A DNA stretch of 64,000 nucleotides from Lachnospiraceae bacterium NK4A179 (GTDB taxonomy: Bacteria > Bacillota > Clostridia > Lachnospirales > Lachnospiraceae): the NCBI GenBank assembly GCA_000421045.1, contig ATWC01000010.1, positions 1 through 64,000 of the forward strand, in the 5' to 3' direction. Each line of letters opens with the position of its first letter. Positions within the stretch are counted from its first letter, which is position 1. Positions 1-64,000 of this stretch are shown here, piece by piece. The notes under the pieces are model-generated. The model had not been told where the DNA came from and did not search any database. It was given only the letters and a program-made list of their open reading frames with translations. Made by a program: the position numbers and the translations under genes.

Positions 1-5
1 ATGAT

Positions 6-29
6 ATCCCGGTGTCAGCTTACCGGGAT
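6..29. other. small hairpin at window edge
   Basis: ATCCCGG (6-12) and CCGGGAT (23-29) form a 7-bp stem with a 10-nt loop. There is no T-run after it, so it is not a clear terminator. TATAAT at 33-38 lies just downstream but sits too close to the next start codon to be assigned with confidence. The gene upstream is outside the window. Confidence 0.3.
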
Positions 30-53
30 CACTATAATGTTCATGAGGTAAAT

Positions 54-497
54 ATGCAAACAACAAATATTACGATATACTGCCTTACTGCTCTGCTGAT
101 CGTGATCGGCATTTTGTTTATCGTGCGCTGGCGTTTCTACGCCAAGGGATATAAGGATAAATACACCATCACGGTAACGGCAACGGTCGTCGAACCGGAA
201 CTCATTGCATTCTTTATACCGCTGATGGTGTATGAAGCTGATATCGATGGTATGCCGGAGACACTGTATGAGCTTCCGTCGATCGGCGCGCCCTCCTTAC
301 AGCTCCCACCGGGGTATGAGATAAAACTCTATATTCATCCTGATCCCAAAAAACAGAAGACCGTGATGTTCACCAAAAAGACTCGGCCCTTCGTCAATGA
401 ACTCTCAGCTCCTTTCAACAGCTTATTCTTCAAGCTGATGGGAATAGGCTTCCTGCTGGCAGCGGTAGTCCTATTCAAATTATCTACTATGATGTAA
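54..497 (+). CDS. small membrane protein, DUF3592-like
   Basis: A 147-residue protein of unknown function. The ATG at 54 is preferred over the upstream in-frame GTG at 12 because GAGG lies at 45-48, about 5 nt before it. A transmembrane segment spans roughly residues 7-27 and a second the last 25 residues. The segment between is beta-rich, with a VTATVVEPEL start, and resembles the extracytoplasmic part of DUF3592-type proteins; that match is by eye and tentative. No enzyme motif is visible. It stands alone, followed by a perfect hairpin and a repeat field, which suggests an accessory region. Confidence 0.6.
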   Translation: MQTTNITIYCLTALLIVIGILFIVRWRFYAKGYKDKYTITVTATVVEPELIAFFIPLMVYEADIDGMPETLYELPSIGAPSLQLPPGYEIKLYIHPDPKKQKTVMFTKKTRPFVNELSAPFNSLFFKLMGIGFLLAAVVLFKLSTMM

Positions 498-500
498 AAA

Positions 501-524
501 TAGCGTTCTGCAAGCAGAACGCTA
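501..524. other. perfect hairpin after the small membrane protein gene
   Basis: TAGCGTTCTGC (501-511) pairs perfectly with GCAGAACGCTA (514-524). On the plus strand it is followed by GCGCCG and then A-rich sequence, so it lacks a U-tract there. On the minus strand five T follow it, so it could stop transcription entering from the right. It marks the left edge of the repeat field. Confidence 0.45.
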
Positions 525-551
525 GCGCCGAAAAAATAATAAATGTCAACG

Positions 552-1003
552 TTGCATTTCGCTTACAAAACCGGCATCTCGCTTACAAATATTCAGTTTT
601 CAATTTACAAAGTTGCATTTTGGCTTACAAACTTGCATCTCGGATTTCAATATCATCATTTGGTTTTGTAAGTTCCACTTTGGAATTGTAAGTTCTGCTT
701 TTTCCCTCTTTTCTCTGATATCCGGAATTTATCCTTGCAAGAGTTATCCGAAACAGGCGGTTACTTTTGCAAACTGGAACCTCGGATTCCAATTCAGCCT
801 CTCGGGTTGCTATTTACCATCTCGCTTACAAAACGGGATTTTCGTTTACAAAAGGGGAATCTCGCTTACAAAACAGGAATCTCATTTACAAAAATGGCAT
901 CTGGCGTACAAAACTGGCGTTTCGTTTACAAATATGCAGTTTTCAATTTACAAACAAGCATCTCGCCTTACAAACTGGCACCTCGGATTACAACTCAGCC
1001 TAT
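552..1003. repeat. degenerate about 20-bp tandem repeat field
   Basis: Non-coding stretch built from variants of GCATCTCGCTTACAAAACTG. Between about 817 and 990 the TTACAAA cores recur at 20, 20, 20, 20, 20, 22, 20 and 20 bp. A second block lies at about 552-650, and the core appears inverted (TTGTAAG) at about 665-695. A 31-bp segment at 770-800 recurs at 971-1001 with three mismatches. All three plus frames stay open for long runs only because the unit lacks stop codons. None has a convincing ribosome binding site, so I read no gene here. Confidence 0.75.
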
Positions 1004-1079
1004 TTACCTACGTGAGCGACAAAACAATAATAAATTTCTGCTGCATAATAATAAATTATCGAAAATCAATAATTTTATA

Positions 1080-1107
1080 TTGACAAACGTAAGGGCGACG
1101 ATATACT
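1080..1107 (+). promoter_or_regulatory. sigma-A promoter for the 51-aa ORF
   Basis: TTGACA at 1080-1085 and TATACT at 1102-1107, 16 bp apart. This is close to the sigma-A consensus and lies about 35 bp before the start codon at 1142, at the right end of the repeat field. Confidence 0.7.
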
Positions 1108-1141
1108 ATAACTCAGCGGAGATCAGAACGGAGGAAGAGCA

Positions 1142-1297
1142 ATGAGACTGATGATAGTTGCATTATCTGTAATACTTGAAGCTTTAGGAGGGGTAAGTTT
1201 CTTTTGGGTAATAGCGTTAGCCTTCCTATTATTGGCGAATACATTCAGTGTTTTTGTTCCGGATATGAAAGGGAAAAGCATATGGTATTGGCTCTGA
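1142..1297 (+). CDS. 51-aa hydrophobic small protein
   Basis: A 51-codon ORF preceded by GGAGGAA at 1130-1136 and by a good sigma-A promoter. The product is strongly hydrophobic (about residues 3-40), probably one long or two short membrane helices, with a short polar tail. No family is recognised. The perfect Shine-Dalgarno and promoter argue that it is expressed. The next ORF starts 115 bp downstream and is also a membrane protein, so the two may share a transcript. Confidence 0.55.
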   Translation: MRLMIVALSVILEALGGVSFFWVIALAFLLLANTFSVFVPDMKGKSIWYWL

Positions 1298-1412
1298 TCT
1301 GTGAAAAGTGCAGGAAGTGGAAAGATCAGTATAACTTACGCAATAGAGCCGGTTCTAAGGAAGATCAGAAAGAATATTAAAGCAAGAGTAATGTAAGCAG
1401 AGAGGAGTAAAC

Positions 1413-2558
1413 ATGAGAAATATAATGGAGATTGCTTTATCGATAGTGATAATGGCTGTTGCATTGGGCTCGCCTTTTGTATTAAGCATCGCGAATATTT
1501 ATGGGATTTTTTCAAAAAATAGAATAACGAAGAGAATTTTCTGGGGAGCAACAGTCATACTGGGCGTGTTTCTGAGCGTTTTATATCTGGTGGTTTGGGA
1601 TAGAGAGGTGACAGACAAGGCCTGGAATGTGCAGCTGATCAATAAACAGGTACATGAGATCATGAATGAGCAATATATTGGAATATATATTGTGCTCCTG
1701 ATGATCGGTGCCGTCGGTTTTCTGATCTTGTCCGTAAGCAAAATGCGGAAAACACCGCCGCTGGTTTCTGTTTTGGCGATCGCATCCATGTATCCGGCAG
1801 CAGTAACACTGGTGATCTGGTGTGTTCAGATATTTGTAGATTTAGGGAGTATCCCGCTGATGGTATTGCCGATGAATCTGCTGATCATGATGTGCTCACT
1901 GATACGGGAAAAGATCCTGGAGTGGAATGAAGGGCGTGAGGAGAAGATCGCAACCGGAATGATGGATAAAAAGGATCAGGCCTGGTATGACGGCGTACTG
2001 GGAAAGGCTCAGAACTGGCCGTGGATCGCATTGCTGGTAACCATTCCGCTGTTAGGCGTGGTGCTTGGGATATCAATCCTTATGGGGCAGCGACCGGATG
2101 CATTGATCGCAGCCTGGACGGAGACGGCAGACTGGAATCTGTCACAGATGATCCCGCCGCCGAATGTACAGGTGGATGAGCATTATCTGTGCACCGTGGC
2201 GGCAGGCGGGCACGAGAAGGTGGTAAAGCCGCTCCGAATGGGGGAACGCCACGGTCACAGGGTGGTAGTCAACCGGCAGCTGGAGGTTGCCAATGCGTTT
2301 GAACTGGTACTGGAGTGGAAGACGCCGCGGCTGCACCGCGTGATCCGCAATTTTTACGATAAATACGGATTTCCCATTGCGAGATGCATCCGTACAAAAA
2401 CAGCCTGTGATGTCGTTTATTTCATTATGAAACCGCTGGAATGGTTCTTTGTGATCGTACTGTATTTGACACTGGCACATCCGGAGAACGTTATTGCGGT
2501 GCAGTACCTGCCAGGCTACCGGGACGTGCTGAACCGGACAGAAAGAATGCATGGGTAA
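1413..2558 (+). CDS. multi-spanning membrane protein, possibly DUF6688-like
   Basis: A 381-residue membrane protein with about six or seven hydrophobic segments (roughly residues 7-30, 42-62, 88-108, 117-142, 143-163, 205-226 and 338-356). The C-terminal region holds KYGFPIAR, then a CDVVYFIMKPLEW stretch and PENVIAVQYLPG. That tail reminds me of uncharacterised DUF6688 proteins; the link is from memory and tentative. GAGAGGAG just before ATG 1413 supports the start. Function unknown. A bidirectional terminator follows. Confidence 0.6.
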   Translation: MRNIMEIALSIVIMAVALGSPFVLSIANIYGIFSKNRITKRIFWGATVILGVFLSVLYLVVWDREVTDKAWNVQLINKQVHEIMNEQYIGIYIVLLMIGAVGFLILSVSKMRKTPPLVSVLAIASMYPAAVTLVIWCVQIFVDLGSIPLMVLPMNLLIMMCSLIREKILEWNEGREEKIATGMMDKKDQAWYDGVLGKAQNWPWIALLVTIPLLGVVLGISILMGQRPDALIAAWTETADWNLSQMIPPPNVQVDEHYLCTVAAGGHEKVVKPLRMGERHGHRVVVNRQLEVANAFELVLEWKTPRLHRVIRNFYDKYGFPIARCIRTKTACDVVYFIMKPLEWFFVIVLYLTLAHPENVIAVQYLPGYRDVLNRTERMHG

Positions 2559-2643
2559 AGGAATGGAGCATGTAAAAAAGAAATAAATATGAGAGCTAAA
2601 AGTGGATGTAAAAGCATAAACCGTCTCATTATTTTAATAAGAA

Positions 2644-2684
2644 AAGAAGTCTGGAAGGTATGCTCCTTTCAGACTTCTTCTTTT
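2644..2684. terminator. bidirectional intrinsic terminator between convergent genes
   Basis: AAGAAGTCTGGAAGG and CCTTTCAGACTTCTT form a stem of about 15 bp with one G:U pair. It is followed on the plus strand by CTTTTATT and on the minus strand by CTTTTCTTATT. It lies between the plus-strand membrane protein gene and minus-strand pta and can serve both. Confidence 0.75.
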
Positions 2685-2753
2685 ATTCTCAAATATGTCG
2701 GAAGAAAAGCTTTGATCAATAGCGCTTTTCATACACGGACGGATATTTTTATG

Positions 2754-3746
2754 TCATGCAAGCGCGGCGGTTATGATCGCCATAGAATAAACCTCTATTG
2801 CATTGCAGCCTCTGGATAAGTCGTTGATCGGGGAATTGAGGCCAAGGAGTATGGGACCGTAGGCATCAAAACGTCCGAGTCGCTGCGCGATCTTGTAGCC
2901 GATGTTTCCGGCATTTATATCAGGGAAGATGAAGGTGTTTGCATGACCTGCAACTTCAGATGTAGGGAACTTCTTCTGTGCAACGCGCGAGGAAACTGCC
3001 GCATCAAACTGCATCTCACCATCGATGGGAACCGTAGGATTTTTCTGCTTGGTCTTCCTTGCGGCATTTCTCATCTTATCAACATCCTCACCCTTGCCTG
3101 ATCCGTCAGTAGAGTAGGAAAGAAATGCTACAGAAGGATCAACACCGAAAAGTCTTGCACATTTGATGGTCTCTTCTGCTATCTCTACAAGTTCATCCTC
3201 ATTGGGTTTTATATTGATAGCGCAGTCACCCATCGCAAGAACTTCGTTTCCGTTAGTAGCACCGGGACGAACAAGGATAAAGCAGGAAGAAACTATCTTG
3301 TTGCCGGGCTTGGTCTTTATGAGCTGCAGAGCGGGGCGTACAGTATCAGCCGTTGAGTAGGTGGCGCCGCCAAGAAGTGCATCGGCATAACCCATCTTTA
3401 CGAGCATTGTGCCAAAGTAATTGGGTTTCCCCAGCATCTCACGTGCCTCTTCGGGAGTCACGCCTTTAGACTTTCTGAGCTCGACGAAGGTGTCGACCAT
3501 TTTATCGATATCATCAAAATTATTAGGATCGATGATCTTTGCCCCTCTTATATTGAAGCCCGCTTCTTCGGCTGCGCTGTATATATCATCAGGGAAGCCG
3601 ATGAGTATGGGTTTTAAGAAACTTGATGCAAGAAGCCTAGATGAAGCTTCAAGGATACGAGGGTCGCATCCCTCCGTAAAAACGATCGTTTTAGGGCTTT
3701 TTTTAAGCTTATCGATCATTGCACCGAATCCAAAATCACCTGTCAT
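2754..3746 (-). CDS. pta: phosphate acetyltransferase
   Basis: Interconverts acetyl-CoA plus phosphate and acetyl phosphate plus CoA; with acetate kinase it yields ATP in fermentation. The 330-residue length matches short PTA enzymes. VFTEGCDPRILEAS lies near the N-terminus, YADALLGGATYSTADTVRPAL in the middle and FPDINAGNIGYKIAQR near the C-terminus, all typical of the family. The frame is open 57 codons further upstream, but the start at 3746 is chosen because AAGGAGAG sits just before it and the family begins there. Acetate kinase is not adjacent. A perfect cre site lies about 45 bp upstream. Confidence 0.95.
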   Translation of the reverse strand: MTGDFGFGAMIDKLKKSPKTIVFTEGCDPRILEASSRLLASSFLKPILIGFPDDIYSAAEEAGFNIRGAKIIDPNNFDDIDKMVDTFVELRKSKGVTPEEAREMLGKPNYFGTMLVKMGYADALLGGATYSTADTVRPALQLIKTKPGNKIVSSCFILVRPGATNGNEVLAMGDCAINIKPNEDELVEIAEETIKCARLFGVDPSVAFLSYSTDGSGKGEDVDKMRNAARKTKQKNPTVPIDGEMQFDAAVSSRVAQKKFPTSEVAGHANTFIFPDINAGNIGYKIAQRLGRFDAYGPILLGLNSPINDLSRGCNAIEVYSMAIITAALA

Positions 3747-3791
3747 TTTATGTAATCTCTCCTTTTTAGCTGAAATCTTTAAAAATAGGAC

Positions 3792-3807
3792 ATGTAAACG
3801 CTTACAT
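3792..3807 (-). promoter_or_regulatory. cre (CcpA operator) upstream of pta
   Basis: ATGTAAACGCTTACAT matches the catabolite-responsive element consensus WTGNAARCGNWWWCAW at every position. It lies about 45 bp upstream of the pta start codon and overlaps the edge of the best -10 element (3806-3811). That position would suit repression; in Bacillus, CcpA activates pta from a site upstream of the promoter. The site is seen; the mode of action is inferred. Confidence 0.75.
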
Positions 3808-3833
3808 AGTACCACTTTCGCAGAATTTGTGAA
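3806..3833 (-). promoter_or_regulatory. candidate pta promoter
   Basis: On the minus strand TTCACA (3833-3828) and TACTAT (3811-3806) are 16 bp apart. The -10 element abuts the cre site. It is a moderate match to the sigma-A consensus and the best candidate upstream of pta. Confidence 0.45.
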
Positions 3834-4089
3834 GTGATTTATCCTGTGAATTTTAACAAAAATCATTATATAACCAAGCGGCTTTTTATACAAGTTTACA
3901 TACGTTATAGTATACAAAAGGATATTGCATTAGTATACATATTAGTGTTAACATGGTCTCTGTTGTCTGAGCCCGGTACTTATATCAATGGCAGTTTAAA
4001 TCTGTTTTTTATCAGATATGCTTTTTGATCGGATCTGCTTTTGATAGAATGACGGACAGACAGAAGAATTTTAAGAGGAGAGGTAGATA

Positions 4090-5478
4090 ATGAAGAAACG
4101 AATTTTAACAGCAATGCTTTCGGTTGTGATGGCTTTCTCTGCAGTACCTATGCAGAGTGTAGCGGCTGAGATCACGGAAGCAGCAGAGGTGACAGAGGCA
4201 ACAGATGCAGAGTATGACTATGATGACGGAAAGACTCATGCTTATTTGGAGAACCTGCCGGATGGATTTTTTGATGAGCAGGATACAGATGCATCATTTA
4301 ATCTTGTTTTTGATGGTTCGGAAAATGATATAGCTGCAGATGATCTGATGGCTCCGACAGCAAAAGCACCTAAGTTCCACAAGATCACTAATTATGCTGG
4401 TATACAGAAGGTTGTTTTTGATAAAAAAACCGTAAAAGGCACCAAACTTACGCTTAAGGCAGGTGATAAGGCTTACAGGATCAATGCAAAATATGTTCAG
4501 ACGGACAATAAGGTGTTTACGTCGACTATGGATGTTATAAGTAGCAATCCTTCTGTAGTATCTGTTGAGAAAACAGGAGATGGTTTTGCAGATATAAAAC
4601 CGTTGAAGGCCGGTACTGCATATGTATCTTTTACGCTGTCAAACAAGACAAAATCCGTTAAGGTTACCGTAAATGAGCCTGCCAGGGACCTCAAAGTTCC
4701 GGATGACAGCGTGATCATATCTGTAGGAAAGAAATATAAACCTTCAGTGCGTGTAGCAGCGCCTACAAATGATACTTTTATCTGGAAATCAAATGATACA
4801 AAAGTCTGCAAGGTTGATAAATACGGCGTTATAACCGGAAAGAAAGAAGGGTTTGCAACAGTTACCGTTTCATCAAAGATGAATCCCAAGCAGCAGAAAA
4901 CGATAAAGGTATGGGTCACACCCAAAAATAAGACAAAGAAGAAAATAGATAAGGCAACTATAGTATATACAGGTGAAAGCAATCTTTATGTAGGCAGCAT
5001 GGGTTATATCACCGCAGGGATCCAGACCAAAAGTGATGGTGTCGGATTTACATCAGCTGATATCAAATTCAAATCAGAGGGTACAGGAAAGGTTAAGATC
5101 GATAAAGCCGGACATCTCACAGCCATGAAACCCGGACAGGTGTCGATAACAGCGTGGAGCGGCGGTAAGCAGTTACCAGGAGAAATTAAACTCAATATTT
5201 CTCAGCCGTTAAAAACAGTTGCAATGGCTAAGTGTTTATACAGATGCGATACCGGAAAGACTGTGACTCTTAAGCTTAAGATAAATCCTTCCGCAAAGGA
5301 TGATGCAAACAGATATGAGGTTTCCTGGAATGCTCCTGACTTTGAAATAGTATCTTCATCAAAGACGGAGTGCAAATTGAAGGCTACTACTCTGAATAAT
5401 AATCGTTTTGTTACTGCTTATGTGAAGGATAGATTAACTGGCAATGTTCACTGGACTCTGTGCCGTGTAAGCTATTAA
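4090..5478 (+). CDS. secreted Big2 (Ig-like) domain protein
   Basis: A 462-residue exported protein. It has a signal peptide (MKKRILTAMLSVVMAFSAVP, cleavage probably near residue 26), an acidic spacer of about 80 residues, then three or four bacterial Ig-like group 2 modules at about 105-195, 200-275, 300-375 and a more divergent last one. The modules show the usual VGKKYKP, WKSNDTKV and GVITGKKEGFATVTV pattern. There is no sorting motif or C-terminal membrane segment, so it is probably secreted or loosely wall-bound. Start supported by GAGGAGAGG. Partner unknown; such modules generally serve as adhesive or spacer domains. Confidence 0.8.
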   Translation: MKKRILTAMLSVVMAFSAVPMQSVAAEITEAAEVTEATDAEYDYDDGKTHAYLENLPDGFFDEQDTDASFNLVFDGSENDIAADDLMAPTAKAPKFHKITNYAGIQKVVFDKKTVKGTKLTLKAGDKAYRINAKYVQTDNKVFTSTMDVISSNPSVVSVEKTGDGFADIKPLKAGTAYVSFTLSNKTKSVKVTVNEPARDLKVPDDSVIISVGKKYKPSVRVAAPTNDTFIWKSNDTKVCKVDKYGVITGKKEGFATVTVSSKMNPKQQKTIKVWVTPKNKTKKKIDKATIVYTGESNLYVGSMGYITAGIQTKSDGVGFTSADIKFKSEGTGKVKIDKAGHLTAMKPGQVSITAWSGGKQLPGEIKLNISQPLKTVAMAKCLYRCDTGKTVTLKLKINPSAKDDANRYEVSWNAPDFEIVSSSKTECKLKATTLNNNRFVTAYVKDRLTGNVHWTLCRVSY

Positions 5479-5506
5479 CTGTAAATCTTGCATCTGCATA
5501 ACAAAT

Positions 5507-5554
5507 GATGATAGTATTAAGGAGCGCATGCGTATGCATGCGCTTCTTATCATC
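5507..5554. other. long hairpin between the Big2 gene and the aminopeptidase gene
   Basis: GATGATA...TATCATC flanks AAGGAGCGCATGC and GCATGCGCTTCTT, giving a long imperfect stem with a 4-nt loop. No T-run follows. It lies just upstream of the GGAGA ribosome binding site of the next gene, so it may act as an mRNA-end stabiliser, weak terminator or 5'-UTR structure. Confidence 0.45.
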
Positions 5555-5573
5555 TTGAAAGGAGATCAAAATA

Positions 5574-6998
5574 ATGGATAAGAAGTCAGTTTGGGAAAAA
5601 TATACACCGGCCGAAAAGAAAAAGGCTTTCGATTTTGCCGCAGGCTATGAGGATTTCTTGAGCAAGGCCAAGATCGAAAGAGAAGTTACCGAATATGTCA
5701 TTGAAGATATTGAGAAGAACGGATATAAGGAATTCTCAAGATCTGCTTATGGTTCCGGGAAAAAATTAAAGGCCGGAGACAGAGTTTATTTCTGTAATAT
5801 GAATAAGGGCATTGTCATGTTCGAAATAGGTAAGAAGCCCATTTCGGAAGGTATGGCAATACTCGGCGCTCATATAGATTCACCGCGTCTTGATGTGAAA
5901 CAGATCCCTCTTTATGAGGATGGCGGAATGGCATATCTTGATACGCATTATTATGGCGGTATCAAGAAGTATCAGTGGGTAACTATACCGCTTGCGCTTC
6001 ACGGCGTGATAGTCAGAAAAGACGGTACCACCGTTGTGGTAAATATCGGTGAGGAAGACGATGATCCCGTATTCTTCGTTTCGGATCTTCTTATACATCT
6101 TGCGGGAGAGCAGATGAAGAAGAACGGTGCAAAGGTTGTTGAGGGTGAGGCTCTTGATGTTATCGTAGGCAATATGCCTCTTAAGATAAATGCAGCCGAT
6201 AAGAAAAAAGAAGGTACAGGCAAGGAAGCAGTTAAGAAGAATGTGCTTGATATACTGAAAAAATATTACGGTATCTCGGAAGAGGATTTTGAGAGTGCCG
6301 AAATAGAAGTTGTTCCTGCCGGTAAAGCAAGAGATGCAGGCTTTGACAGAAGCATGGTACTTGCATACGGTCATGATGATAAGGTATGTACATATCCTTC
6401 ATACAAGGCAATGCTCGCTATCAAAGCACCTGCCGTAACCAGCTGCTGCATACTTGTTGATAAAGAGGAGATAGGTTCTGTAGGCGCAACCGGTATGCAG
6501 TCCCGTTTCTTTGAAAACTGTGTTGCCGAGATAATGAATGCATCAGGTCAGTATTCCGAGCTTGAACTCAGACGTGCACTTGCTTCATCATTTATGCTCA
6601 GTTCAGACGTTACTGCAGGTTTTGATCCTTCATATGCTTCAGTATTTGATAAGAAGAATGCAGCATTCATGGGCCAGGGCTTTGCATTCAATAAGTATAC
6701 CGGAGCAAGGGGTAAGAGCGGTTCAAATGATGCCAATGCCGAATATATCGGTGCCATCAGACGTGTTATGGATAAGGCCGGCTGCCAGTACCAGATGGGA
6801 GAACTTGGTGCAGTTGATGCAGGCGGCGGCGGAACCATAGCATACATCATGGCTCTTTACGGAATGAATGTTATAGACTGCGGCGTTCCCGTGCTGAATA
6901 TGCATGCTCCTCACGAGGCGATCAGCAAGGCTGACCTTTATGAGGCATACAAGGGATATATTGCCTTCTTAAAAGGGATAGCAAATGAAAAAATCTGA
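5574..6998 (+). CDS. M18 family zinc aminopeptidase
   Basis: Cytosolic metallo-aminopeptidase that removes N-terminal residues from peptides. Its 474 residues fit the aspartyl aminopeptidase/LAP4 family. Signature elements are [16 protein letters not shown] near residue 100 (metal-binding His-x-Asp), [15 protein letters not shown] near 300 (acidic catalytic and metal residues), [16 protein letters not shown], and the C-terminal [19 protein letters not shown] containing a metal-binding His. GAAAGGAG precedes ATG 5574. Its last codons overlap the start of queA by 14 bp, so the two are co-transcribed. Confidence 0.92.
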
Positions 6999-8010
6999 TT
7001 ATTATTATGATCTTCCTGAGGAACTGATAGCACAGGATCCGCTTCCTGACAGATCATCGTCCAGACTTATGATACTGGGAAAGGAAGACGGACACACAGA
7101 GCACAGACACTTTTATGAACTCCCTGAGTTCCTTAGAGAAGGTGACTGCCTGGTGCTTAATGATACGAAGGTTATGCCGGCAAGGCTATATGGAGTCAAG
7201 GAAGGAACCGGTGCGCTTATCGAGGTGCTTCTTTTAAAGCATCTCGAAGACGGTTCCTGGGAGACTCTTGTAAGGCCCGGAAAAAAGGCAAAGCCCGGAA
7301 CAGTCATTGATTTCGGGGATGGGATGATGAAGGGTGTAGTCGAGGATATACTTGAAGAAGGCGATCGGAAGATAAGGTTTGAGTTTGACGGAATCTTTGA
7401 GGAGATACTTGATAAACTCGGCGAAATGCCTCTTCCGCCTTATATTCATCACAAACTTGAGGATAGGAACCGTTATCAGACAGTCTATGCAAGAGAAGAA
7501 GGTTCAGCAGCGGCTCCTACGGCAGGGCTTCATTTCACAAAGGAGCTTTTAAAGCAGATCGAGGATAAGGGCGTAAAAATAATATATGTTACCCTTCATG
7601 TGGGGCTTGGAACTTTCAGACCCGTTAAGGAGGATGACATCCTTGATCATAAGATGCATACGGAATATTGCCGTATAGAAAAGAAAGCGGCCGATGAGAT
7701 CAATGCAATAAAGGCAGCAGGCGGACGTGTGGTATGTGTAGGAACCACCTCCGTAAGAACGCTCGAGAGCATGACAGATGATAATGGCGTGGTACAGGCA
7801 GGGTTTAAGGATACGGATATATTTATTTATCCCGGCTACAAATTCAAGGCATGTGATGCTTTAGTGACCAATTTTCATCTTCCGGAATCCACGCTTATCA
7901 TGCTGGTATCAGCGCTTGCAGGCAGAGAACATGTGCTTGAGGCATATAAGGAAGCAGTAAAGGAACGTTACAGATTTTTCTCTTTCGGCGATGCCATGTT
8001 TATATGCTGA
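6985..8010 (+). CDS. queA: S-adenosylmethionine:tRNA ribosyltransferase-isomerase
   Basis: Transfers and isomerises the ribose of SAM onto preQ1 in tRNA to make epoxyqueuosine. The 341 residues match the family, with [20 protein letters not shown] at the N-terminus, [17 protein letters not shown], a conserved central PTAGLHFT and C-terminal [18 protein letters not shown]. It starts inside the end of the aminopeptidase gene with AAAGGG upstream, suggesting translational coupling. No other queuosine genes lie in the window. Confidence 0.96.
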
Positions 8011-8011
8011 C

Positions 8012-8041
8012 TTGAACTGCGGGCATGCGGTATGTTAGAAT
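8012..8041 (+). promoter_or_regulatory. promoter for pilZ-degV
   Basis: TTGAAC at 8012-8017 and TAGAAT at 8036-8041 with an 18-bp spacer, just after the queA stop and about 50 bp before the PilZ gene start. Confidence 0.5.
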
Positions 8042-8092
8042 TTAGCGGTTTGTGTTGTTAGATGAATCCTTATTTTCAGAGAGGAAAATTCA

Positions 8093-8443
8093 ATGCCAGA
8101 AAAACGAAAAACCAGACGAATGGATCTTGAGTGCAAGCTGCTGCTTAAGCGTGTTGATACGCTTGATACGCAGACTTCCAAAGAAGTATCCGTAAAGATA
8201 ACAGATGTTTCAAAGGAAGGCATAGGTTTTGAGTGTTCCGAGGAACTGAGAGTAGGCTCTGTGTATGAATGTCATCTTACCCTGTGGACAAAGGAGACAA
8301 TTCATGCTTTTGTTGAGATAATCAGGATTCTCAAAAAGAATGACCGCTTTATATACGGTGGAATATTCATAGGCATGTCTGAGACAGATGCATCCAGGAT
8401 AAGGATATATTCAGACTTTTCCAATATGGAAATAAAATATTAA
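8093..8443 (+). CDS. PilZ domain c-di-GMP-binding protein
   Basis: A single-domain 116-residue PilZ protein. The N-terminal basic motif KRKTRR fits the RxxxR c-di-GMP contact, and DVSKEGIGF about 37 residues later fits the (D/N)xSxxG motif. The rest is a compact beta-barrel pattern ending in GGIFIGMS. It probably senses c-di-GMP in the cytoplasm and acts on an unknown partner. A diguanylate cyclase lies at 21.6-22.7 kb. GAGAGGAAA precedes the start; degV follows after 14 bp in the same operon. Confidence 0.85.
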   Translation: MPEKRKTRRMDLECKLLLKRVDTLDTQTSKEVSVKITDVSKEGIGFECSEELRVGSVYECHLTLWTKETIHAFVEIIRILKKNDRFIYGGIFIGMSETDASRIRIYSDFSNMEIKY

Positions 8444-8457
8444 GGAGATATTTATAA

Positions 8458-9345
8458 ATGTCGGATTTTGTTTTAAGTACCTGTTCAACCCAGGATCTCA
8501 GTGATGAGCATTGCAAAAGAAGAAATATCGAATATGTTTGCTTTCATTTTGAAATAGATGAAGAGCAGTACCCTGATGACAACGGGAAGACTATGCGTTT
8601 CAAGGATTTTTACGATAAGATGCGCGCAGGTTCGATGACGAAGACCAGTCAGGTAAATGTTGATGAATATGTGAACTATTTTGAACCCTTCCTTAAGGAA
8701 GGAAAGGATATCCTTCATATCTCACTTTCATCAGGCATTTCCGGAACCGTGAATTCCGCAAATATAGCAAAGGATATGCTTGAGGAAAAGTATCCCGAGA
8801 GAAAGCTTTATGTAGTTGATTCACTTGCAGCATCTTCGGGTCTGGGGCTTTTTGTTGACAAGCTTGCGGATCTCCGTGATGAAGGCAAGAGCATCGATGA
8901 AGTACGTGACTGGGCGGAAGCTAATAAATTAAAGGTTCATCACTGGTTCTTTACCAGCGATCTTACATATCTTATCAGAGGCGGAAGAGTTTCAAAGACC
9001 GCAGGATTTGTTGGAAAGATGCTGAATATCTGCCCGCTCCTTAATGTGGCTGTTGACGGTTCTCTTCAGTCAAGAGAGAAGATACGCGGACAGAAAAAGA
9101 CCATGGAGCGTGTTGTTGCGATCATGGAAGAGCATGCACAGGGCGGAACTGATTATACCGGTAAGTGCTTTATCTCACAGTCAGATTGTCCTGAAGATGC
9201 AAGGATGATGGCTGATATGATAGAAGCGAAGTTCCCGAAGATGGCAGAGCCTGTAGAGATCAACTATATCGGAACTACAATAGGTTCACACACAGGCCCC
9301 GGACTTATAGCCGTATTCTTCTGGGGTGACGAAAGAACAAACTGA
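8458..9345 (+). CDS. DegV family fatty-acid-binding protein
   Basis: A 295-residue DegV protein. Members bind fatty acids, and FakB-type members present them to a kinase (FakA) for incorporation into phospholipid. Features seen are a start reading STCSTQDL, KTSQVNVDEY, the conserved HISLSSGISGT that lines the acyl pocket, VDSLAAS and FLIRGGR-like YLIRGGRVSKTAGFVG, ending in HTGPGLIAVFFWG. AAGGAGATAT precedes ATG 8458. No FakA-type kinase is nearby. It converges on aroA with only 11 bp between. Confidence 0.9.
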   Translation: MSDFVLSTCSTQDLSDEHCKRRNIEYVCFHFEIDEEQYPDDNGKTMRFKDFYDKMRAGSMTKTSQVNVDEYVNYFEPFLKEGKDILHISLSSGISGTVNSANIAKDMLEEKYPERKLYVVDSLAASSGLGLFVDKLADLRDEGKSIDEVRDWAEANKLKVHHWFFTSDLTYLIRGGRVSKTAGFVGKMLNICPLLNVAVDGSLQSREKIRGQKKTMERVVAIMEEHAQGGTDYTGKCFISQSDCPEDARMMADMIEAKFPKMAEPVEINYIGTTIGSHTGPGLIAVFFWGDERTN

Positions 9346-9356
9346 TAATCGTAAAC

Positions 9357-10643
9357 TCAAAGAATATTTTTAAGAGTATCAAAGAAATCCGGATATGAAA
9401 TGGTGATGCAGTCATCGTTTTCTATCCGGATATTTTTATCTGCGGCGAGAGCGGCGATTGCAAAGCTCATCGCAATGCGATGGTCGTTCATTGACTCGAT
9501 ATCTCCGCCTGAAAGATGGCCGGTTCCGTTTATTATCATACCGTCTTCGGTAGCAGTGATATCACCGCCGATCTTCTTAAGTTCAGAATCCATGGCTGCG
9601 ATCCTGTCACATTCCTTAACATGAAGCTCTGCAGCATCTTTTATTACGGTCTCACCTTCAGCATATGCAGCCAGTATAGCGATCATGGGGATCTCGTCTA
9701 TGAGGGTAGGGATGATATCACCTTCAAGAGTGATCCCATGAAGCTTATCTTTACTGTATTTTACAAGTATATCGGCGCACTCTTCGCCGCCTTCTTTTCT
9801 TATGTTCAGAAGTTCTATATCGCCGCCCATATCCTTTACGGCTTTTATGATCCCGGCTCTGGTGGGATTGATACCCGTGTTCTTTATTATGAGTTCGGAA
9901 TCCTTTACAAGAAGTGCTGCAGCGATAAAGTATGCAGCGGAGGATATATCGGAAGGCACATTTATATCGCAAGCATGAAGCTCTTTGGCGGGCTTTATGC
10001 TTGCAGTCAGTCCTTCCGAAGTGATATCGGCGCCGAATCCTTTAAGCATCAGTTCGGTGTGATTTCTTGAAAGTGCGGGTTCTGTTACTGAAGTGATACC
10101 GTCAGCATAAAGACCTGCTAACAGGATGGAAGATTTAACCTGTGCAGATGCAACGGGAGAATCATAGCTTATGCCATTAAGCTTCTTTCCGTTTATCAGA
10201 AGAGGTGCACAGCCGTTATCTTTTTCGCTCTTTATGTCAGCTCCCATTAATGAGAGGGGAGTGATGATGCGCTTCATGGGACGCTTTTCTATCGATGCGT
10301 CACCGGTGAGTCTGGTATTAAAAGACTGGGCAGCCAGTATGCCTGATATAAGCCTCGTGGTTGTTCCGGAATTGCCGGTATAGAGAGTTTCTGTGGGTGC
10401 TTTAAGCGAGTGGAGGCCGTTTCCGTGCACGATGATATTATCGGGAGATACATCGATCTGTACACCCAGCTTTCTGAAACAGTCTATTGTTGAAAGGCAG
10501 TCATCTGCCATCAGAAAATTTCTTATCCTAGTATCACCCTTTGAGAGAGAGCCAAACATTATGGCTCTGTGGGAGATGGATTTATCTCCGGGGACATATA
10601 TCTCGCCTTTAAGCGGTTTTGATGCGGGTGTTATCTCTTTCAT
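9357..10643 (-). CDS. aroA: 3-phosphoshikimate 1-carboxyvinyltransferase (EPSP synthase)
   Basis: Condenses shikimate-3-phosphate with phosphoenolpyruvate in the sixth shikimate-pathway step. The 428 residues match. PGDKSISHRAIMFGSLSKG (substrate-binding Lys), GNSGTTTRLISGILA, GDASIEKRPMKRIITPL and the C-terminal NDHRIAMSFAIAALA are all present. AGGAGA lies just before ATG 10643. It is last in a minus-strand run ybaK-tyrA-aroA, 47 bp after tyrA, and ends 11 bp from convergent degV. Confidence 0.97.
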   Translation of the reverse strand: MKEITPASKPLKGEIYVPGDKSISHRAIMFGSLSKGDTRIRNFLMADDCLSTIDCFRKLGVQIDVSPDNIIVHGNGLHSLKAPTETLYTGNSGTTTRLISGILAAQSFNTRLTGDASIEKRPMKRIITPLSLMGADIKSEKDNGCAPLLINGKKLNGISYDSPVASAQVKSSILLAGLYADGITSVTEPALSRNHTELMLKGFGADITSEGLTASIKPAKELHACDINVPSDISSAAYFIAAALLVKDSELIIKNTGINPTRAGIIKAVKDMGGDIELLNIRKEGGEECADILVKYSKDKLHGITLEGDIIPTLIDEIPMIAILAAYAEGETVIKDAAELHVKECDRIAAMDSELKKIGGDITATEDGMIINGTGHLSGGDIESMNDHRIAMSFAIAALAADKNIRIENDDCITISYPDFFDTLKNIL

Positions 10644-10690
10644 TATCAGGTCTCCTGTTGTACTGGTAAAATGTCAGTCCGAGGGGTGTA

Positions 10691-11809
10691 TCATTCGTCC
10701 ACAAGAACGCTGTAGCCTGCAGCTTTTATAAGCGGCAGCGAAGCACGCATGGAAGCTTCATCATAGAATTCGATATACAGTGCGCCTTCAGCCTGTTCTC
10801 TGTTGTGGTTGATACCGGTATTTTTAATGCTGATCTTTCTGAGTGCCAGAAGAGCAGCGATACCTGCAATGGCGCCGGGTTCATCGGGGATATCCACAAA
10901 TATCCTGAATATCTCGGGAAGAGGGCCTTTGCCTTTAGAAGTCATGGATGAACGGTACTTGCCGGTTTCTGAAAACAGATCAGCGATATCGTCAAAGCGA
11001 TTTTCCGCAAGCATCTTATCGACTTCATTAAGCTCTGCTATATAGGAATGCAGGAAGTCACGGATATTGTCAGTGTTACTCTTGCATATGCTTTTCCACA
11101 TTGCGGGATCTGAACTTGCAATACGTGTTATATCCTTGAAGCCGCCGGCTGCGATTGTTTTCATAAAGTGTTCTTCATTGTCGTTATCCTTTACGGATTT
11201 AACGAGCGAGGCAGCTATCAGATGAGGTACATGGCTTATCGCTGCTGTTGCTTTGTCATGCTCATCAGGCGCAGCCTTAAGAGGTATGGCATGTATGAGC
11301 TTTACCAATTCTTCAAACTCATCCGTGTATTTTTTTTCTGTTTTATCGGAAGGTGTGAGTATGTAGTAAGCATTCTCCAGTATTGCATCATCCGCATTTT
11401 CATAACCGCTTTTTTCTTTGCCGGTCATAGGATGACCTCCAAGGAAATGTTCAGACAAGCCCAGGCTGTCAGCTTTTTTCTGTATATCGCTCTTCACACT
11501 GCCTACATCGGTGATAAGACAGCGGGGGAGGATCTGGGTCATGAAGAACTCATTTTTTGAAAGTGCTTCAAGGTTCTCGAGATTGCTGCCGGTGGGAGCA
11601 CATAAGAATACGACATCTGTATCAAAATCCAGATCGGTGATAATATCTGTGACCCTGTCTAAAGTCTTATCTTCAAGACCTGCTTTTAATTTTTCGGGAT
11701 GTCTTGCGTAGGCATTTATGACTGCATCGGGGCAGGCTTTTCTGATTGCTTTAGCTATGGAGCCGCCGATCAGACCTAACGCTATGAAATGAAATTTTTT
11801 GAGTTCCAT
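10691..11809 (-). CDS. tyrA: prephenate dehydrogenase with C-terminal ACT domain
   Basis: Oxidatively decarboxylates prephenate to 4-hydroxyphenylpyruvate for tyrosine. The dinucleotide-binding motif GLIGGSIAKAI is near residue 13, FLGGHPMTGKEKSGYENA carries the conserved active-site His, and ISHVPHLIAASL follows. An ACT domain occupies roughly the last 75 residues (FVDIPDEPGAIAGIAALLA), which usually means feedback control by tyrosine. GGAGATAAAAT precedes the ATG. It sits between ybaK and aroA on the same strand with gaps of 45 and 47 bp. Confidence 0.95.
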   Translation of the reverse strand: MELKKFHFIALGLIGGSIAKAIRKACPDAVINAYARHPEKLKAGLEDKTLDRVTDIITDLDFDTDVVFLCAPTGSNLENLEALSKNEFFMTQILPRCLITDVGSVKSDIQKKADSLGLSEHFLGGHPMTGKEKSGYENADDAILENAYYILTPSDKTEKKYTDEFEELVKLIHAIPLKAAPDEHDKATAAISHVPHLIAASLVKSVKDNDNEEHFMKTIAAGGFKDITRIASSDPAMWKSICKSNTDNIRDFLHSYIAELNEVDKMLAENRFDDIADLFSETGKYRSSMTSKGKGPLPEIFRIFVDIPDEPGAIAGIAALLALRKISIKNTGINHNREQAEGALYIEFYDEASMRASLPLIKAAGYSVLVDE

Positions 11810-11854
11810 ATTTTATCTCCACGAAGAGAAATGCAGCAGCATTTCTTTCAAATT

Positions 11855-12337
11855 TCAGTCCTTAAGAATATCTGCATATTCAGCCTTTGATGCCATCTTA
11901 AGATCGTCGGGCTTAAGCTCAAGCTGCATGCCGAGTCTGCCGCCGCTGACGATCATTTTATCAAGGTCTTTTGCACACTGTGCTATGCGGGTGACATACT
12001 GTTTCTTCATTCCCACGGCAGTACAGCCTCCGCGTATATAGCCGGTGACGGAATTGATATCTTTTACATGTATCATCTCGACATTTTTCTCGCCTACGCT
12101 TCTGGCAGCCTTTTTCATATCAAGTTCTGAATCTATGGGCAGAACGAATACAAAGTAATTGCCGCTGTGTCCCTTTGTAACAAGAGTTTTATAGACAAGT
12201 CTGTGGTCGAGCGAGAGCATGTCGGCTATCTGCCCGGCGTCGATGAACTCGTCACATTCATAAGTATGCATCTCATAGGGGATCTTAAGATTCTCAAGAA
12301 TGCGCATTGCATTTGTTTTGTTCTCTTTTTTAGCCAT
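11855..12337 (-). CDS. ybaK: Cys-tRNA(Pro)/Cys-tRNA(Cys) deacylase, YbaK family
   Basis: Trans-editing enzyme that hydrolyses mischarged aminoacyl-tRNA. The 160 residues match the YbaK/EbsC fold: MHTYECDEFIDAGQIA, LVTKGHSGNYFVFVLPIDSELDMKKAA, then GYIRGGCTAVGMKKQY with the conserved GGxxxxG-type loop. Typical family N-terminus (MAKKENKTNAMRIL). No Shine-Dalgarno is visible before the ATG, and a TAGAAT box lies only 7 nt upstream, so the mRNA may be leaderless. First gene of the ybaK-tyrA-aroA run. Confidence 0.92.
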   Translation of the reverse strand: MAKKENKTNAMRILENLKIPYEMHTYECDEFIDAGQIADMLSLDHRLVYKTLVTKGHSGNYFVFVLPIDSELDMKKAARSVGEKNVEMIHVKDINSVTGYIRGGCTAVGMKKQYVTRIAQCAKDLDKMIVSGGRLGMQLELKPDDLKMASKAEYADILKD

Positions 12338-12344
12338 AACACGT

Positions 12345-12350
12345 ATTCTA
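12345..12350 (-). promoter_or_regulatory. -10 box immediately before ybaK
   Basis: TAGAAT on the minus strand ends 7 nt before the ybaK ATG, so transcription would begin at or next to the start codon. No good -35 element is seen 17 bp further upstream. Confidence 0.3.
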
Positions 12351-12387
12351 CCATATTATTCTTCAAAACCATATGGGTTATAACGGT

Positions 12388-12621
12388 AACTTCCACACAC
12401 CGATAGCCTTGTCTGACGGTGGTACCGTTCGCCAAGCAGTTTTTACGAAAATGCTAGAGGCTATTGGTTCTTTCCGGAATCGCTCACACGCCACATCCAT
12501 GTGTCGTTGTTCGCTCGGTCCGCCTTCCATGGCGGCCCGTTCCTGGGGTAAATAAGCATTTTCGAGAACTGCTAAGGCTCACTTAAATACCGTCAGACAA
12601 GGCTACATGGTGCGGGAAGTT
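12388..12621 (+). mobile_element. MITE-like 234-bp element, copy A
   Basis: Begins AACTTCC and ends GGAAGTT. The outer 33 bp of each end form imperfect terminal inverted repeats containing GCCTTGTCTGACGGT and its complement. A second inner inverted pair (GCAGTT...ACGAAAATGC against GCATTTTCGAGAACTGC) and two small central hairpins make it an almost full-length palindrome. It carries no transposase. An ungapped copy of identical length lies inverted at 15972-16205, about 87% identical by hand count. No clear target-site duplication is visible. Confidence 0.8.
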
Positions 12622-12892
12622 TGGGGTGATGATTTGGGTTATGTAAAACAATTGCAACTTCTAGGGCTTAAAGAGGGCTCTAAAGTGATAATTAATTTGA
12701 TATTTTTGAGTTATGTAAAATACAGACAATGAAATCCGGGGAAAATTAAAGACAGAAGGGCAGAAAAATTGCAATATGTCAACATAAGTCAATACGAACA
12801 GCTTTTTGCAGGACAAGAAATATACTATGATGTCAGGGACAAAAGGTAATTTGCGACTAACTTGATATACGGGAACCGAAGAAAACGCGGAT
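12622..12892. other. gene-free stretch, probably decayed
   Basis: No ORF with a credible start is visible. GTTATGTAAAA occurs twice (about 12639 and 12711), and the region is more AT-rich than its neighbours. Its position between a MITE-like element and the fragmentary ORF that follows suggests remnant sequence. Confidence 0.4.
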
Positions 12893-12997
12893 ATGTTAAG
12901 GATTCTAGATTTAAATGATTATGAGGTTGATTTTCTTAGAGTTGATAACTTGGAGTTCACAGAAAATGCCTTAGTAGCAATAACGGAGGGGAAATAA
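12893..12997 (+). CDS. 34-codon ORF, possible gene remnant
   Basis: ATG at 12893 opens 34 codons (MLRILDLNDYEVDFLRV... ending ITEGK) that stop one base before the next ATG. No Shine-Dalgarno precedes it, and the reading frame is closed a few codons upstream. It may be the C-terminal remnant of a gene that was once co-translated with the next one. The GGAGG for the next ORF lies inside its last codons. Confidence 0.25.
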   Translation: MLRILDLNDYEVDFLRVDNLEFTENALVAITEGK

Positions 12998-13270
12998 ATG
13001 GAAATAATAGAAAAGATTTGCAAGGATGCAACTAAAAGAGATTATGGGTATATATTTTCTATTAGATTATATGATAATGGATATGTAGTAACGCCGTGTG
13101 AAGAGGATGGAGCAAGTTATGCGGATGATATACTATATCTTTATGACTTGGACGGTAGGCTTATAGCAAGTGATTGGGGAACTGTACAGGAAAAACGCGG
13201 GAAGTTTAGAAAAGAAATTGATGTACCAGAACAGTACCGATATAAAGTATCTGAGTCAACTCTTGAATGA
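12998..13270 (+). CDS. 90-aa hypothetical protein
   Basis: No family recognised. The product is acidic with alternating beta-type segments (YIFSIRLYDNGYVV, DDILYLYDLDGRLIASDWG) and no membrane segment. ACGGAGGGG gives a good ribosome binding site. The base composition is AT-rich relative to its neighbours, and it lies between the two MITE-like copies. Size and position are compatible with a small immunity-type protein, but nothing in the sequence proves that. Confidence 0.55.
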   Translation: MEIIEKICKDATKRDYGYIFSIRLYDNGYVVTPCEEDGASYADDILYLYDLDGRLIASDWGTVQEKRGKFRKEIDVPEQYRYKVSESTLE

Positions 13271-13323
13271 TTGTATACAGTACATATTTTACACATTTTA
13301 CACACCCTAAAAAGGAGGCAAGC

Positions 13324-13431
13324 ATGGGAGCCAAGATAACGGTTGTTAAAGACAATAGAGAGCTTGTTGAGCGGGTGATGCTTGAAAATAGCAGAATTGA
13401 AGCGGATGCAAATGGGAGGTATCATGCTTGA
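13324..13431 (+). CDS. 35-aa small protein coupled to the Smr gene
   Basis: A 35-codon ORF with an excellent AAAAAGGAGG ribosome binding site. The product is highly charged (MGAKITVVKDNRELVERVML...). Its stop codon overlaps the Smr gene start by 8 bp, and the Smr ribosome binding site (GGGAGG) lies inside it, so the two are translationally coupled. Function unknown: either a leader or an accessory small protein. Confidence 0.5.
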   Translation: MGAKITVVKDNRELVERVMLENSRIEADANGRYHA

Positions 13432-13684
13432 TCTGACCGGAATAATAGAAGTGGATCTGCACGGCATGCGTGTAGAAGAAGCGAAAAATAAGATTGATAA
13501 GGTGTTAGACTCTGCGGGGAGCGGAGTATACAGGATAAGATGCATACACGGCTTTCATGGCGGTACAAAGATAAAGTCTATGATATATGAAGAATACAGC
13601 TATGGAAGGGAGCCAAGGGTGCTTAGGATTCTGCCGGGAAACAACATGGGCACCACGGATCTTGTGCTTAAAGAATATTATTAA
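13424..13684 (+). CDS. Smr domain protein
   Basis: An 86-residue single Smr domain, as found at the C-terminus of MutS2. It has VDLHGMRVEEAKNKIDKVL, then IRCIHGFHGGTKIKSMI and a closing RILPGNNMGTTDLVL. The usual DLHG and HGxG-type motifs are present (the second reads HGFHGG). Such domains are nucleases or nucleic-acid-binding modules in repair or ribosome rescue. The ATG at 13424 after GGGAGG is chosen over the in-frame TTG at 13382. Confidence 0.85.
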   Translation: MLDLTGIIEVDLHGMRVEEAKNKIDKVLDSAGSGVYRIRCIHGFHGGTKIKSMIYEEYSYGREPRVLRILPGNNMGTTDLVLKEYY

Positions 13685-13712
13685 TTTTTTGTGAAAAGCA
13701 TCCAAAGATTCC

Positions 13713-13741
13713 TTGTAAGAACTCAATAGATTTGTTAAAAT
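13713..13741 (+). promoter_or_regulatory. promoter of the EF-G paralogue
   Basis: TTGTAA at 13713-13718 and TAAAAT at 13736-13741, 17-bp spacer, about 54 bp before ATG 13795. Confidence 0.55.
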
Positions 13742-13794
13742 ATACAACAGTTGTTTGATCTACAAATTTTGAGGGTTATAGGAGGACTGCATCA

Positions 13795-15888
13795 ATGAAT
13801 GTTTACACAACAGAAAAGATCAGAAACGTCGTCCTGCTGGGGCATAGCGGTGCCGGAAAAACATCGCTTGCGGAATCAATGGCTTATCTTGCGGGTCTGA
13901 CAAACCGTATGGGATCGGTAGATGAAGGTAATACCGTTTCCGATTTTACAAAGGAAGAACAGAAGAGAAAGATTTCGCTGACCACATCCATAATACCTAT
14001 GGAGTGGGAAGGCGCAAAGATCAATCTTATGGATGCACCCGGAATGTTCGATTTCGTGGGTGAAGCTGAGGAAGCCTGCTCGGCTGCAGGAGCAGCGATC
14101 ATAGTTGTCTCCGGAAAGGCCGGCGTGGAGGTAGGAACAGAGCGCGCATGGGATATGTGTGAGAAGTTCAATCTCCCACGTATGTTCTATGTAACAGATA
14201 TGGATGTGGACAATGCATCTTTCAGAAAGGTTGTAGAGGAACTTACCGAAAAGTATGGTAAGAAGATCGCACCTCTTCATTTCCCTATAAGAGAAAACGA
14301 AAAATTTGTCGGATATGTAAATGTTATTTCGGGTAAGGCTCAGAAATGGGTCGGTAAGGATGTCGTAGAATGCGAGATGCCTGATTATGCCGTACCTTAT
14401 CAGGAGCAATATCATGATACGCTGATGGAGGCGGTTGCCGAGACCAGTGAGGATATGATGGACCGTTACTTCGGTGGCGAGACCTTCTCGGAAGATGAGA
14501 TCAGAGCAGCACTCAGGATCAGTGTTAACAACAATGAGATCTGTCCTATATCAATGGGATCAAATATCCTCTGTCAGGGTACATATGCGCTGATGGATGA
14601 TATCGTAAAGCTCTGCCCGCCGCCTACAATAAGAAAGGCAGCAGGCGTATCCCTTAAGACAAACGAGATATTCCAGGCTGATTATGATTTTACCAAGCCT
14701 AAGAGTGCATATATCTGGAAGACTATAGTAGATCCGTTCATCGGCAAGTATTCACTTATCAAAGTAATGAGTGGTGTTATAAAGGCTGATGATCTTATTT
14801 ACAATAAGGATAAGGATATCGAAGAGAAGATATCAAAGCTCTATGTGCTCTGCGGAAATAAGACCACAGAGATCCCGGAGCTTCATGCAGGTGATATAGG
14901 CGCTATCGCAAAGCTGACCGCAGCCCGTACCGGTAATACGCTTTCTACAAAAGCGAATACCATACAGTATGGAAAAACTGCATTATCAGTACCCTATACC
15001 TATATGCGCTTCAAACCCAAGAATAAGGCTGATGTGGATAAACTTTCACAGGCGCTTCAGAAGATGGGACATGAAGACCTTACCATGAAGGTTGTCAATG
15101 ACAGTGAGAATCATCAGACACTTCTTTACGGAATAGGTGATATGCAGCTTGATGTCATTTCCGCTAAGTTAAAGGAACAGTACAACATTGACATAGAGCT
15201 TTCAAAGCCCAAGATCGCTTATAAAGAGACCATCAGGAAGAATTCGGACACAGAATACAAGTATAAGAAACAGACCGGAGGTCATGGTCAGTACGGACAT
15301 GTTAAGATGCGTTTTGAGCCTTCGGGTGATCTTGATTCAGCTTACGTATTTGAAGAAGAAGTTGTCGGCGGTGCTGTGCCCAAGAATTTCTTCCCTGCCG
15401 TTGAAAAAGGTATTGCCGAGGGTGTTCTTACCGGTCCTCTTGCGGGGTATCCGGTTGTAGGTGTTAAGGCAGTCCTTTATGATGGATCTTATCATCCGGT
15501 TGATTCCTCTGAAATGGCATTTAAGACAGCCGCAAGAGAAGCTTTTAAGAAAGGCTTTATGGAGGCTTCGCCTGTGCTCCTCGAGCCGATCGTATCACTT
15601 AAGGTGGTAATACCCGACAGCTATACCGGTGATGTAATGGGTGATCTTAACAAGAGAAGGGGCAGAGTGCTCGGAATGAATCCCCTGCCCGGCGGTAAGC
15701 AGAGCGTTGAAGCTGAGATCCCTATGAGCTGCCTTGACGGATACTGTACGGTACTTCGTTCCATGACAGGCGGCAGAGGCGACTACTCATATGAGTTTGT
15801 ACGCTACGAGCAGGCTCCTTCTGATGTTCAGGAAAAGGAAGTTGCTGCAAGAGCTGAAGCAGCAAAGTCCGAGAACAAGGAAGACTGA
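13795..15888 (+). CDS. EF-G-like translational GTPase (paralogue)
   Basis: A 697-residue full-length EF-G architecture: G domain, domain II, and domains III-V with GGHGQYGHVKMRFEP and a C-terminal MTGGRGDYSYEF. The P-loop GHSGAGKTS is at 16-24. The G domain departs from canonical EF-G: G3 reads DAPGM (80-84) where EF-G has DTPGH, so the catalytic switch-II His is Met, and G4 reads TDMD (134-137) instead of NKxD. I remember similar departures in clostridial EF-G paralogues, so this may be a family trait. Function unknown. GGAGGA precedes the ATG. It lies between the MITE-like copies. Confidence 0.88.
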   Translation: MNVYTTEKIRNVVLLGHSGAGKTSLAESMAYLAGLTNRMGSVDEGNTVSDFTKEEQKRKISLTTSIIPMEWEGAKINLMDAPGMFDFVGEAEEACSAAGAAIIVVSGKAGVEVGTERAWDMCEKFNLPRMFYVTDMDVDNASFRKVVEELTEKYGKKIAPLHFPIRENEKFVGYVNVISGKAQKWVGKDVVECEMPDYAVPYQEQYHDTLMEAVAETSEDMMDRYFGGETFSEDEIRAALRISVNNNEICPISMGSNILCQGTYALMDDIVKLCPPPTIRKAAGVSLKTNEIFQADYDFTKPKSAYIWKTIVDPFIGKYSLIKVMSGVIKADDLIYNKDKDIEEKISKLYVLCGNKTTEIPELHAGDIGAIAKLTAARTGNTLSTKANTIQYGKTALSVPYTYMRFKPKNKADVDKLSQALQKMGHEDLTMKVVNDSENHQTLLYGIGDMQLDVISAKLKEQYNIDIELSKPKIAYKETIRKNSDTEYKYKKQTGGHGQYGHVKMRFEPSGDLDSAYVFEEEVVGGAVPKNFFPAVEKGIAEGVLTGPLAGYPVVGVKAVLYDGSYHPVDSSEMAFKTAAREAFKKGFMEASPVLLEPIVSLKVVIPDSYTGDVMGDLNKRRGRVLGMNPLPGGKQSVEAEIPMSCLDGYCTVLRSMTGGRGDYSYEFVRYEQAPSDVQEKEVAARAEAAKSENKED

Positions 15889-15918
15889 ATCTAGCCAGTC
15901 AGCATATATGCTATAATT

Positions 15919-15957
15919 ATCTCTCCGGTCTGTGTATGCAGTCCGGGGAGATTTTAT
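15919..15957 (+). terminator. terminator of the EF-G-like gene
   Basis: ATCTCTCCGGTCTG and CAGTCCGGGGAGAT form a 14-bp stem (with wobble or mismatch positions) around TGTATG, followed by TTTATATT. Confidence 0.75.
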
Positions 15958-15971
15958 ATTAATATTATATT

Positions 15972-16205
15972 AACTTCCTGCACCGTGTGGCCTTGTCTGA
16001 CAGTGATAAAGTGAGCCTTAGCAGTTCTCGAAAATGCAAAGATTCACCAGGAACGGACCGCCATGGATGGCGGGTCGAGTGAACAACGACACATGGATGT
16101 GGCGTGTGAACGGTTCCGGAAATATGCCATAGCCTCTGGCATTTTCGTAAGAACTGCTTGGCGAACGGTTCCACTGTCAGACAAGGCTACCGGTGTGAGG
16201 AAGTT
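15972..16205 (-). mobile_element. MITE-like 234-bp element, copy B (inverted)
   Basis: Reverse complement of the element at 12388-12621, with the same length and no gaps needed. It has the same AACTTCC...GGAAGTT ends and GTCTGAC motifs. It lies between the EF-G-like gene terminator and the NUDIX gene and contains no ORF of its own. Confidence 0.8.
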
Positions 16206-16273
16206 TAAGTATAAAATATATTTAAAGCCTGCAAATAAAAAATCAAGGCTAATATTGTAGGATTAGGAGACAA

Positions 16274-16873
16274 ATGAGAGACGGCAACATACATGAGATC
16301 ATAAGGCAGGACAGTCTTGAACATATGAAAACCGAGAGGCTTTCAAGAGAAACTGTGGCTAAAGGAGCGATAATCACTTACTGTCATGACCGGATAAAGA
16401 CACCGGCGGGACATGAGTGTGTATATGACTTTCTGGAACATCCCGGGGCAGCAGCTGCGCTTCCGGTACTTGATGATGGAAGGATAGTGATGGTAAGGCA
16501 GTATAGGAATGCCCTGGATCGTTTCACACTGGAGATACCTGCAGGCGGACTTAACGGAAGAACTGAAGATACGAAAGATGCAGCACTAAGGGAATTAAAG
16601 GAAGAGACAGGCTTTGAGGCCGGAAAATGCGCTTATCTGCTGACTGTCGATCCGACTGTTGCTTACGGCAACGAAAAGATAGATATTTATGTGGCAGCAG
16701 ATCTTAAGAAGTCGGAAAGGGCGTTGGATGAAGATGAATACATAAATGTCGAAGCCTGGTCTGTTGAGGATCTGGCTGAACTTATCCTTGCCGGAAAGAT
16801 CAGAGATGCCAAGACCTGCGCGGCCGTGATGACCTGGGATCATATTGTAAAGAGCGGAAAAATACCCTTCTGA
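16274..16873 (+). CDS. NUDIX hydrolase, ADP-ribose pyrophosphatase type
   Basis: A 199-residue protein that hydrolyses a nucleoside diphosphate linked to another moiety. The Nudix box GX5EX7REXXEEXG is intact at about residues 95-117 (GLNGRTE...RELKEETGF). IPAGG just before it and VDPTVAYGNEKIDIYVA after it resemble ADP-ribose pyrophosphatases. The start has AGGAGA upstream. It is isolated between copy B of the repeat element and the recombinase gene. Confidence 0.9.
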   Translation: MRDGNIHEIIRQDSLEHMKTERLSRETVAKGAIITYCHDRIKTPAGHECVYDFLEHPGAAAALPVLDDGRIVMVRQYRNALDRFTLEIPAGGLNGRTEDTKDAALRELKEETGFEAGKCAYLLTVDPTVAYGNEKIDIYVAADLKKSERALDEDEYINVEAWSVEDLAELILAGKIRDAKTCAAVMTWDHIVKSGKIPF

Positions 16874-16876
16874 ATT

Positions 16877-16893
16877 TTGACTGAATCAGTCAA
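16877..16893. other. 8+1+8 palindrome after the NUDIX gene
   Basis: TTGACTGA-A-TCAGTCAA is a perfect inverted repeat directly after the NUDIX stop, followed by A-rich sequence and CTTTTTT at about 16904-16910. It could be a weak terminator or an operator for the next transcription unit. Confidence 0.35.
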
Positions 16894-17005
16894 CAGAAAA
16901 AATTCTTTTTTCCAATATTTGGTGGACATAAAAATATTATTTCCGACATCTTGTGATAAGGCAAAAAAAGGCCATTTTTCGCCCAAAAAACCGTAAAAAA
17001 AGGGT

Positions 17006-17034
17006 TTGAATTTTAAAATTTGCACTTTTATAAT
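17006..17034 (+). promoter_or_regulatory. promoter of the xerD-like gene
   Basis: TTGAAT at 17006-17011 and TATAAT at 17029-17034, 17-bp spacer. The transcript would have a leader of about 65 nt before ATG 17105. Confidence 0.65.
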
Positions 17035-17104
17035 AACGATTGTACAGCGGAGTTATGTCTCCCGGAGTACAAAAATATAAAGTACAGGCGGTGAATGACC
17101 TACA

Positions 17105-17995
17105 ATGAAAATGCAGAATGTTCTTGATGAATTTATCTCTTACATGAGGGATGTGAAGAAGACATCACCTAATACAGAACTCTCTTATAAGAGGGATCTG
17201 AATAAGTTTGCCCGTTACACAGAAGCTCATGGGATAAATGATGTGGAAAAAGTAACACTCACTACACTGCAGGGCTATGTTCTTGATCTTGAGCATGAGC
17301 ACTTTGCTGCTGCTACTGTTTCCAGAAACATAGCATCCATCAAAGCTTTCTATCATTTTCTTTTAAGAAGTCATTATATAAAGGATGATCCCTCGGATCA
17401 GCTTAAGGCTCCTCATATCGATAAGAAGATGCCTGAGATACTTTCTACTGATGAGGTTAACAGACTTCTTGATGAGCCTACGGGAAATTCTCCTAAGGAT
17501 CTTCGTGATAAGGCTATGCTTGAGCTTCTTTATGCTACAGGTATAAGAGTATCAGAGCTTATCAATTTAAAAGTTACGGACATCAATCTTCAGGTGGGTT
17601 ATCTGATCTGCCGTGATGCTAAGAAGGAAAGAGTCATTCCTTTCGGAGCTCCTGCAAAACGAGCTCTTACAGATTACTTAAAGAATTCCAGAGAGGTTAT
17701 GGTTTCTGACGGCGGTTGCGATGTGCTTTTTGTTAACTGCTCCGGTCAGCCCATGAGCAGACAGGGATTCTGGAAACTTGTGAAATATTATGCAAGAAAG
17801 GCCGGAATCACCTCTGATATTACACCGCATACACTGCGTCATTCATTTGCGGCTCATCTTGTTGAGAACGGTGCGGATCTTCGTTCGGTCCAGGAAATGC
17901 TCGGACACTCCGATATCTCAACGACTCAGATATACGCGAACATGTCTCAGAACAAGCTTCGCGAAGTTTATGCTAAAAATTTCCCGAGAGGGTAA
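17105..17995 (+). CDS. xerD: site-specific tyrosine recombinase, XerD-like
   Basis: A 296-residue tyrosine recombinase of XerC/XerD size. It has an N-terminal SAM-like core-binding domain (about 1-95) and a catalytic domain with GIRVSEL (catalytic Arg near 146), HTLRHSFAAHL (His-x-x-Arg near 242-245), MLGHSDISTTQIY (His and nucleophilic Tyr near 277). It probably resolves chromosome dimers with a partner and FtsK; ftsK lies at 57.3 kb. XerC and XerD cannot be separated by eye. No phage or integron context is seen, which favours a housekeeping role. Confidence 0.88.
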   Translation: MKMQNVLDEFISYMRDVKKTSPNTELSYKRDLNKFARYTEAHGINDVEKVTLTTLQGYVLDLEHEHFAAATVSRNIASIKAFYHFLLRSHYIKDDPSDQLKAPHIDKKMPEILSTDEVNRLLDEPTGNSPKDLRDKAMLELLYATGIRVSELINLKVTDINLQVGYLICRDAKKERVIPFGAPAKRALTDYLKNSREVMVSDGGCDVLFVNCSGQPMSRQGFWKLVKYYARKAGITSDITPHTLRHSFAAHLVENGADLRSVQEMLGHSDISTTQIYANMSQNKLREVYAKNFPRG

Positions 17996-18009
17996 TTTTC
18001 AGATACGTT

Positions 18010-18046
18010 AGACCGGTGCCCCCTCTGGCGCCGGTCTTTTTTTCTT
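18010..18046 (+). terminator. terminator of the xerD-like gene
   Basis: GACCGGTGCC (18011-18020) pairs with GGCGCCGGTC (18027-18036), with loop CCCTCT and then TTTTTTTCTTT. A strong intrinsic terminator. Confidence 0.9.
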
Positions 18047-18077
18047 TATAGGAAATTGCTTCGTAATCCCTATAAAG
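18044..18077. other. second hairpin downstream of the terminator
   Basis: CTTTATAGG (18044-18052) pairs perfectly with CCTATAAAG (18069-18077). It lies in the short space before the DAHP synthase gene and may be a back-up terminator or a 5'-leader structure. Confidence 0.4.
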
Positions 18078-18159
18078 CAAACCTTGCTTGCGACTGCATC
18101 ACCGTTATGGTAAAGTATTAAAAGCTTGCATAAATACTGCTGTTGGAGGAAATGATAAA

Positions 18160-19188
18160 ATGTCATTCGAATTCAAAAAGAAACTGCCCACGCCGGAGGA
18201 GATCAAGGAACAGTATCCTGTGCCCTCGAAACTTAAAGCTCTTAAGGAAGAGCGTGATCGTGAAATATGTGATGTGGTTACGGGCAGATCCGATAAATTT
18301 CTCGTTATCATAGGACCTTGTTCCGCCGATAATGAGGAGGCGGTGGTTGATTATACCAACCGTCTTGCATCGATATATGACAAAGTTAAGGACAGGGTGA
18401 TACTTGTCCCCAGAGTGTATACCAACAAGCCCCGTACAACGGGAGACGGATACAAGGGAATATCATCACAGCCTGATCCGACAGAGGCCCCCGATTTCCT
18501 TAAAGGGCTTATAGCAATGAGGCATATGCATATCCGCGTAATGGAGGAATCAGGTCTGACAAGCGCCGATGAGATGCTGTATCCCGAAAACTGGATGTAT
18601 GTATCTGATATCCTCTCATATGTAGCGATCGGAGCAAGGTCAGTAGAGGACCAGCAGCACAGACTTGCAGCAAGCGGTTTCGATGTTCCTGCCGGTATGA
18701 AGAATCCGACAAGCGGATACCTGTCGGTTATGCTCAATTCCATACATGCTGCTCAGCATCCTCATTCATTTATCTACAGAGGATATGAAGTCAGCACATC
18801 CGGTAATCCATATGCGCATACTATACTCAGAGGTGCAGTGAACAAACACGGCAGGTCAATACCGAATTACCACTATGAGGATCTGGCACTTCTTATGGAA
18901 CTCTATGCGGAGGCTGATGTCATAAATCCGTGCTGCATTATAGATACTAATCATGCAAATTCCGGAAAGCGTTTTTCAGAGCAGAAGCGTATTGTTAAGG
19001 AAGTGCTTCATTCAAGGCGTATCAATTTAGACATCAAAAAACTCGTTAAAGGTTTTATGATAGAAAGCTATATCAAAGAAGGCGCTCAGAAGATAGGTGA
19101 GGGCATATACGGTAAATCGATCACCGATCCCTGCCTCGGATGGGCGGATACAGAGCAGCTGATCTACGATATCGCAGATCTTGTTTAA
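18160..19188 (+). CDS. 3-deoxy-7-phosphoheptulonate (DAHP) synthase, class I
   Basis: First step of the shikimate pathway: phosphoenolpyruvate plus erythrose-4-phosphate to DAHP. The 342 residues match the AroG/AroF/AroH family: IIGPCSADN, VPRVYTNKPRTT, GARSVEDQQHRLAASG, GMKNPTSGYLSVMLNSI and the metal-binding DTNHANSGK. The start at 18160 is chosen because TTGGAGGAAATG precedes it; the frame is open 24 codons further upstream without such a site. Regulatory specificity cannot be told by eye. thyA follows 16 bp downstream. Confidence 0.95.
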   Translation: MSFEFKKKLPTPEEIKEQYPVPSKLKALKEERDREICDVVTGRSDKFLVIIGPCSADNEEAVVDYTNRLASIYDKVKDRVILVPRVYTNKPRTTGDGYKGISSQPDPTEAPDFLKGLIAMRHMHIRVMEESGLTSADEMLYPENWMYVSDILSYVAIGARSVEDQQHRLAASGFDVPAGMKNPTSGYLSVMLNSIHAAQHPHSFIYRGYEVSTSGNPYAHTILRGAVNKHGRSIPNYHYEDLALLMELYAEADVINPCCIIDTNHANSGKRFSEQKRIVKEVLHSRRINLDIKKLVKGFMIESYIKEGAQKIGEGIYGKSITDPCLGWADTEQLIYDIADLV

Positions 19189-19204
19189 AGTGAGGGTATA
19201 AGTT

Positions 19205-20053
19205 ATGAGCATGGCAGATAAGATTTTCATAGATATGTGCACGGATATTATAGAAAACGGCACCAGTACTGAAGGCGAGAAAGTTCGCCCTCACTGGGAG
19301 GACGGTACTCCTGCCTATACCATAAAAAAATTCGGCGTGGTTAGCCGCTATGATCTCAGGAAAGAATTCCCTGTGATCACTTTAAGGAAAACTGCAATAA
19401 AGTCGGCTACGGAGGAGATGCTTTGGATATGGCAGCAAAAATCAAATGATATCCATGATCTTCACAGTCATATCTGGGATTCATGGGCTGACGAGAGCGG
19501 TTCAATAGGTAAGGCTTACGGCTATCAGATGGGCGTTAAGCACAAATACAAAGAAGGGATGATGGATCAGACTGACAGGGTCATATATGACCTGAAGAAT
19601 AACCCGTTCAGCAGACGCATCATGACCAATATGTATGTGCATGCCGATCTGTCCGAGATGCATCTTTATCCCTGCGCATACAGCATGACATTTAACGTGA
19701 CTCAGAAGAAGGGTGAGGACAGGCTTACGCTTAATGCTATACTCAACCAGCGTTCGCAGGATGTACTTACGGCTAATAACTGGAATGTTGTACAGTATGC
19801 AGTGCTTGTTCATATGCTTGCCCAGGTTTGTGATATGAATGTCGGGGAACTTGTGCATGTGATCGCAGATGCGCATATCTATGACAGACATGTCGATATA
19901 GTAAAGGAACTGATAAAGAGACCGGTTCATCCGGCACCGGAGTTTTGGCTGAATCCGGATATTCACGATTTCTATGAATTCACAAGGGATGATGTTAAGC
20001 TCATTAATTATGAGCATGAACCCCAGATAGAGAATATACCGGTAGCGATCTGA
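19205..20053 (+). CDS. thyA: thymidylate synthase
   Basis: Methylates dUMP to dTMP with 5,10-methylene-THF, producing dihydrofolate. At 282 residues it has the TS fold: KKFGVVSRYDLRKEFPVITLRK, IWDSWADESGSIGKAYGYQ, the nucleophile region MHLYPCAYSMTFNV (Cys near 157), LNAILNQRSQDVLTANNWNV and HIYDRHVDIVKE. The active-site neighbourhood lacks the commonest Pro-Pro-Cys-His and reads Tyr-Pro-Cys-Ala. GTGAGGG lies upstream. folA, which recycles the dihydrofolate, lies 1.1 kb away past a divergent cobS. Confidence 0.95.
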   Translation: MSMADKIFIDMCTDIIENGTSTEGEKVRPHWEDGTPAYTIKKFGVVSRYDLRKEFPVITLRKTAIKSATEEMLWIWQQKSNDIHDLHSHIWDSWADESGSIGKAYGYQMGVKHKYKEGMMDQTDRVIYDLKNNPFSRRIMTNMYVHADLSEMHLYPCAYSMTFNVTQKKGEDRLTLNAILNQRSQDVLTANNWNVVQYAVLVHMLAQVCDMNVGELVHVIADAHIYDRHVDIVKELIKRPVHPAPEFWLNPDIHDFYEFTRDDVKLINYEHEPQIENIPVAI

Positions 20054-20063
20054 AACTCAAAAA

Positions 20064-20118
20064 AGAAACACCCGCGGGATTTTAAGTGTGATCTTAAAGT
20101 CCTCCGCGGGTGTTTTTG
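20064..20118. terminator. bidirectional terminator between thyA and cobS
   Basis: ACACCCGCGG and CCGCGGGTGT form a GC-rich stem with an inner AAG-rich hairpin. It is flanked by a T-run on the plus strand (TTTTTGATTG) and by AAAAAAG, read as a T-run, on the minus strand. It serves the two convergent genes. Confidence 0.85.
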
Positions 20119-20130
20119 ATTGTTTTTGTA

Positions 20131-21000
20131 TTACATTATAATAGCTAAAACTGCTGCCGCTATAGTCATCCAGAATTCAGAAAGGCAAAGGAACCATCCG
20201 GTAAGATCGCCTGTAAATCCGCCAAAGCCCTTCTTACAGCTGATCCAGTAGAATATGAATGCCAGTAGACTTGTTGCGATGAGCACGCCGCCTGCAACCG
20301 GATTGATAAACAGCATTGCTGCAAGAACTATGATCTCTTCTACAACAAGACATATAAAAGCAGTCTTGTTTATCTTTCCGCTTTCATCTCTTCCGGAGAA
20401 TGCGTACATCTGACCGCTCTTATCCGTGAAGGGGAAGGTTACTATGGAAATTGCACTCATAAGTCTTGAAAGTACAAAACTCATAGCCCATACATAAACT
20501 ATTTCTTCAATGGTATATGGAGCAACAGTTGGCGGTATAGCAGAGCCTCCGATGAGAAAGTCGCTCTGCATATATGATATGAGCGAATGATCGAAAGAAT
20601 AGTAAAGGAGCAGATAAACTGCAGATACAAAACCGCCTACAAAGAGGAACATCCTTATAACGGAATAGCCGCCGACATGAAGATCTCTCATTATCTCAAG
20701 CTTTTTTTCATGGCTTCCTTTGAAACTCAAAGCATCAAGCGTATGCATGTAACCGTTCAGATGGATGCCGCGTGTTATCAGAACGGGGATGCCGCAGCAC
20801 ATCACAGTCATGGGGAATACGGGAAGATCAACTATTTTGAAGAGCATATAGAGAAGATATTCCGCAAGTCCGACAATGACGCCTATTATCGGAAAGAATA
20901 TGACCGCAAGCTTTATTTCACGGCCTTTCCACTCAAATTTGGGCATCGGGATCCTGGAATAGGTTGATAATGCAATGCAGAAAGCTTTAATGATCGTCAT
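20131..21000 (-). CDS. cobS: CobS-like adenosylcobinamide-GDP ribazoletransferase
   Basis: A 289-residue membrane protein with about six hydrophobic segments matching CobS, which joins alpha-ribazole to adenosylcobinamide-GDP. It has ALSTYSRIPMP at the start and KKLEIMRDLHVGGYSVIRM after the signature loop. The loop that normally reads HxDGxxDTxDA here reads HLNGYMHTLDA (residues 80-90): two of the three Asp are Asn82 and His86. Activity may therefore be altered or lost. No other cobalamin genes are in the window. GGAGG precedes the ATG. Confidence 0.85.
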   Translation of the reverse strand: MTIIKAFCIALSTYSRIPMPKFEWKGREIKLAVIFFPIIGVIVGLAEYLLYMLFKIVDLPVFPMTVMCCGIPVLITRGIHLNGYMHTLDALSFKGSHEKKLEIMRDLHVGGYSVIRMFLFVGGFVSAVYLLLYYSFDHSLISYMQSDFLIGGSAIPPTVAPYTIEEIVYVWAMSFVLSRLMSAISIVTFPFTDKSGQMYAFSGRDESGKINKTAFICLVVEEIIVLAAMLFINPVAGGVLIATSLLAFIFYWISCKKGFGGFTGDLTGWFLCLSEFWMTIAAAVLAIIM

Positions 21001-21054
21001 TGTTATTAACCTCCGTTAGTGGTTATTGTTCTATTATAACAGATTATAATGCGG

Positions 21055-21083
21055 TTGTATTTTTCTTTTTTACATGAGATAAT
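21055..21083 (+). promoter_or_regulatory. folA promoter
   Basis: TTGTAT at 21055-21060 and GATAAT at 21078-21083, 17-bp spacer, in the divergent cobS/folA intergenic region. Confidence 0.5.
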
Positions 21084-21118
21084 CACAGCCATAAATCTGA
21101 GAGGCTGGAGGAAAACGC

Positions 21119-21613
21119 ATGAAATTAGTCGTTGCTGTGGATAAAAACTGGGCTATAGGTTATAAAGGAGAGCTGCTTGTAAGTATTCCTGCAGATCATA
21201 AAGCGTTCCGTCAGGAGACAACAGGCAAGGTAGTCGTTCTCGGAAGAAAGACACTTGATACTTTCCCTGGAAAACAGCCGCTTAAAAACCGTGTAAACAT
21301 CATACTTTCAAGAGACGAGTCTTATACAGTAAAGGATGCGCTCGTTGTGCATTCTGTTGAAGAGCTTCTTGAAGAAACCCAAAAATATGATCCCGATGAT
21401 GTTTATATTATTGGCGGAGCAAGTGTTTATGAGCAGATGCTTCCGTATTGCGATACTGCTATAGTTACCAAAATAGATCATGAGTATGAAGCGGATGCAT
21501 ATTTCCATGATCTTGATAATGATCCTTCATGGAAGCTTACCGATGAAGGGGAGGAGCAGACATATTTCAATCTTGAGTATAATTTCTTAAGATACAGGAG
21601 GGTGAAGGCTTAA
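21119..21613 (+). CDS. folA: dihydrofolate reductase
   Basis: Reduces dihydrofolate to tetrahydrofolate with NADPH. The 164 residues are typical. Seen are VVAVDKNWAIGYKGELLVSIPADHKAFRQ (substrate-binding N-terminus), GKVVVLGRKTLDTFPGKQPLKNRVNIILSR (NADPH binding) and DVYIIGGASVYEQMLPYCD. GGCTGGAGG precedes the ATG. Its stop overlaps by four bases the end of the convergent GGDEF gene. Functionally paired with thyA. Confidence 0.96.
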   Translation: MKLVVAVDKNWAIGYKGELLVSIPADHKAFRQETTGKVVVLGRKTLDTFPGKQPLKNRVNIILSRDESYTVKDALVVHSVEELLEETQKYDPDDVYIIGGASVYEQMLPYCDTAIVTKIDHEYEADAYFHDLDNDPSWKLTDEGEEQTYFNLEYNFLRYRRVKA

Positions 21614-22701
21614 ACCACTACACGGTTCCTTCCGCCGGTCTTGCCTTCATAAAGTTTGTTGTCGGCGCGGTTGATCGTAGCTTCTATACCCATACGGGGG
21701 TTGTATTCCTCCATTCCGAATGTCATGGTCACTTTGAAGTCGTAATCCTTGAATTGAATGGGGGTCTGTTCGATCTCTTTGCGCAAAGCCTCAAGCTCAG
21801 CTGAGGCTTTTTCTATCTTCATTTCCTCGAAAGCAAAGAGAAATTCCTCACCGCCCCATCTTGCGACCTGTCCTTTGTTTTTCATAAATTTCTTGAAAAT
21901 ATCAGCCATGGTAGTAAGTACGTAGTCGCCGGCGTCATGCCCGTATGTGTCATTGACTTTCTTGAAGAAATCGATATCTCCGATTGCCATTGTGAATATC
22001 TTACCGGAACGGTTGTATTCATATACAACGTCTGAAAGATATTCGTTCATATGTCTTCTGTTTGAAAGTCCGGTAAGAGCGTCAAGATTTGCCATTCTCT
22101 CGAGGTTCTCGTTTATGCGCCTTAGTTTATCCTCGGACTGATTGAATTTTACGCTGTAGCAATAAGCGGTCGCAAGCATGCAAAAGCCCATGATGAGGAT
22201 ATTGAAGCTCTGTATGAAGATCATGGAGTAGGTCTTTGGCTTAATATAATAAGGAAATACAGAGCAGAACTGTATCAACAGCATTATTAAGAGCATAAGG
22301 CTCGCGGAATATATACGTTTGGACATAGGATGTTTGGCTTTGTTGAAGTATATGAGCAGTATATTCATGAATATGATGTACTGGTAACCTGCTTCGTAAG
22401 TATTGAAAAGAGAAAGGATCGTGGGGAAAGTAAGTACCACGGCATTTAAGAGTATCAGGCCTGCAGCTGTTCTGTTTTCGTAGGTGAATATGAATGCGCC
22501 GACGGTAAGGCCGACAGCTATAGACATCACAAGCCCAAGTGTATATCTGTGGATGTAGGCCATGATGATGCCGGTTACGAAGAAGTAGATGCTGAAGATT
22601 ATACAGTTTATGCGGATGAGGACAGCCAGATCCTTGGTTTCTTTTTCGTTTTTTACATCCGCAAAAAGAAATCTGATAAAGCGATTCCACATATGCTGCA
22701 T
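21610..22701 (-). CDS. membrane-bound GGDEF diguanylate cyclase
   Basis: Makes c-di-GMP from two GTP. The 363 residues comprise five or six N-terminal transmembrane helices (about 28-185), a short coiled linker, and a GGDEF domain (about 200-363) with LDALTGLSNRRHMNEYL, DIDFFKKVNDTYGHDAGD and the active-site loop RWGGEEF. The RxxD inhibitory site expected five residues before the loop is absent (KNKG there). The membrane part resembles no named sensor. GAGGGAG precedes the ATG. A PilZ protein lies at 8.1 kb. Confidence 0.9.
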   Translation of the reverse strand: MQHMWNRFIRFLFADVKNEKETKDLAVLIRINCIIFSIYFFVTGIIMAYIHRYTLGLVMSIAVGLTVGAFIFTYENRTAAGLILLNAVVLTFPTILSLFNTYEAGYQYIIFMNILLIYFNKAKHPMSKRIYSASLMLLIMLLIQFCSVFPYYIKPKTYSMIFIQSFNILIMGFCMLATAYCYSVKFNQSEDKLRRINENLERMANLDALTGLSNRRHMNEYLSDVVYEYNRSGKIFTMAIGDIDFFKKVNDTYGHDAGDYVLTTMADIFKKFMKNKGQVARWGGEEFLFAFEEMKIEKASAELEALRKEIEQTPIQFKDYDFKVTMTFGMEEYNPRMGIEATINRADNKLYEGKTGGRNRVVV

Positions 22702-22862
22702 TTTTTTCTCCCTCGAAAAGAATATGTTACGTAAACATTATAACATAATCAGCAGGTTCTTGACACGGTAACCTTTGCGGGTTTAAACTGAAACCTGTGT
22801 TAATGAAAGAGGCAAAAGCTTCTTCCGATAAAATATTCTGACAGAAAGGAAGAACTAAGATT

Positions 22863-23888
22863 ATGGAAAAGAAAGATCTTGACTGGTCGTCACTGGGCTT
22901 CGGTTATGTAAAGACCGATAAGCGTTTTGTGGCAAATTACAAGGATGGTAAATGGGATGAGGGTGTCCTTACTGATGATGATAAGGTGGTCATTAGTGAA
23001 TGTGCCGGTGTTCTTCAGTATGCTCAGACATGCTTCGAGGGACTTAAAGCATATACAACAGAGGATGGCAGGACAGTATGCTTCAGACCTGATCTGAACG
23101 CTGCACGTATGCATGATTCAGCAAAGCGTCTTGAGATGCCTCCTTTCCCTGAAGATAAATTTATTGAGGCAGTAAAGGCAGTCGTTAAGGCTAATGAGGC
23201 ATATGTTCCTCCTTATGGTTCAGGAGCTACACTTTATATCAGACCTTATATGTTTGGTTCAAGCCCTGTTATAGGTGTTAAGCCTGCGGATGAGTATCAG
23301 TTCAGGATATTTACAACACCTGTAGGGCCTTACTTTAAGGGTGGTGCTAAGCCCATAACCATTACGGTATCTGATTTCGACAGAGCAGCACCGCACGGAA
23401 CAGGTGATATCAAGGCAGGTCTTAACTATGCAATGAGCCTTCATGCTATCGTTACAGCTCATGCAAACGGTTTTGCCGAGAATATGTATCTTGATGCCGC
23501 TACCCGTACAAAGGTTGAGGAGACAGGCGGAGCAAACTTCATCTTTGTTACAAAAGACGGAACAGTTGTTACTCCTAAGTCGGATTCGATACTTCCTTCC
23601 ATAACAAGGCGTTCTATCATGTATGTTGCAGAGAATATTCTTGGAATGAAGGTAGAGCACAGGGAGGTATACTTCGATGAGATAAAGGATTTTGCTGAGT
23701 GCGGCCTTTGTGGTACGGCAGCAGTTATCTCTCCTGTAGGAAAGATCGTTTACAAGGACGGGGAGATCGCATTCCCTGCCGGAATGGAAGATATGGGACC
23801 TGTTACCAAAAAGCTTTACGAGACACTTACAGGTATCCAGATGGGCAGACTTGAAGCTCCCGAAGGCTGGATCTGCGAGATCAAATAA
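22863..23888 (+). CDS. ilvE: branched-chain amino acid aminotransferase
   Basis: PLP enzyme (fold type IV) that transfers amino groups between glutamate and leucine, isoleucine or valine 2-oxoacids. The 341 residues are typical of the long clostridial form. It has QTCFEGLKAYTTEDGRTV, FRPDLNAARMHDSAKRLEMP, YIRPYMFGSS, KAGLNYAMSLHA (PLP Lys), EETGGANFIFV and ECGLCGTAAVISPVG. GAAAGGAAG precedes the start. It is monocistronic with a strong terminator behind it. Confidence 0.96.
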   Translation: MEKKDLDWSSLGFGYVKTDKRFVANYKDGKWDEGVLTDDDKVVISECAGVLQYAQTCFEGLKAYTTEDGRTVCFRPDLNAARMHDSAKRLEMPPFPEDKFIEAVKAVVKANEAYVPPYGSGATLYIRPYMFGSSPVIGVKPADEYQFRIFTTPVGPYFKGGAKPITITVSDFDRAAPHGTGDIKAGLNYAMSLHAIVTAHANGFAENMYLDAATRTKVEETGGANFIFVTKDGTVVTPKSDSILPSITRRSIMYVAENILGMKVEHREVYFDEIKDFAECGLCGTAAVISPVGKIVYKDGEIAFPAGMEDMGPVTKKLYETLTGIQMGRLEAPEGWICEIK

Positions 23889-23922
23889 GTATAAACACCG
23901 TTTTATCAGGAATTTACAATAT

Positions 23923-23960
23923 AAAACACAGAAACCGTTAATGGTTTCTGTGTTTTTTCT
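23923..23960 (+). terminator. ilvE terminator
   Basis: AAAACACAGAAACC (23923-23936) pairs with GGTTTCTGTGTTTT (23943-23956), followed by more T. A perfect 14-bp stem. Confidence 0.9.
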
Positions 23961-24074
23961 TTACGAGGAAATTATGGGGAGTAAATATTATAAACATTTA
24001 TAGAGTGTTATAATCAGTAGTGTGGTTTACATAGATATTAGTAAAAAATAATTTAAAAATAATCAAGAAATGTA

Positions 24075-24102
24075 TTGACAAATTAAAATAAAATGGTAAT
24101 AT
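24075..24102 (+). promoter_or_regulatory. promoter of the structured RNA
   Basis: TTGACA at 24075-24080 and TAATAT at 24097-24102, 16-bp spacer, in an AT-rich context. Transcription would start near 24109. The AT-rich 110 bp between the ilvE terminator and this promoter shows no other feature. Confidence 0.7.
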
Positions 24103-24108
24103 ATAAAC

Positions 24109-24594
24109 ATAACAACAACAGAGGTTGTTGATCACATAGATTCAGAAAGGTAGGATCAATGGTAAGGTTAACAGCAGAAAGGTTGTCTCGTATTACTTGA
24201 AAAAGGAGGTACGGTCCAAAGGGTAATTAAGTAATGTAGACTGAATTTATGGAACGGAAGGCAAAGCGGATAAGTCGTGACGAGAAAGCGGCAGAGATCA
24301 AAGCAGAACCGGGAACATATTTCAGAGCTACAGGGAAACGGCAGAAAACTTGTTTAAGTTTCATCAAAGGATAAAGCGGTGATAAATAAGCCGCAGTTCA
24401 TATGAACAAAGGTGAAGGATGACAGGGGAAACAAAGCCGGTAGAGAGAGTCAATTTAATAAAGGTAATGTCCGCGGTGACGAACCGGGAACGGACGGAAA
24501 AGGGAATTAGAGTTTTAGGAGGTACAGTCCCTTGGACAGTGAAGTAGTTTGAGAGCCCTTGCAGATTTGAATGATGATCTGTAAGGGCTTTCTT
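24109..24594 (+). ncRNA. large structured non-coding RNA, about 490 nt, class unknown
   Basis: No credible ORF, but a complete transcription unit: TTGACA/TAATAT promoter and a strong intrinsic terminator. Seen hairpins include CAACAAC/GTTGTTG at the 5' end, AAACTT...AAGTTT (24346-24361), GTTCATATGAAC (24396-24407), GCGG...CCGC, and a nested GTCCG-CGGT...ACCG-CGGAC (24469-24495). Loops and joints are purine-rich (GGGAAAC, GACGAGAAAG, GGTGAAGG). GGAGGTAC[G/A]GTCC occurs near both ends (24205-24217, 24518-24530), and GAACCGGGAAC occurs exactly twice (24306, 24481). It lacks RNase P, tmRNA, SRP, 6S, T-box and riboswitch signatures that I know. Size and style resemble ornate large RNAs such as ROOL or OLE, but I cannot assign it. 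Confidence 0.7.
24554..24594 (+). terminator. terminator of the structured RNA
   Basis: AGCCCTTGCAGAT (24554-24566) pairs with ATCTGTAAGGGCT (24577-24589), with one mismatch, then TTCTTC. Confidence 0.8.
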
Positions 24595-24620
24595 CATGTT
24601 CGGAAAAAATAATATCGCTT

Positions 24621-24657
24621 CATTATTTTTGACACTCGCATCAAATAATGATACGAT
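24621..24657 (+). promoter_or_regulatory. promoter with inverted repeat ahead of the GH3-like gene
   Basis: TTGACA at 24629-24634 and TACGAT at 24652-24657 (17-bp spacer). The -35 element is framed by CATTATTT (24621-24628) and AAATAATG (24643-24650), a perfect 8-bp inverted repeat that could be a repressor operator. Confidence 0.5.
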
Positions 24658-24701
24658 ACGTCTGTATTTTTTTTCGAACTTTATGAGGCTTTAGATCTGA
24701 T

Positions 24702-26054
24702 ATGAGAGACAATAATAATGATGAAAGAAGGGAATACAGAAGAAACCGAAGGGTAAGGAATCAGATACTTGCCTATCTTCTTCTGGTCATATTGGTAGGG
24801 CTTGTTACAGTCCCTCTTTATATGGGTGCACGAGCGCTTGTTCACGAGATTGCAAGCAATAATAAGGTGCCGGAGATCTCTGAAGTTTCCGATGATGATG
24901 CGGACAGTGTTTCCGATGACCTTCCGGATACGATCTCATCGCCTGATGCTGCTTTAAGTGTTTCTGCGGATGAGGAAACTTCCGTAGAAGAAGAGACCAC
25001 CGAGCCTGTTGATGAAGATATCAGAGCTGCCATAGATTCCATGAGCACAGAACAGAAGACTGCTGCGCTTTTCATGGTCAGCCCCGAAACCATGACGGGA
25101 GTGGATATTGCATCACGTGCCGGAGACGGAACCAAGGCAGCTATAGAAAAATATGCGGTCGGCGCAATTGTATATGATAAGAAAAATGTACTGGATGAAG
25201 CCCAGTTTAAGGATATGGTCGATAAGACCGGAGAAATGTATGCCGAAGCTTATGTTTCAGGCAATGATCTAAGATATCTGATAAAAGCCGTTAAGGAAGA
25301 TGGAACTTATACAGCTCTTTCAGCGGCATCCGGAAAGACGGCGCCGCAAAACGGAAGCGCTCTTGCTGCTTCAGGTGACAGCAGTGCTGCATACCAGGCA
25401 TTCCTTGATACGGGAAGTCTTCTTAATGAATACAAGATCGATCTGGATCTGGCTCCTGTATGTGACCTTGCATCAGAATCTTCCTATGTAAAAGATGAAG
25501 CATTCGGTTCTGATCCGGATGCGGCCGCTATGCTTGCTGCATCTGCTGTATCGGCGCTTTCTGACCAGAGGATCATGTCCTGTGCTTCAACCTATCCCGG
25601 CCAGGGTGAACTTACGGCTGCACCTGCCGGTGCATCAGAATCGGCCAAGTCATTTGATGATCTTAAAGAAGCTGAAATGAAGCCTTTTGCATCATGTATA
25701 GAAAAGGGAGTACCTTTTGTAATGGTTGGTGCTCTTACAGTTTCAGGAAACGATGAGGCTGATGCGCCTGCTTATATATCAGAAAAGATGATCTCGTATC
25801 TAAAGAATGATATGGGATTTGAGGGTGTGGTGATAACGGATGACCTTTCTGTGATCTCGCAGGGGGCTGAGTTTGATCAGGGTGAGGCCGCACTCAGAGC
25901 GATCAACGCAGGAGCAGATATGATCTATGTATCTGCCGGTTTTGAAGATACATACAATGCAGTACTCAAAGCAGTTATGGATGGAGCGATCACGGAGGAA
26001 CGCCTTGATGATGCTCTTGTAAGACAGTATAAAATTAAGAAAGAATTCAAATAA
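24702..26054 (+). CDS. membrane-anchored GH3-like protein, probably catalytically degenerate
   Basis: 450 residues: a basic cytoplasmic start, one transmembrane segment (about 22-44), an acidic Ser/Glu-rich linker (50-105), then a glycoside hydrolase family 3 N-terminal barrel. The nucleophile region GVVITDDLSVIS (Asp near 380) is kept. The KHFPGHG/DSH loop that supplies the general acid in NagZ-type enzymes is STYPGQGELTAAP (about 294-306), with no His. It is probably a binding or scaffold protein facing the wall. The start has no strong ribosome binding site. Directly downstream of the structured RNA but with its own promoter; leuS follows after 23 bp. Confidence 0.75.
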   Translation: MRDNNNDERREYRRNRRVRNQILAYLLLVILVGLVTVPLYMGARALVHEIASNNKVPEISEVSDDDADSVSDDLPDTISSPDAALSVSADEETSVEEETTEPVDEDIRAAIDSMSTEQKTAALFMVSPETMTGVDIASRAGDGTKAAIEKYAVGAIVYDKKNVLDEAQFKDMVDKTGEMYAEAYVSGNDLRYLIKAVKEDGTYTALSAASGKTAPQNGSALAASGDSSAAYQAFLDTGSLLNEYKIDLDLAPVCDLASESSYVKDEAFGSDPDAAAMLAASAVSALSDQRIMSCASTYPGQGELTAAPAGASESAKSFDDLKEAEMKPFASCIEKGVPFVMVGALTVSGNDEADAPAYISEKMISYLKNDMGFEGVVITDDLSVISQGAEFDQGEAALRAINAGADMIYVSAGFEDTYNAVLKAVMDGAITEERLDDALVRQYKIKKEFK

Positions 26055-26077
26055 GTTTTTACGGAGGTATATTTACA

Positions 26078-28495
26078 ATGGAGTACAATCCTAAGGAGAT
26101 TGAGCCGAAATGGCAGAAATACTGGGAGGAGCATAATACATTTCATACAGATGTATGGGACTTTTCTAAGCCTAAATACTATGTACTTGATATGTTTCCG
26201 TATCCTTCGGGAGTAGGACTGCATGCCGGTCATCCGGAGGGCTACACTGCAACAGATATAGTTTCACGTATGAAGAGAATGCAGGGATACAATGTCCTTC
26301 ATCCTATGGGATACGATTCTTTCGGTCTTCCGGCAGAGCAGTATGCTGTTTCAACAGGTAATCATCCGGACGGATTTACAGAGAAAAATATTGAAACTTT
26401 CACCAAGCAGCTTAAGGAACTCGGATTTGATTACGACTGGAGCAAGATGGTCAAGACATCAGATCCTTCATATTATCATTGGACACAGTGGCTTTTTAAG
26501 CAGCTTTATCTTGACGGGTATGCTAAATATGTAGACATGCCTGTTAACTGGTGTGAGGAACTCGGAACGGTTCTTTCCAATGATGAGGTTATAGACGGAA
26601 AGAGCGAGCGCGGTGGATACCCTGTAATACGTAAAAATATGAAGCAGTGGGTCATAGATCAGCAGGCTTTTGCTGAGGAACTCTTATCAGGACTTGATGA
26701 GATAGACTGGCCCCAGTCCACAAAGGAAATACAGAGGAACTGGATCGGCAGATCGGAAGGTGTTGAGGTTGATTTTAAGATCGTTGGCGGCGGACAGTTC
26801 TCAATTTACACTACATGTATAGAAACGATCTACGGTATCACCTTCATGGTACTTGCTCCCGATGGAGAGACCGTGAAAGAACTCATGCCTCGTATACAGA
26901 ATAAGGAAGCTGTTCAGGATTATATAAATGAGACACTCAAGAAGACTGATATGGACAGAACTGAGCTTAATAAGGGCAAGTCAGGATGTCCTCTTGAGGG
27001 GATCATGGCGATCAATCCCGTAAACGGAAAAGAAGTACCTGTTTATATCGGAGATTTCGTTCTTGGCGGATATGGAACAGGTGCAGTTATGGCTGTTCCC
27101 AGTCATGATCAGCGAGACTTTGAATATGCCCGGTTCCACAATCTTCCTATGATACAGGTTATTTCAGGTGCTGATGTTTCGGAAAAGGCATTTGAGAAGC
27201 AGGATTATCTCGGAAAGGATGAGCCCAGGCTCATGAATTCTGCCGAGTTTGACGGTCTGACCGTTGCAGAGGCAAAGGTTGCCATCACTGATAAGCTTGT
27301 TAAAGAAGGTGTTGCAAGGAAGACGGTTAATTACAGATTCAGAGAATGGATCTTTGCAAGACAGCGCTACTGGGGTGAGCCTATGCCCATCGTCTATGTT
27401 GAAGACGGTTCCATACATGTACTTGATGATGATGAGCTTCCTCTTGTGCTTCCCGTACTCGAGGATTACAAAGGAAAAAACGGAAAGGCTCCTTTAGACA
27501 ATGCGACAGAGTGGAAGAAGTATGACCATAACGGCATTAAGGGAACCAGAGAGACGTCTACCATGCCGGGATCTGCCGGATCGAGCTGGTATTACTTCAG
27601 ATATATAGATCCTGATAATGATAAGGAATTTGCGGATCAGAAGCTTCTTGAGCATTGGATGCCCGTAGATCTGTATGTGGGCGGTCCTGAACATGCCGTA
27701 GGACATCTTATGTATTCCAGAATTTGGAACAGATATCTCTATAATAAGGGCCTTTCACCTGTTAAGGAGCCGTTTAAGAAGCTTGTTCACCAGGGTATGA
27801 TACTCGGTGCCAATGGTATTAAGATGGGAAAGCGATTCCCTGAGTTCGTTATCAATCCCAGTGACATAGTTGAGAAGTATGGTGCAGATACACTTCGTCT
27901 CTATGAGATGTTCATGGGAGCTCTTGAAGCAAGTAAGCCCTGGAGCGATCAGGGTGTTGAGGGTGCAAGAAGGTTCATTAATAAAGTATGGAACTATTTT
28001 TCAAACCCTGAGAATATAAGCGAAGACAATAGTGACAGGCTTACAAGGCTTTATCATCAGTCTGTAAGAAAGATCACCCATGATTTCGAGACGCTTGGTT
28101 TTAATACGGCCATTGCCCAGATGATGATCTTTATGAACGAGGCGGTTAAGGGAACCTGCCCTAAGGCTTATGCCGAGGGCTTTGTAAAGATGTTCTCCTG
28201 TGTTTGCCCTCACAGCGGTGAGGAACTCTGGTCTATCTTAGGCCATACAGAGACTCTTGCCCTGGAGAAGTGGCCTGAGTTTGATGAGGCTCTCTGCAAA
28301 GAGGATGTGATAGAGATAGGCGTTCAGGTCAATGGTAAGGTAAGGGGAGCTGTGGGCCTCACTGACGAGGATACACAGGATACAGCGCTTGAAAAGGCTA
28401 AAGAGATCCCTTCAGTTGCCAAGGCTATAGCTGACAAGAATATCGTCAAAGTCATCTATGTTAAGGGAAAAATACTGAATCTGATAGTTAAATAA
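26078..28495 (+). CDS. leuS: leucyl-tRNA synthetase
   Basis: Charges tRNA-Leu. At 805 residues it is a normal bacterial LeuRS. It has class I HIGH motif as HAGHPEGY after DMFPYPSGVGL, an editing domain (about 220-420), MPGSAGSSWYYFRYIDP, the KMSKS motif as KMGKR in ILGANGIKMGKRFPEFV, and the C-terminal anticodon-binding and tail region. The KMSKS variant KMGKR is notable but within what the class tolerates. ACGGAGG precedes the ATG. No T-box is present upstream; it may be read from the GH3-like gene promoter. Confidence 0.97.
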   Translation: MEYNPKEIEPKWQKYWEEHNTFHTDVWDFSKPKYYVLDMFPYPSGVGLHAGHPEGYTATDIVSRMKRMQGYNVLHPMGYDSFGLPAEQYAVSTGNHPDGFTEKNIETFTKQLKELGFDYDWSKMVKTSDPSYYHWTQWLFKQLYLDGYAKYVDMPVNWCEELGTVLSNDEVIDGKSERGGYPVIRKNMKQWVIDQQAFAEELLSGLDEIDWPQSTKEIQRNWIGRSEGVEVDFKIVGGGQFSIYTTCIETIYGITFMVLAPDGETVKELMPRIQNKEAVQDYINETLKKTDMDRTELNKGKSGCPLEGIMAINPVNGKEVPVYIGDFVLGGYGTGAVMAVPSHDQRDFEYARFHNLPMIQVISGADVSEKAFEKQDYLGKDEPRLMNSAEFDGLTVAEAKVAITDKLVKEGVARKTVNYRFREWIFARQRYWGEPMPIVYVEDGSIHVLDDDELPLVLPVLEDYKGKNGKAPLDNATEWKKYDHNGIKGTRETSTMPGSAGSSWYYFRYIDPDNDKEFADQKLLEHWMPVDLYVGGPEHAVGHLMYSRIWNRYLYNKGLSPVKEPFKKLVHQGMILGANGIKMGKRFPEFVINPSDIVEKYGADTLRLYEMFMGALEASKPWSDQGVEGARRFINKVWNYFSNPENISEDNSDRLTRLYHQSVRKITHDFETLGFNTAIAQMMIFMNEAVKGTCPKAYAEGFVKMFSCVCPHSGEELWSILGHTETLALEKWPEFDEALCKEDVIEIGVQVNGKVRGAVGLTDEDTQDTALEKAKEIPSVAKAIADKNIVKVIYVKGKILNLIVK

Positions 28496-28523
28496 AAATT
28501 TTTAAAAATTTTATAAAAAGTAT

Positions 28524-28552
28524 TTGACAAAGCAGATATCATGTAGTAAGAT
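28524..28552 (+). promoter_or_regulatory. tRNA-Gly promoter
   Basis: TTGACA at 28524-28529 and TAAGAT at 28547-28552, 17-bp spacer. A GTCAGC/GCTGAC hairpin lies between it and the tRNA, in the trimmed 5' leader. Confidence 0.7.
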
Positions 28553-28587
28553 AATTTTTGTCGTCAGCGATGAGCTGACAACAAAGT

Positions 28588-28660
28588 GCGATAGTGGTGC
28601 AGTTGGTAGCACACGACCTTGCCAAGGTTGAGCTCGCGGGTTCGAGTCCCGTCTATCGCT
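28588..28660 (+). tRNA. tRNA-Gly (GCC)
   Basis: 73 nt. Acceptor GCGATAG pairs with CTATCGC, anticodon stem CGACC/GGTTG, loop TTGCCAA giving anticodon GCC (28621-28623), T-arm GCGGGTTCGAGTCCCGT, discriminator T. CCA is not encoded. Single gene with its own promoter and terminator. Confidence 0.97.
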
Positions 28661-28666
28661 CGTTTG

Positions 28667-28697
28667 AAAATGCCGAATGTATCATTCGGCATTTTTT
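28667..28697 (+). terminator. tRNA-Gly terminator
   Basis: AAAATGCCGAATG pairs with CATTCGGCATTTT around loop TAT, followed by further T residues. Confidence 0.9.
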
Positions 28698-28812
28698 ATA
28701 TTTTCATATCAATTTTTTGTGCTTTTTTGTAAATTTGTATATTGAATCTTATCTTTATAACGATTATCCTAAACAACGGTAAACCAAATCATTTTTGAAA
28801 GGACAAACGAAG

Positions 28813-29058
28813 ATGATCACTAAGACCATTACAGTTAATAAGGATATGGATATGGATATCATTCCTTATCTGGTTCAGTCAGCCTGCCATTATGATTGTG
28901 CACTTCACATCAGTGAGGGCAACAAAGAGATCAACATGAAGAGCATCATGGGGATGACAGTACTTAATCTCAGGAAGGGTACAATTTTTGAGCTTAAGGC
29001 TGATGGTAATGATGAGACAATGGCTGTCAGTGAGATCGCAGGATGCTTTGAGGCTTAA
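28813..29058 (+). CDS. HPr-like protein without His15 (Crh-type)
   Basis: 81 residues on the HPr fold. The second helix and the regulatory loop are clear: MKSIMGMTVLNLRKGT contains the Ser (Ser44 here) equivalent to Ser46 of HPr, which HPr kinase phosphorylates. The GIHARPA segment holding catalytic His15 is replaced by a run of Asp/Met/Ile (residues 11-19), so it cannot pass phosphate in the PTS. This is the pattern of Crh, a CcpA co-regulator, though it may be an independent loss. The start at 28813 follows AAAGGA; the in-frame TTG at 28795 overlaps that site and is rejected. Confidence 0.85.
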   Translation: MITKTITVNKDMDMDIIPYLVQSACHYDCALHISEGNKEINMKSIMGMTVLNLRKGTIFELKADGNDETMAVSEIAGCFEA

Positions 29059-29101
29059 AGCTGACAGGTACCTGCAGTAAAGTTTATGATCATAGCAAGT
29101 T

Positions 29102-29134
29102 AAAGATGTCTGTTTTACAGGCATCTTTTTTTGT
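29102..29134 (+). terminator. terminator of the HPr-like gene
   Basis: AAAGATGTCTG pairs with CAGGCATCTTT around TTTTA, followed by a T-run. Confidence 0.85.
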
Positions 29135-29272
29135 CGCATTCATATATGTTTATAGCCGGATATATGTCTGTTTTGAATACAATATGTAGCGGTTGACATA
29201 TATTTAACAATAATGTATCCTTTTGTTACAAATTGTTACGTTGATGTTAAGAAGATAACGAGAGGTTAAGTT

Positions 29273-30379
29273 TTGAAAAAGTTTAGGACAACAATAAGCG
29301 CAGTGATCGTGTTGCTCATGGTCTCTGTTTTATACAGTGCAAAAGCACAGGCCGCAGACGCGGTAGTTTACTCTGAGGCGCTTGCAACATCCTGTATCAG
29401 AGAAAAACCTGACAAGTCCAGCAGACAGATCGGATCGGTTAAGAAGGGCGAGAAGGTTATCATAACCGGAGAAGAGACAGCCGGATTTATGAAGGTCATT
29501 CACGGTGATGTGGAAGGATATATTTTTGAAGGATGTCTTGATGCACCTGAGTCTGTTCAGACGATCAACCCTGCTGCGGAAAAGATCACATCGGCTGTGG
29601 CTCAGAAGACACCTGAGCAGAATACAGCTCCGGTTGCTGAAGTTAAGGCGTTACCGGTAAATAATGAAACAGCAAAAGCTGAAATAGCAAAAGCCGAGAC
29701 TGTGAAAGCCGAGGCAGCAAAGGCTGAGTCGGTACAGAATGAGACAGTAAAGGATGCGGCAATACAGACTGAGCCGGTACAGGCTTCTGCAGTAACAAAT
29801 CAGCCTGTACAGCAATCTGCGATCGTTCTGGTTCCAAAGGAGAGTGTTGCTAAGACAGATATCACAAGAGTAACAGTTGTTCCTGCGGTTACAAGTGCTC
29901 CTGCAGCATCTAAGGGCAGTGCCGGAATCATGCTTTCATTTGTTGGCGGCTCAAACGATCCCAAGCTTATACGTGCAATGGCGGAAGCTGCATATAACAA
30001 CCAGAAAAAGGAAGAAGCTGACAAGGCAAGAGCTAAGGCAGTCATCTCTGAGGATCCCGGGTTAGATCCCAACGCCAGACCTTTTCTTTGCACCGGCTAT
30101 TGTCCCTGCAAGATCTGTTGCGGAAAATACAGCCCTGAGGTAACCGGCTGTGAACAGCATACGGCAACAGGAACTGTTCCTACTGAAGGCAGAACGATAG
30201 CGGTAGATCCTATAGTGATCCCTTACGGCACTGAGGTTTATATCGAGGGACTTGGAACTTTCGTTGCAGAGGACTGCGGTGGAATGATCAAAGGTGATCG
30301 TATAGATGTCTATTTTGCATCTCATGAGGAAGCACTTGCTTTCGGAAAAAGGACTCTTTACGTATCCATAGACAGATAA
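29273..30379 (+). CDS. exported SH3b/3D-domain protein
   Basis: 368 residues. It has a signal peptide to about residue 27, an SH3b domain (about 32-95: SCIREKPDKSSRQIGSVKKGEKV), a low-complexity Ala/Lys/Glu/Val-rich linker (about 100-260), and a C-terminal 3D domain (about 270-368) with LCTGYCPCKICCGKY, IAVDPIVIPYGTEVYIEGLG and the three Asp of DCGGMIKGDRIDVYF. 3D domains share the MltA/RlpA-type barrel, so cell-wall glycan cleavage or remodelling is likely. The start is TTG at 29273, with AGAGG upstream. It ends at a clear terminator. Confidence 0.87.
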   Translation: MKKFRTTISAVIVLLMVSVLYSAKAQAADAVVYSEALATSCIREKPDKSSRQIGSVKKGEKVIITGEETAGFMKVIHGDVEGYIFEGCLDAPESVQTINPAAEKITSAVAQKTPEQNTAPVAEVKALPVNNETAKAEIAKAETVKAEAAKAESVQNETVKDAAIQTEPVQASAVTNQPVQQSAIVLVPKESVAKTDITRVTVVPAVTSAPAASKGSAGIMLSFVGGSNDPKLIRAMAEAAYNNQKKEEADKARAKAVISEDPGLDPNARPFLCTGYCPCKICCGKYSPEVTGCEQHTATGTVPTEGRTIAVDPIVIPYGTEVYIEGLGTFVAEDCGGMIKGDRIDVYFASHEEALAFGKRTLYVSIDR

Positions 30380-30406
30380 TTTTATAACTCAATATATTTA
30401 AAGTTG

Positions 30407-30440
30407 AAGAGGGCAAAAGCCCTCTTTACTTATTTCTTTT
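30407..30440 (+). terminator. terminator of the 3D-domain gene
   Basis: AAGAGGGC (30407-30414) pairs with GCCCTCTT (30419-30426) around AAAA, followed by TACTTATTTCTTTT. Confidence 0.85.
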
Positions 30441-30505
30441 AGTATAATATAATGATTTTTGAACGGTTGTACCGCGTTTTTTTATGAAATATTCATATAA
30501 AACCA

Positions 30506-30531
30506 AAACGTTTTAAGACGTTTGATATAAT
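30506..30531 (+). promoter_or_regulatory. inverted repeat next to a TATAAT box
   Basis: AAACGT-6-ACGTTT (30506-30523) lies just upstream of TATAAT (30526-30531), where the -35 element would be; no TTGACA-like hexamer is present. This suggests a promoter that depends on, or is blocked by, a dimeric regulator. Confidence 0.4.
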
Positions 30532-30562
30532 GCCAGAAATTTTTACTTGGGGGTAAGCGGAA

Positions 30563-32983
30563 ATGAGAATCTGCGCAAATTGCGGCAACAAACTGGGTAA
30601 GAAGGACAGGTTCTGCGGAAAATGCGGCTCTTCTGAGATCAATGAAACCACGTCGATATTCGGATTTGATTTCGGACCCAAAACAAAGAAATGTATTTAC
30701 TGTGGAACAACCCTTGAGGGCAAGGCGAAATTCTGCTGGTCATGCGGAAAATCGACTGAGGGTGGTATCTCCTTATCTTTTCTTGATGAGAAAAAACAGA
30801 GTGAGCCGTCGGCTCAATTAGGAGGTTTTGCGCCTGCTCAGGAACAACAGCCTGCTGCTGAAGTCACTCAGATGGCCTCACCGGCATCTCCTGCGCCTGT
30901 ACAGCAGAGCGAAAATGTTCCTGAACTGGATTTCCTTAAATCACCTGAGGACTTTTCGTCCTCTCTTGGCGGTAATGAAGGAAGCGGCATAACACATAAT
31001 CCTGCCAGCCATTTAAGTGGTCAGTCTGTTGAACACAAGAAGGCTGATAATTCTGCCATGCCTCAGGCTGCTGTCTGGAGTATACCGCAGGATCAGGATC
31101 AGGTGCCTACACCTCCGCCACTTCCTGAACCGACCAGTCATCCTGTGCCTTTAAGGATATCCACACCTGATGTTGATCCTGCCGAGGCGGAGAGGATAGC
31201 TGCCGAGGAAGCTGCTAAGCGAGCTGAAGAAGAGCGCAAAGCTGCCGAAGAGGCTGCAAAGAAGGCTGAGGAAGAAAGAAAACTTGCGGAAGAAGCTGCA
31301 AGGAAGGCTGAAGAGGAAAAGAAGCGCGCTGAGGAAGAAGCTGCCAGAAAGGCAGAAGAGGAGCGCAAGAAGGCCGAGGAAGAACGCAAGAAAGCCGAAG
31401 AGGAAGCTAAGAAAAAGGCTGAGGAAGAGCGTAAGAAAGCCGAAGAAGAAGCTAAGAAAAAGGCTGAGGAAGAGCGTAAGAAAGCCGAAGAAGAAGCTAA
31501 AAAGAAGGCAGAGGAAGCTAAAAAAGCTGAAGAAGAGCGCCTGAAGCAGGAAGAAGAGAAAAAGAAAGCCGAGGAAGAGCGCAAGAAAGCCGAAGAAGAA
31601 GCCAAGAGGAAAGCCGAGGAAGCCAGAAAGGCTGCCGAAGAGGCGGCAAAGAAGGCCGAAGAAGAGCGCAAGAAGGCTGAAGAAGAACGTAAGAAGGCCG
31701 AAGAGGAAGCGGCAAAGAGGGCCGAGGAAGAACGCAAGAAAGCCGAAGAAGAAGCCAAGAGGAAAGCTGAAGAAGCCAGAAAGGCTGCTGAAGAAGCGGC
31801 AAAGAAGGCCGAAGAAGAGCGTAAGAAGGCTGAAGAGGAAGCTAGGAAGAAGGCCGAGGAAGAGGCTAAAAAGAAGGCTGAGGAAGAACGTAAGAAGGCC
31901 GAAGAGGAAGCTGCCAGAAAGGCTAAGGAAGAAGCAGAACGCAAAGCTCTTGCAGAGTTGCGTAAGGATGCTGATACATCTGCAACTGCAGCCATAAAAG
32001 CAACCAAGAAGGGAACGCCTGAGTCATATAATGAACTTGCGGCTGCTCTTGATAAATACAGAGATTACGAAAAGAAAACCGGCATAAATATGTCTGATGA
32101 GGCGGATAATGATACCTTCATTTCCGTTGAGGATATACTTGGCACACATTATTACGATGAGGATGCATTCAAACTGGCTGTGCCTCTTATAAGTGATGCT
32201 GCAAGACATGGTAAGGCAAAGTCAGGTCTCTATTACGTTGATCATGTGGTAAGGAACAGGACTCTTATGCCGGAAGATGAGGGTGCACTTAAGAACATCC
32301 TTGATAAGGCTATGGAGGATAAGGATATCATGTCCAACAAGGACATGAAGATCAAGCTGCTCCTTCTTAATGCCAAGATCTACAAAGAGGGTCTTACCGT
32401 AAAGAAAAATATGGAAACGGCTTTTGGGTATTATAAGCAGGCTGCTGAACTTGGAAGTCCCAAAGGCACCGGATATGTCGGAAACTGTCTCCTTTATGGC
32501 GACGGTGTTAAACGTGATCCCAAGGCTGCTTTTGAGTGGAATATGAAAGCTGCTGAGGCCGGTGAAGAAAGAGGCATAAGAAATGTTGCCGTGGCATACG
32601 ATTACGGTACAGGTATCAAGCATGATGCGCTTGAGGCAGTTAAGTGGTACAAGAAGCTGCTTGAGATTGTAAGTAATGATCGTTTTGCTAAATACAGGAT
32701 TGCATACAGTCTTGCAAATCCCGATAAGATAATTGGTTTCAGACCGGATGAATCCCAGCTCAAGGAGGCTTATGATTATGCTGAAGCCGCTTTGGAGGCA
32801 GGTGAAGGGGAAGCTGAATATGTATTGGGTTATTTAAAGACTCTGCATGTTAACGGCGGACCGAATTATACGGAAAGCTATACTCATTTTGCCAAGGTTG
32901 CCAACAGAGGAAATGAAAAGGCCAGAGAGTGGATGGCTAAATTTGTCAAGAACGGCAACGGGACCTATATGTTCAGGGGCTGA
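30563..32983 (+). CDS. double zinc-ribbon, long coiled coil, Sel1-repeat protein
   Basis: 806 residues. Two CxxC...CxxC zinc ribbons (CANCG...CGKCG at 3-22; CIYCG...CWSCG at about 47-66), a Pro/Gln/Ala-rich linker to about 200, then about 250 residues of KKAEEER/KKAEEEA heptad-like repeats predicting a very long charged helix (about 212-468), then Sel1-type TPR repeats (about 590-735, e.g. AFGYYKQAAELGSPKGTGYVGN). It is probably cytoplasmic, since there is no signal or membrane segment. Function unknown; the design suits a scaffold. GGGGGT precedes the ATG. The repetitive DNA may be prone to length change. Confidence 0.8.
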   Translation: MRICANCGNKLGKKDRFCGKCGSSEINETTSIFGFDFGPKTKKCIYCGTTLEGKAKFCWSCGKSTEGGISLSFLDEKKQSEPSAQLGGFAPAQEQQPAAEVTQMASPASPAPVQQSENVPELDFLKSPEDFSSSLGGNEGSGITHNPASHLSGQSVEHKKADNSAMPQAAVWSIPQDQDQVPTPPPLPEPTSHPVPLRISTPDVDPAEAERIAAEEAAKRAEEERKAAEEAAKKAEEERKLAEEAARKAEEEKKRAEEEAARKAEEERKKAEEERKKAEEEAKKKAEEERKKAEEEAKKKAEEERKKAEEEAKKKAEEAKKAEEERLKQEEEKKKAEEERKKAEEEAKRKAEEARKAAEEAAKKAEEERKKAEEERKKAEEEAAKRAEEERKKAEEEAKRKAEEARKAAEEAAKKAEEERKKAEEEARKKAEEEAKKKAEEERKKAEEEAARKAKEEAERKALAELRKDADTSATAAIKATKKGTPESYNELAAALDKYRDYEKKTGINMSDEADNDTFISVEDILGTHYYDEDAFKLAVPLISDAARHGKAKSGLYYVDHVVRNRTLMPEDEGALKNILDKAMEDKDIMSNKDMKIKLLLLNAKIYKEGLTVKKNMETAFGYYKQAAELGSPKGTGYVGNCLLYGDGVKRDPKAAFEWNMKAAEAGEERGIRNVAVAYDYGTGIKHDALEAVKWYKKLLEIVSNDRFAKYRIAYSLANPDKIIGFRPDESQLKEAYDYAEAALEAGEGEAEYVLGYLKTLHVNGGPNYTESYTHFAKVANRGNEKAREWMAKFVKNGNGTYMFRG

Positions 32984-33008
32984 GAAAAAGAAATTTAAAC
33001 AGATTTTT

Positions 33009-33038
33009 AACGGGGGCTTGACAGCCCTCGTTATTTTT
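33009..33038 (+). terminator. terminator overlapping the tRNA-cluster promoter
   Basis: AACGGGGGCT (33009-33018) pairs with AGCCCTCGTT (33023-33032) around TGAC, followed by ATTTTT. The loop and stem contain the TTGACA of the next promoter. Confidence 0.75.
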
Positions 33039-33046
33039 GAGATAAT
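33018..33046 (+). promoter_or_regulatory. promoter of the tRNA Arg-His-Gln cluster
   Basis: TTGACA at 33018-33023 and GATAAT at 33041-33046, 17-bp spacer, 20 bp before tRNA-Arg. Its -35 lies inside the preceding terminator hairpin. Confidence 0.7.
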
Positions 33047-33066
33047 ACAGCTTGCGCCAAAACATT

Positions 33067-33140
<74 letters not shown>

Positions 33141-33180
33141 TTCACGGAAATCCGTGAGACAGCCTTCACCTTTGTTTTAT

Positions 33181-33255
33181 GGTGGGTATAGCGTAGTTGG
33201 TTAACGCGCCAGATTGTGGTTCTGGAGACCGTGGGTTCGAGTCCCACTACCCACC
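33181..33255 (+). tRNA. tRNA-His (GTG)
   Basis: 75 nt including the extra G-1 at 33181 that pairs with C73 at 33255, the hallmark of tRNA-His. Acceptor GTGGGTA/TACCCAC, anticodon stem CCAGA/TCTGG, loop TTGTGGT giving GTG (33216-33218). Confidence 0.96.
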
Positions 33256-33259
33256 CTCT

Positions 33260-33332
33260 TGGGCTGTCGCCAAGCGGTAAGGCACAGGGTTTTGATCCCT
33301 GCATTCCGCCGGTTCGAATCCGGCCGGCCCAG
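33260..33332 (+). tRNA. tRNA-Gln (TTG)
   Basis: 73 nt, only 4 bp after tRNA-His. Acceptor TGGGCTG/CGGCCCA with the U1-A72 pair typical of tRNA-Gln, anticodon stem CAGGG/CCCTG, loop TTTTGAT giving TTG (33292-33294), discriminator G. Confidence 0.96.
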
Positions 33333-33346
33333 TAAATAAGTTTTAT

Positions 33347-33372
33347 AGCCCGTTAGTGATAACGGGCTTTTT
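33347..33372 (+). terminator. terminator of the tRNA cluster
   Basis: AGCCCGTTA and TAACGGGCT form the stem, with a TTTTTC tail. Confidence 0.9.
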
Positions 33373-33467
33373 CATTTTGCCGGGGCTTATATATGTTTGA
33401 AACTATCTCCGGTTGAAAGTATAATATACTGAGCAATTCGTATATCATCCGGTAAGGGTAAATAAGT

Positions 33468-34529
33468 ATGAGTATGGCAAAACGTAACAAAATACTGTCT
33501 ATACTGAGCGCTGTTATTACAATAGGGCTTTTATCCGGCTGCGGGAAGACGGAGAAGACCGATCTGGATAACGGTCTGGCTTCTGTTACGCTTCAGGAGT
33601 ATGATGATGCTCTGGATTTTCTTAAGCAGGCCGAAAAGAATGAAGAAGACCTTGAGTCTGTATACAGGGCTGAAGGACTTGCTTATATGGGACTCAGGGA
33701 TTATGGAAATGCTGTGAGCGCATTTAAAAAGGCGCTTGCTTATGCCGGGACAAAGACGGGTGAAGCGGAGAAAGATATTAATTACTATCTTGCTCTGTGT
33801 TATGCGAAGCAGGATGACTATGCTGCGGCAATAGAGAGACTGGATGCCGTCAGTGCACTTGATCCTTCTGATGAGACTGCGGCTCTTGAGAGGGGCAAGT
33901 TAAAACTGTATATGAATGACAAGGCCGGTGCAAAGGCGGATTTTGACCTTGCTGCCGGGGCTGATAAGGGCCATGCGGGCGTCTATATTGATATATATGA
34001 CGTGTACTCATCCAAGGGCCTTGAGAAAGACGGAGCGGAGTATCTCGAGGCTGCCAGGACGGCAGATCCCGAAAAAATGGATGATTATGATAAGGCGAGA
34101 CTCTGTTACTACACCTATGATCTTGAGGGTGCATGTCACTACCTTGAGTATGCAAGAAGCATAGGAAAGGCTGATTCCGACATGATCAGGCTGTTAGGCC
34201 ACTGCTACAGGGAACTCGATAAATATGAGAATGCCACAGCAATATATCTGGGATACCTTGAAGATCATGCAGAACCTGAGATATGCAACGAGCTTGGCAT
34301 ATCATATGCGGAGGAGGGCGATTATACAAAAGCGCTTGATGCCTTCAGAATGGGCATTAACATGCCGGAGGACAATACCTGTATGCAGGAACTGAAGCGC
34401 AATGAGATAGTCTGTCTGGAGAATCTTAAAAACTATAAAGAGGCGGCTGAACTTGCGTCCGTATATATCACCCAGTATGGGGAAGACCCTGATATGGTTA
34501 AGGAACTTGCTTTCCTGAGCACCAGATAG
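33468..34529 (+). CDS. TPR-repeat lipoprotein
   Basis: 353 residues with a lipoprotein signal (hydrophobic stretch then lipobox LLSGC, Cys near residue 25) and a solenoid of tetratricopeptide repeats over most of the rest (e.g. LAYMGLRDYGNAVSAFKKAL, YALCYAKQDDYAAAIERLDA-type units, ELGISYAEEGDYTKALDAFR). It is anchored to the outer face of the membrane and probably holds partner proteins; the partner is unknown. AAGGG lies upstream. No neighbour shares its operon. Confidence 0.87.
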   Translation: MSMAKRNKILSILSAVITIGLLSGCGKTEKTDLDNGLASVTLQEYDDALDFLKQAEKNEEDLESVYRAEGLAYMGLRDYGNAVSAFKKALAYAGTKTGEAEKDINYYLALCYAKQDDYAAAIERLDAVSALDPSDETAALERGKLKLYMNDKAGAKADFDLAAGADKGHAGVYIDIYDVYSSKGLEKDGAEYLEAARTADPEKMDDYDKARLCYYTYDLEGACHYLEYARSIGKADSDMIRLLGHCYRELDKYENATAIYLGYLEDHAEPEICNELGISYAEEGDYTKALDAFRMGINMPEDNTCMQELKRNEIVCLENLKNYKEAAELASVYITQYGEDPDMVKELAFLSTR

Positions 34530-34562
34530 GCTGATTTAAACAACTCTGTTATGTTTACCACG

Positions 34563-34578
34563 GCACAATGTATTGTGT
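34563..34578 (+). promoter_or_regulatory. NrdR box 1 (candidate)
   Basis: GCACAATGTATTGTGT matches 14 of 16 positions of the NrdR box ACACWATATATWGTGT. Its centre is exactly 32 bp from that of box 2, the spacing known for paired NrdR boxes. Confidence 0.65.
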
Positions 34579-34594
34579 GTATACAAGAAAAAGC

Positions 34595-34610
34595 ACACGA
34601 TATGTTGTGC
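34595..34610 (+). promoter_or_regulatory. NrdR box 2 (candidate)
   Basis: ACACGATATGTTGTGC matches 13 of 16 positions of the NrdR box. It can also form an AAAAGCACA/TGTGCTTTT hairpin with a T-rich end, so it may double as, or instead be, the terminator of the lipoprotein gene. Confidence 0.55.
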
Positions 34611-34617
34611 TTTTATG

Positions 34618-34646
34618 TTGACATTAAAAATGTCCTTTGATAGAAT
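34618..34646 (+). promoter_or_regulatory. nrdD promoter
   Basis: TTGACA at 34618-34623 and TAGAAT at 34641-34646, 17-bp spacer, directly downstream of the paired boxes. The mRNA leader before ATG 34795 would be about 140 nt. Confidence 0.7.
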
Positions 34647-34794
34647 AAGTTTGCACAGCCCAATTTCGCCAGTTATGTAAACAATCAATTTTCGTGAATA
34701 AGGTTGTGAGGGGAAGAAGAGTCTGAAGGGGCGGTTTTAATGTGCCGAAAATAAGGCTTTTCAGCATTATAAAGCGAAGGGAAGGATAAATTTT

Positions 34795-37185
34795 ATGATC
34801 AGTGTTATCAAAAGGGATGGGGAAAAAGCAGATTTTATGTTAACCAAGATCGGTGACGCTATACGCAAGGCGTTTGAGGCCACCGAGATGTCGTACACAA
34901 ACGATATCATAGATATGCTTTCACTTAAAGTTTCAGCTGATTTTCAGGAAAAGGTGAAAGATAACGCGGTTCATGTAGAGGATATTCAGGATTCTGTTGA
35001 AAAGGTCCTCGAGACAACGGGGTACACAGGGGTTGCAAAGGCATTCATCTTATACAGGAAGCAGCATGAAAAGATGAGAGCCATGAAGAGCACTATCCTT
35101 GATTACAAGGATGTTGTTAACAGCTACGTAAAGGTTGAAGACTGGCGTGTTAAGGAAAACTCTACAGTAACCTATTCGGTAGGCGGTCTCATCCTTTCAA
35201 ATTCCGGCGCCGTAACAGCTAACTACTGGCTTTCGGAAATATATGATGATGAGATAGCAAACGCTCACAGAAATGCTGATATCCATATTCACGATCTTTC
35301 AATGCTTACAGGCTACTGCGCAGGCTGGTCGCTCAAGCAGCTCATCAAAGAAGGCCTTGGCGGTATTCCCGGCAAGATCACTTCAGCTCCGGCAAAACAT
35401 CTTTCCGTACTCTGCAACCAGATGGTAAACTTCTTAGGCATCATGCAGAATGAATGGGCAGGGGCTCAGGCATTTTCATCATTCGATACATACCTTGCAC
35501 CCTTTGCAAAGGCTGACAATCTTACATATCGCGATGTAAAGAAGTGCATCGAGACATTTATATACGGCGTTAACACTCCCAGCCGTTGGGGCACACAGTC
35601 ACCGTTCTCAAATATAACGCTTGACTGGACTGTTCCTGCAGATCTTGCAGAGCTCCCTGCTATCGTAGGCGGCAAGGAAATGGATTTCTGCTACAAGGAC
35701 TGCAAGGCAGAGATGGATATGATCAACAAGGCATTCCTTGAGATCATGATCGAAGGCGATGCTAATGGCAGAGGCTTCCAGTATCCTATTCCCACATATT
35801 CGATAACAAGAGATTTCGACTGGTCTGATACCGAGAACAACAGACTTCTCTTCGAGATGGCCGCTAAGTATGGTACACCTTATTTTTCAAACTACATCAA
35901 CTCCGATATGGAACCCAGTGATGTAAGAAGTATGTGCTGCAGGCTCCGTCTTGATCTCCGTGAGCTCAGAAAGAAGTCCGGCGGTTACTTCGGTTCAGGT
36001 GAAAGCACAGGATCTGTAGGCGTTGTTACCATCAACATGCCCAGGATCGCTTATCTTGCAACAACAAAACAGGAATTCTACAAGCGTCTCGACAGGCTTA
36101 TGGATATAGCTGCAAGAAGCCTTAAGATCAAGAGAGGCGTTATCACAAAGCTTCTTGATGAGGGGCTTTATCCTTACACAAGAAGATACCTCGGAAGCTT
36201 TGATAATCATTTCTCGACCATCGGTCTTGTAGGAATGAATGAAGTGGGTCTCAACGCAAACTGGCTTCGTGCTGATATGACAGACGAGAAGACACAGGCG
36301 TTTACAAAGGAAGTTCTGAATCATATGCGTGATCGTCTCTCGGATTATCAGGAAGAGTATGGAGATCTTTACAATCTTGAGGCAACTCCCGCAGAGAGCA
36401 CAGCATACCGCCTCGCTAAGCATGACAAGGCTAAGTGGCCCGCTATCAAGACTGCAGGTGAGAGCAGCACACCGTATTATACGAACAGCTCACACCTTCC
36501 TGTAGGATATACAGCAGATATCTTTGATGCTCTTGATATACAGGATGATATACAGACACTTTACACATCAGGAACCGTATTCCACGCATTCTTAGGTGAG
36601 AAGCTTCCTGACTGGAAGGCAGCCGCAAAACTTGTGCGCACTATTGCCGAGAATTATAAGCTGCCGTATTACACACTTTCACCGGTTTATTCTATCTGTT
36701 CAGAGCACGGCTACTTAAATGGCGAACAGAAAGTATGCCCTCACTGCAAGAAGGCGACAGAGGTATACTCCAGGATCACAGGTTACTACAGACCCGTTCA
36801 GAACTGGAATGACGGCAAGCTCCAGGAATATGCCGAGAGAGTGAATTATGATGTAGCACATTCAGTGATGAAGAGACCCAAGAGTGCAGTCGTAACAATG
36901 ACTGATATCTTCGATGAGGAGGCTCCGCTCACTGTTGAAGAAAACACAGAGGTACGCTATCTTTTTACAACAAAGAGCTGCCCTAACTGCAAACTGGTTA
37001 AAGGATATTTAAAGGGCATAGATTATATGCTTATTGATGCTGAAGCAAATCCGGAACTTTCAGCCCGTTACAAGATCAAACAGGCTCCCACGCTTGTTGT
37101 CGTAAAGGGTGATGAGGTTAAGAAGTATGCAAATGCTTCAAACATCAAGAAGTATGCTGAGGATCTGGTCCTGACAGAGGCCTGA
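34795..37185 (+). CDS. nrdD: anaerobic (class III) ribonucleotide reductase with fused redoxin domain
   Basis: Reduces ribonucleoside triphosphates to deoxy forms using a glycyl radical. 796 residues: an ATP-cone (1-95), the NrdD barrel, a zinc site (CSEHGYLNGEQKVCPHC), and the glycyl-radical site RITGY with Gly663. After that the protein continues for about 130 residues into a glutaredoxin/thioredoxin-like domain (about 717-796) with active-site CPNC (729-732) and a cis-Pro motif QAPTLVVV. This fusion suggests a built-in thiol reductant, where E. coli NrdD uses formate. The activase NrdG is not adjacent. rqcH follows 4 bp later. Confidence 0.94.
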   Translation: MISVIKRDGEKADFMLTKIGDAIRKAFEATEMSYTNDIIDMLSLKVSADFQEKVKDNAVHVEDIQDSVEKVLETTGYTGVAKAFILYRKQHEKMRAMKSTILDYKDVVNSYVKVEDWRVKENSTVTYSVGGLILSNSGAVTANYWLSEIYDDEIANAHRNADIHIHDLSMLTGYCAGWSLKQLIKEGLGGIPGKITSAPAKHLSVLCNQMVNFLGIMQNEWAGAQAFSSFDTYLAPFAKADNLTYRDVKKCIETFIYGVNTPSRWGTQSPFSNITLDWTVPADLAELPAIVGGKEMDFCYKDCKAEMDMINKAFLEIMIEGDANGRGFQYPIPTYSITRDFDWSDTENNRLLFEMAAKYGTPYFSNYINSDMEPSDVRSMCCRLRLDLRELRKKSGGYFGSGESTGSVGVVTINMPRIAYLATTKQEFYKRLDRLMDIAARSLKIKRGVITKLLDEGLYPYTRRYLGSFDNHFSTIGLVGMNEVGLNANWLRADMTDEKTQAFTKEVLNHMRDRLSDYQEEYGDLYNLEATPAESTAYRLAKHDKAKWPAIKTAGESSTPYYTNSSHLPVGYTADIFDALDIQDDIQTLYTSGTVFHAFLGEKLPDWKAAAKLVRTIAENYKLPYYTLSPVYSICSEHGYLNGEQKVCPHCKKATEVYSRITGYYRPVQNWNDGKLQEYAERVNYDVAHSVMKRPKSAVVTMTDIFDEEAPLTVEENTEVRYLFTTKSCPNCKLVKGYLKGIDYMLIDAEANPELSARYKIKQAPTLVVVKGDEVKKYANASNIKKYAEDLVLTEA

Positions 37186-37189
37186 GTTT

Positions 37190-38884
37190 ATGGCATTTGA
37201 TGGCTTCACCGTTGCGGCGGTGACTGATGAACTGAATAAAAAGCTTAAGGGCGGGCGTATCTTAAAGATCGCCCAGCCCGAAAATGATGAGCTTATGCTG
37301 ACTGTTTCCTGCAGGGATGGAAGGCGTAAGCTTCTTTTGTCGGCCAATGCGTCCGTTCCGATGATCTGCCTGACAAACAAGGATAAGAAGTCTCCTATGA
37401 CAGCGCCTTCGTTCTGCATGCTTCTAAGAAAGCATCTTTCGAATGCGGAGGTTCTTTCGGTGAGACAGCCGGGATTCGAACGCTCGGTGCGCATAGAGAC
37501 CGAACATTTAAATGAGATGGGTGATCTTACAAAGAAGACTCTTCTCATTGAGATCATGGGAAAGTACAGCAATATTATCCTGACTGAAACCGATGATGAG
37601 GGAAGCGAGACGGTAGTGGATGCCATAAAGCGTGTGTCCTCCCTGGTAAGTTCTGTCAGGGAAGTGCTGCCGGGAAGACCGTATTTCATTCCCGATGCAA
37701 TGGGAAAATCCGATCCGTTAACTGCAACTGAAGAGAGTTTTAATGCAGCTGTCGAAAAGTTTCCCGGAGATCCGGAGAAGGCTATATGTTCTTCTTTTTC
37801 GGGAATATCAATGCAGGCGGCCTCTGAGATAGTGCGCCTTTCCGATGGTGATCTCTGGGGAAGCTTTATCAGGATGACAGAGCGGGTCAAGAGCGGTAAT
37901 TTTTCTCCGGTCATATATCTAAAAAACGGTATTCCTTCGGAGTTTTCGGCTGTGGATACCGGATATCTTCCGGATAAGGAAGCATATGATAGCGTATCGG
38001 AAATGCTCTCGGCATTTTATGATAAGCGTGAGGCAGCATCACGTATAAAAGCAAAGAGTGCATCCCTGCGTCAACAGGTCCAGACGCTTAAGGAAAGAGC
38101 AGCCAGGAAGGCAGCACTTCAGGAGAAGAGTTTAAAGGATACCGAAAAACGAGAAAAATACAGACTCTATGGAGAACTTCTTACGGCTTATGCTTATCAG
38201 ATACCTGCCGGTGTGGATCATTATGAGGCCGAAAATTATAATGACGGGACCGTTGTGAAGATCCCCATGGATGCATCGCAGACTGCTTCGGAGAATGCGA
38301 AACGCTATTATGACAGGTATGTGAAGCTTAAGAGAACCTATGAGGCTGCAGGGGAGCAGTTAACCAATTCTCTGATCGAGCTTGAGCATCTAGAAAGCCT
38401 CGAACTGGCGCTTTCACTTGCCGAGAATGAGGATGATCTCGTGCAGATATCCGAAGAACTTGAATTATCGGGCTATTCAAAAAAGAAAAATGATAAGAAG
38501 AAAAAGAAAGAGCAGTCTAAGCCTTTTCATTTTGAGACAGAGGATGGCTATCAGATATACATAGGCAGGAACAATATCCAGAACGAAGAGCTAACGTTTA
38601 AATTTGCGGACGGCGGGGATATGTGGTTCCATGCGAAAAAGATGGCCGGATCACATGTGATCGTAAAAACCGGTGGCAGGGAACTTCCTGACAGTGTTTA
38701 TGAAACAGCCGCTGCAGCTGCTGCGTATTTTTCAACAGCGAAGGATCAGACCAAGGCCGAGGTGGATTACACATGGCGAAAGAATATTAAGAAACCGCCC
38801 GGAACACCACCCGGTTATGTGATATATCATACAAATTACTCTATGGCTGTTGCTCCGGATATATCAAAACTCAAGAAAATATAG
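37190..38884 (+). CDS. rqcH: NFACT family ribosome quality-control protein RqcH
   Basis: 564 residues, formerly annotated as fibronectin-binding protein. It binds stalled 50S subunits and directs alanine tailing. NFACT-N (MAFDGFTVAAVTDELNKKL, LMLTVS), helix-hairpin and coiled-coil middle (about 285-430), and C-terminal NFACT-R with GGDMWFHAKKMAGSHVIV are all present. A Lys-rich stretch (KKKNDKKKKKE) precedes NFACT-R. Its start lies 4 bp after the nrdD stop, so the two probably share a transcript although their functions are unrelated. Confidence 0.92.
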   Translation: MAFDGFTVAAVTDELNKKLKGGRILKIAQPENDELMLTVSCRDGRRKLLLSANASVPMICLTNKDKKSPMTAPSFCMLLRKHLSNAEVLSVRQPGFERSVRIETEHLNEMGDLTKKTLLIEIMGKYSNIILTETDDEGSETVVDAIKRVSSLVSSVREVLPGRPYFIPDAMGKSDPLTATEESFNAAVEKFPGDPEKAICSSFSGISMQAASEIVRLSDGDLWGSFIRMTERVKSGNFSPVIYLKNGIPSEFSAVDTGYLPDKEAYDSVSEMLSAFYDKREAASRIKAKSASLRQQVQTLKERAARKAALQEKSLKDTEKREKYRLYGELLTAYAYQIPAGVDHYEAENYNDGTVVKIPMDASQTASENAKRYYDRYVKLKRTYEAAGEQLTNSLIELEHLESLELALSLAENEDDLVQISEELELSGYSKKKNDKKKKKEQSKPFHFETEDGYQIYIGRNNIQNEELTFKFADGGDMWFHAKKMAGSHVIVKTGGRELPDSVYETAAAAAAYFSTAKDQTKAEVDYTWRKNIKKPPGTPPGYVIYHTNYSMAVAPDISKLKKI

Positions 38885-38951
38885 CATCCGGTTAACATAT
38901 TTGTTATAATCTTAATGGTTATATGTTTTTTGAAGGGAGGTTATTTTTCTT

Positions 38952-39371
38952 ATGGGATTCGGCGAGAGTTTTTCTGCTTTTACAAAGGGCGTCGGTGAAA
39001 AAGTTAAAGGCAATGCGGAGGTAATGAACCTGCGCAGTCAGATTAACGCCGAGCAGAAGCAGATAAATGATCTTAAAGCTGTATTAGGCGGAAAATATTA
39101 TGACTTGTATAAGGACACGGCTTCACCGGAACCTGAACTTCAGGAAACTCTGGATGCTATACGCTATCATGAACAGAAAGCTATGGATCTGGAAAAGCAG
39201 GCGGCAGATGTGAGACAGAATACAAGTTCTGTTTCTTTAAAGGCACAGCCCGGATCCGGATACGGTGAGTTCAAGTCGGGATCTGCACCGGGAAACAAGT
39301 TCTGCACACAGTGTGGTGCTCCTCTTGTTGAGGGTCAGGCATTCTGCGTAAAATGCGGAGCAAAAATATAA
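38952..39371 (+). CDS. coiled-coil protein with C-terminal zinc ribbon
   Basis: 139 residues. An N-terminal GFGESFSAFTKGVGEKVKG amphipathic stretch, a coiled coil (about 25-95), a Ser/Gly linker, and a C-terminal zinc ribbon CTQCG...CVKCG (about 117-137). No signal or membrane segment. Function unknown. It is one of three zinc-ribbon proteins in this window. GAAGGGAGG lies upstream. A 14-bp perfect palindrome follows directly. Confidence 0.8.
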   Translation: MGFGESFSAFTKGVGEKVKGNAEVMNLRSQINAEQKQINDLKAVLGGKYYDLYKDTASPEPELQETLDAIRYHEQKAMDLEKQAADVRQNTSSVSLKAQPGSGYGEFKSGSAPGNKFCTQCGAPLVEGQAFCVKCGAKI

Positions 39372-39372
39372 A

Positions 39373-39386
39373 TGCGTTTAAACGCA
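39373..39386. promoter_or_regulatory. 14-bp perfect palindrome
   Basis: TGCGTTTAAACGCA sits right after a stop codon and 17 bp before the -35 of the aminotransferase promoter. No T-run follows, so an operator is more likely than a terminator. The regulator is unknown. Confidence 0.4.
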
Positions 39387-39402
39387 CGCCTGTATTAAAC
39401 TC

Positions 39403-39431
39403 TTGTAGAAACTTCCTCCATGTTGTAATAT
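39403..39431 (+). promoter_or_regulatory. aminotransferase promoter
   Basis: TTGTAG at 39403-39408 and TAATAT at 39426-39431, 17-bp spacer. Confidence 0.6.
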
Positions 39432-39447
39432 TATCTGCGGTATTTTA

Positions 39448-39484
39448 ACGGCCGGCATCGTATGCTTGATGCAGTAAAGGCCGT
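39448..39484 (+). other. 5'-leader hairpin of the aminotransferase mRNA
   Basis: ACGGCC...GGCCGT encloses GCATC...GATGC, giving a nested stem that ends about 7 nt before the CGGAGG ribosome binding site. Close enough to influence translation; no ligand class recognised. Confidence 0.35.
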
Positions 39485-39504
39485 ACAGCACGGAGGATAA
39501 AAAT

Positions 39505-40701
39505 ATGTCACTTACACTTTCAAACAGATCAGCAAATGTAAAACCGTCTTCAACACTTGCGATTACGGCTAAGGCCAAGGCACTTCGTGCCGAAGGTCGT
39601 GATATTGTCGGCTTTGGAGCCGGTGAGCCGGATTTTGCAACACCTTCAAATATTTGTGATGCTGCTATTAAAGCCATTAACGACGGTTTCACAAAATATA
39701 CACCTGCTTCAGGTATTACGGATCTGAAAAAGGCTGTTTGCGCTAAGTTTGAAAAGTTTAATCATCTTCATTACGATCCGGATCAGATAATAATCTGTAA
39801 TGGCGGAAAGCACGCACTTACCAATATCTTTGATGCTATCATCAATCCCGGAGACGAAGTAATAATCCCTGCACCTTACTGGCTCTCATATCCTGAGATG
39901 GTAAAGCTTTCAGATGGTAAGCCTGTATTTGTATACAGCACTGCTGAGCAGGGCTATAAAGTGACAGCAGATCTTATCAGAGAAGCTGTAACAGACAAGA
40001 CAAAGGCACTCGTTCTCAATACACCCAACAACCCTACAGGTATGGTATACAGCAGAAAGGATCTTGAGGAGATCGCAGCGCTTGCGGTTGAAAAGGATTT
40101 CTATGTTGTGGCTGATGAGATGTATGAAGCGCTTATCTACACAGGAGAGGATCATGTCAGCATCGCATCTCTTGGTGATGAGATATATAAGAGAACGATC
40201 ACCTGCTCAGGTCTTTCAAAGAGTTATGCAATGACAGGATGGAGAGTCGGCTATGCCGGAGCTCCGATCGAGATCACAAAGCGTATGAGTGCCATGCAGT
40301 CACACGCAACAAGTAATGTAAACTCCATCGCCCAGAAGGCCGCTCTTGAAGCTCTTACAGGACCTACTGATGAGATGGAAAAGATGAAGGCGGAATTCGA
40401 CCGCCGCAGGCAGTATATGTACAAGAGGCTTTGTGCAATGCCTCATTTAAGCTGCCTTGAGCCGGAAGGCGCTTTCTATGCATTTGTAGATGCATCAGAA
40501 GTCTGCGAGCTTTCATACAAGGGAAAGAAGATAGAGAATGCTGCAGGTCTTGCGGCAATCCTTCTTGATGAGTTTGATACTGCAGTTATCCCTTGCCAGG
40601 ATTTTGGATATCCCAAGCACATAAGACTTTCTTATGCTATCAGCATGGAGCAGATAGAGAAGGGCCTTGACCGTATCGAAAATCTTATGAAGGAACTTTG
40701 A
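39505..40701 (+). CDS. PLP-dependent aminotransferase, aspartate type
   Basis: 398 residues, fold type I, class I/II aminotransferase of the AspC/AspB Ib group. FGAGEPDFATPSNI at the start, KYTPASGITDLKKAV, NTPNNPTGMVYS, VADEMYEALIY, the PLP-binding Lys in SGLSKSYAMTGWRVGY, and IRLSYAIS near the C-terminus with the carboxylate-binding Arg. It probably converts oxaloacetate and glutamate to aspartate and 2-oxoglutarate. GGAGGATAAAA precedes the start. Sortase follows 9 bp later. Confidence 0.93.
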   Translation: MSLTLSNRSANVKPSSTLAITAKAKALRAEGRDIVGFGAGEPDFATPSNICDAAIKAINDGFTKYTPASGITDLKKAVCAKFEKFNHLHYDPDQIIICNGGKHALTNIFDAIINPGDEVIIPAPYWLSYPEMVKLSDGKPVFVYSTAEQGYKVTADLIREAVTDKTKALVLNTPNNPTGMVYSRKDLEEIAALAVEKDFYVVADEMYEALIYTGEDHVSIASLGDEIYKRTITCSGLSKSYAMTGWRVGYAGAPIEITKRMSAMQSHATSNVNSIAQKAALEALTGPTDEMEKMKAEFDRRRQYMYKRLCAMPHLSCLEPEGAFYAFVDASEVCELSYKGKKIENAAGLAAILLDEFDTAVIPCQDFGYPKHIRLSYAISMEQIEKGLDRIENLMKEL

Positions 40702-40710
40702 TGAGCAGAA

Positions 40711-41616
40711 ATGCCCGCCGGAAATAAGAAGAAAGAAAAAGAATCAGAAAACAGTATAAAGGGGCTGGAAGATTATTCACCCGAGATGCAGAAGAAGATA
40801 CTGCGTGAGATGCGTAAGCGCGAGAGGAACCGCAAGTTCCTTCTCGGTCTGCTTGCGACAGCTGCGGTTGTCTGCCTCGGGTGTTTTGTTTTCTATTATA
40901 TAAATGCAGGTAAGGGAGCAGGACGAAACGGTGAACTGTCAGGTCTTATCGGTTCTGAAGCACTCTCCAACCCTGAAGGCGGTACTGCTTCATATCTGGC
41001 CAATCTGTCAAAAGATGAAAAGGATAAGGCGACACCGGACATACTCGACAAGTATAAGACGCTTCACAATTCCAATAAGGATATGATCGGATGGATCAAG
41101 ATCGATGGTACGGTTATAGATTATCCTGTTATGCAGGCTTCTGATAATGAATACTATCTGAATCATGATTTTGACCGCAAGGAAAAGAAATCCGGGGCGC
41201 TGTTCCTTGACTGCCGATGCGACGCTGTATACGGCAACAACAATTTTATAATCTACGGTCATCATCTGACCAGCGGAAGCATGTTTTCATGCCTCTCGGA
41301 TTATCAATCAAAGAGCTTTTATGAGAAACATCCGTATATAACGTTTGATACGGTATATGCAACCGGTACCTATCAGGTGATGTACGCCTTCCGTTCCCGT
41401 GTATATGAAGAAACGGACGTAAATTTCAAATATTATGATTTTATAGATGCGGATTCAGAGGAAGAATTCAATTCTTATATGAATGAAATGAAGGCAGCTT
41501 CTTTTATTGATACAGGCATTACTGCCGTATACGGAGACCAGCTGCTTACATTATCCACCTGCGATTATGCGGAGGAGAATGGCAGGTTTGTTGTGGTCGC
41601 AAAGAAGATAAGCTAG
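40711..41616 (+). CDS. srtB: class B sortase
   Basis: Membrane transpeptidase that links surface proteins to the wall. 301 residues: basic N-terminus, one transmembrane segment (about 46-67), and a catalytic domain with IDGTVIDYPVMQ, DNEYYLNHDF, IIYGHHLTSGSMF (catalytic His near 183), and TLSTCDY (Cys284) followed by GRFVVVAK (Arg292), the class B signature. No strong Shine-Dalgarno is seen. It lies 200 bp upstream of a giant surface protein ending in a TPKTG sorting signal, its likely substrate. Confidence 0.9.
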   Translation: MPAGNKKKEKESENSIKGLEDYSPEMQKKILREMRKRERNRKFLLGLLATAAVVCLGCFVFYYINAGKGAGRNGELSGLIGSEALSNPEGGTASYLANLSKDEKDKATPDILDKYKTLHNSNKDMIGWIKIDGTVIDYPVMQASDNEYYLNHDFDRKEKKSGALFLDCRCDAVYGNNNFIIYGHHLTSGSMFSCLSDYQSKSFYEKHPYITFDTVYATGTYQVMYAFRSRVYEETDVNFKYYDFIDADSEEEFNSYMNEMKAASFIDTGITAVYGDQLLTLSTCDYAEENGRFVVVAKKIS

Positions 41617-41647
41617 GTACTGTTTCAGACTTTCTGTTTCTCTTGAG

Positions 41648-41704
41648 AAAAACGTATTTCTGCACTAAAATTAACATAACTTGGTGCAAAAATACGTTTT
41701 TTTA
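41648..41704 (+). terminator. sortase gene terminator
   Basis: AAAAACGTATTTCTGCAC and GTGCAAAAATACGTTTTT form an 18-bp stem with one mismatch and a 17-nt loop, ending in a T-run. The stem is AT-rich and flanked by A-run and T-run, so it can act in both directions. Confidence 0.8.
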
Positions 41705-41814
41705 TGTTTACTGTAATATTTTTAAAAGCACATGCCGATATAAATAAACAGGAAACTATATTTTTGCACGGGCATTCATGAACGGATGTTTCTTATCCGC
41801 GAAGGAGGCATCAT

Positions 41815-44800
41815 ATGACTGATGATGAAAGAAAAAGATTAAGAGCTGAGGCAGCCAGAAAGAAGGCGGCAACCGTAGGTTCCGGGAAAACCGGAGCAGT
41901 GAAGGCTGCATCCGGGCCTCAGGCTTCTGAAAATAAGAAAAAATCTGCGGTCAAAGCTACTCCAAAGAAAGGGCTTAGTCGCGGCAAGGTGGTCAGAAGG
42001 ACGGTTGCAGGTCTTATGCTTGCAAGTGCGGCTTTTATCGCGGCCATACCGGAGGATAAGTCCGGAAGGACTGCAGCCGTAGGCACATCATCCACCGGTA
42101 ACGGTCCCGATTATGCTGCAGCTGAAGTTCTTGCTGAAAACGGTGAGCTTCTTCCCGGTGACAGCAATACCGGAATGAGCATAATTAAGGCGCTTGATCC
42201 GAACGATCCCGCTCATGCCGATAAATACTATTCTTATCAGGTAACTGATATAAGCGGAGAAAAGTCACTTCTCTGGCAGTACAAGTTCTATACCGATACC
42301 ATTAACAATATTCCCGATCAGGGTATCATCTGTCTTTATGATGATACCTATGCCGTTGAAGCGCTTGATCTGACACAGCCTATAGTAACAGGCTACGATT
42401 TTGTTTCGGCTACCGATTACAGCAATTATGTAACATCTACACTTGGATCCATTCAATTCAGAATGGATTCCTATCCGAATGATCCTGCAAATCAGGCGCA
42501 GGACCAGATCAACCGCAAATATTTCGGGCAGGAGTATGAAGCATGGGTAGATACCTATAATGCCGCCGTGGCTGATTGGCAGGCACAGGGCAATACAGGT
42601 TATCCCTCAACGGATGTTCTCAATATTTCTGCATTTGATAAGACAGGCGCCCAGATGACCGACAGTATGCAAAAATTGTATTACTGCGATCACAATGTGG
42701 GCCGTGATAATCAGTCACTTGCCGGATATACACTTGAAGGCATGACAAACAATGCCAAGAACAGTGAATATTATTCGGGAACAGACAGTACCGGTGTTGT
42801 TACGGGAACCATACCCAATGACTCCACCATATATATTGTAAAGAAATATGACGATTCGGCTGATCCTGATACGCTTGATCCAAACGGATATAAGATGCTT
42901 GGCCGTATCCAGGTTACAGCTATTGCGGATGGTGCATTCAAGAGTACAAAGCGTGTTAACCGCATGACGATAGGCGGTTCGGTCGCTTATATCGGTGATG
43001 AGGCATTCGAGGATTCCTTCCTTCAGGATGTTGATCTGCAGAGTGTTATCTTTGTGGGCAACAAGGTCTTCAAGGACTGCACAAAGCTTACTTCGTTCAC
43101 GCTCAATAATAATGCTACAACGATAGGAAAAGAAGCTTTCAAGGGTTGCAAGGTTCTTGATAATGTTTCTATACCCACAGGTGTTACTCAGATCGGTTTC
43201 GGAGCCTTTGCGGATTGTCCTATACTCTCATCAGTAAATATGGCTGATAATCATGGCCTGAATATAGGAGAGTATGCTTTTTACAATTGTCCGAAGCTTT
43301 CATCTGTTTCTTTCCCTGCTGACTATGATGTGTCTATAGGAACAGCAGCTTTTGCACTTGCTGACGGTACCGGTACCGGTGCTGCGATGACGGATTTCAC
43401 TTTCCCCGAGAGGCTGGGGACTTATAAGAGTGCCATCAATGATGCCCAGTATACTGCTGTCCCTGTGTACAATAAAGATGGCTCCATCGATGGAACTTAT
43501 GCATCCAGAATGGGGGATTACATACTTTCAGGCCGTGACGGTCTTACAAATGTAACCTTCCCCGTGGATTTCGGATCAAGTTCAGAAGAGTATGTTCCCG
43601 GAGGAACCTTCCATCACTGCAAAGATCTTGGCGGAGTGTTCTTTGGTAAAAAGGGGCAGGTTACCGAGTATAACTCCTATGTTAAATTCGGATCGGGCCT
43701 CCTTACCGATGTTCAGAATGAAAAAGTATTTGTATATGGTCCGGAGCATGTGAGCGGCACCTACGATCCTGCAATGCCAAGAGAATCAACATGGGAAGCA
43801 GTATCATCCGTTGCCGAGTATGTTCCTTATGTTTATTATGCGCGCGGAAAAGAGCATTATGAAGTTGGTATATATCCGTACAGATATGAGCTTGAGATAA
43901 ACGGAGGCGATGCAACCATTCTTAACTGTGAACGTATAGATGGTCTTACAACTCCCATAGATGAACTTATCATACCCAACCAGGTTGGTGATTATCGCAT
44001 CACCGCACTTGGCGACGGCTCAATGGAAGATATCAAGGACTATGTTGTTAAGCTCAGTGTTTCGGATAATTCGATTGAGACAATAGGTGCAGATGTATTC
44101 AGGAACTGCGCTAATCTTGAAGAAGTCGATCTTGGAAACGGCGTTAAGAATATCGGAAATAATGCATTTTCCGATAACGCTAAATTAAGATCGGTTACCA
44201 TCAGCCCTGCGATAGAAACTGTAGGTGATGAGGCTTTTGCGGCCAATCCCAGGCTTGAAAATGTTATCTGGGAAGAGCCTTCTTCATTTGGCACAATGAC
44301 AAGCATCGGTACAGATGCATTCAGAACGGACGGAAATAAACTGTACTTCACCGGTGCGGTAAGCAGAGATTACGAGCCGTTTAAATATGCGATGGGCAAC
44401 AATCGTATAAACAATGCAAACTCTGTGAGGATCTGCTACAAGGAGACAGCACCTTATAACTTCTACATCATCCATGATGATGCCAAGGATACAAACCTGC
44501 TTATAGATTATCCTCAGTATAAGGATATCCCTCAGTCTACGAGAAGCAAGTTTGAGTCGGGGCAGATGCTTACACAGGATGAACTTGCTGAAATCGAGGC
44601 AAGCAAGTATCTTTATGTGCCTGAAGCAGTTGATTCTCTGGATGTGGTTTCATTCCTTGATGCAACCGATTCTTCCAATCCGAATAAGGTTAACTGGATA
44701 TACCTTCAGGACAGACCTAATCCGGATGATCAGAACAATACAAGAATAAGTGTTTACGGCTCAGGAATAGGTGATTCATATCCGGGACTCTTCTCAGGTT

Positions 44801-47523
44801 TTGTTAATGAGGCAGGTGCGGTAGCTGCGGACGGTGAGGCCGGAGCAGAGACTGCAACCAAGGGTAATGACTGGATAAAGCTTATAGATCTGCCCGGTGT
44901 TAAGTCCATTCCCGATCATTGCTTTGATTCCTGCGAGCGTCTTGAATCGGTTACCATCAGTCCTAACTGTGATGATATCGGAGAAGGGGCATTTTCAGGA
45001 TGCACAAATCTCTCATCAATAGGAACAAACGGCAATCCTAAGTATGACTTTGATAAGTGCATTCTTTATGAAAAGAAAGATGACGGTACTCTTGAACTTA
45101 ATACCTGTCTGCCTTACAGAGGACTTATCGATAAGTCTGAAAAGCTTGTATCACCCACAAGCGATCCTAATCTTCTGAATGTATCTTCCATAAAAGAAGG
45201 TGCATTTGAAGGCTGCAAGAATATTACGAAAGTAACCTTATGGGATGAGAAGAATCCTGACGATCCTCATGATGATGTGAAGGTTCCTGTTGAGGTTATC
45301 CCCCAGGATTGCTTTAAGGATTGCACATATCTTTACAGTGTGACTCTTCCTGATACTGTTAAATCGATAAAGGCAGGCGCTTTTGATGGCTGCAATAATA
45401 CATTTGAAGTTACCATACCTTCAGATGCGCTTATATCTGATACAGCATTCAATAAGAGCGCAGTGGAAAATATCATCAAGACATACAAAGATGAATGCCC
45501 TCTGACATGGGCTTATGATCCTGTTGATTATGACAATATAACCAAGGTCGATCTGAAGAAGACGGTATACTTTACTGTTACATTCTTAAATGATGATCAG
45601 AGTGTGTTCTGGGAAGACAAAGTAAGATCCGGAAGTGATTATTATCCGCCTAACTACAATAATAAGTCATATGATCCGGAACCCAAGCTGTTTGATCATT
45701 TCGGCTGGACTTTCAAGGTTTGGAAAGGTAAGAATGACCAGGTAACCTATCAGTATCTTGCAAGTGTTTCTGCTGACAAGACACTGCTCGCTGTATTTGA
45801 GAAGCCTTCAGGATCTGCAGAGCCAAAGGATCTCTATGAAGCAGTGCTGGAATTAAATAAAGCAGCATCAAAGACCGTAAGCTCACCGGAAGCCATACAG
45901 GAACTTGCTGCGGACAGTAATGAGATCATCCCTACATATGAAAAACTCGATGATGAGGCAAAGGACGGCATTTCAATAAATGCAGCTAATTCAGCTCTTA
46001 AGAATGCGATGGATAAGCTGGTTAAATCTCTTCCTCTTGATTCGGGCATAACGATGGATAACGGAAACCTGAATGTAGAAAAGGATAAGCTTGAACAGGC
46101 GCTTGCAGGACCCAACGGTGATGCGATCCGCAAAGCAGTTCAGGAATATGCCGATACAGTGAAGGCTATATCTGACAAGATGGCGGATGTTATTTATGAG
46201 TATCTTAAGAATAAGGGCGAGAGTGTTAATCCTCCCGTAACTCCGACTGAGATACCGCTCAAAGATCCGGTATGCATGTATTTCAAGAATGATGACGGAA
46301 CTACCATATATACGAGCAAGGTTGAGAGAAACGGCCTGATCCCGTTCTCATGGTCGGGAGAGACGCCCACTCCTGCTACGGCAAAGAATAAAGGCAAGGT
46401 ATTCAACGGCTGGAAGTTCTATACTGTTGCAGGCAACAAGGATATAAGCAAAAAGAAGGAAACGGTGATCTATTCACCTGATCAGGATAAGTATGCGGTA
46501 GCGCAGTATAAGAATGATCCCAGTGGTTCAAAGAATTCGGGCAATAGCGGATCACCTACACCTACACCAAAGTCAAATTCTTCCAATTCTGCATCGCAGA
46601 ATGGTACGCTTTACAATGTTATCGTTGAAAACGGTGCAGGTTCAGGCGAGTATGCTGTAGGAAAGGTTGTTACGATAACCGCTTATTCAGCTCCTGATGG
46701 AAAAGTGTTTGACAGATGGACAACGTCCAATTCCGATGTCGGATTCGGAAATATCTATAATGTGTCCACAACCTTCATAATGCCTTCGCATAATGTAAAG
46801 GTGACGGCTACATATAAGAACAGATCCGCATCATCTAATAGTGCTAACAGTGCAAATTCTGCAAATAACAGAGCCTCTGCATCAAATTCCGGAAGTTCTT
46901 CATCCGGCAGAAATAATGGAAATAACGGAGGAACCGATGTGCGCATAACGACCGATGCGATCGACAACAACAAAAAGAATCTCGGTTATGCGACAGTTGC
47001 AGGCTCTACAGATAATTTTGTGCTCAAGATCACTGATTCGGCCGCAGCAACAGCAGCTGTTGAGAAGGCGCTCAGACAGAAGTACGGTGATGACTTTGAC
47101 AATATAAAGTATTCGGCATTTGACATCTCACTTTATGACGAGACCGGTGAAAACAAGATCGCCAATGCCAATGATCTGGCCGTGACGATCACGATGCCTA
47201 TACCCGATGATCTTGTGGGATACGCAGGAAACAACAAAGCAGGCGCGGTAGTTAATGATATGCTTGAAGAGAAAGCCGCAACATTTACCACTATCGATGG
47301 AGTGCCCTGCATTAAGTTCACTGCTACTCACTTCTCGCCTTACACGATATATGTTGACACAGGTAATCTGGTCAGAGGTATAAATGATGCAACACCTAAG
47401 ACAGGTGAGGGTGTATCACCCAAGTGGTTCCTGTCAGGTGGTCTTACAAGTCTTTCTGCATTGCTTTTCCTCTGGCAGGATAAGAAGAAAGTAAAGAAGA
47501 CAAAAAAAGCAAAGGCTGCCTGA
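41815..47523 (+). CDS. giant LRR surface protein with TPKTG sorting signal
   Basis: 1902 residues. A long basic cytoplasmic leader (1-60) precedes the export segment (about 61-82). BspA-type LRR_5 repeats occur in at least three blocks (about 370-590, 700-850, 1020-1215; e.g. VNRMTIGGSVAYIGDEAF). Listeria-Bacteroides/InlB-type beta repeats follow (about 1245-1335, 1485-1560, 1600-1660), then a Ser/Asn-rich linker, a small domain, and a C-terminal cell-wall anchor: TPKTG (1860-1864), a hydrophobic stretch and a Lys-rich tail. It is probably an adhesin. GAAGGAGG precedes the ATG. The upstream sortase is the probable anchor enzyme. Confidence 0.88.
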   Translation: MTDDERKRLRAEAARKKAATVGSGKTGAVKAASGPQASENKKKSAVKATPKKGLSRGKVVRRTVAGLMLASAAFIAAIPEDKSGRTAAVGTSSTGNGPDYAAAEVLAENGELLPGDSNTGMSIIKALDPNDPAHADKYYSYQVTDISGEKSLLWQYKFYTDTINNIPDQGIICLYDDTYAVEALDLTQPIVTGYDFVSATDYSNYVTSTLGSIQFRMDSYPNDPANQAQDQINRKYFGQEYEAWVDTYNAAVADWQAQGNTGYPSTDVLNISAFDKTGAQMTDSMQKLYYCDHNVGRDNQSLAGYTLEGMTNNAKNSEYYSGTDSTGVVTGTIPNDSTIYIVKKYDDSADPDTLDPNGYKMLGRIQVTAIADGAFKSTKRVNRMTIGGSVAYIGDEAFEDSFLQDVDLQSVIFVGNKVFKDCTKLTSFTLNNNATTIGKEAFKGCKVLDNVSIPTGVTQIGFGAFADCPILSSVNMADNHGLNIGEYAFYNCPKLSSVSFPADYDVSIGTAAFALADGTGTGAAMTDFTFPERLGTYKSAINDAQYTAVPVYNKDGSIDGTYASRMGDYILSGRDGLTNVTFPVDFGSSSEEYVPGGTFHHCKDLGGVFFGKKGQVTEYNSYVKFGSGLLTDVQNEKVFVYGPEHVSGTYDPAMPRESTWEAVSSVAEYVPYVYYARGKEHYEVGIYPYRYELEINGGDATILNCERIDGLTTPIDELIIPNQVGDYRITALGDGSMEDIKDYVVKLSVSDNSIETIGADVFRNCANLEEVDLGNGVKNIGNNAFSDNAKLRSVTISPAIETVGDEAFAANPRLENVIWEEPSSFGTMTSIGTDAFRTDGNKLYFTGAVSRDYEPFKYAMGNNRINNANSVRICYKETAPYNFYIIHDDAKDTNLLIDYPQYKDIPQSTRSKFESGQMLTQDELAEIEASKYLYVPEAVDSLDVVSFLDATDSSNPNKVNWIYLQDRPNPDDQNNTRISVYGSGIGDSYPGLFSGFVNEAGAVAADGEAGAETATKGNDWIKLIDLPGVKSIPDHCFDSCERLESVTISPNCDDIGEGAFSGCTNLSSIGTNGNPKYDFDKCILYEKKDDGTLELNTCLPYRGLIDKSEKLVSPTSDPNLLNVSSIKEGAFEGCKNITKVTLWDEKNPDDPHDDVKVPVEVIPQDCFKDCTYLYSVTLPDTVKSIKAGAFDGCNNTFEVTIPSDALISDTAFNKSAVENIIKTYKDECPLTWAYDPVDYDNITKVDLKKTVYFTVTFLNDDQSVFWEDKVRSGSDYYPPNYNNKSYDPEPKLFDHFGWTFKVWKGKNDQVTYQYLASVSADKTLLAVFEKPSGSAEPKDLYEAVLELNKAASKTVSSPEAIQELAADSNEIIPTYEKLDDEAKDGISINAANSALKNAMDKLVKSLPLDSGITMDNGNLNVEKDKLEQALAGPNGDAIRKAVQEYADTVKAISDKMADVIYEYLKNKGESVNPPVTPTEIPLKDPVCMYFKNDDGTTIYTSKVERNGLIPFSWSGETPTPATAKNKGKVFNGWKFYTVAGNKDISKKKETVIYSPDQDKYAVAQYKNDPSGSKNSGNSGSPTPTPKSNSSNSASQNGTLYNVIVENGAGSGEYAVGKVVTITAYSAPDGKVFDRWTTSNSDVGFGNIYNVSTTFIMPSHNVKVTATYKNRSASSNSANSANSANNRASASNSGSSSSGRNNGNNGGTDVRITTDAIDNNKKNLGYATVAGSTDNFVLKITDSAAATAAVEKALRQKYGDDFDNIKYSAFDISLYDETGENKIANANDLAVTITMPIPDDLVGYAGNNKAGAVVNDMLEEKAATFTTIDGVPCIKFTATHFSPYTIYVDTGNLVRGINDATPKTGEGVSPKWFLSGGLTSLSALLFLWQDKKKVKKTKKAKAA

Positions 47524-47539
47524 TCACTGAGGACTTTCA

Positions 47540-49063
47540 ATGAAGAAGAAGCTGATTTTTGCAATTGCCATCCCTTTTGCCGCTGTGGCATCCATGCTTA
47601 CGATAGCAGGGATCACAAAGGCAAGAGCGGATGTGAGCGGTATGAATATTACCGGTGATAAGCTCGTATTATATACGGGCACTGCTTCGAGTGTCATTGT
47701 ACCGTCAGGGGTTAAGGAGATATCTCCCGAAGCGTTTGCCGGAAATACATATGTTACAGATGTGGTCATCGAAAACGGTGTTACAAAGATAGGGCGCGAT
47801 GCGTTCAAAAACTGCTCATCGCTTTCATCGATCTCGATCCCTGACAGTGTGACTATGATCGGCCCGTCAGCTTTTCAGAGCTGCCAGGCTCTAAACGACG
47901 TGTCGTTAGGAAGTGGCCTTTCTGATCTGGGGGCAGGTACCTTTTCTGATTGCGACAGCTTAAAGACTGTGGATATAAGTTCTTCCAATCCTTATTACAC
48001 ATGCGCAAACGGTGCCATCTATTCAAAAGACGGCTCAAAGCTTGTTCAGTATCTTTCGGGACATGGTGCATATCTTTATTCAATACCGGGCAATGTGACC
48101 GATATAGACCGTTATGCATTCTGGGGAGCAGATACTGTAAAAGAGATCATCGTTCCCGGAATGAGTTCGATACCGGATTATGCATTTACAAATGCTACAG
48201 GTCTGGAATCGATCGAATTCCAGATACCGACCAATTCCATAGGTATGCGTTCCGTGAGCGGATGCCCTAATCTTGCACAGGTAAGCATTCCGGTTTCCGT
48301 AGCAAATATCGACAGTACTGCCTTCGAAGGATGCCCGGACACTCTATACTTTAATTGTGAAGATATATCAAAAGCTTCAGAATTTGCAGCTTCTAAAGGC
48401 TATGCTGCAGGTGATATGGATCTTTATGATTCATCTGTGCTCGTAGCTGCCGAAGCCGATCGTATCAAGCGTGAGGGACAGCAGGAAGTGCCTCAATATA
48501 AGTTTGAAACTTATAACCATAGTGAGCCGAAAACTGTAGAGGCCAATACGGATGTAGAGATCAGCAGCACGGAAGTGGTTTCAGACAGAGCTTATGTTAT
48601 TGTGGGTGGCGGAGAGCTTACCGTAAATAACGGTTCGGATGCCTCCAAGGTACAGGCTGATGCCATAGAAGCTGCCTCAGTCGAGAAGCCCTATGCTCAT
48701 TATCTCGATCAGACTCTTTCCGAGTACGTCTTCCCTTCGGATATAACTTCTGTTGGAGATTTTGGGTTTGCCCGTACCAGACTCCAGAATGTGAATATAC
48801 CTGAAGGCGTTACATCCATCGGCAAGGGTGCTTTTTATCACTGTGACAATCTCACTGAGGTAAGTATACCGTCCTCTGTTTCTTCAATAGGCGAGAAGGC
48901 TTTCGCATATACACCCTGGTATCAGAGATGGGAAAACGACAGCTCTGCTGATGATTTCCTCATCGTGGGGGATGGCGTGCTCATCGGCTACAAAGGAGAT
49001 GCTGAGTCGCCCGAGATTCCCGCTACCGTGAAATATATTGCGCCGGGAGTCTTCGCTAAATAA
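47540..49063 (+). CDS. secreted BspA-type LRR protein
   Basis: 507 residues with a signal peptide (about 1-30, AITKARA-like cleavage region) and two blocks of LRR_5 repeats (about 48-270 and 395-460, e.g. VTKIGRDAFKNCSSLSSISI, VTSIGKGAFYHCDNLTEVSI). Between them is a non-repeat segment of about 120 residues. No sorting signal or membrane anchor at the C-terminus, so it is probably released or held by other contacts. It begins 16 bp after the giant LRR gene and shares its transcript; the two may act together at the surface. Confidence 0.86.
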   Translation: MKKKLIFAIAIPFAAVASMLTIAGITKARADVSGMNITGDKLVLYTGTASSVIVPSGVKEISPEAFAGNTYVTDVVIENGVTKIGRDAFKNCSSLSSISIPDSVTMIGPSAFQSCQALNDVSLGSGLSDLGAGTFSDCDSLKTVDISSSNPYYTCANGAIYSKDGSKLVQYLSGHGAYLYSIPGNVTDIDRYAFWGADTVKEIIVPGMSSIPDYAFTNATGLESIEFQIPTNSIGMRSVSGCPNLAQVSIPVSVANIDSTAFEGCPDTLYFNCEDISKASEFAASKGYAAGDMDLYDSSVLVAAEADRIKREGQQEVPQYKFETYNHSEPKTVEANTDVEISSTEVVSDRAYVIVGGGELTVNNGSDASKVQADAIEAASVEKPYAHYLDQTLSEYVFPSDITSVGDFGFARTRLQNVNIPEGVTSIGKGAFYHCDNLTEVSIPSSVSSIGEKAFAYTPWYQRWENDSSADDFLIVGDGVLIGYKGDAESPEIPATVKYIAPGVFAK

Positions 49064-49097
49064 TCATTAAATCAGGACGCGCTGTGTTTTAATATAC

Positions 49098-49376
49098 GCT
49101 GCAGAGCTGATGCGGTGATATGTGGTTCCTTCCGGAACGAACACATATGCACCGTCGCACTGCAATTTGCGTTTTGCTGCAGAGCTGATGCGGTGATATG
49201 TGGTTCCTTCCGAACCCTTCGCAGGCGAGCGCTCACACCGCAAAAAAAGAAGTCATGAATGACTTCTTTTTTTATGCGCTGTTCGCCGGACATCTGCTCA
49301 TGAACTGTATCTCCGCAGCTCAGGCTCCGGAACGAACACATATGCACCGCCGCACTGCAGTCTACGTTTTGCTACA
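49098..49376. repeat. palindromic repeat cluster
   Basis: A 37-bp segment (49098-49134, GCTGCAGAGCTGATGCGG...) recurs perfectly at 49176-49212. Its 45-bp partner (49134-49178, GGAACGAACACATATGCACC...) recurs at 49329-49373 with four differences. Each left half is roughly complementary to the right half, so the unit is an imperfect palindrome of about 80 bp. The second unit is split by about 117 bp that carry the bidirectional terminator. No gene; minus-strand frames here are open only through the repeats. Confidence 0.75.
49242..49273. terminator. perfect bidirectional terminator
   Basis: AAAAAAAGAAGTCAT (49242-49256) pairs perfectly with ATGACTTCTTTTTTT (49259-49273). A7 before and T7 after make it active on both strands. 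It ends the LRR gene transcript. Confidence 0.9.
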
Positions 49377-49482
49377 GCGCGCTCCGGACGTGATCAACGT
49401 TCCGGACTCAGGTTTTTACAAACGCGGGCATCTGCGTTATAATATTTAGGATTTTTTGAGAATAGACGGAGGTGTACCTGCT

Positions 49483-50688
49483 TTGAGTAAAATTACGATG
49501 AACAAGCCCATCGTGGAGATGGACGGAGATGAGATGACACGCATCCTCTGGGGGATGATAAAGGATGAACTTCTTACACCCTATGTGGATCTGAATACCG
49601 AGTATTTTGACCTCGGGCTGAAGCACAGGAATGAGACCGATGACCAGGTTACAAAGGATGCGGCTGAGCGAACAAAGGAGCTCGGCGTAGCAGTTAAGTG
49701 CGCAACCATTACGCCCAATGCTGCACGCGTTAAGGAATATGATCTTAAGGAGATGTGGAAGAGTCCTAACGGCACCATCCGTTCAATACTTGATGGTACT
49801 GTTTTCCGTACTCCCATACTTGTTAAGGGTATAGAACCCTGTGTAAGGAACTGGGAAAAGCCCATTACGCTTGCTCGTCATGCGTATGGCGATGTTTATA
49901 AGAATGTTGAGATAAAAGTACCCGGCAAGGGCAAGGGATATCTTGTATTCGAGGGCGAAGACGGAACGGTCTGCAAGGAACTCATCCATGATTTTAAGGG
50001 TGCAGGAATACTTCAGGGTATCCATAATACAGATGCTTCTATTACAAGCTTTGCTCATTCATGCTTTAAGTATGCGCTTGATATGAAGAAGGATCTCTGG
50101 TTCTCGGCTAAGGATACGATCTCTAAGAAATATGATCATAATTTCAAGGATATCTTCGCAGATATCTTTGAGAGCGAGTATAAGCAGAAGTTTGATGAAG
50201 CAGGTATCACTTATTTCTATACACTTATAGATGATGCAGTTGCACGTATAATGAAGAGCAGTGGCGGAATGATCTGGGCCTGCAAGAACTATGACGGAGA
50301 CGTTATGAGTGATATGGTAAGCTCCGCATTCGGTTCACTTGCTATGATGACATCAGTGCTTGTATCACCTCTTGGAGTATATGAATACGAGGCTGCTCAC
50401 GGAACCGTTCAGCGTCATTATTATAAGCATTTAAAGGGCGAGGAGACTTCTACAAACTCTGTAGCTACTATTTTTGCATGGACAGGCGCACTCAGAAAGA
50501 GCGGTGAGATGACAGGCAACAAGGAACTCGTGGAATTTGCCGACAGGCTTGAGGCAGCTACTATTAAGACTATCGAGAGCGGCCGCATGACCAAGGATCT
50601 TGCACTCATCACATCTATGTCAGCGCCTCAGGTCATGAACAGCGAAGGATTTATCAAAGAGATAAGGAAGACACTTGAGGCTGTTTAA
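49483..50688 (+). CDS. icd: isocitrate dehydrogenase, NADP type
   Basis: Oxidatively decarboxylates isocitrate to 2-oxoglutarate. 401 residues of the dimeric type otherwise common in eukaryotes: PIVEMDGDEMTRILW, TITPNAARVKEYDLKEMWKSPNGTIRSIL, RHAYGDVYKN, YTLIDDAVARIMKS and YEYEAAHGTVQRHYYKHLKGEETSTNSVATIFAW. TTG at 49483 is chosen as start because GGAGGT (49468-49473) lies 9 nt upstream; ATG 49498 is the alternative and the frame is open back to 49456. Citrate synthase and aconitase are not nearby. Its stop overlaps the next start. Confidence 0.95.
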   Translation: MSKITMNKPIVEMDGDEMTRILWGMIKDELLTPYVDLNTEYFDLGLKHRNETDDQVTKDAAERTKELGVAVKCATITPNAARVKEYDLKEMWKSPNGTIRSILDGTVFRTPILVKGIEPCVRNWEKPITLARHAYGDVYKNVEIKVPGKGKGYLVFEGEDGTVCKELIHDFKGAGILQGIHNTDASITSFAHSCFKYALDMKKDLWFSAKDTISKKYDHNFKDIFADIFESEYKQKFDEAGITYFYTLIDDAVARIMKSSGGMIWACKNYDGDVMSDMVSSAFGSLAMMTSVLVSPLGVYEYEAAHGTVQRHYYKHLKGEETSTNSVATIFAWTGALRKSGEMTGNKELVEFADRLEAATIKTIESGRMTKDLALITSMSAPQVMNSEGFIKEIRKTLEAV

Positions 50689-51314
50689 TGTCAAAGAAGG
50701 ATGATGAATTTAAACAGGCAATAAAAGGCAAGAAGATCCCCATCATCTCGCTGGATAACAAGTGGTATAAGCTTATGAACGGCATAGACCACACCCCCGA
50801 GATGAAGGAGAAGGAAGAAAAGCTGAAAAGCCTGCTTAAACGTCAGGGAAAGCTGAATAATGAAATGAAGAGTGTGCGCAAAGAGAAGGCCACTCTCATG
50901 GACAAGATCGTGAATGTTATGGACGAGGATGATGCTGAGAAGAAACAGGCAGATTACTCGGCTATGGTTAACGATTGCAATAAAAAGCTGGATGAGCTCC
51001 AGGATGAACTTCTGGAGCTTCCGGCGCAGATTAATGAAGTAAATACTGCCCTGATGCTTGATACGATGGAAATATGCTACAGTGTGATAGCCGAAAATAC
51101 GACGGAGATCAACGAAATGAATGCATGGATCGACCAGATGCGTATCGAGCTTAAGAAAAACATAGTACGTCGTCAAAAGGCGGAAATGAAGAATCAGCAG
51201 ATGTATTTTTACATGCATGATATCTTCGGCCCGGAGGTTATCGATATGTTCGATATGACCTATAATCCGGAAGACAAGCCGGTAGTACCGGCAGGTCAAG
51301 GGACAGTTTCTTAA
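50688..51314 (+). CDS. coiled-coil protein of unknown function
   Basis: 208 residues, mostly charged helix with coiled-coil character (about 35-165), an N-terminal IPIISLDNKWYKLM stretch and a C-terminal YFYMHDIFGPEVIDMFDMTYN. No signal, membrane or metal motif. Not recognised. Its ATG overlaps the icd stop by one base (TAATG), and alr follows 15 bp later, so it is translated within this operon. A link to cell-wall or division genes downstream is possible but not shown by the sequence. Confidence 0.75.
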   Translation: MSKKDDEFKQAIKGKKIPIISLDNKWYKLMNGIDHTPEMKEKEEKLKSLLKRQGKLNNEMKSVRKEKATLMDKIVNVMDEDDAEKKQADYSAMVNDCNKKLDELQDELLELPAQINEVNTALMLDTMEICYSVIAENTTEINEMNAWIDQMRIELKKNIVRRQKAEMKNQQMYFYMHDIFGPEVIDMFDMTYNPEDKPVVPAGQGTVS

Positions 51315-51329
51315 GGAGTTCTACTCACA

Positions 51330-52463
51330 ATGTTAAATACGGAGCGCGTAAGTGCAACAGTAAATCTGAATAATATCAGATACAACATAGAACAGGTGTC
51401 AAAAAGGATCGCAAAGGGCACCGGTATAATGGCGGTTATCAAAGCTGACGGCTATGGGCATGGTGCGGTAGCTGTCGCTCGTACCCTTGCGGGGATGGAT
51501 TCCGTCTGGGGATATGCAGTGGCAACCATAGATGAGGCCATGGAGATAGTTCATATCGGATGTGAAAAGCCGATACTCATACTCGGTTATGTTCCTCCTT
51601 CGATGTACGGGCTTGCCGTAACGAACGGCATAAGGATACCTGTTTTTGACCTGCATTCCGCATCCAAGATCAATGCGGTAGCCGGTCAGCTCGGTATGAA
51701 GTGCAAGGTCCATATAAAGGTTGATACCGGCATGGGCCGTATAGGAATAGAGCCTTCTGACAGGGGCCTTGAGTTTGTCAGACAGGTTAGTCTGATGGGG
51801 AATCTTGAGATAGAAGGCATCTTCACTCATTTTGCAAGAGCGGATGAAAAGGATAAAGAGAATGCACTTCATCAGGCTAAACTTTTCAAGGATTTCACAG
51901 CTAAGCTGGAAGATGAGGGTATCCATATTCCCTTAAAGCACTGCTCAAACAGTGCAGCTATAATCGATATGCCGGATCTTCATATGGATATTGTTCGTTC
52001 GGGTATCATTACTTACGGTCTCTGGCCGTCTGATGAAGTGGACAAGCATAATATAGATCTGAAGCCTGCTATGGAGATAAAGAGTGCGGTCATCTATATA
52101 AAGGATATAGAAAAGGGCACTCCGGTAAGCTACGGCGGTACATATGTGGCGGAAAAGACGACAAGGGTAGCTACAGTATCGATAGGATATGCTGATGGTT
52201 TCCCCAGAAGCCTTTCAAATAAAGGGATCGTGCTCATCAAAGGAAAGAGATATCACGTTATCGGACGCGTCTGCATGGATCAGCTGATGGTCGATATAGA
52301 GATGAATGATGAGATCTCCGTAGGAGATGTGGTTACGATAGTCGGACGTGATGGTGACGAAGAGATAACCATGGATGAATTTGCGGCTCTTTCAGATCGC
52401 ATAAATTATGAGGCAGTCTGTGATATCGGAAAACGCGTGCCCAGAGTGTATACACGCAGATAA
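51330..52463 (+). CDS. alr: alanine racemase
   Basis: Makes D-alanine for peptidoglycan. 377 residues with the PLP-binding AVIKADGYGHGAVAVA (Lys near 37), HIKVDTGMGRIGI, THFARADEKD, CSNSAAIIDMPDLHMDIVRSGI, and C-terminal VSIGYADGFPRSLSN and GRVCMDQLMVDI that supplies the second catalytic Tyr region. AAGGAG precedes the ATG. It follows the coiled-coil gene and is 3 bp from the CNNM-type gene, so the set is an operon. Confidence 0.96.
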   Translation: MLNTERVSATVNLNNIRYNIEQVSKRIAKGTGIMAVIKADGYGHGAVAVARTLAGMDSVWGYAVATIDEAMEIVHIGCEKPILILGYVPPSMYGLAVTNGIRIPVFDLHSASKINAVAGQLGMKCKVHIKVDTGMGRIGIEPSDRGLEFVRQVSLMGNLEIEGIFTHFARADEKDKENALHQAKLFKDFTAKLEDEGIHIPLKHCSNSAAIIDMPDLHMDIVRSGIITYGLWPSDEVDKHNIDLKPAMEIKSAVIYIKDIEKGTPVSYGGTYVAEKTTRVATVSIGYADGFPRSLSNKGIVLIKGKRYHVIGRVCMDQLMVDIEMNDEISVGDVVTIVGRDGDEEITMDEFAALSDRINYEAVCDIGKRVPRVYTRR

Positions 52464-52466
52464 ATT

Positions 52467-53720
52467 ATGGGATCCCAGTTAAATTCAGCGTTGATAATAT
52501 TTCCTTTTTTGCTTGCCGTAAGCTCAGTGTTTACTGCTTTTATTTCTGCGCTTTCATCGCTTTCGCAGGATGATGAGGATTCACTTCCCAAAAAGATAGA
52601 GGAGATACATGACAGACCGGATAAGGTGATCGCCGCCGGCCTGTGTCTTTATATTCCTTTGGCGATCGCTTTCTGGCTGCTGCTCATATCGGGAATGTCT
52701 TCTTATGAGTTATACAAGCTTATAATAGCCGGTTTTGCGGCCCTTCTGCTCCAGATATCTGCAGGAATACTTCTTCCCTTATCGATAGGCAGGCATTACA
52801 GGGTAGCAGTCTGTGAAAGACTCTGCGGCATATGCAGCCTGATCGCGCTTATCTTAAGCCCGCTTACATTAATAATAAATGGCATATCTTATTTAATGGG
52901 AATTCCGTTTGGGATAGGTAAGGATACGAAGGATGACAACGTTACGGAAGATGAGATACTGGCGATAGTCAATGAAGGTCAGGAAAGCGGAACCATAGAA
53001 GAAAATGAGGCAAAGATGATCAATAACATCTTTGAACTGTCTGATACCGAGGCTTCAGAGATCCAGACTCCCCGTGGAAAGATCGCAGCTTTTTCCGATG
53101 AGATAAAACTCAAGGATGCGCTCAAGGATATACTTAATTCAACGTATTCAAGATATCCGGTTTATCATGAAGATATTGATCACATCATAGGTATCCTTCA
53201 TATAAAGGATGCTGTAAGGCTGCTTGAGCAGAGCCCGAAAAAGAATCCCAGATTGTCTGAGATAAAGGATGATCTGCTGGTTCCGGAGTTTGTACCCGAG
53301 ACCAAGAATATAGATGATCTGTTCCGTGAAATGCAGGCTGCAAATGCCCAGATGGTCATTGTTACCGATGAGTACGGGCAGACTTCGGGCATTATCGCCA
53401 TGGAGGATATCCTGGAGGAGATAGTAGGAAGCATACGGGATGAGTATGATAGGGAACAGGATCAGATAAAATCCGAAGACGGAGTTTATGAGATCGACGG
53501 CTTTACCAGACTTGAGGATCTTGCCGAGCAATTTAATATTGATTTCGGGGAGACGGAGTTAGAGACTATAAACGGATACATGACCGATCGGATGGGACAT
53601 ATCCCTGAGGAAAACGAGAAATACGAGGTTGAGGTAGGCGGCTATATTTTCAGCATTCTTTCCGTTGAGGACAAGATAATCAAACTCGTAAAGGTGACCT
53701 CCGGGGATTTGAACAAATGA
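52467..53720 (+). CDS. CNNM/CorC-type CBS-domain membrane protein
   Basis: 417 residues. A CNNM (DUF21) membrane domain with about four hydrophobic segments (about 7-28, 55-76, 80-103, 115-142), a CBS pair (about 190-320, with YSRYPVYHEDIDHIIGILHIKD and QMVIVTDEYGQTSGIIAMEDILEEIVG), and a C-terminal CorC_HlyC domain (about 335-415, EIDGFTRLEDL). Relatives handle magnesium or other divalent cations. It starts 3 bp after alr with no separate promoter. Confidence 0.88.
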   Translation: MGSQLNSALIIFPFLLAVSSVFTAFISALSSLSQDDEDSLPKKIEEIHDRPDKVIAAGLCLYIPLAIAFWLLLISGMSSYELYKLIIAGFAALLLQISAGILLPLSIGRHYRVAVCERLCGICSLIALILSPLTLIINGISYLMGIPFGIGKDTKDDNVTEDEILAIVNEGQESGTIEENEAKMINNIFELSDTEASEIQTPRGKIAAFSDEIKLKDALKDILNSTYSRYPVYHEDIDHIIGILHIKDAVRLLEQSPKKNPRLSEIKDDLLVPEFVPETKNIDDLFREMQAANAQMVIVTDEYGQTSGIIAMEDILEEIVGSIRDEYDREQDQIKSEDGVYEIDGFTRLEDLAEQFNIDFGETELETINGYMTDRMGHIPEENEKYEVEVGGYIFSILSVEDKIIKLVKVTSGDLNK

Positions 53721-53780
53721 GCGGGTTATGATAAAATTTTCTTTAATTTATGTATATTTTTACAGGAGGCTTTTTTAGTT

Positions 53781-54509
53781 ATGTCAGGACATTCAAAGTT
53801 TGCAAACATCAAGCACAAAAAGGAAAAGAATGATGCTGCCAAGGGCAAGATCTTCACAATACTCGGCAGGGAAATTGCCGTGGCTGTTAAGGAAGGCGGT
53901 CCTGATCCAAATAATAACTTCAAGCTTGCAACAGTTATTCAGAAGGCAAAGGCTGCAAATATGCCCAACGATACTATAGAACGAGGTATCAAGAAAGCTT
54001 CGGGCGGCGGCAGTGATGTCAATTACGAGCATGTTACCTACGAGGGATACGGCCCCGGCGGAACAGCCATAATAGTAGAGGCACTTACTGATAATAAGAA
54101 CAGGACTGCGGCAAATGTACGTTCTGCCTTCACAAAGGGCAGCGGCAGCATTGGAACACAGGGCTGTGTGTCATTTATGTTTGATGAAAAGGGTCAGATC
54201 ATCATTGATAAGGAAGAGTGTGAACTTGATGCTGACACTCTTATGGAAAAGGCACTGGATGCAGGTGCAGATGATTTCTCGGAAGAGGATGATTCATTTG
54301 AGATCCTTACATCTCCCGATGCGTTTGAGGCTGTAAATAAAGCTTTTGTTGAAGCCGGAATACCTATGGCCAGCGCTGAAGTAACAATGATCCCTCAGAA
54401 TTATGTTGAGGTGACAGATCCTGAGAATGTTAAGCTCTTAACACGTATCCTTGATCTACTTGATGAGGATGACGACGTTCAGAACGTATATACAAACTGG
54501 GATGACTGA
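53781..54509 (+). CDS. yebC: YebC/PmpR family protein
   Basis: 242 residues of the widespread YebC/TACO1 family, which includes DNA-binding regulators and ribosome-associated factors that help translate proline-rich stretches. Diagnostic are MSGHSKFANIKHKKEKNDAAKGK, MPNDTIERGIKKASGG, YEGYGPGGTAIIVEALTDN and NRTAANVRSAFTKGSG. The usual HSKWxxI reads HSKFANI. ACAGGAGGC precedes the ATG. Its last 8 bp overlap the glycosyltransferase start. Confidence 0.95.
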   Translation: MSGHSKFANIKHKKEKNDAAKGKIFTILGREIAVAVKEGGPDPNNNFKLATVIQKAKAANMPNDTIERGIKKASGGGSDVNYEHVTYEGYGPGGTAIIVEALTDNKNRTAANVRSAFTKGSGSIGTQGCVSFMFDEKGQIIIDKEECELDADTLMEKALDAGADDFSEEDDSFEILTSPDAFEAVNKAFVEAGIPMASAEVTMIPQNYVEVTDPENVKLLTRILDLLDEDDDVQNVYTNWDD

Positions 54510-55503
54510 AAAATCTGAAGAAAAAAGATATGGCCGGACACTCTCTATCGTAGTCCCCTGTTATAACGAACAGGAGGTATTGCCGAAGACTGTGTCTGTG
54601 CTTTCAGAATATCTGCTTTCCCTGGTTGAGAAAGGCAAGATATCCGGATCGTCTTTTCTGCTGTTTGTGAATGACGGTTCAGCTGATGATACGCTTAAGA
54701 TACTTAAGGAAAGATCGAAGGCTGTCGAAAATGTCTGCTATATCTCTCTTTCAAGGAATTGCGGTCATCAGAACGCGCTGATGGCCGGACTTTCGACTGC
54801 TTGTCCGCTTTCGGATATGATCGTTTCGATAGATGCTGATCTTCAGGATGACGTGAATGTCATCGAGCAGATGGTGGACGAATATGCAGACGGGGCCGAA
54901 ATCGTATACGGTGTCAGAGGAAGCAGAAAGAGCGATACCTTTTTTAAGAGAGGAACAGCTCAGACGTATTACCGTGTCCTGAAAAGCATGGGAGTGAAGA
55001 CTATCTATAACCATGCCGATTTCAGACTCATGGGTAAAGCTGCGGTTGAGGAACTGCTTCGCTACAGGGAAAAGAATCTGTATATTAGAGGCCTTATACC
55101 TGAACTTGGTTTTAAGACTGCTTCCGTAAACTATGAACGCAAGGCAAGGGAAGCAGGTGAGAGTAAATATCCGTTCAATAAGATGCTTGCGCTGGCATTA
55201 AACGGCATAACATCTTTTTCAATAAAGCCTCTGAGGCTGATAATATCTATCGGCGCAGCAGTGATGATCATATGCCTGCTGGCTGCCGCGTATGCGTTTA
55301 TATCGTATTTGTCCGGACACGTAGAAAAGGGCTGGACATCACTGATATTGTCTATATGGTTTTTGGGAGGGGTTCAGCTTTTGTCGATCGGAGTGATCGG
55401 TGAGTATATCGGAAAGATCTATTCCGAGGTCAAGGACAGGCCGCTGTATTGCATTGAAGAGAGTGACTTAAAGGCCGCAGGCGAAAAAATGCCGGGAGAG
55501 TAG
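54502..55503 (+). CDS. family 2 glycosyltransferase, GtrB/DPM1-like
   Basis: 333 residues. A GT2 domain with LSIVVPCYNEQEVLPKTV, FVNDGSADDT, SLSRNCGHQNALMAGL and the DxD-type IDADLQDD, then two C-terminal transmembrane helices (about 243-268 and 280-303). It probably transfers a sugar to undecaprenyl phosphate. The start at 54502 overlaps the yebC stop (ATGACTGA); the frame is open 17 codons further upstream but only within yebC. A flippase partner is not seen. Confidence 0.88.
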   Translation: MTEKSEEKRYGRTLSIVVPCYNEQEVLPKTVSVLSEYLLSLVEKGKISGSSFLLFVNDGSADDTLKILKERSKAVENVCYISLSRNCGHQNALMAGLSTACPLSDMIVSIDADLQDDVNVIEQMVDEYADGAEIVYGVRGSRKSDTFFKRGTAQTYYRVLKSMGVKTIYNHADFRLMGKAAVEELLRYREKNLYIRGLIPELGFKTASVNYERKAREAGESKYPFNKMLALALNGITSFSIKPLRLIISIGAAVMIICLLAAAYAFISYLSGHVEKGWTSLILSIWFLGGVQLLSIGVIGEYIGKIYSEVKDRPLYCIEESDLKAAGEKMPGE

Positions 55504-55507
55504 AATA

Positions 55508-57310
55508 TTGTTTAACAAAGAGAAAAAAATAAATCTTTCAGAAGCCAGGAACGTAGAACCGGAAGTTGATATCAAGGCACTTGAGGCATCTCTTGATTTC
55601 CTTAAGGAGAGGCAGGCAGAGCCTGATGTTTCATCTGCAGCAGAAACTAAACATGCTGCAACTGTTATGCATGATGAAGCAGAGATCGAGCCGCCCATAC
55701 ATAAGCCTACACCTGTATATTCACCTGATTCAGAGGTGGATCTTTCAGTTGAGCCTGTTATAGAAAAACAGCCTGAAATGACATTCATGCCGGCAGGCAG
55801 TATGCCTGAAACGGAAGAATCAAAAAAGATATCAAAGCAGCCGGATCTGCTTCAGATAAGTCAGCCCGGTGCGGGTGTTTTCAGTCAGCCCGAACCTGCA
55901 TATTTAAAGCAGCCGGGTCCTGCAACCGCTAAGGGTATAAATTATAATCCTTCTCCGGTTTCGGAACTGAACTACGGATCTGTTCCTGCTCCAAGGCTTA
56001 ATCTTGATAATATTCCCGAACCCGGTGCTCTGTTAAATAGCGGTGCCCCTTCATCTGCTCCTGCCAAAGAAAAGGCAAAGGAAGATGAGTTTGGTTTTTC
56101 ATGGGAACTGGATACCGATAAAAAAGAAGAAGCCGTAAACGTGAATAACTCGTTGCTCGCTGCAACTACTGTTTCTGATGAACACAAAGACAGAGATCCT
56201 TTTAAGGTTCAGCCGGGCTATGCAGGCCTTGAAGAGAATAAAATAGGCGCAGAGATAAGACTTAATCTGGACGAGAGTAAGAAGTCGGATACAGATACGG
56301 AACCGTTTTTTGGACAGTCAAAGTCAAAATCTGTTGAAGAAGAGGCTGTTAAAGAAGAGACTGTTAAAGAAGAGTCAGTTTCAGAGGAACCCGTTGCGGA
56401 AGAATCTGGTGTCAATAATGCTGTAAATAACGAGTCAGTTACAGAAGAACATGTTGCGGAAGCAGTTGCCGGTAACGAAGGTTTAACAGAAGATACTTCC
56501 GCAGAGGCGCCTGTTGAGAGTGAAGTTCAGGAAGCTCCGGTTCCTCCTGCGAATACCGAAGGGATCTCCGATGCCGTAAGAGAGGCAATGGAGCTTCAGG
56601 CACGTATGGAAAAGATGAAGGCTGAGGGTAAGGGCATCGACAGAAGGTTGCTTGCAAGCAGCCGATTCGGCAGACCTGCATCCATCAGGATGGTTGAGGA
56701 TACCGAAATAAAGCAGGATGCTGAAAATGCTGCCGCAAACAGGCAGGAAGTTTTAGCAGAAGATATTCTCACGACTGAAGACATGGTAAATGCTCAGCCT
56801 GAAGTTGCGGACAATGCGCCGGTATCTGAAGTTAATGAAGAGAATGCAAACGCAACGGAGGCACAGGCAGTTTCAGATACTGCAGCAGAGACTGAAAGCG
56901 TTACCGTTCAAGACACTGCTTCAAATATAACGGATGCTTCTGAAGAGACTGCATCGGAAGAACCGGTGATAACTCCTCAGATGGTACGTGAACCCAAACC
57001 GGTATCCGATTATGTTGAGCCGGATCTGCCTATAATCAACCGTAACGCGGTACCCCAAAAACCGGTTCCCAAGAAAGAGACAAGCAGACCTATCGCAAGG
57101 ATAGATAATTCAAGGGATGAGATCGCAAAGGAAGTAGAGCTTGGCATAAGATCAATGGGCAGGATCTCAGGAGCAACCCTCCTTAAGAATCCGCTGCCTC
57201 ATCCTAAAAAGCATATACAGAGAAATCTCGGATATGATTATGAACCTACGGAAGATCAGATGCATTTTGATCTTGAGGACATGACCGGAATAGATTTTTA
57301 TGATGTTTAA
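55508..57310 (+). CDS. acidic, mostly disordered protein upstream of ftsK
   Basis: 600 residues, Glu/Val/Ala/Pro-rich, low complexity (e.g. EEEAVKEETVKEESVSEEPV), with a short ordered start (SLDFLKERQ), a helical patch EAMELQARMEKMKAEGKGIDRRLLASSRFG (about 355-385, which carries RRLLASSRFGRP), and a basic, ordered C-terminal end (about 530-600). No signal or membrane segment. TTG start at 55508 with GGGAGAG upstream. Function unknown. Position 18 bp before ftsK suggests a division or chromosome link. In the quoted patch the first half and second half are contiguous only in part; treat positions as approximate. Confidence 0.65.
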   Translation: MFNKEKKINLSEARNVEPEVDIKALEASLDFLKERQAEPDVSSAAETKHAATVMHDEAEIEPPIHKPTPVYSPDSEVDLSVEPVIEKQPEMTFMPAGSMPETEESKKISKQPDLLQISQPGAGVFSQPEPAYLKQPGPATAKGINYNPSPVSELNYGSVPAPRLNLDNIPEPGALLNSGAPSSAPAKEKAKEDEFGFSWELDTDKKEEAVNVNNSLLAATTVSDEHKDRDPFKVQPGYAGLEENKIGAEIRLNLDESKKSDTDTEPFFGQSKSKSVEEEAVKEETVKEESVSEEPVAEESGVNNAVNNESVTEEHVAEAVAGNEGLTEDTSAEAPVESEVQEAPVPPANTEGISDAVREAMELQARMEKMKAEGKGIDRRLLASSRFGRPASIRMVEDTEIKQDAENAAANRQEVLAEDILTTEDMVNAQPEVADNAPVSEVNEENANATEAQAVSDTAAETESVTVQDTASNITDASEETASEEPVITPQMVREPKPVSDYVEPDLPIINRNAVPQKPVPKKETSRPIARIDNSRDEIAKEVELGIRSMGRISGATLLKNPLPHPKKHIQRNLGYDYEPTEDQMHFDLEDMTGIDFYDV

Positions 57311-57328
57311 AAGGTATATATTCAGATA

Positions 57329-60265
57329 ATGGCAAAGTCACAGACAGGAAGAAAAAAAACCGGCACGCGAAAGCCCTCTACGGGTACAAGCCGGTCTTCC
57401 TCATCTGCGGGAACCGCACGTAGAAAGACTGCAGCAAGAAAAAGCAGCGCGGCAGGAAGCAGAACGGGAAGTAAAACCACATCAAGATCAAAGAGCAGTC
57501 TGGCTCAGACGGAAAGAACAGGAAGAGGGATCAGGGCGCTTATAGTCTCTTCTGTTCTTCTCGTTATTTTTTTGTGCATGATAGGTGTCATCAGAGGCGC
57601 TTTCGGACCGGCAGTGAAGGATATAATGTCAGGTGTTTTCGGTGTAAGTGCCTATGTTGCACCCCTTGTTATCATTGCTTTCACCATATATGTTTTCTTT
57701 TTCACTGACAGGCCTGAGAAAAGCAGGGTGATAGGTCTTTCTGCTTTTGTTATTTTCTTTGGCATTATAACTTCATTTTTCTCCGGCATAGATATGGATG
57801 CGCTTGTTGCAATGGAAGGCAACAGAATGGCATTTTTCTATGATCTGCACAAAGGCCCCGGCGCACTGTTTGGCATAGTCGGATATTTCTTCTTCAAGAT
57901 ATTTGGAACAGTTGGTTCCATTATCCTTCTTATCATTTTCATGATCATCGGTGCAGCCTTCATGGGCGGAAGTTCATTTTTTGAGCTCCTTGATGCTCTT
58001 AAGGATCGGCTGCTTGAGGGCGAAATGGATGATTATGATTATGAGGATAATGAGGACATAAGAGCCAGACGTGAGAGGATAAGACTTGAGCGTGAGGAAC
58101 GCCGCGCAAGGGATGATGAGCGCAGGCGTTTGAGGGAAGAAAAGAGAGCGGCTGAAGAGGAAAAGAGACAGGCCTCAGAAGAAGAGCTGCGCAAAGAAAG
58201 AGAACGTGAGAACGAGGAGAGGCGTGCGAAGGCAGAAGCCGAAAGAGCCGAGAAGGCAAGACAGAGGGAACAGGCTTCGGATCTGGCCATTCTTTCCAAC
58301 AGTTTTAAGAAAAATCGCGAAGAGAATGATAAAAACGCTGAACCTCCGGTCATGCCGGCACGCCCCGGAAATCTCGATGATATGCATGAGATAACGGTCA
58401 TCGCTAATCCCAAACTGCTTGCAGAATCGAGACCTGAAGCAGTAAAGAAGACCGAGACCCGGACAGTTTCTCCGGCCGATGGGGATATCAGGGAACTCAA
58501 ACCTTCGAATACCGATATCATCGATGCCATAAAAGAAGAACCTGTGATCATCAGGGATGCTGAAAAACAGGTGGAGATAAAGCCGGTTGCAGAAGAGAAG
58601 CAGGTTCCGGAAGAAAAGCCGGTAACAGAGATAAAGGCAGAGCCTGAGAAAAAAGAAACTCCGGAAACAAAATCCGAACCCGAGATCAAGGCAGTTGATA
58701 CACTGCTCGCCGATCTTAGCGATATGCCCGATCCTGTAACCGAGAGAAACGTAAAGTCGGAAGAAGTAAAGCCTGCCTTGAAAGAAGCAAAGAAAAAGAC
58801 CGGTTACGAACGGCCTTCGGTTTCGTTGCTTGATGTAAATGACAAAAAAACAGGCGGTGATTCTGATGAGAGCTTAAAGAGTACGGCGCTCCTTCTTCAG
58901 GATACGCTTAAGACTTTCGGAGTCAATGCAAAGGTAACGGATATAAGCCAGGGACCGTCCGTAACAAGATTTGAACTTCAGCCCGAGGCCGGAACAAAGG
59001 TCAGCAAGATACTCAGCCTTACAGATGATATCAAGCTTGCACTTGCGGCAGCTGACATACGTATCGAAGCGCCTATCCCCGGAAAGGCGGCAGTAGGTAT
59101 AGAAGTTCCAAATAAGAAAAAGATACCTGTGCTCATCAGGGACCTGCTTGATTCAAATGAATACAGGGGGTCAACAGCACCTCTTACCTATGTTGTAGGT
59201 AAGGATATCAGCGGCAAGATAATAGTCGGTGATCTGGCCAAGATGCCGCATCTTCTGGTTGCCGGCGCAACAGGTTCCGGTAAGTCGGTATTTATAAATA
59301 CCATCATAATGAGCATACTCTACAAATCGTCACCGGATGATGTGAAGCTCATAATGATAGATCCCAAGATGGTTGAACTTACCGTATATAACGGTATCCC
59401 TCATCTGATGCTTCCGGTAGTATCGGATCCCAGACAGGCAAGTGCAGCGCTTAACTGGGCAGTTGCTGAAATGATGCGAAGGTACAAGGCATTTTCCGAG
59501 CATTCGGTCAGAGACATAAAGGGGTATAATGATAAGGCAGAGGCTGCCGGTGAAGAAAAGATGCCCAAGATCGTTATCATAGTGGACGAGCTTGCCGATC
59601 TGATGATGGTGGCAAAGAATGAGGTGGAAAGCTCTATATGTCGACTGGCACAGCTTGCCAGAGCTGCAGGCATCCATCTTGTTATAGCGACCCAGCGTCC
59701 TTCAGTTGATGTCATTACGGGACTTATTAAGGCGAATATGCCAAGCCGTGTTGCTCTTTCCGTAAGTTCGGGAACCGATTCAAGGACGATACTTGATACA
59801 GTCGGAGCCGAGAGACTGTTAGGCAATGGTGATATGCTCTTTGCACCGCAGAATTTCAATAAGCCTCTCAGAGTTCAGGGAGCATATGTAAACGATAATG
59901 AGATAATCAAGGTTACCGAATTCCTGAAGTCAAAGAACGGCGGCAGCGATACATATGATAAAGAACTTGCAGAGAAGATCGTTAGCGGTTCTGATCCCCA
60001 GACGGAGAGTGCAGGATCGCCGGGGGCTGCCGGTTCGGGTTCATCGGTTGATGAATACTTTGCCGATGCATGCCGTTTTGTTATAGAAAAGCAGAAGGCT
60101 TCAAGCAGTATGCTCCAGCGTGTATTCAAGGTAGGATACAACAGAGCAGCCAGGATAGTCGACCAGATGGAGGAACATGGTGTAGTAGGTGCCGAGGAAG
60201 GCACTTCCCCCAGAAAGGTCCTTATGAATAAAGCAGAACTTGAAGATCTTTTAAAAACATTATAA
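57329..60265 (+). CDS. ftsK: DNA translocase FtsK/SpoIIIE
   Basis: ATP-driven DNA pump for chromosome segregation at the septum. 978 residues: a Ser/Arg/Lys-rich basic start, four membrane segments (about 68-220), a charged linker with coiled coil (about 230-330) and Glu/Pro/Lys-rich stretch (to about 500), then the motor with GATGSGKSVFINTIIMS (Walker A) and VIIVDELADLMM (Walker B), IHLVIATQRPSVDVITG, and the C-terminal winged-helix gamma domain (RVFKVGYNRAARIVDQMEEHGVVG) that reads KOPS-type sites. fhs follows 15 bp later. Confidence 0.96.
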   Translation: MAKSQTGRKKTGTRKPSTGTSRSSSSAGTARRKTAARKSSAAGSRTGSKTTSRSKSSLAQTERTGRGIRALIVSSVLLVIFLCMIGVIRGAFGPAVKDIMSGVFGVSAYVAPLVIIAFTIYVFFFTDRPEKSRVIGLSAFVIFFGIITSFFSGIDMDALVAMEGNRMAFFYDLHKGPGALFGIVGYFFFKIFGTVGSIILLIIFMIIGAAFMGGSSFFELLDALKDRLLEGEMDDYDYEDNEDIRARRERIRLEREERRARDDERRRLREEKRAAEEEKRQASEEELRKERERENEERRAKAEAERAEKARQREQASDLAILSNSFKKNREENDKNAEPPVMPARPGNLDDMHEITVIANPKLLAESRPEAVKKTETRTVSPADGDIRELKPSNTDIIDAIKEEPVIIRDAEKQVEIKPVAEEKQVPEEKPVTEIKAEPEKKETPETKSEPEIKAVDTLLADLSDMPDPVTERNVKSEEVKPALKEAKKKTGYERPSVSLLDVNDKKTGGDSDESLKSTALLLQDTLKTFGVNAKVTDISQGPSVTRFELQPEAGTKVSKILSLTDDIKLALAAADIRIEAPIPGKAAVGIEVPNKKKIPVLIRDLLDSNEYRGSTAPLTYVVGKDISGKIIVGDLAKMPHLLVAGATGSGKSVFINTIIMSILYKSSPDDVKLIMIDPKMVELTVYNGIPHLMLPVVSDPRQASAALNWAVAEMMRRYKAFSEHSVRDIKGYNDKAEAAGEEKMPKIVIIVDELADLMMVAKNEVESSICRLAQLARAAGIHLVIATQRPSVDVITGLIKANMPSRVALSVSSGTDSRTILDTVGAERLLGNGDMLFAPQNFNKPLRVQGAYVNDNEIIKVTEFLKSKNGGSDTYDKELAEKIVSGSDPQTESAGSPGAAGSGSSVDEYFADACRFVIEKQKASSSMLQRVFKVGYNRAARIVDQMEEHGVVGAEEGTSPRKVLMNKAELEDLLKTL

Positions 60266-60280
60266 GCAAAGGAGAAAGTC

Positions 60281-61945
60281 ATGACAGACATCGAGATCGC
60301 AAGAACAGCGAAGCTTAAACCCATTGCAGAGGTAGCAGCAAAACTTGATATTCCTGCAGATGAACTTGAAATGTACGGAAAGTACAAGGCGAAGCTTTCG
60401 GATGATTTCTTAAAGAAGATTAAGGACAATAAAAAAGGTAAGCTTATACTTGTGACAGCTGTCAATCCCACACCGGCAGGCGAGGGAAAGACCACTGTTT
60501 CCATAGGTCTTGGTCAGGCTTTTTCAAAACTCGGATTAAAGACTGCACTTGCTCTTCGTGAGCCTTCACTCGGCCCCTGCTTTGGCGTAAAGGGCGGAGC
60601 AGCCGGCGGCGGATATTCACAGGTTGTTCCGATGGATGAATTAAATCTTCATTTCACGGGTGACTTCCATGCGATCACGGCAGCAAATAACCTTCTGGCA
60701 GCACTTTTAGACAATCATATCCAGCAGGGCAATGAACTCAGGATCGATACCAGACAGGTGCTCTGGAAGAGATGCATGGATATCAATGACAGAACTTTAA
60801 GGAATGTCGTTATCGGTTTAGGTGCAAAGGGTGATGGTTTTGTAAGGGAAGATCATTTCATAATCACTGTTGCCTCCGAGATAATGGCTATCTTCTGCCT
60901 TGCTGAGGATATGGATGATTTAAAAAAGCGTCTTTCAAATATCATCGTTGCCTACAATCTGGACGGTGATCCCGTGACAGCAGGAGATCTTGGCGCAGTA
61001 GGGTCTATGTGCGCACTCCTTAAGGATGCGATCAGACCCAATATAATACAGACAATGGAGAATACTCCGGTTATCGTTCACGGAGGACCTTTTGCAAATA
61101 TAGCTCACGGCTGCAATTCGGTCAGAGCAACAAAGGCAGCTCTTGCTCTTGCTGATTATGCCGTTACCGAGGCAGGTTTTGGCGCCGATCTCGGTGCAGA
61201 GAAGTTCATGGATATAAAGTGCAGAATGGCAGGTCTTAAGCCCGATGCGGTTGTTATTGTGGCAACCGTCAGAGCACTTAAATATAACGGAGGTGTGCAG
61301 AAAGCCGATCTTACAACTGAGAATATCGAGGCTATGAAGGCAGGCGCCTGCAATCTCATCAAGCATATTGAGAATGTAAAGAGTTACGGCGTTCCCGTAT
61401 GTGTTGCGATCAACCGTTTCACATCCGATACGGATGCAGAGATAGCAGAGCTCGGAAAGCTCATTGAAAGCACAGGAACAGATTACTCCGTTGCCGAAGT
61501 GTGGGCAAAGGGCGGTGAAGGTGCGATCGAACTGGCTGAAAAGGTAAAGGCTCTCGCTGATGCCGATTCCGATTTCCATTATCTGTATGATTCATCGCTT
61601 TCACTTACAGAAAAGATCGAAACTATAGCAACAAAGATCTATGGAGCCGGAAGTGTTAATTACACAAATGCGGCAGTGAAGCAGATAAGGAAGATAGAAG
61701 AGATGGGCTTTGGTAATGTACCCGTCTGCGTAGCAAAGACGCAGTATTCACTTTCGGATGATCCAAAGAAGCTTGGACGTCCTGAAGGATATGAGCTTAA
61801 TGTGAGAGAGGTTTATATTTCAGCCGGCGCAGGTTTCTGTGTTGTCCTGGCAGGAAATATAATGACTATGCCCGGTCTGCCTAAGCATCCTGCGGCTCTT
61901 GATATAGACGTGGATGATCACGGTGAGATAACCGGACTTTTCTGA
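60281..61945 (+). CDS. fhs: formate-tetrahydrofolate ligase
   Basis: Makes 10-formyl-THF from formate, THF and ATP. 554 residues, normal for the family. It has the P-loop region [72 protein letters not shown] and the C-terminal [10 protein letters not shown]-like motif reading [23 protein letters not shown] precedes the ATG. Adjacent folD completes the route to 5,10-methylene-THF used by thyA at 19 kb. Acetogenic use is not implied by these two genes alone. Confidence 0.97.
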
Positions 61946-61990
61946 TCAATACAGTATCTTGTTTTACACAAAATCTGACCTGAGGAGGAT

Positions 61991-62830
61991 ATGATCTTGG
62001 AACTTATAGACGGTAAAAAGATATCAGCTGAAATTAAGGACGAGCTTAAGGCTGAGGTAGAAGAGCTTAAGAAACAGGGAAAGGAAGCATGCCTTGCTGT
62101 TGTGCTTGTCGGTGATGATCCGGCTTCAGCAGTATATGTAAAGAATAAAAAGAAGGCCTGTGAGTACATAGGTGTAAAGTCACTCTCTTATGAGCTTCCG
62201 GCATCTACATCAGAGACAGAGCTTCTTGAACTGATAGACAGACTTAATAAAGATGATTCCGTAAACGGAATACTTGTTCAGCTGCCTCTTCCTTCGCAGA
62301 TCGATGAGAATAAGGTGATCCGTGCGATCGCCCCCGAAAAGGATGTGGACGGTTTCCATCCCCAGAATGTAGGTGCGCTTCTCATCGGTGAAAAGGGCTA
62401 TGTTTCCTGTACACCGGCAGGTGTCATCCAGCTTCTTAAGAGAAGCGGTGTTTCGATAGAAGGCAAGGAATGCGTAGTTATTGGCAGAAGCAATATAGTA
62501 GGTAAGCCTATGGGCGTGCTGCTTCTTCGTGAGAACGGTACGGTTACGATCGCTCATTCCAGAACTAAGGATCTGAAAGATATCTGCAAACGCGCTGATA
62601 TTCTCGTTGCGGCTGTCGGAAAGCCCAAGATGATCACGGAAGAGTATATCAAAGAGGGTGCAGTTGTTATAGACGTAGGCATCCACAGGATGGATAACGG
62701 GAAGCTCTGCGGAGATGTGGATTTTGACAGAGTAAAAGATCATGTTTCCAAGATCACTCCGGTACCCGGAGGAGTAGGTCCCATGACCATTGCAATGCTT
62801 ATGAATAATGTTGTAGAGGCTGTAAGATAA
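61991..62830 (+). CDS. folD: methylene-THF dehydrogenase/methenyl-THF cyclohydrolase
   Basis: Bifunctional enzyme interconverting methylene-, methenyl- and formyl-THF. About 279 residues with VGDDPASAVYVKNKKKACEYIG (catalytic Lys in YVKNK), GILVQLPLPSQI, KDVDGFHPQNVG, GRSNIVGKPMG and PVPGGVGPMTIAMLM. GAGGAGG (61982-61988) lies only 2 nt from ATG 61991; the in-frame TTG at 61997, which has better spacing, is an equally good start. It forms a unit with fhs. Confidence 0.96.
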   Translation: MILELIDGKKISAEIKDELKAEVEELKKQGKEACLAVVLVGDDPASAVYVKNKKKACEYIGVKSLSYELPASTSETELLELIDRLNKDDSVNGILVQLPLPSQIDENKVIRAIAPEKDVDGFHPQNVGALLIGEKGYVSCTPAGVIQLLKRSGVSIEGKECVVIGRSNIVGKPMGVLLLRENGTVTIAHSRTKDLKDICKRADILVAAVGKPKMITEEYIKEGAVVIDVGIHRMDNGKLCGDVDFDRVKDHVSKITPVPGGVGPMTIAMLMNNVVEAVR

Positions 62831-64000
62831 ATGAAGTGTCAAGTATGCGGAGCCGAAGTCTCGGATTCACTGCTGCTCTGTCCGCATTGCGGATATGAGT
62901 TCAGATTCATCCCTGATTTTGAACCGGAAATCGAAAAAGAGATAAGTGACACCCTTAAGGAGATATCTCTCGATGAACTGCCTGACAGGCAGCTCACAAA
63001 AGAAGAGATAGATGCAGGGTATTATTATGACGAAAACGGCGAGCTGTTTTACGACGGCGATGTTTTTGATGCTGACGGCTACCTTGTAGATGATGCTGAT
63101 TACGAGGGAGATATTTATGATTCCCTCGGAAATCTGCTTAGCGGTGAAGCTGATGATGGATTCGATGATGAAGTCGAAAATGAAATTGCAGAAAAGGTTG
63201 ATGTTAATGCACCGGTAAGCGCTCAGACAGTTCCGCTTCCTTCACCTTCAGAGTTGAATGAGGCAAACGCCGGGGTTGCTCCTGCAGTTACTTCGGAAAT
63301 CCCCGAACTCCCCGATGATGATATTAAAGAGTACATTCCGGGAGATACTGCTGATTTTGGAAACAGGGAAAATCTTGTTCCGGATATGCAGGAAACTCAG
63401 GATGAAGAAGAGTATTCCGATTTTGATGAAGAATACGAAGGCGAGTATCTTGATGACGATGATTATGATTTTGATAATGATGATCTGTTTCATCAGCTTA
63501 TACTTGCCATGCAGCAGAGCAGATTCAGGAAAGTCTACGCAGGCCTTCTTATCGCTGTGCTCATAGCTGTTGCCATTGCCGCTGTGATAATCGGGCGCAA
63601 TATTTACAAGAACAATTCGTATGAGTATCAGGCGCAGATCGCAAAAGAGGCATATGAGGCAGGGGATGTCGAGGATGCTGTAAAACATATGGAGAAGGCA
63701 CTTATGCTTGCTCCTGATAATGATCAGATCAAATTCGATATATCGGATTACTATATCGCTTCAGGATATGATGATAAAGCGCTTCTTATGCTCTGGGAGA
63801 TAATCTATGAGAATAATGTGAATGCTCCTGCGGCTTATGACAAACTGATCAATTATTATGCCGAAAAAGAGGATTATGAGATGATAAGGGACATTCTTGC
63901 TTCATGCGAGAATCAGAATGTCCTTGCAACCTTCAACAAGTATCTTGCCAATCCTCCTGCATTTTCTGTTCCGGAGGGTGAGTATGATGATGTTGTGACA
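62831..64000 (+). CDS. zinc-ribbon/TPR membrane protein (3'-truncated by window end)
   Basis: Open for all 390 codons to the window end, so partial. An N-terminal zinc ribbon (CQVCG...CPHCG, residues 3-20), a long acidic region (about 25-215, with tandem YYYDENGELFYDG-type units), a transmembrane segment (about 234-256), and TPR repeats (about 268-345). The last residues visible (NPPAFSVPEGEYDD) look like the beginning of a chitobiase C-terminal-type (CHB_HEX_C) beta domain. Topology: zinc ribbon inside, TPRs outside. Starts directly after folD (TAAATG). Function unknown. Confidence 0.8.
   Translation, partial: MKCQVCGAEVSDSLLLCPHCGYEFRFIPDFEPEIEKEISDTLKEISLDELPDRQLTKEEIDAGYYYDENGELFYDGDVFDADGYLVDDADYEGDIYDSLGNLLSGEADDGFDDEVENEIAEKVDVNAPVSAQTVPLPSPSELNEANAGVAPAVTSEIPELPDDDIKEYIPGDTADFGNRENLVPDMQETQDEEEYSDFDEEYEGEYLDDDDYDFDNDDLFHQLILAMQQSRFRKVYAGLLIAVLIAVAIAAVIIGRNIYKNNSYEYQAQIAKEAYEAGDVEDAVKHMEKALMLAPDNDQIKFDISDYYIASGYDDKALLMLWEIIYENNVNAPAAYDKLINYYAEKEDYEMIRDILASCENQNVLATFNKYLANPPAFSVPEGEYDDVVT

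Follow-up and report, generated by a model that had tools for sequence, protein, structure and literature searches.

A stand-alone RNA gene of about 490 nt almost certainly occupies positions 24108-24592 of the window, by which we mean the whole 64,000-nucleotide stretch of DNA that was analysed. Our best reading is that this RNA represents a new class, known so far from Lachnospiraceae, which is built on one to six Shine-Dalgarno modules of the form GGAGGUANRGWCC. The sequences provide a promoter, a covarying fold and a conserved 3′ module with a micro-ORF, and there is no fixed downstream gene. We tentatively propose, with somewhat less than even confidence, that the RNA may function as a ribosome-engaging regulator of, or sensor for, initiation capacity. 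If this is true, the RNA couples a large fold to the loading of ribosomes onto a frame whose protein product is too short to be of consequence, and RNA would thereby have a new means of sensing or controlling translation. The carriers are rumen and gut Lachnospiraceae.

Extent, fold and identity of the RNA

The features of the RNA gene are listed in Table 1. An earlier, sequence-only reading of this DNA had proposed a large structured orphan RNA with its own promoter and a strong terminator. The promoter was confirmed: TTGACA and a -10-like box are found at this position in 13 of 13 aligned members of the genus. Furthermore, a promoter-like pair occurs somewhere upstream in 62 of the 73 loci that have at least 600 nt of upstream sequence (a count made without a shuffled control). 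As for the terminator, the 3′ hairpin is indeed strong, but its tail (TTCATGTTCG) is T-poor, so that the description as a strong terminator holds only in part.

Table 1. Positions in the window of the RNA gene and its parts.
Feature	Positions	Strand	Basis
Promoter, sigma-70 type, TTGACA-16-TAATAT with upstream TG	24075..24102	+	sequence
RNA (approximate ends), from beyond the -10 box through the 3′ hairpin	24108..24592	+	fold, covariation, homologues
5′ hairpin CAACAAC..GTTGTTG (helix 1)	24113..24130	+	in 6 of 20 sequences, G-C or G-U replaces one C-G pair
Upstream module copy GGAGGTACGGTCC, AAG at the start-codon position, in-frame TAA at 24228-24230	24205..24217	+	
Strand GTCCAAAGGG, which in the predicted fold covers the TTG start by pairing with CCCTTGGAC (24529-24537)	24214..24223	+	pair probabilities 0.58-0.92
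Central domain ACTTGTTTAAGTTTCATC ... GGTGAAGGATGACAGGG, with an inner hairpin	24348..24427	+	helices 9-12
Hairpin GTCCG..CGGAC (helix 14), holding the second GAACCGGGAAC	24469..24495	+	both-sided change in 3 of 5 pairs
3′ module copy, Shine-Dalgarno AGGAGG (24517-24522) within AGGAGGTACAGTCC	24517..24530	+	predicted unpaired 0.93 on average
Micro-ORF TTG GAC AGT GAA GTA GTT TGA (MDSEVV, then stop)	24532..24552	+	conserved frame; own Shine-Dalgarno
3′ hairpin, 17 bp, terminator-like	24551..24592	+	helix 16; both-sided change in 8 of 18 pairs

The folding energy of the RNA is -132.2 kcal/mol, compared with a mean of -101.5 kcal/mol (sd 5.35) for shuffled sequences; the z value is -5.73 and none of 100 shuffles folded as well. 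The claim of a large structured RNA stands. In 20 sequences from the genus, the 77 consensus pairs are standard pairs in 92.6% of cells. Both-sided changes were observed in 33 of these 77 pairs (shuffled mean 18.5, none of 500 shuffles as high; 8-15 with slid partners), a comparison that leans in favour of the structure because the consensus structure was taken from the same alignment and pairs below 75% were dropped. Further pair types exceeded the shuffles weakly (72 versus 66.9, with 20 of 500 shuffles as high). Support is good for the 3′ hairpin, for the central domain and for the GTCCG/CGGAC hairpin. Within the central domain, both-sided changes were found in helices 9, 11 and 12 and none in helix 10. 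Homologues and covariation had been suggested as a check on the original proposal, and both were found.

Two internal direct repeats had been reported, and their positions were exact: GGAGGTAC[G/A]GTCC at 24205 and 24518, and GAACCGGGAAC at 24306 and 24481. The latter does not hold as a repeated module. It is unconserved: the closest relative has ACAGGGAACAC in place of the first copy, and the second copy is part of a hairpin.

We compared the RNA with known families. A search with the Rfam 15 covariance models, which had also been suggested as a check, found no family at gathering score over the RNA in the window. When matches with E values up to 5 were collected from 23900-24720, there were five, every one far below its cut-off. 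On 19 related loci Rfam again found nothing over the RNA; two tRNAs and a Clostridiales-1 RNA fall outside it. A known family, including OLE, ROOL, GOLLD and raiA, was therefore rejected. These RNAs and raiA/ModT resemble the present RNA in size class, in being stand-alone genes, in their complex folds and in having functions that are unknown or partly known. In contrast to them, the present RNA matches no Rfam family, its body is poorly conserved between genera and its defining feature is the Shine-Dalgarno/micro-ORF module. A likeness to ROOL, OLE and GOLLD had been suggested; it was not borne out, since no match was found and the stretch before the 3′ module varies from 58 to 574 nt (median 355 nt).

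Other candidates were also rejected. The single RNase P RNA match (RF00010) in the genome lies elsewhere (contig C27, 318 bits), as does the only, sub-threshold, match to 6S RNA (RF00013; contig C1, 32.2 bits), and neither ARAGORN nor Rfam found a tmRNA in the window. A long coding gene was rejected as improbable from the ORF lengths in the 13 members of the genus, in which the longest sense ORFs have 33-68 codons and the longest antisense ORFs 36-86 codons, with inconstant length. A phage origin was rejected since no match was found among phage records. A scan of viral contigs returned two contigs (L149 and L150) that are identical near the site, and in both of them a 40-aa ORF follows the start site GGAGGTACAGTCCATTGGAC; by our own estimate, these matches are possibly about what chance would give.

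Taken as an orphan, independently placed, structured RNA with covarying homologues and without an Rfam 15 match, the RNA is supported as a new family. None of the papers listed by literature searches, in a library with few subscription journals, describes such an RNA in its title or at the start of its abstract. The candidates given in PMC8040213 span 27 to 219 bp.

The Shine-Dalgarno modules and the micro-ORF

The repeat GGAGGTANRGTCC is a Shine-Dalgarno module. The sequence-only reading was right that GGAGGTAC.GTCC is a repeated site, but the site looks like a ribosome-binding module with a micro-ORF rather than a generic structural module. It had also stated that there is no credible ORF; in fact, a conserved 6-codon ORF with its own Shine-Dalgarno was overlooked. 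The 3′ copy of the module reads AGGAGGTANRGTCC, followed by one base and TTG. Codon-type substitution had been named as a sign against the RNA; it touches the terminal micro-ORF only and not the RNA body.

We collected 142 copies of the 3′ module, many of them repeat fetches, and reduced them to 64 non-redundant sequences. The first stop codon in the TTG frame is at most 9 nt from the base of the hairpin in 61 of the 64, compared with 14 and 12 for the other two frames, a test that overstates independence because the non-redundant sequences are still related. The exceptions are L029, L056 and L077. L029 is an upstream copy with a 2-codon ORF, which was counted although its overlapping duplicate L130 was dropped; in L056 and L077, by our reading of the sequence, the simple finder picked the wrong hairpin. 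The stop codon is TGA in 31 sequences, TAA in 17 and TAG in 16, and, except for the 2-codon ORF of L029, the lengths are 5, 6, 8, 9, 10, 11, 16 and 17 codons. No residue of the peptide after the second codon is conserved in the 64 sequences, and the second codon (mostly Asp) owes its constancy in part to the search pattern. Five sequences (L104, L124, L125, L149 and L150) were left out of these counts. L125 lies in a 34-codon frame and looks like a chance match. L124, which was also dropped as chance, may be real: it has a TTGACA box about 60 nt upstream and an ORF of 5 codons.

The TTG form was found in 14 of 397 genomes of the family (reversed control, 4), with L124 and L125 among these matches. 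Because TTG was part of the pattern, we searched the same 397 genomes with A, C or G as the first base. This gave 25 matches in 23 genomes (reversed control, 1): 24 had ATG, one had GTG and none had CTG. The ATG and GTG starts thus belong to genera other than that of the window. An ORF of 2-16 codons is opened by 23 of the 25, and the other two (L173 and L180) run into long frames. A stop within 16 codons was observed in 23, 20 and 16 of the 25 matches for the three frames. Thus, short ORFs in this set are not frame-specific, and the choice of start codon is the evidence. Judged from these comparisons, the micro-ORF is conserved, start-codon-dependent and locked to the 3′ hairpin, and it is very probably translated.

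Each RNA has zero to five upstream copies of the module, and at least one such copy was found in 47 of the 73 loci with at least 600 nt upstream. In 40 non-redundant upstream copies, the start-codon position is mostly CCN, ACA or AAG; ATG occurs in three (L076, L129 and L147) and CTG in two (L050 and L112). Since most upstream copies have no start codon, translation cannot be a property of all modules. Nevertheless, 38 of the 40 have a stop in this frame no more than 20 nt away (22 and 21 in the other frames), for which a conserved TAAG element, and not translation, may be responsible. In the genome of the window, GAGGTANRGWCC occurs twice, both times in the RNA, and the reversed control pattern occurs five times. 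In genome G357, a single contig, all six GGAGGTANNGWCC are in one RNA, where five form an array that repeats about every 54 nt. These five tandem upstream modules read GGAGGTACRGACCAMC, and most are followed by GAAACGATA (locus L120).

In the predicted fold of the window's RNA, the start codon is paired to the upstream copy and the Shine-Dalgarno is 93% open (Table 1). The CCA/TGG closing pairs are present in the consensus fold. For most members of the genus, a possible alternative is a pairing of CCACC with the 3′ GGAGG. Covariation between the two copies was found for neither pairing in the 20 sequences from the genus, in which the closing pairs are nearly invariant.

Distribution of the RNA

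BLAST searches of 40 genomes, including that of the window, found the RNA in 13, all of the same genus. We then used R1, a covariance model of 183 positions that covers the middle and 3′ part of the RNA. R1 found the RNA in 16 of 24 genomes of the same genus and in none of 16 genomes of other families. On reading, three weak extra matches in the genus contain the promoter, the 3′ module, the micro-ORF and the hairpin. In 299 genomes of the family, R1 gave 10 matches, one of which is the window. Five of them (L024, L025, L026, L029 and L031) are, on reading, true relatives from other genera. The weak matches L027, L028, L030 and L032 lie inside coding sequence; they were regarded as chance and left out of the counts. 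The coding sequence under L027, L030 and L032 is presumably that of phosphoglycerate mutase, and L028 lies in another coding stretch.

A search of 84,980 species genomes with the pattern GGAGGTANRGTCCMTTGGAY gave 86 stretches, 80 of which have a title. Most titles name Lachnospiraceae; the others name Acetatifactor, Butyrivibrio, Blautia, Hominifimenecus or Eubacterium, or only a bacterium, Eubacteriales or Bacillota. Thus, 79 of the 80 carry Lachnospiraceae or broader names compatible with that family. The sole exception, L104 (Flavobacteriales), has none of the other features and was rejected as chance. The 3′ module is present in the named isolates Acetatifactor muris DSM 23669, Hominifimenecus microfluidus CLA-AA-H215, and Lachnospiraceae XPB1003 and AB2028. 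We also searched 371 genomes of the class for the module followed by ATG, GTG or TTG, and it was found in 3 of the 356 that lie outside the family. Because the reversed control gave 2, this is background, and by that test the module is confined to the family. In two genomes of one genus from another family of the class (G475 and G677; loci L181 and L182), GGAGGTAAAGTCCAATGG is followed by a 4-codon ORF (MASR, then stop), which may be a chance match or a distant relative.

Three loci whose titles name Acetatifactor (L054, L058 and L099) share an inner element GTAACG...CGTTACAGTRC, which resembles GCAGCG...CGCTGCAGCA of the window's genus; an upstream copy was not found in them. L065 and L097 have GGGGCTGTTTTAGCC in common near the 5′ end. 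The genes flanking L065, L097 and L071 belong to one cluster, whose longest member we take to be SecA.

Possible functions of the RNA

We propose that ribosomes would initiate at the 3′ module and form a few peptide bonds before halting against the hairpin. Selection would then act on ribosome engagement and not on the peptide. The upstream copy may pair with the start site and thereby gate initiation; alternatively, it may be a second (decoy) site for a ribosome or an initiation factor. In this manner, the RNA could read out or buffer initiation capacity; for example, it might be stabilised, refolded or released once a ribosome occupies its 3′ end. An RNA machine can also be imagined, in which start-competent modules load ribosomes for a few codons and start-less copies, most of which retain the in-frame stop, keep or display ribosomes or initiation complexes but do not initiate; free ribosomes would in this way be sensed and buffered. 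We regard this extended form as doubtful.

Leader-type ORFs, minigenes and repeated motifs are each known already. We know of no dedicated structured RNA that is built of repeated Shine-Dalgarno modules.

A minigene effect is a close rival to the regulator proposed above, and on its own we consider it rather unlikely. Here, a very short ORF with a strong Shine-Dalgarno would stabilise the RNA in cis, or drop-off of peptidyl-tRNA would tune translation. The ORFs have 2-17 codons, most of them 2-6, and a strong Shine-Dalgarno, a start and an early stop are all present. The lambda bar minigene likewise combines a Shine-Dalgarno with a very short ORF that acts via translation. So does the two-codon minigene mg2 of axe-txe, which sits in an mRNA and is reported to act in cis, possibly via mRNA stability (PMC8708949). 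In contrast, the present RNA is dedicated and structured, and its modules, of which the 3′ end has one, number as many as six. Moreover, lengths of up to 16-17 codons, upstream copies that mostly have no start codon, and a flank beyond the Shine-Dalgarno whose conservation exceeds what a plain minigene seems to require do not fit a minigene well.

The RNA is flanked by an aminotransferase class IV gene on one side and by a GH3 (NagZ-like) gene on the other. A second rival is a cis-acting leader, in which the hairpin, controlled by translation of the micro-ORF, would attenuate the downstream gene; in many loci this gene encodes a peptidoglycan hydrolase (GH3/NagZ-like or Amidase_3). In 80 contexts other than the window, the next gene is on the same strand in 54 (GH3-like 31, amidase-like 11, other 12), while 20 have it on the opposite strand and in six no gene was called; Pfam domains were checked for one GH3-like and one amidase-like downstream protein. 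A same-strand wall-hydrolase gene thus follows in 42 of the 80 contexts, which counts against our regulator reading and could reflect a cis role at those loci. The stop at the base of a terminator-like hairpin, found in the 61 of 64 sequences described above, is also the layout of leader-peptide attenuators, and the T-poor tail suggests weak termination. However, the 20 opposite-strand genes and the 12 different same-strand genes show that neither the direction nor the kind of the downstream gene is kept. In addition, the window's downstream gene has a promoter-like site of its own (TTGACA-17-TACGAT) in a consensus scan. A consensus scan of 43 such intergenic stretches gave 20 with a score of at least 9 of 12, but for just 12 of the 43 did no more than 5 of 100 shuffles score as well. 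Because the contexts vary and no downstream gene is fixed, we regard the RNA as its own unit, which is often, but not always, beside wall-hydrolase genes. An attenuator is possible at the wall-hydrolase loci; as an explanation of the RNA in general it is unlikely. Attenuator, CsrA sponge and tmRNA readings all fit poorly.

The third alternative is a sponge for a GGAGGUANRGWCC-binding protein of the translational repressor type, with CsrA as the first candidate. As in CsrB-type sponges and ToxI repeat RNAs, a motif is repeated in one RNA; its several copies are confined to this RNA, and there are 14-22 GGA per RNA in the 13 members of the genus. However, csrA presence does not follow the RNA: when carriers are defined by BLAST, csrA was found in 11 of 13 of them and in 9 of the 11 genomes without the RNA; when they are defined by R1, the counts are 13 of 16 and 7 of 8, respectively. 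The carriers G012, G019 and G023 gave no csrA match, and G001 gave just a 20-position fragment. Thus, a CsrA sponge was rejected for lack of co-occurrence, and, since a protein site would leave the reading frame unexplained, a sponge in general is quite unlikely. Finally, a small mRNA whose product is the peptide is very unlikely: the start codon and an in-frame stop are kept, as in the dual-function RNAs RNAIII and SgrS, which are likewise structured RNAs with a small ORF, but the present peptide has 5-17 codons with no conserved residues after the second, and a median of 355 nt precedes the 3′ module.

Known RNAs were also found near the loci studied here. In one member of the genus (L147), a Clostridiales-1 RNA (RF01699; 1237-1402, minus strand, 48.2 bits against a cut-off of 48) begins about 48 nt 3′ of the RNA's 3′ hairpin; it adjoins the present RNA as a separate element, without overlap. 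The window itself contains two TwoAYGGAY RNAs (RF01731), at 16007-16165 on the plus strand (96.4 bits) and at 12422-12587 on the minus strand (88.3 bits).
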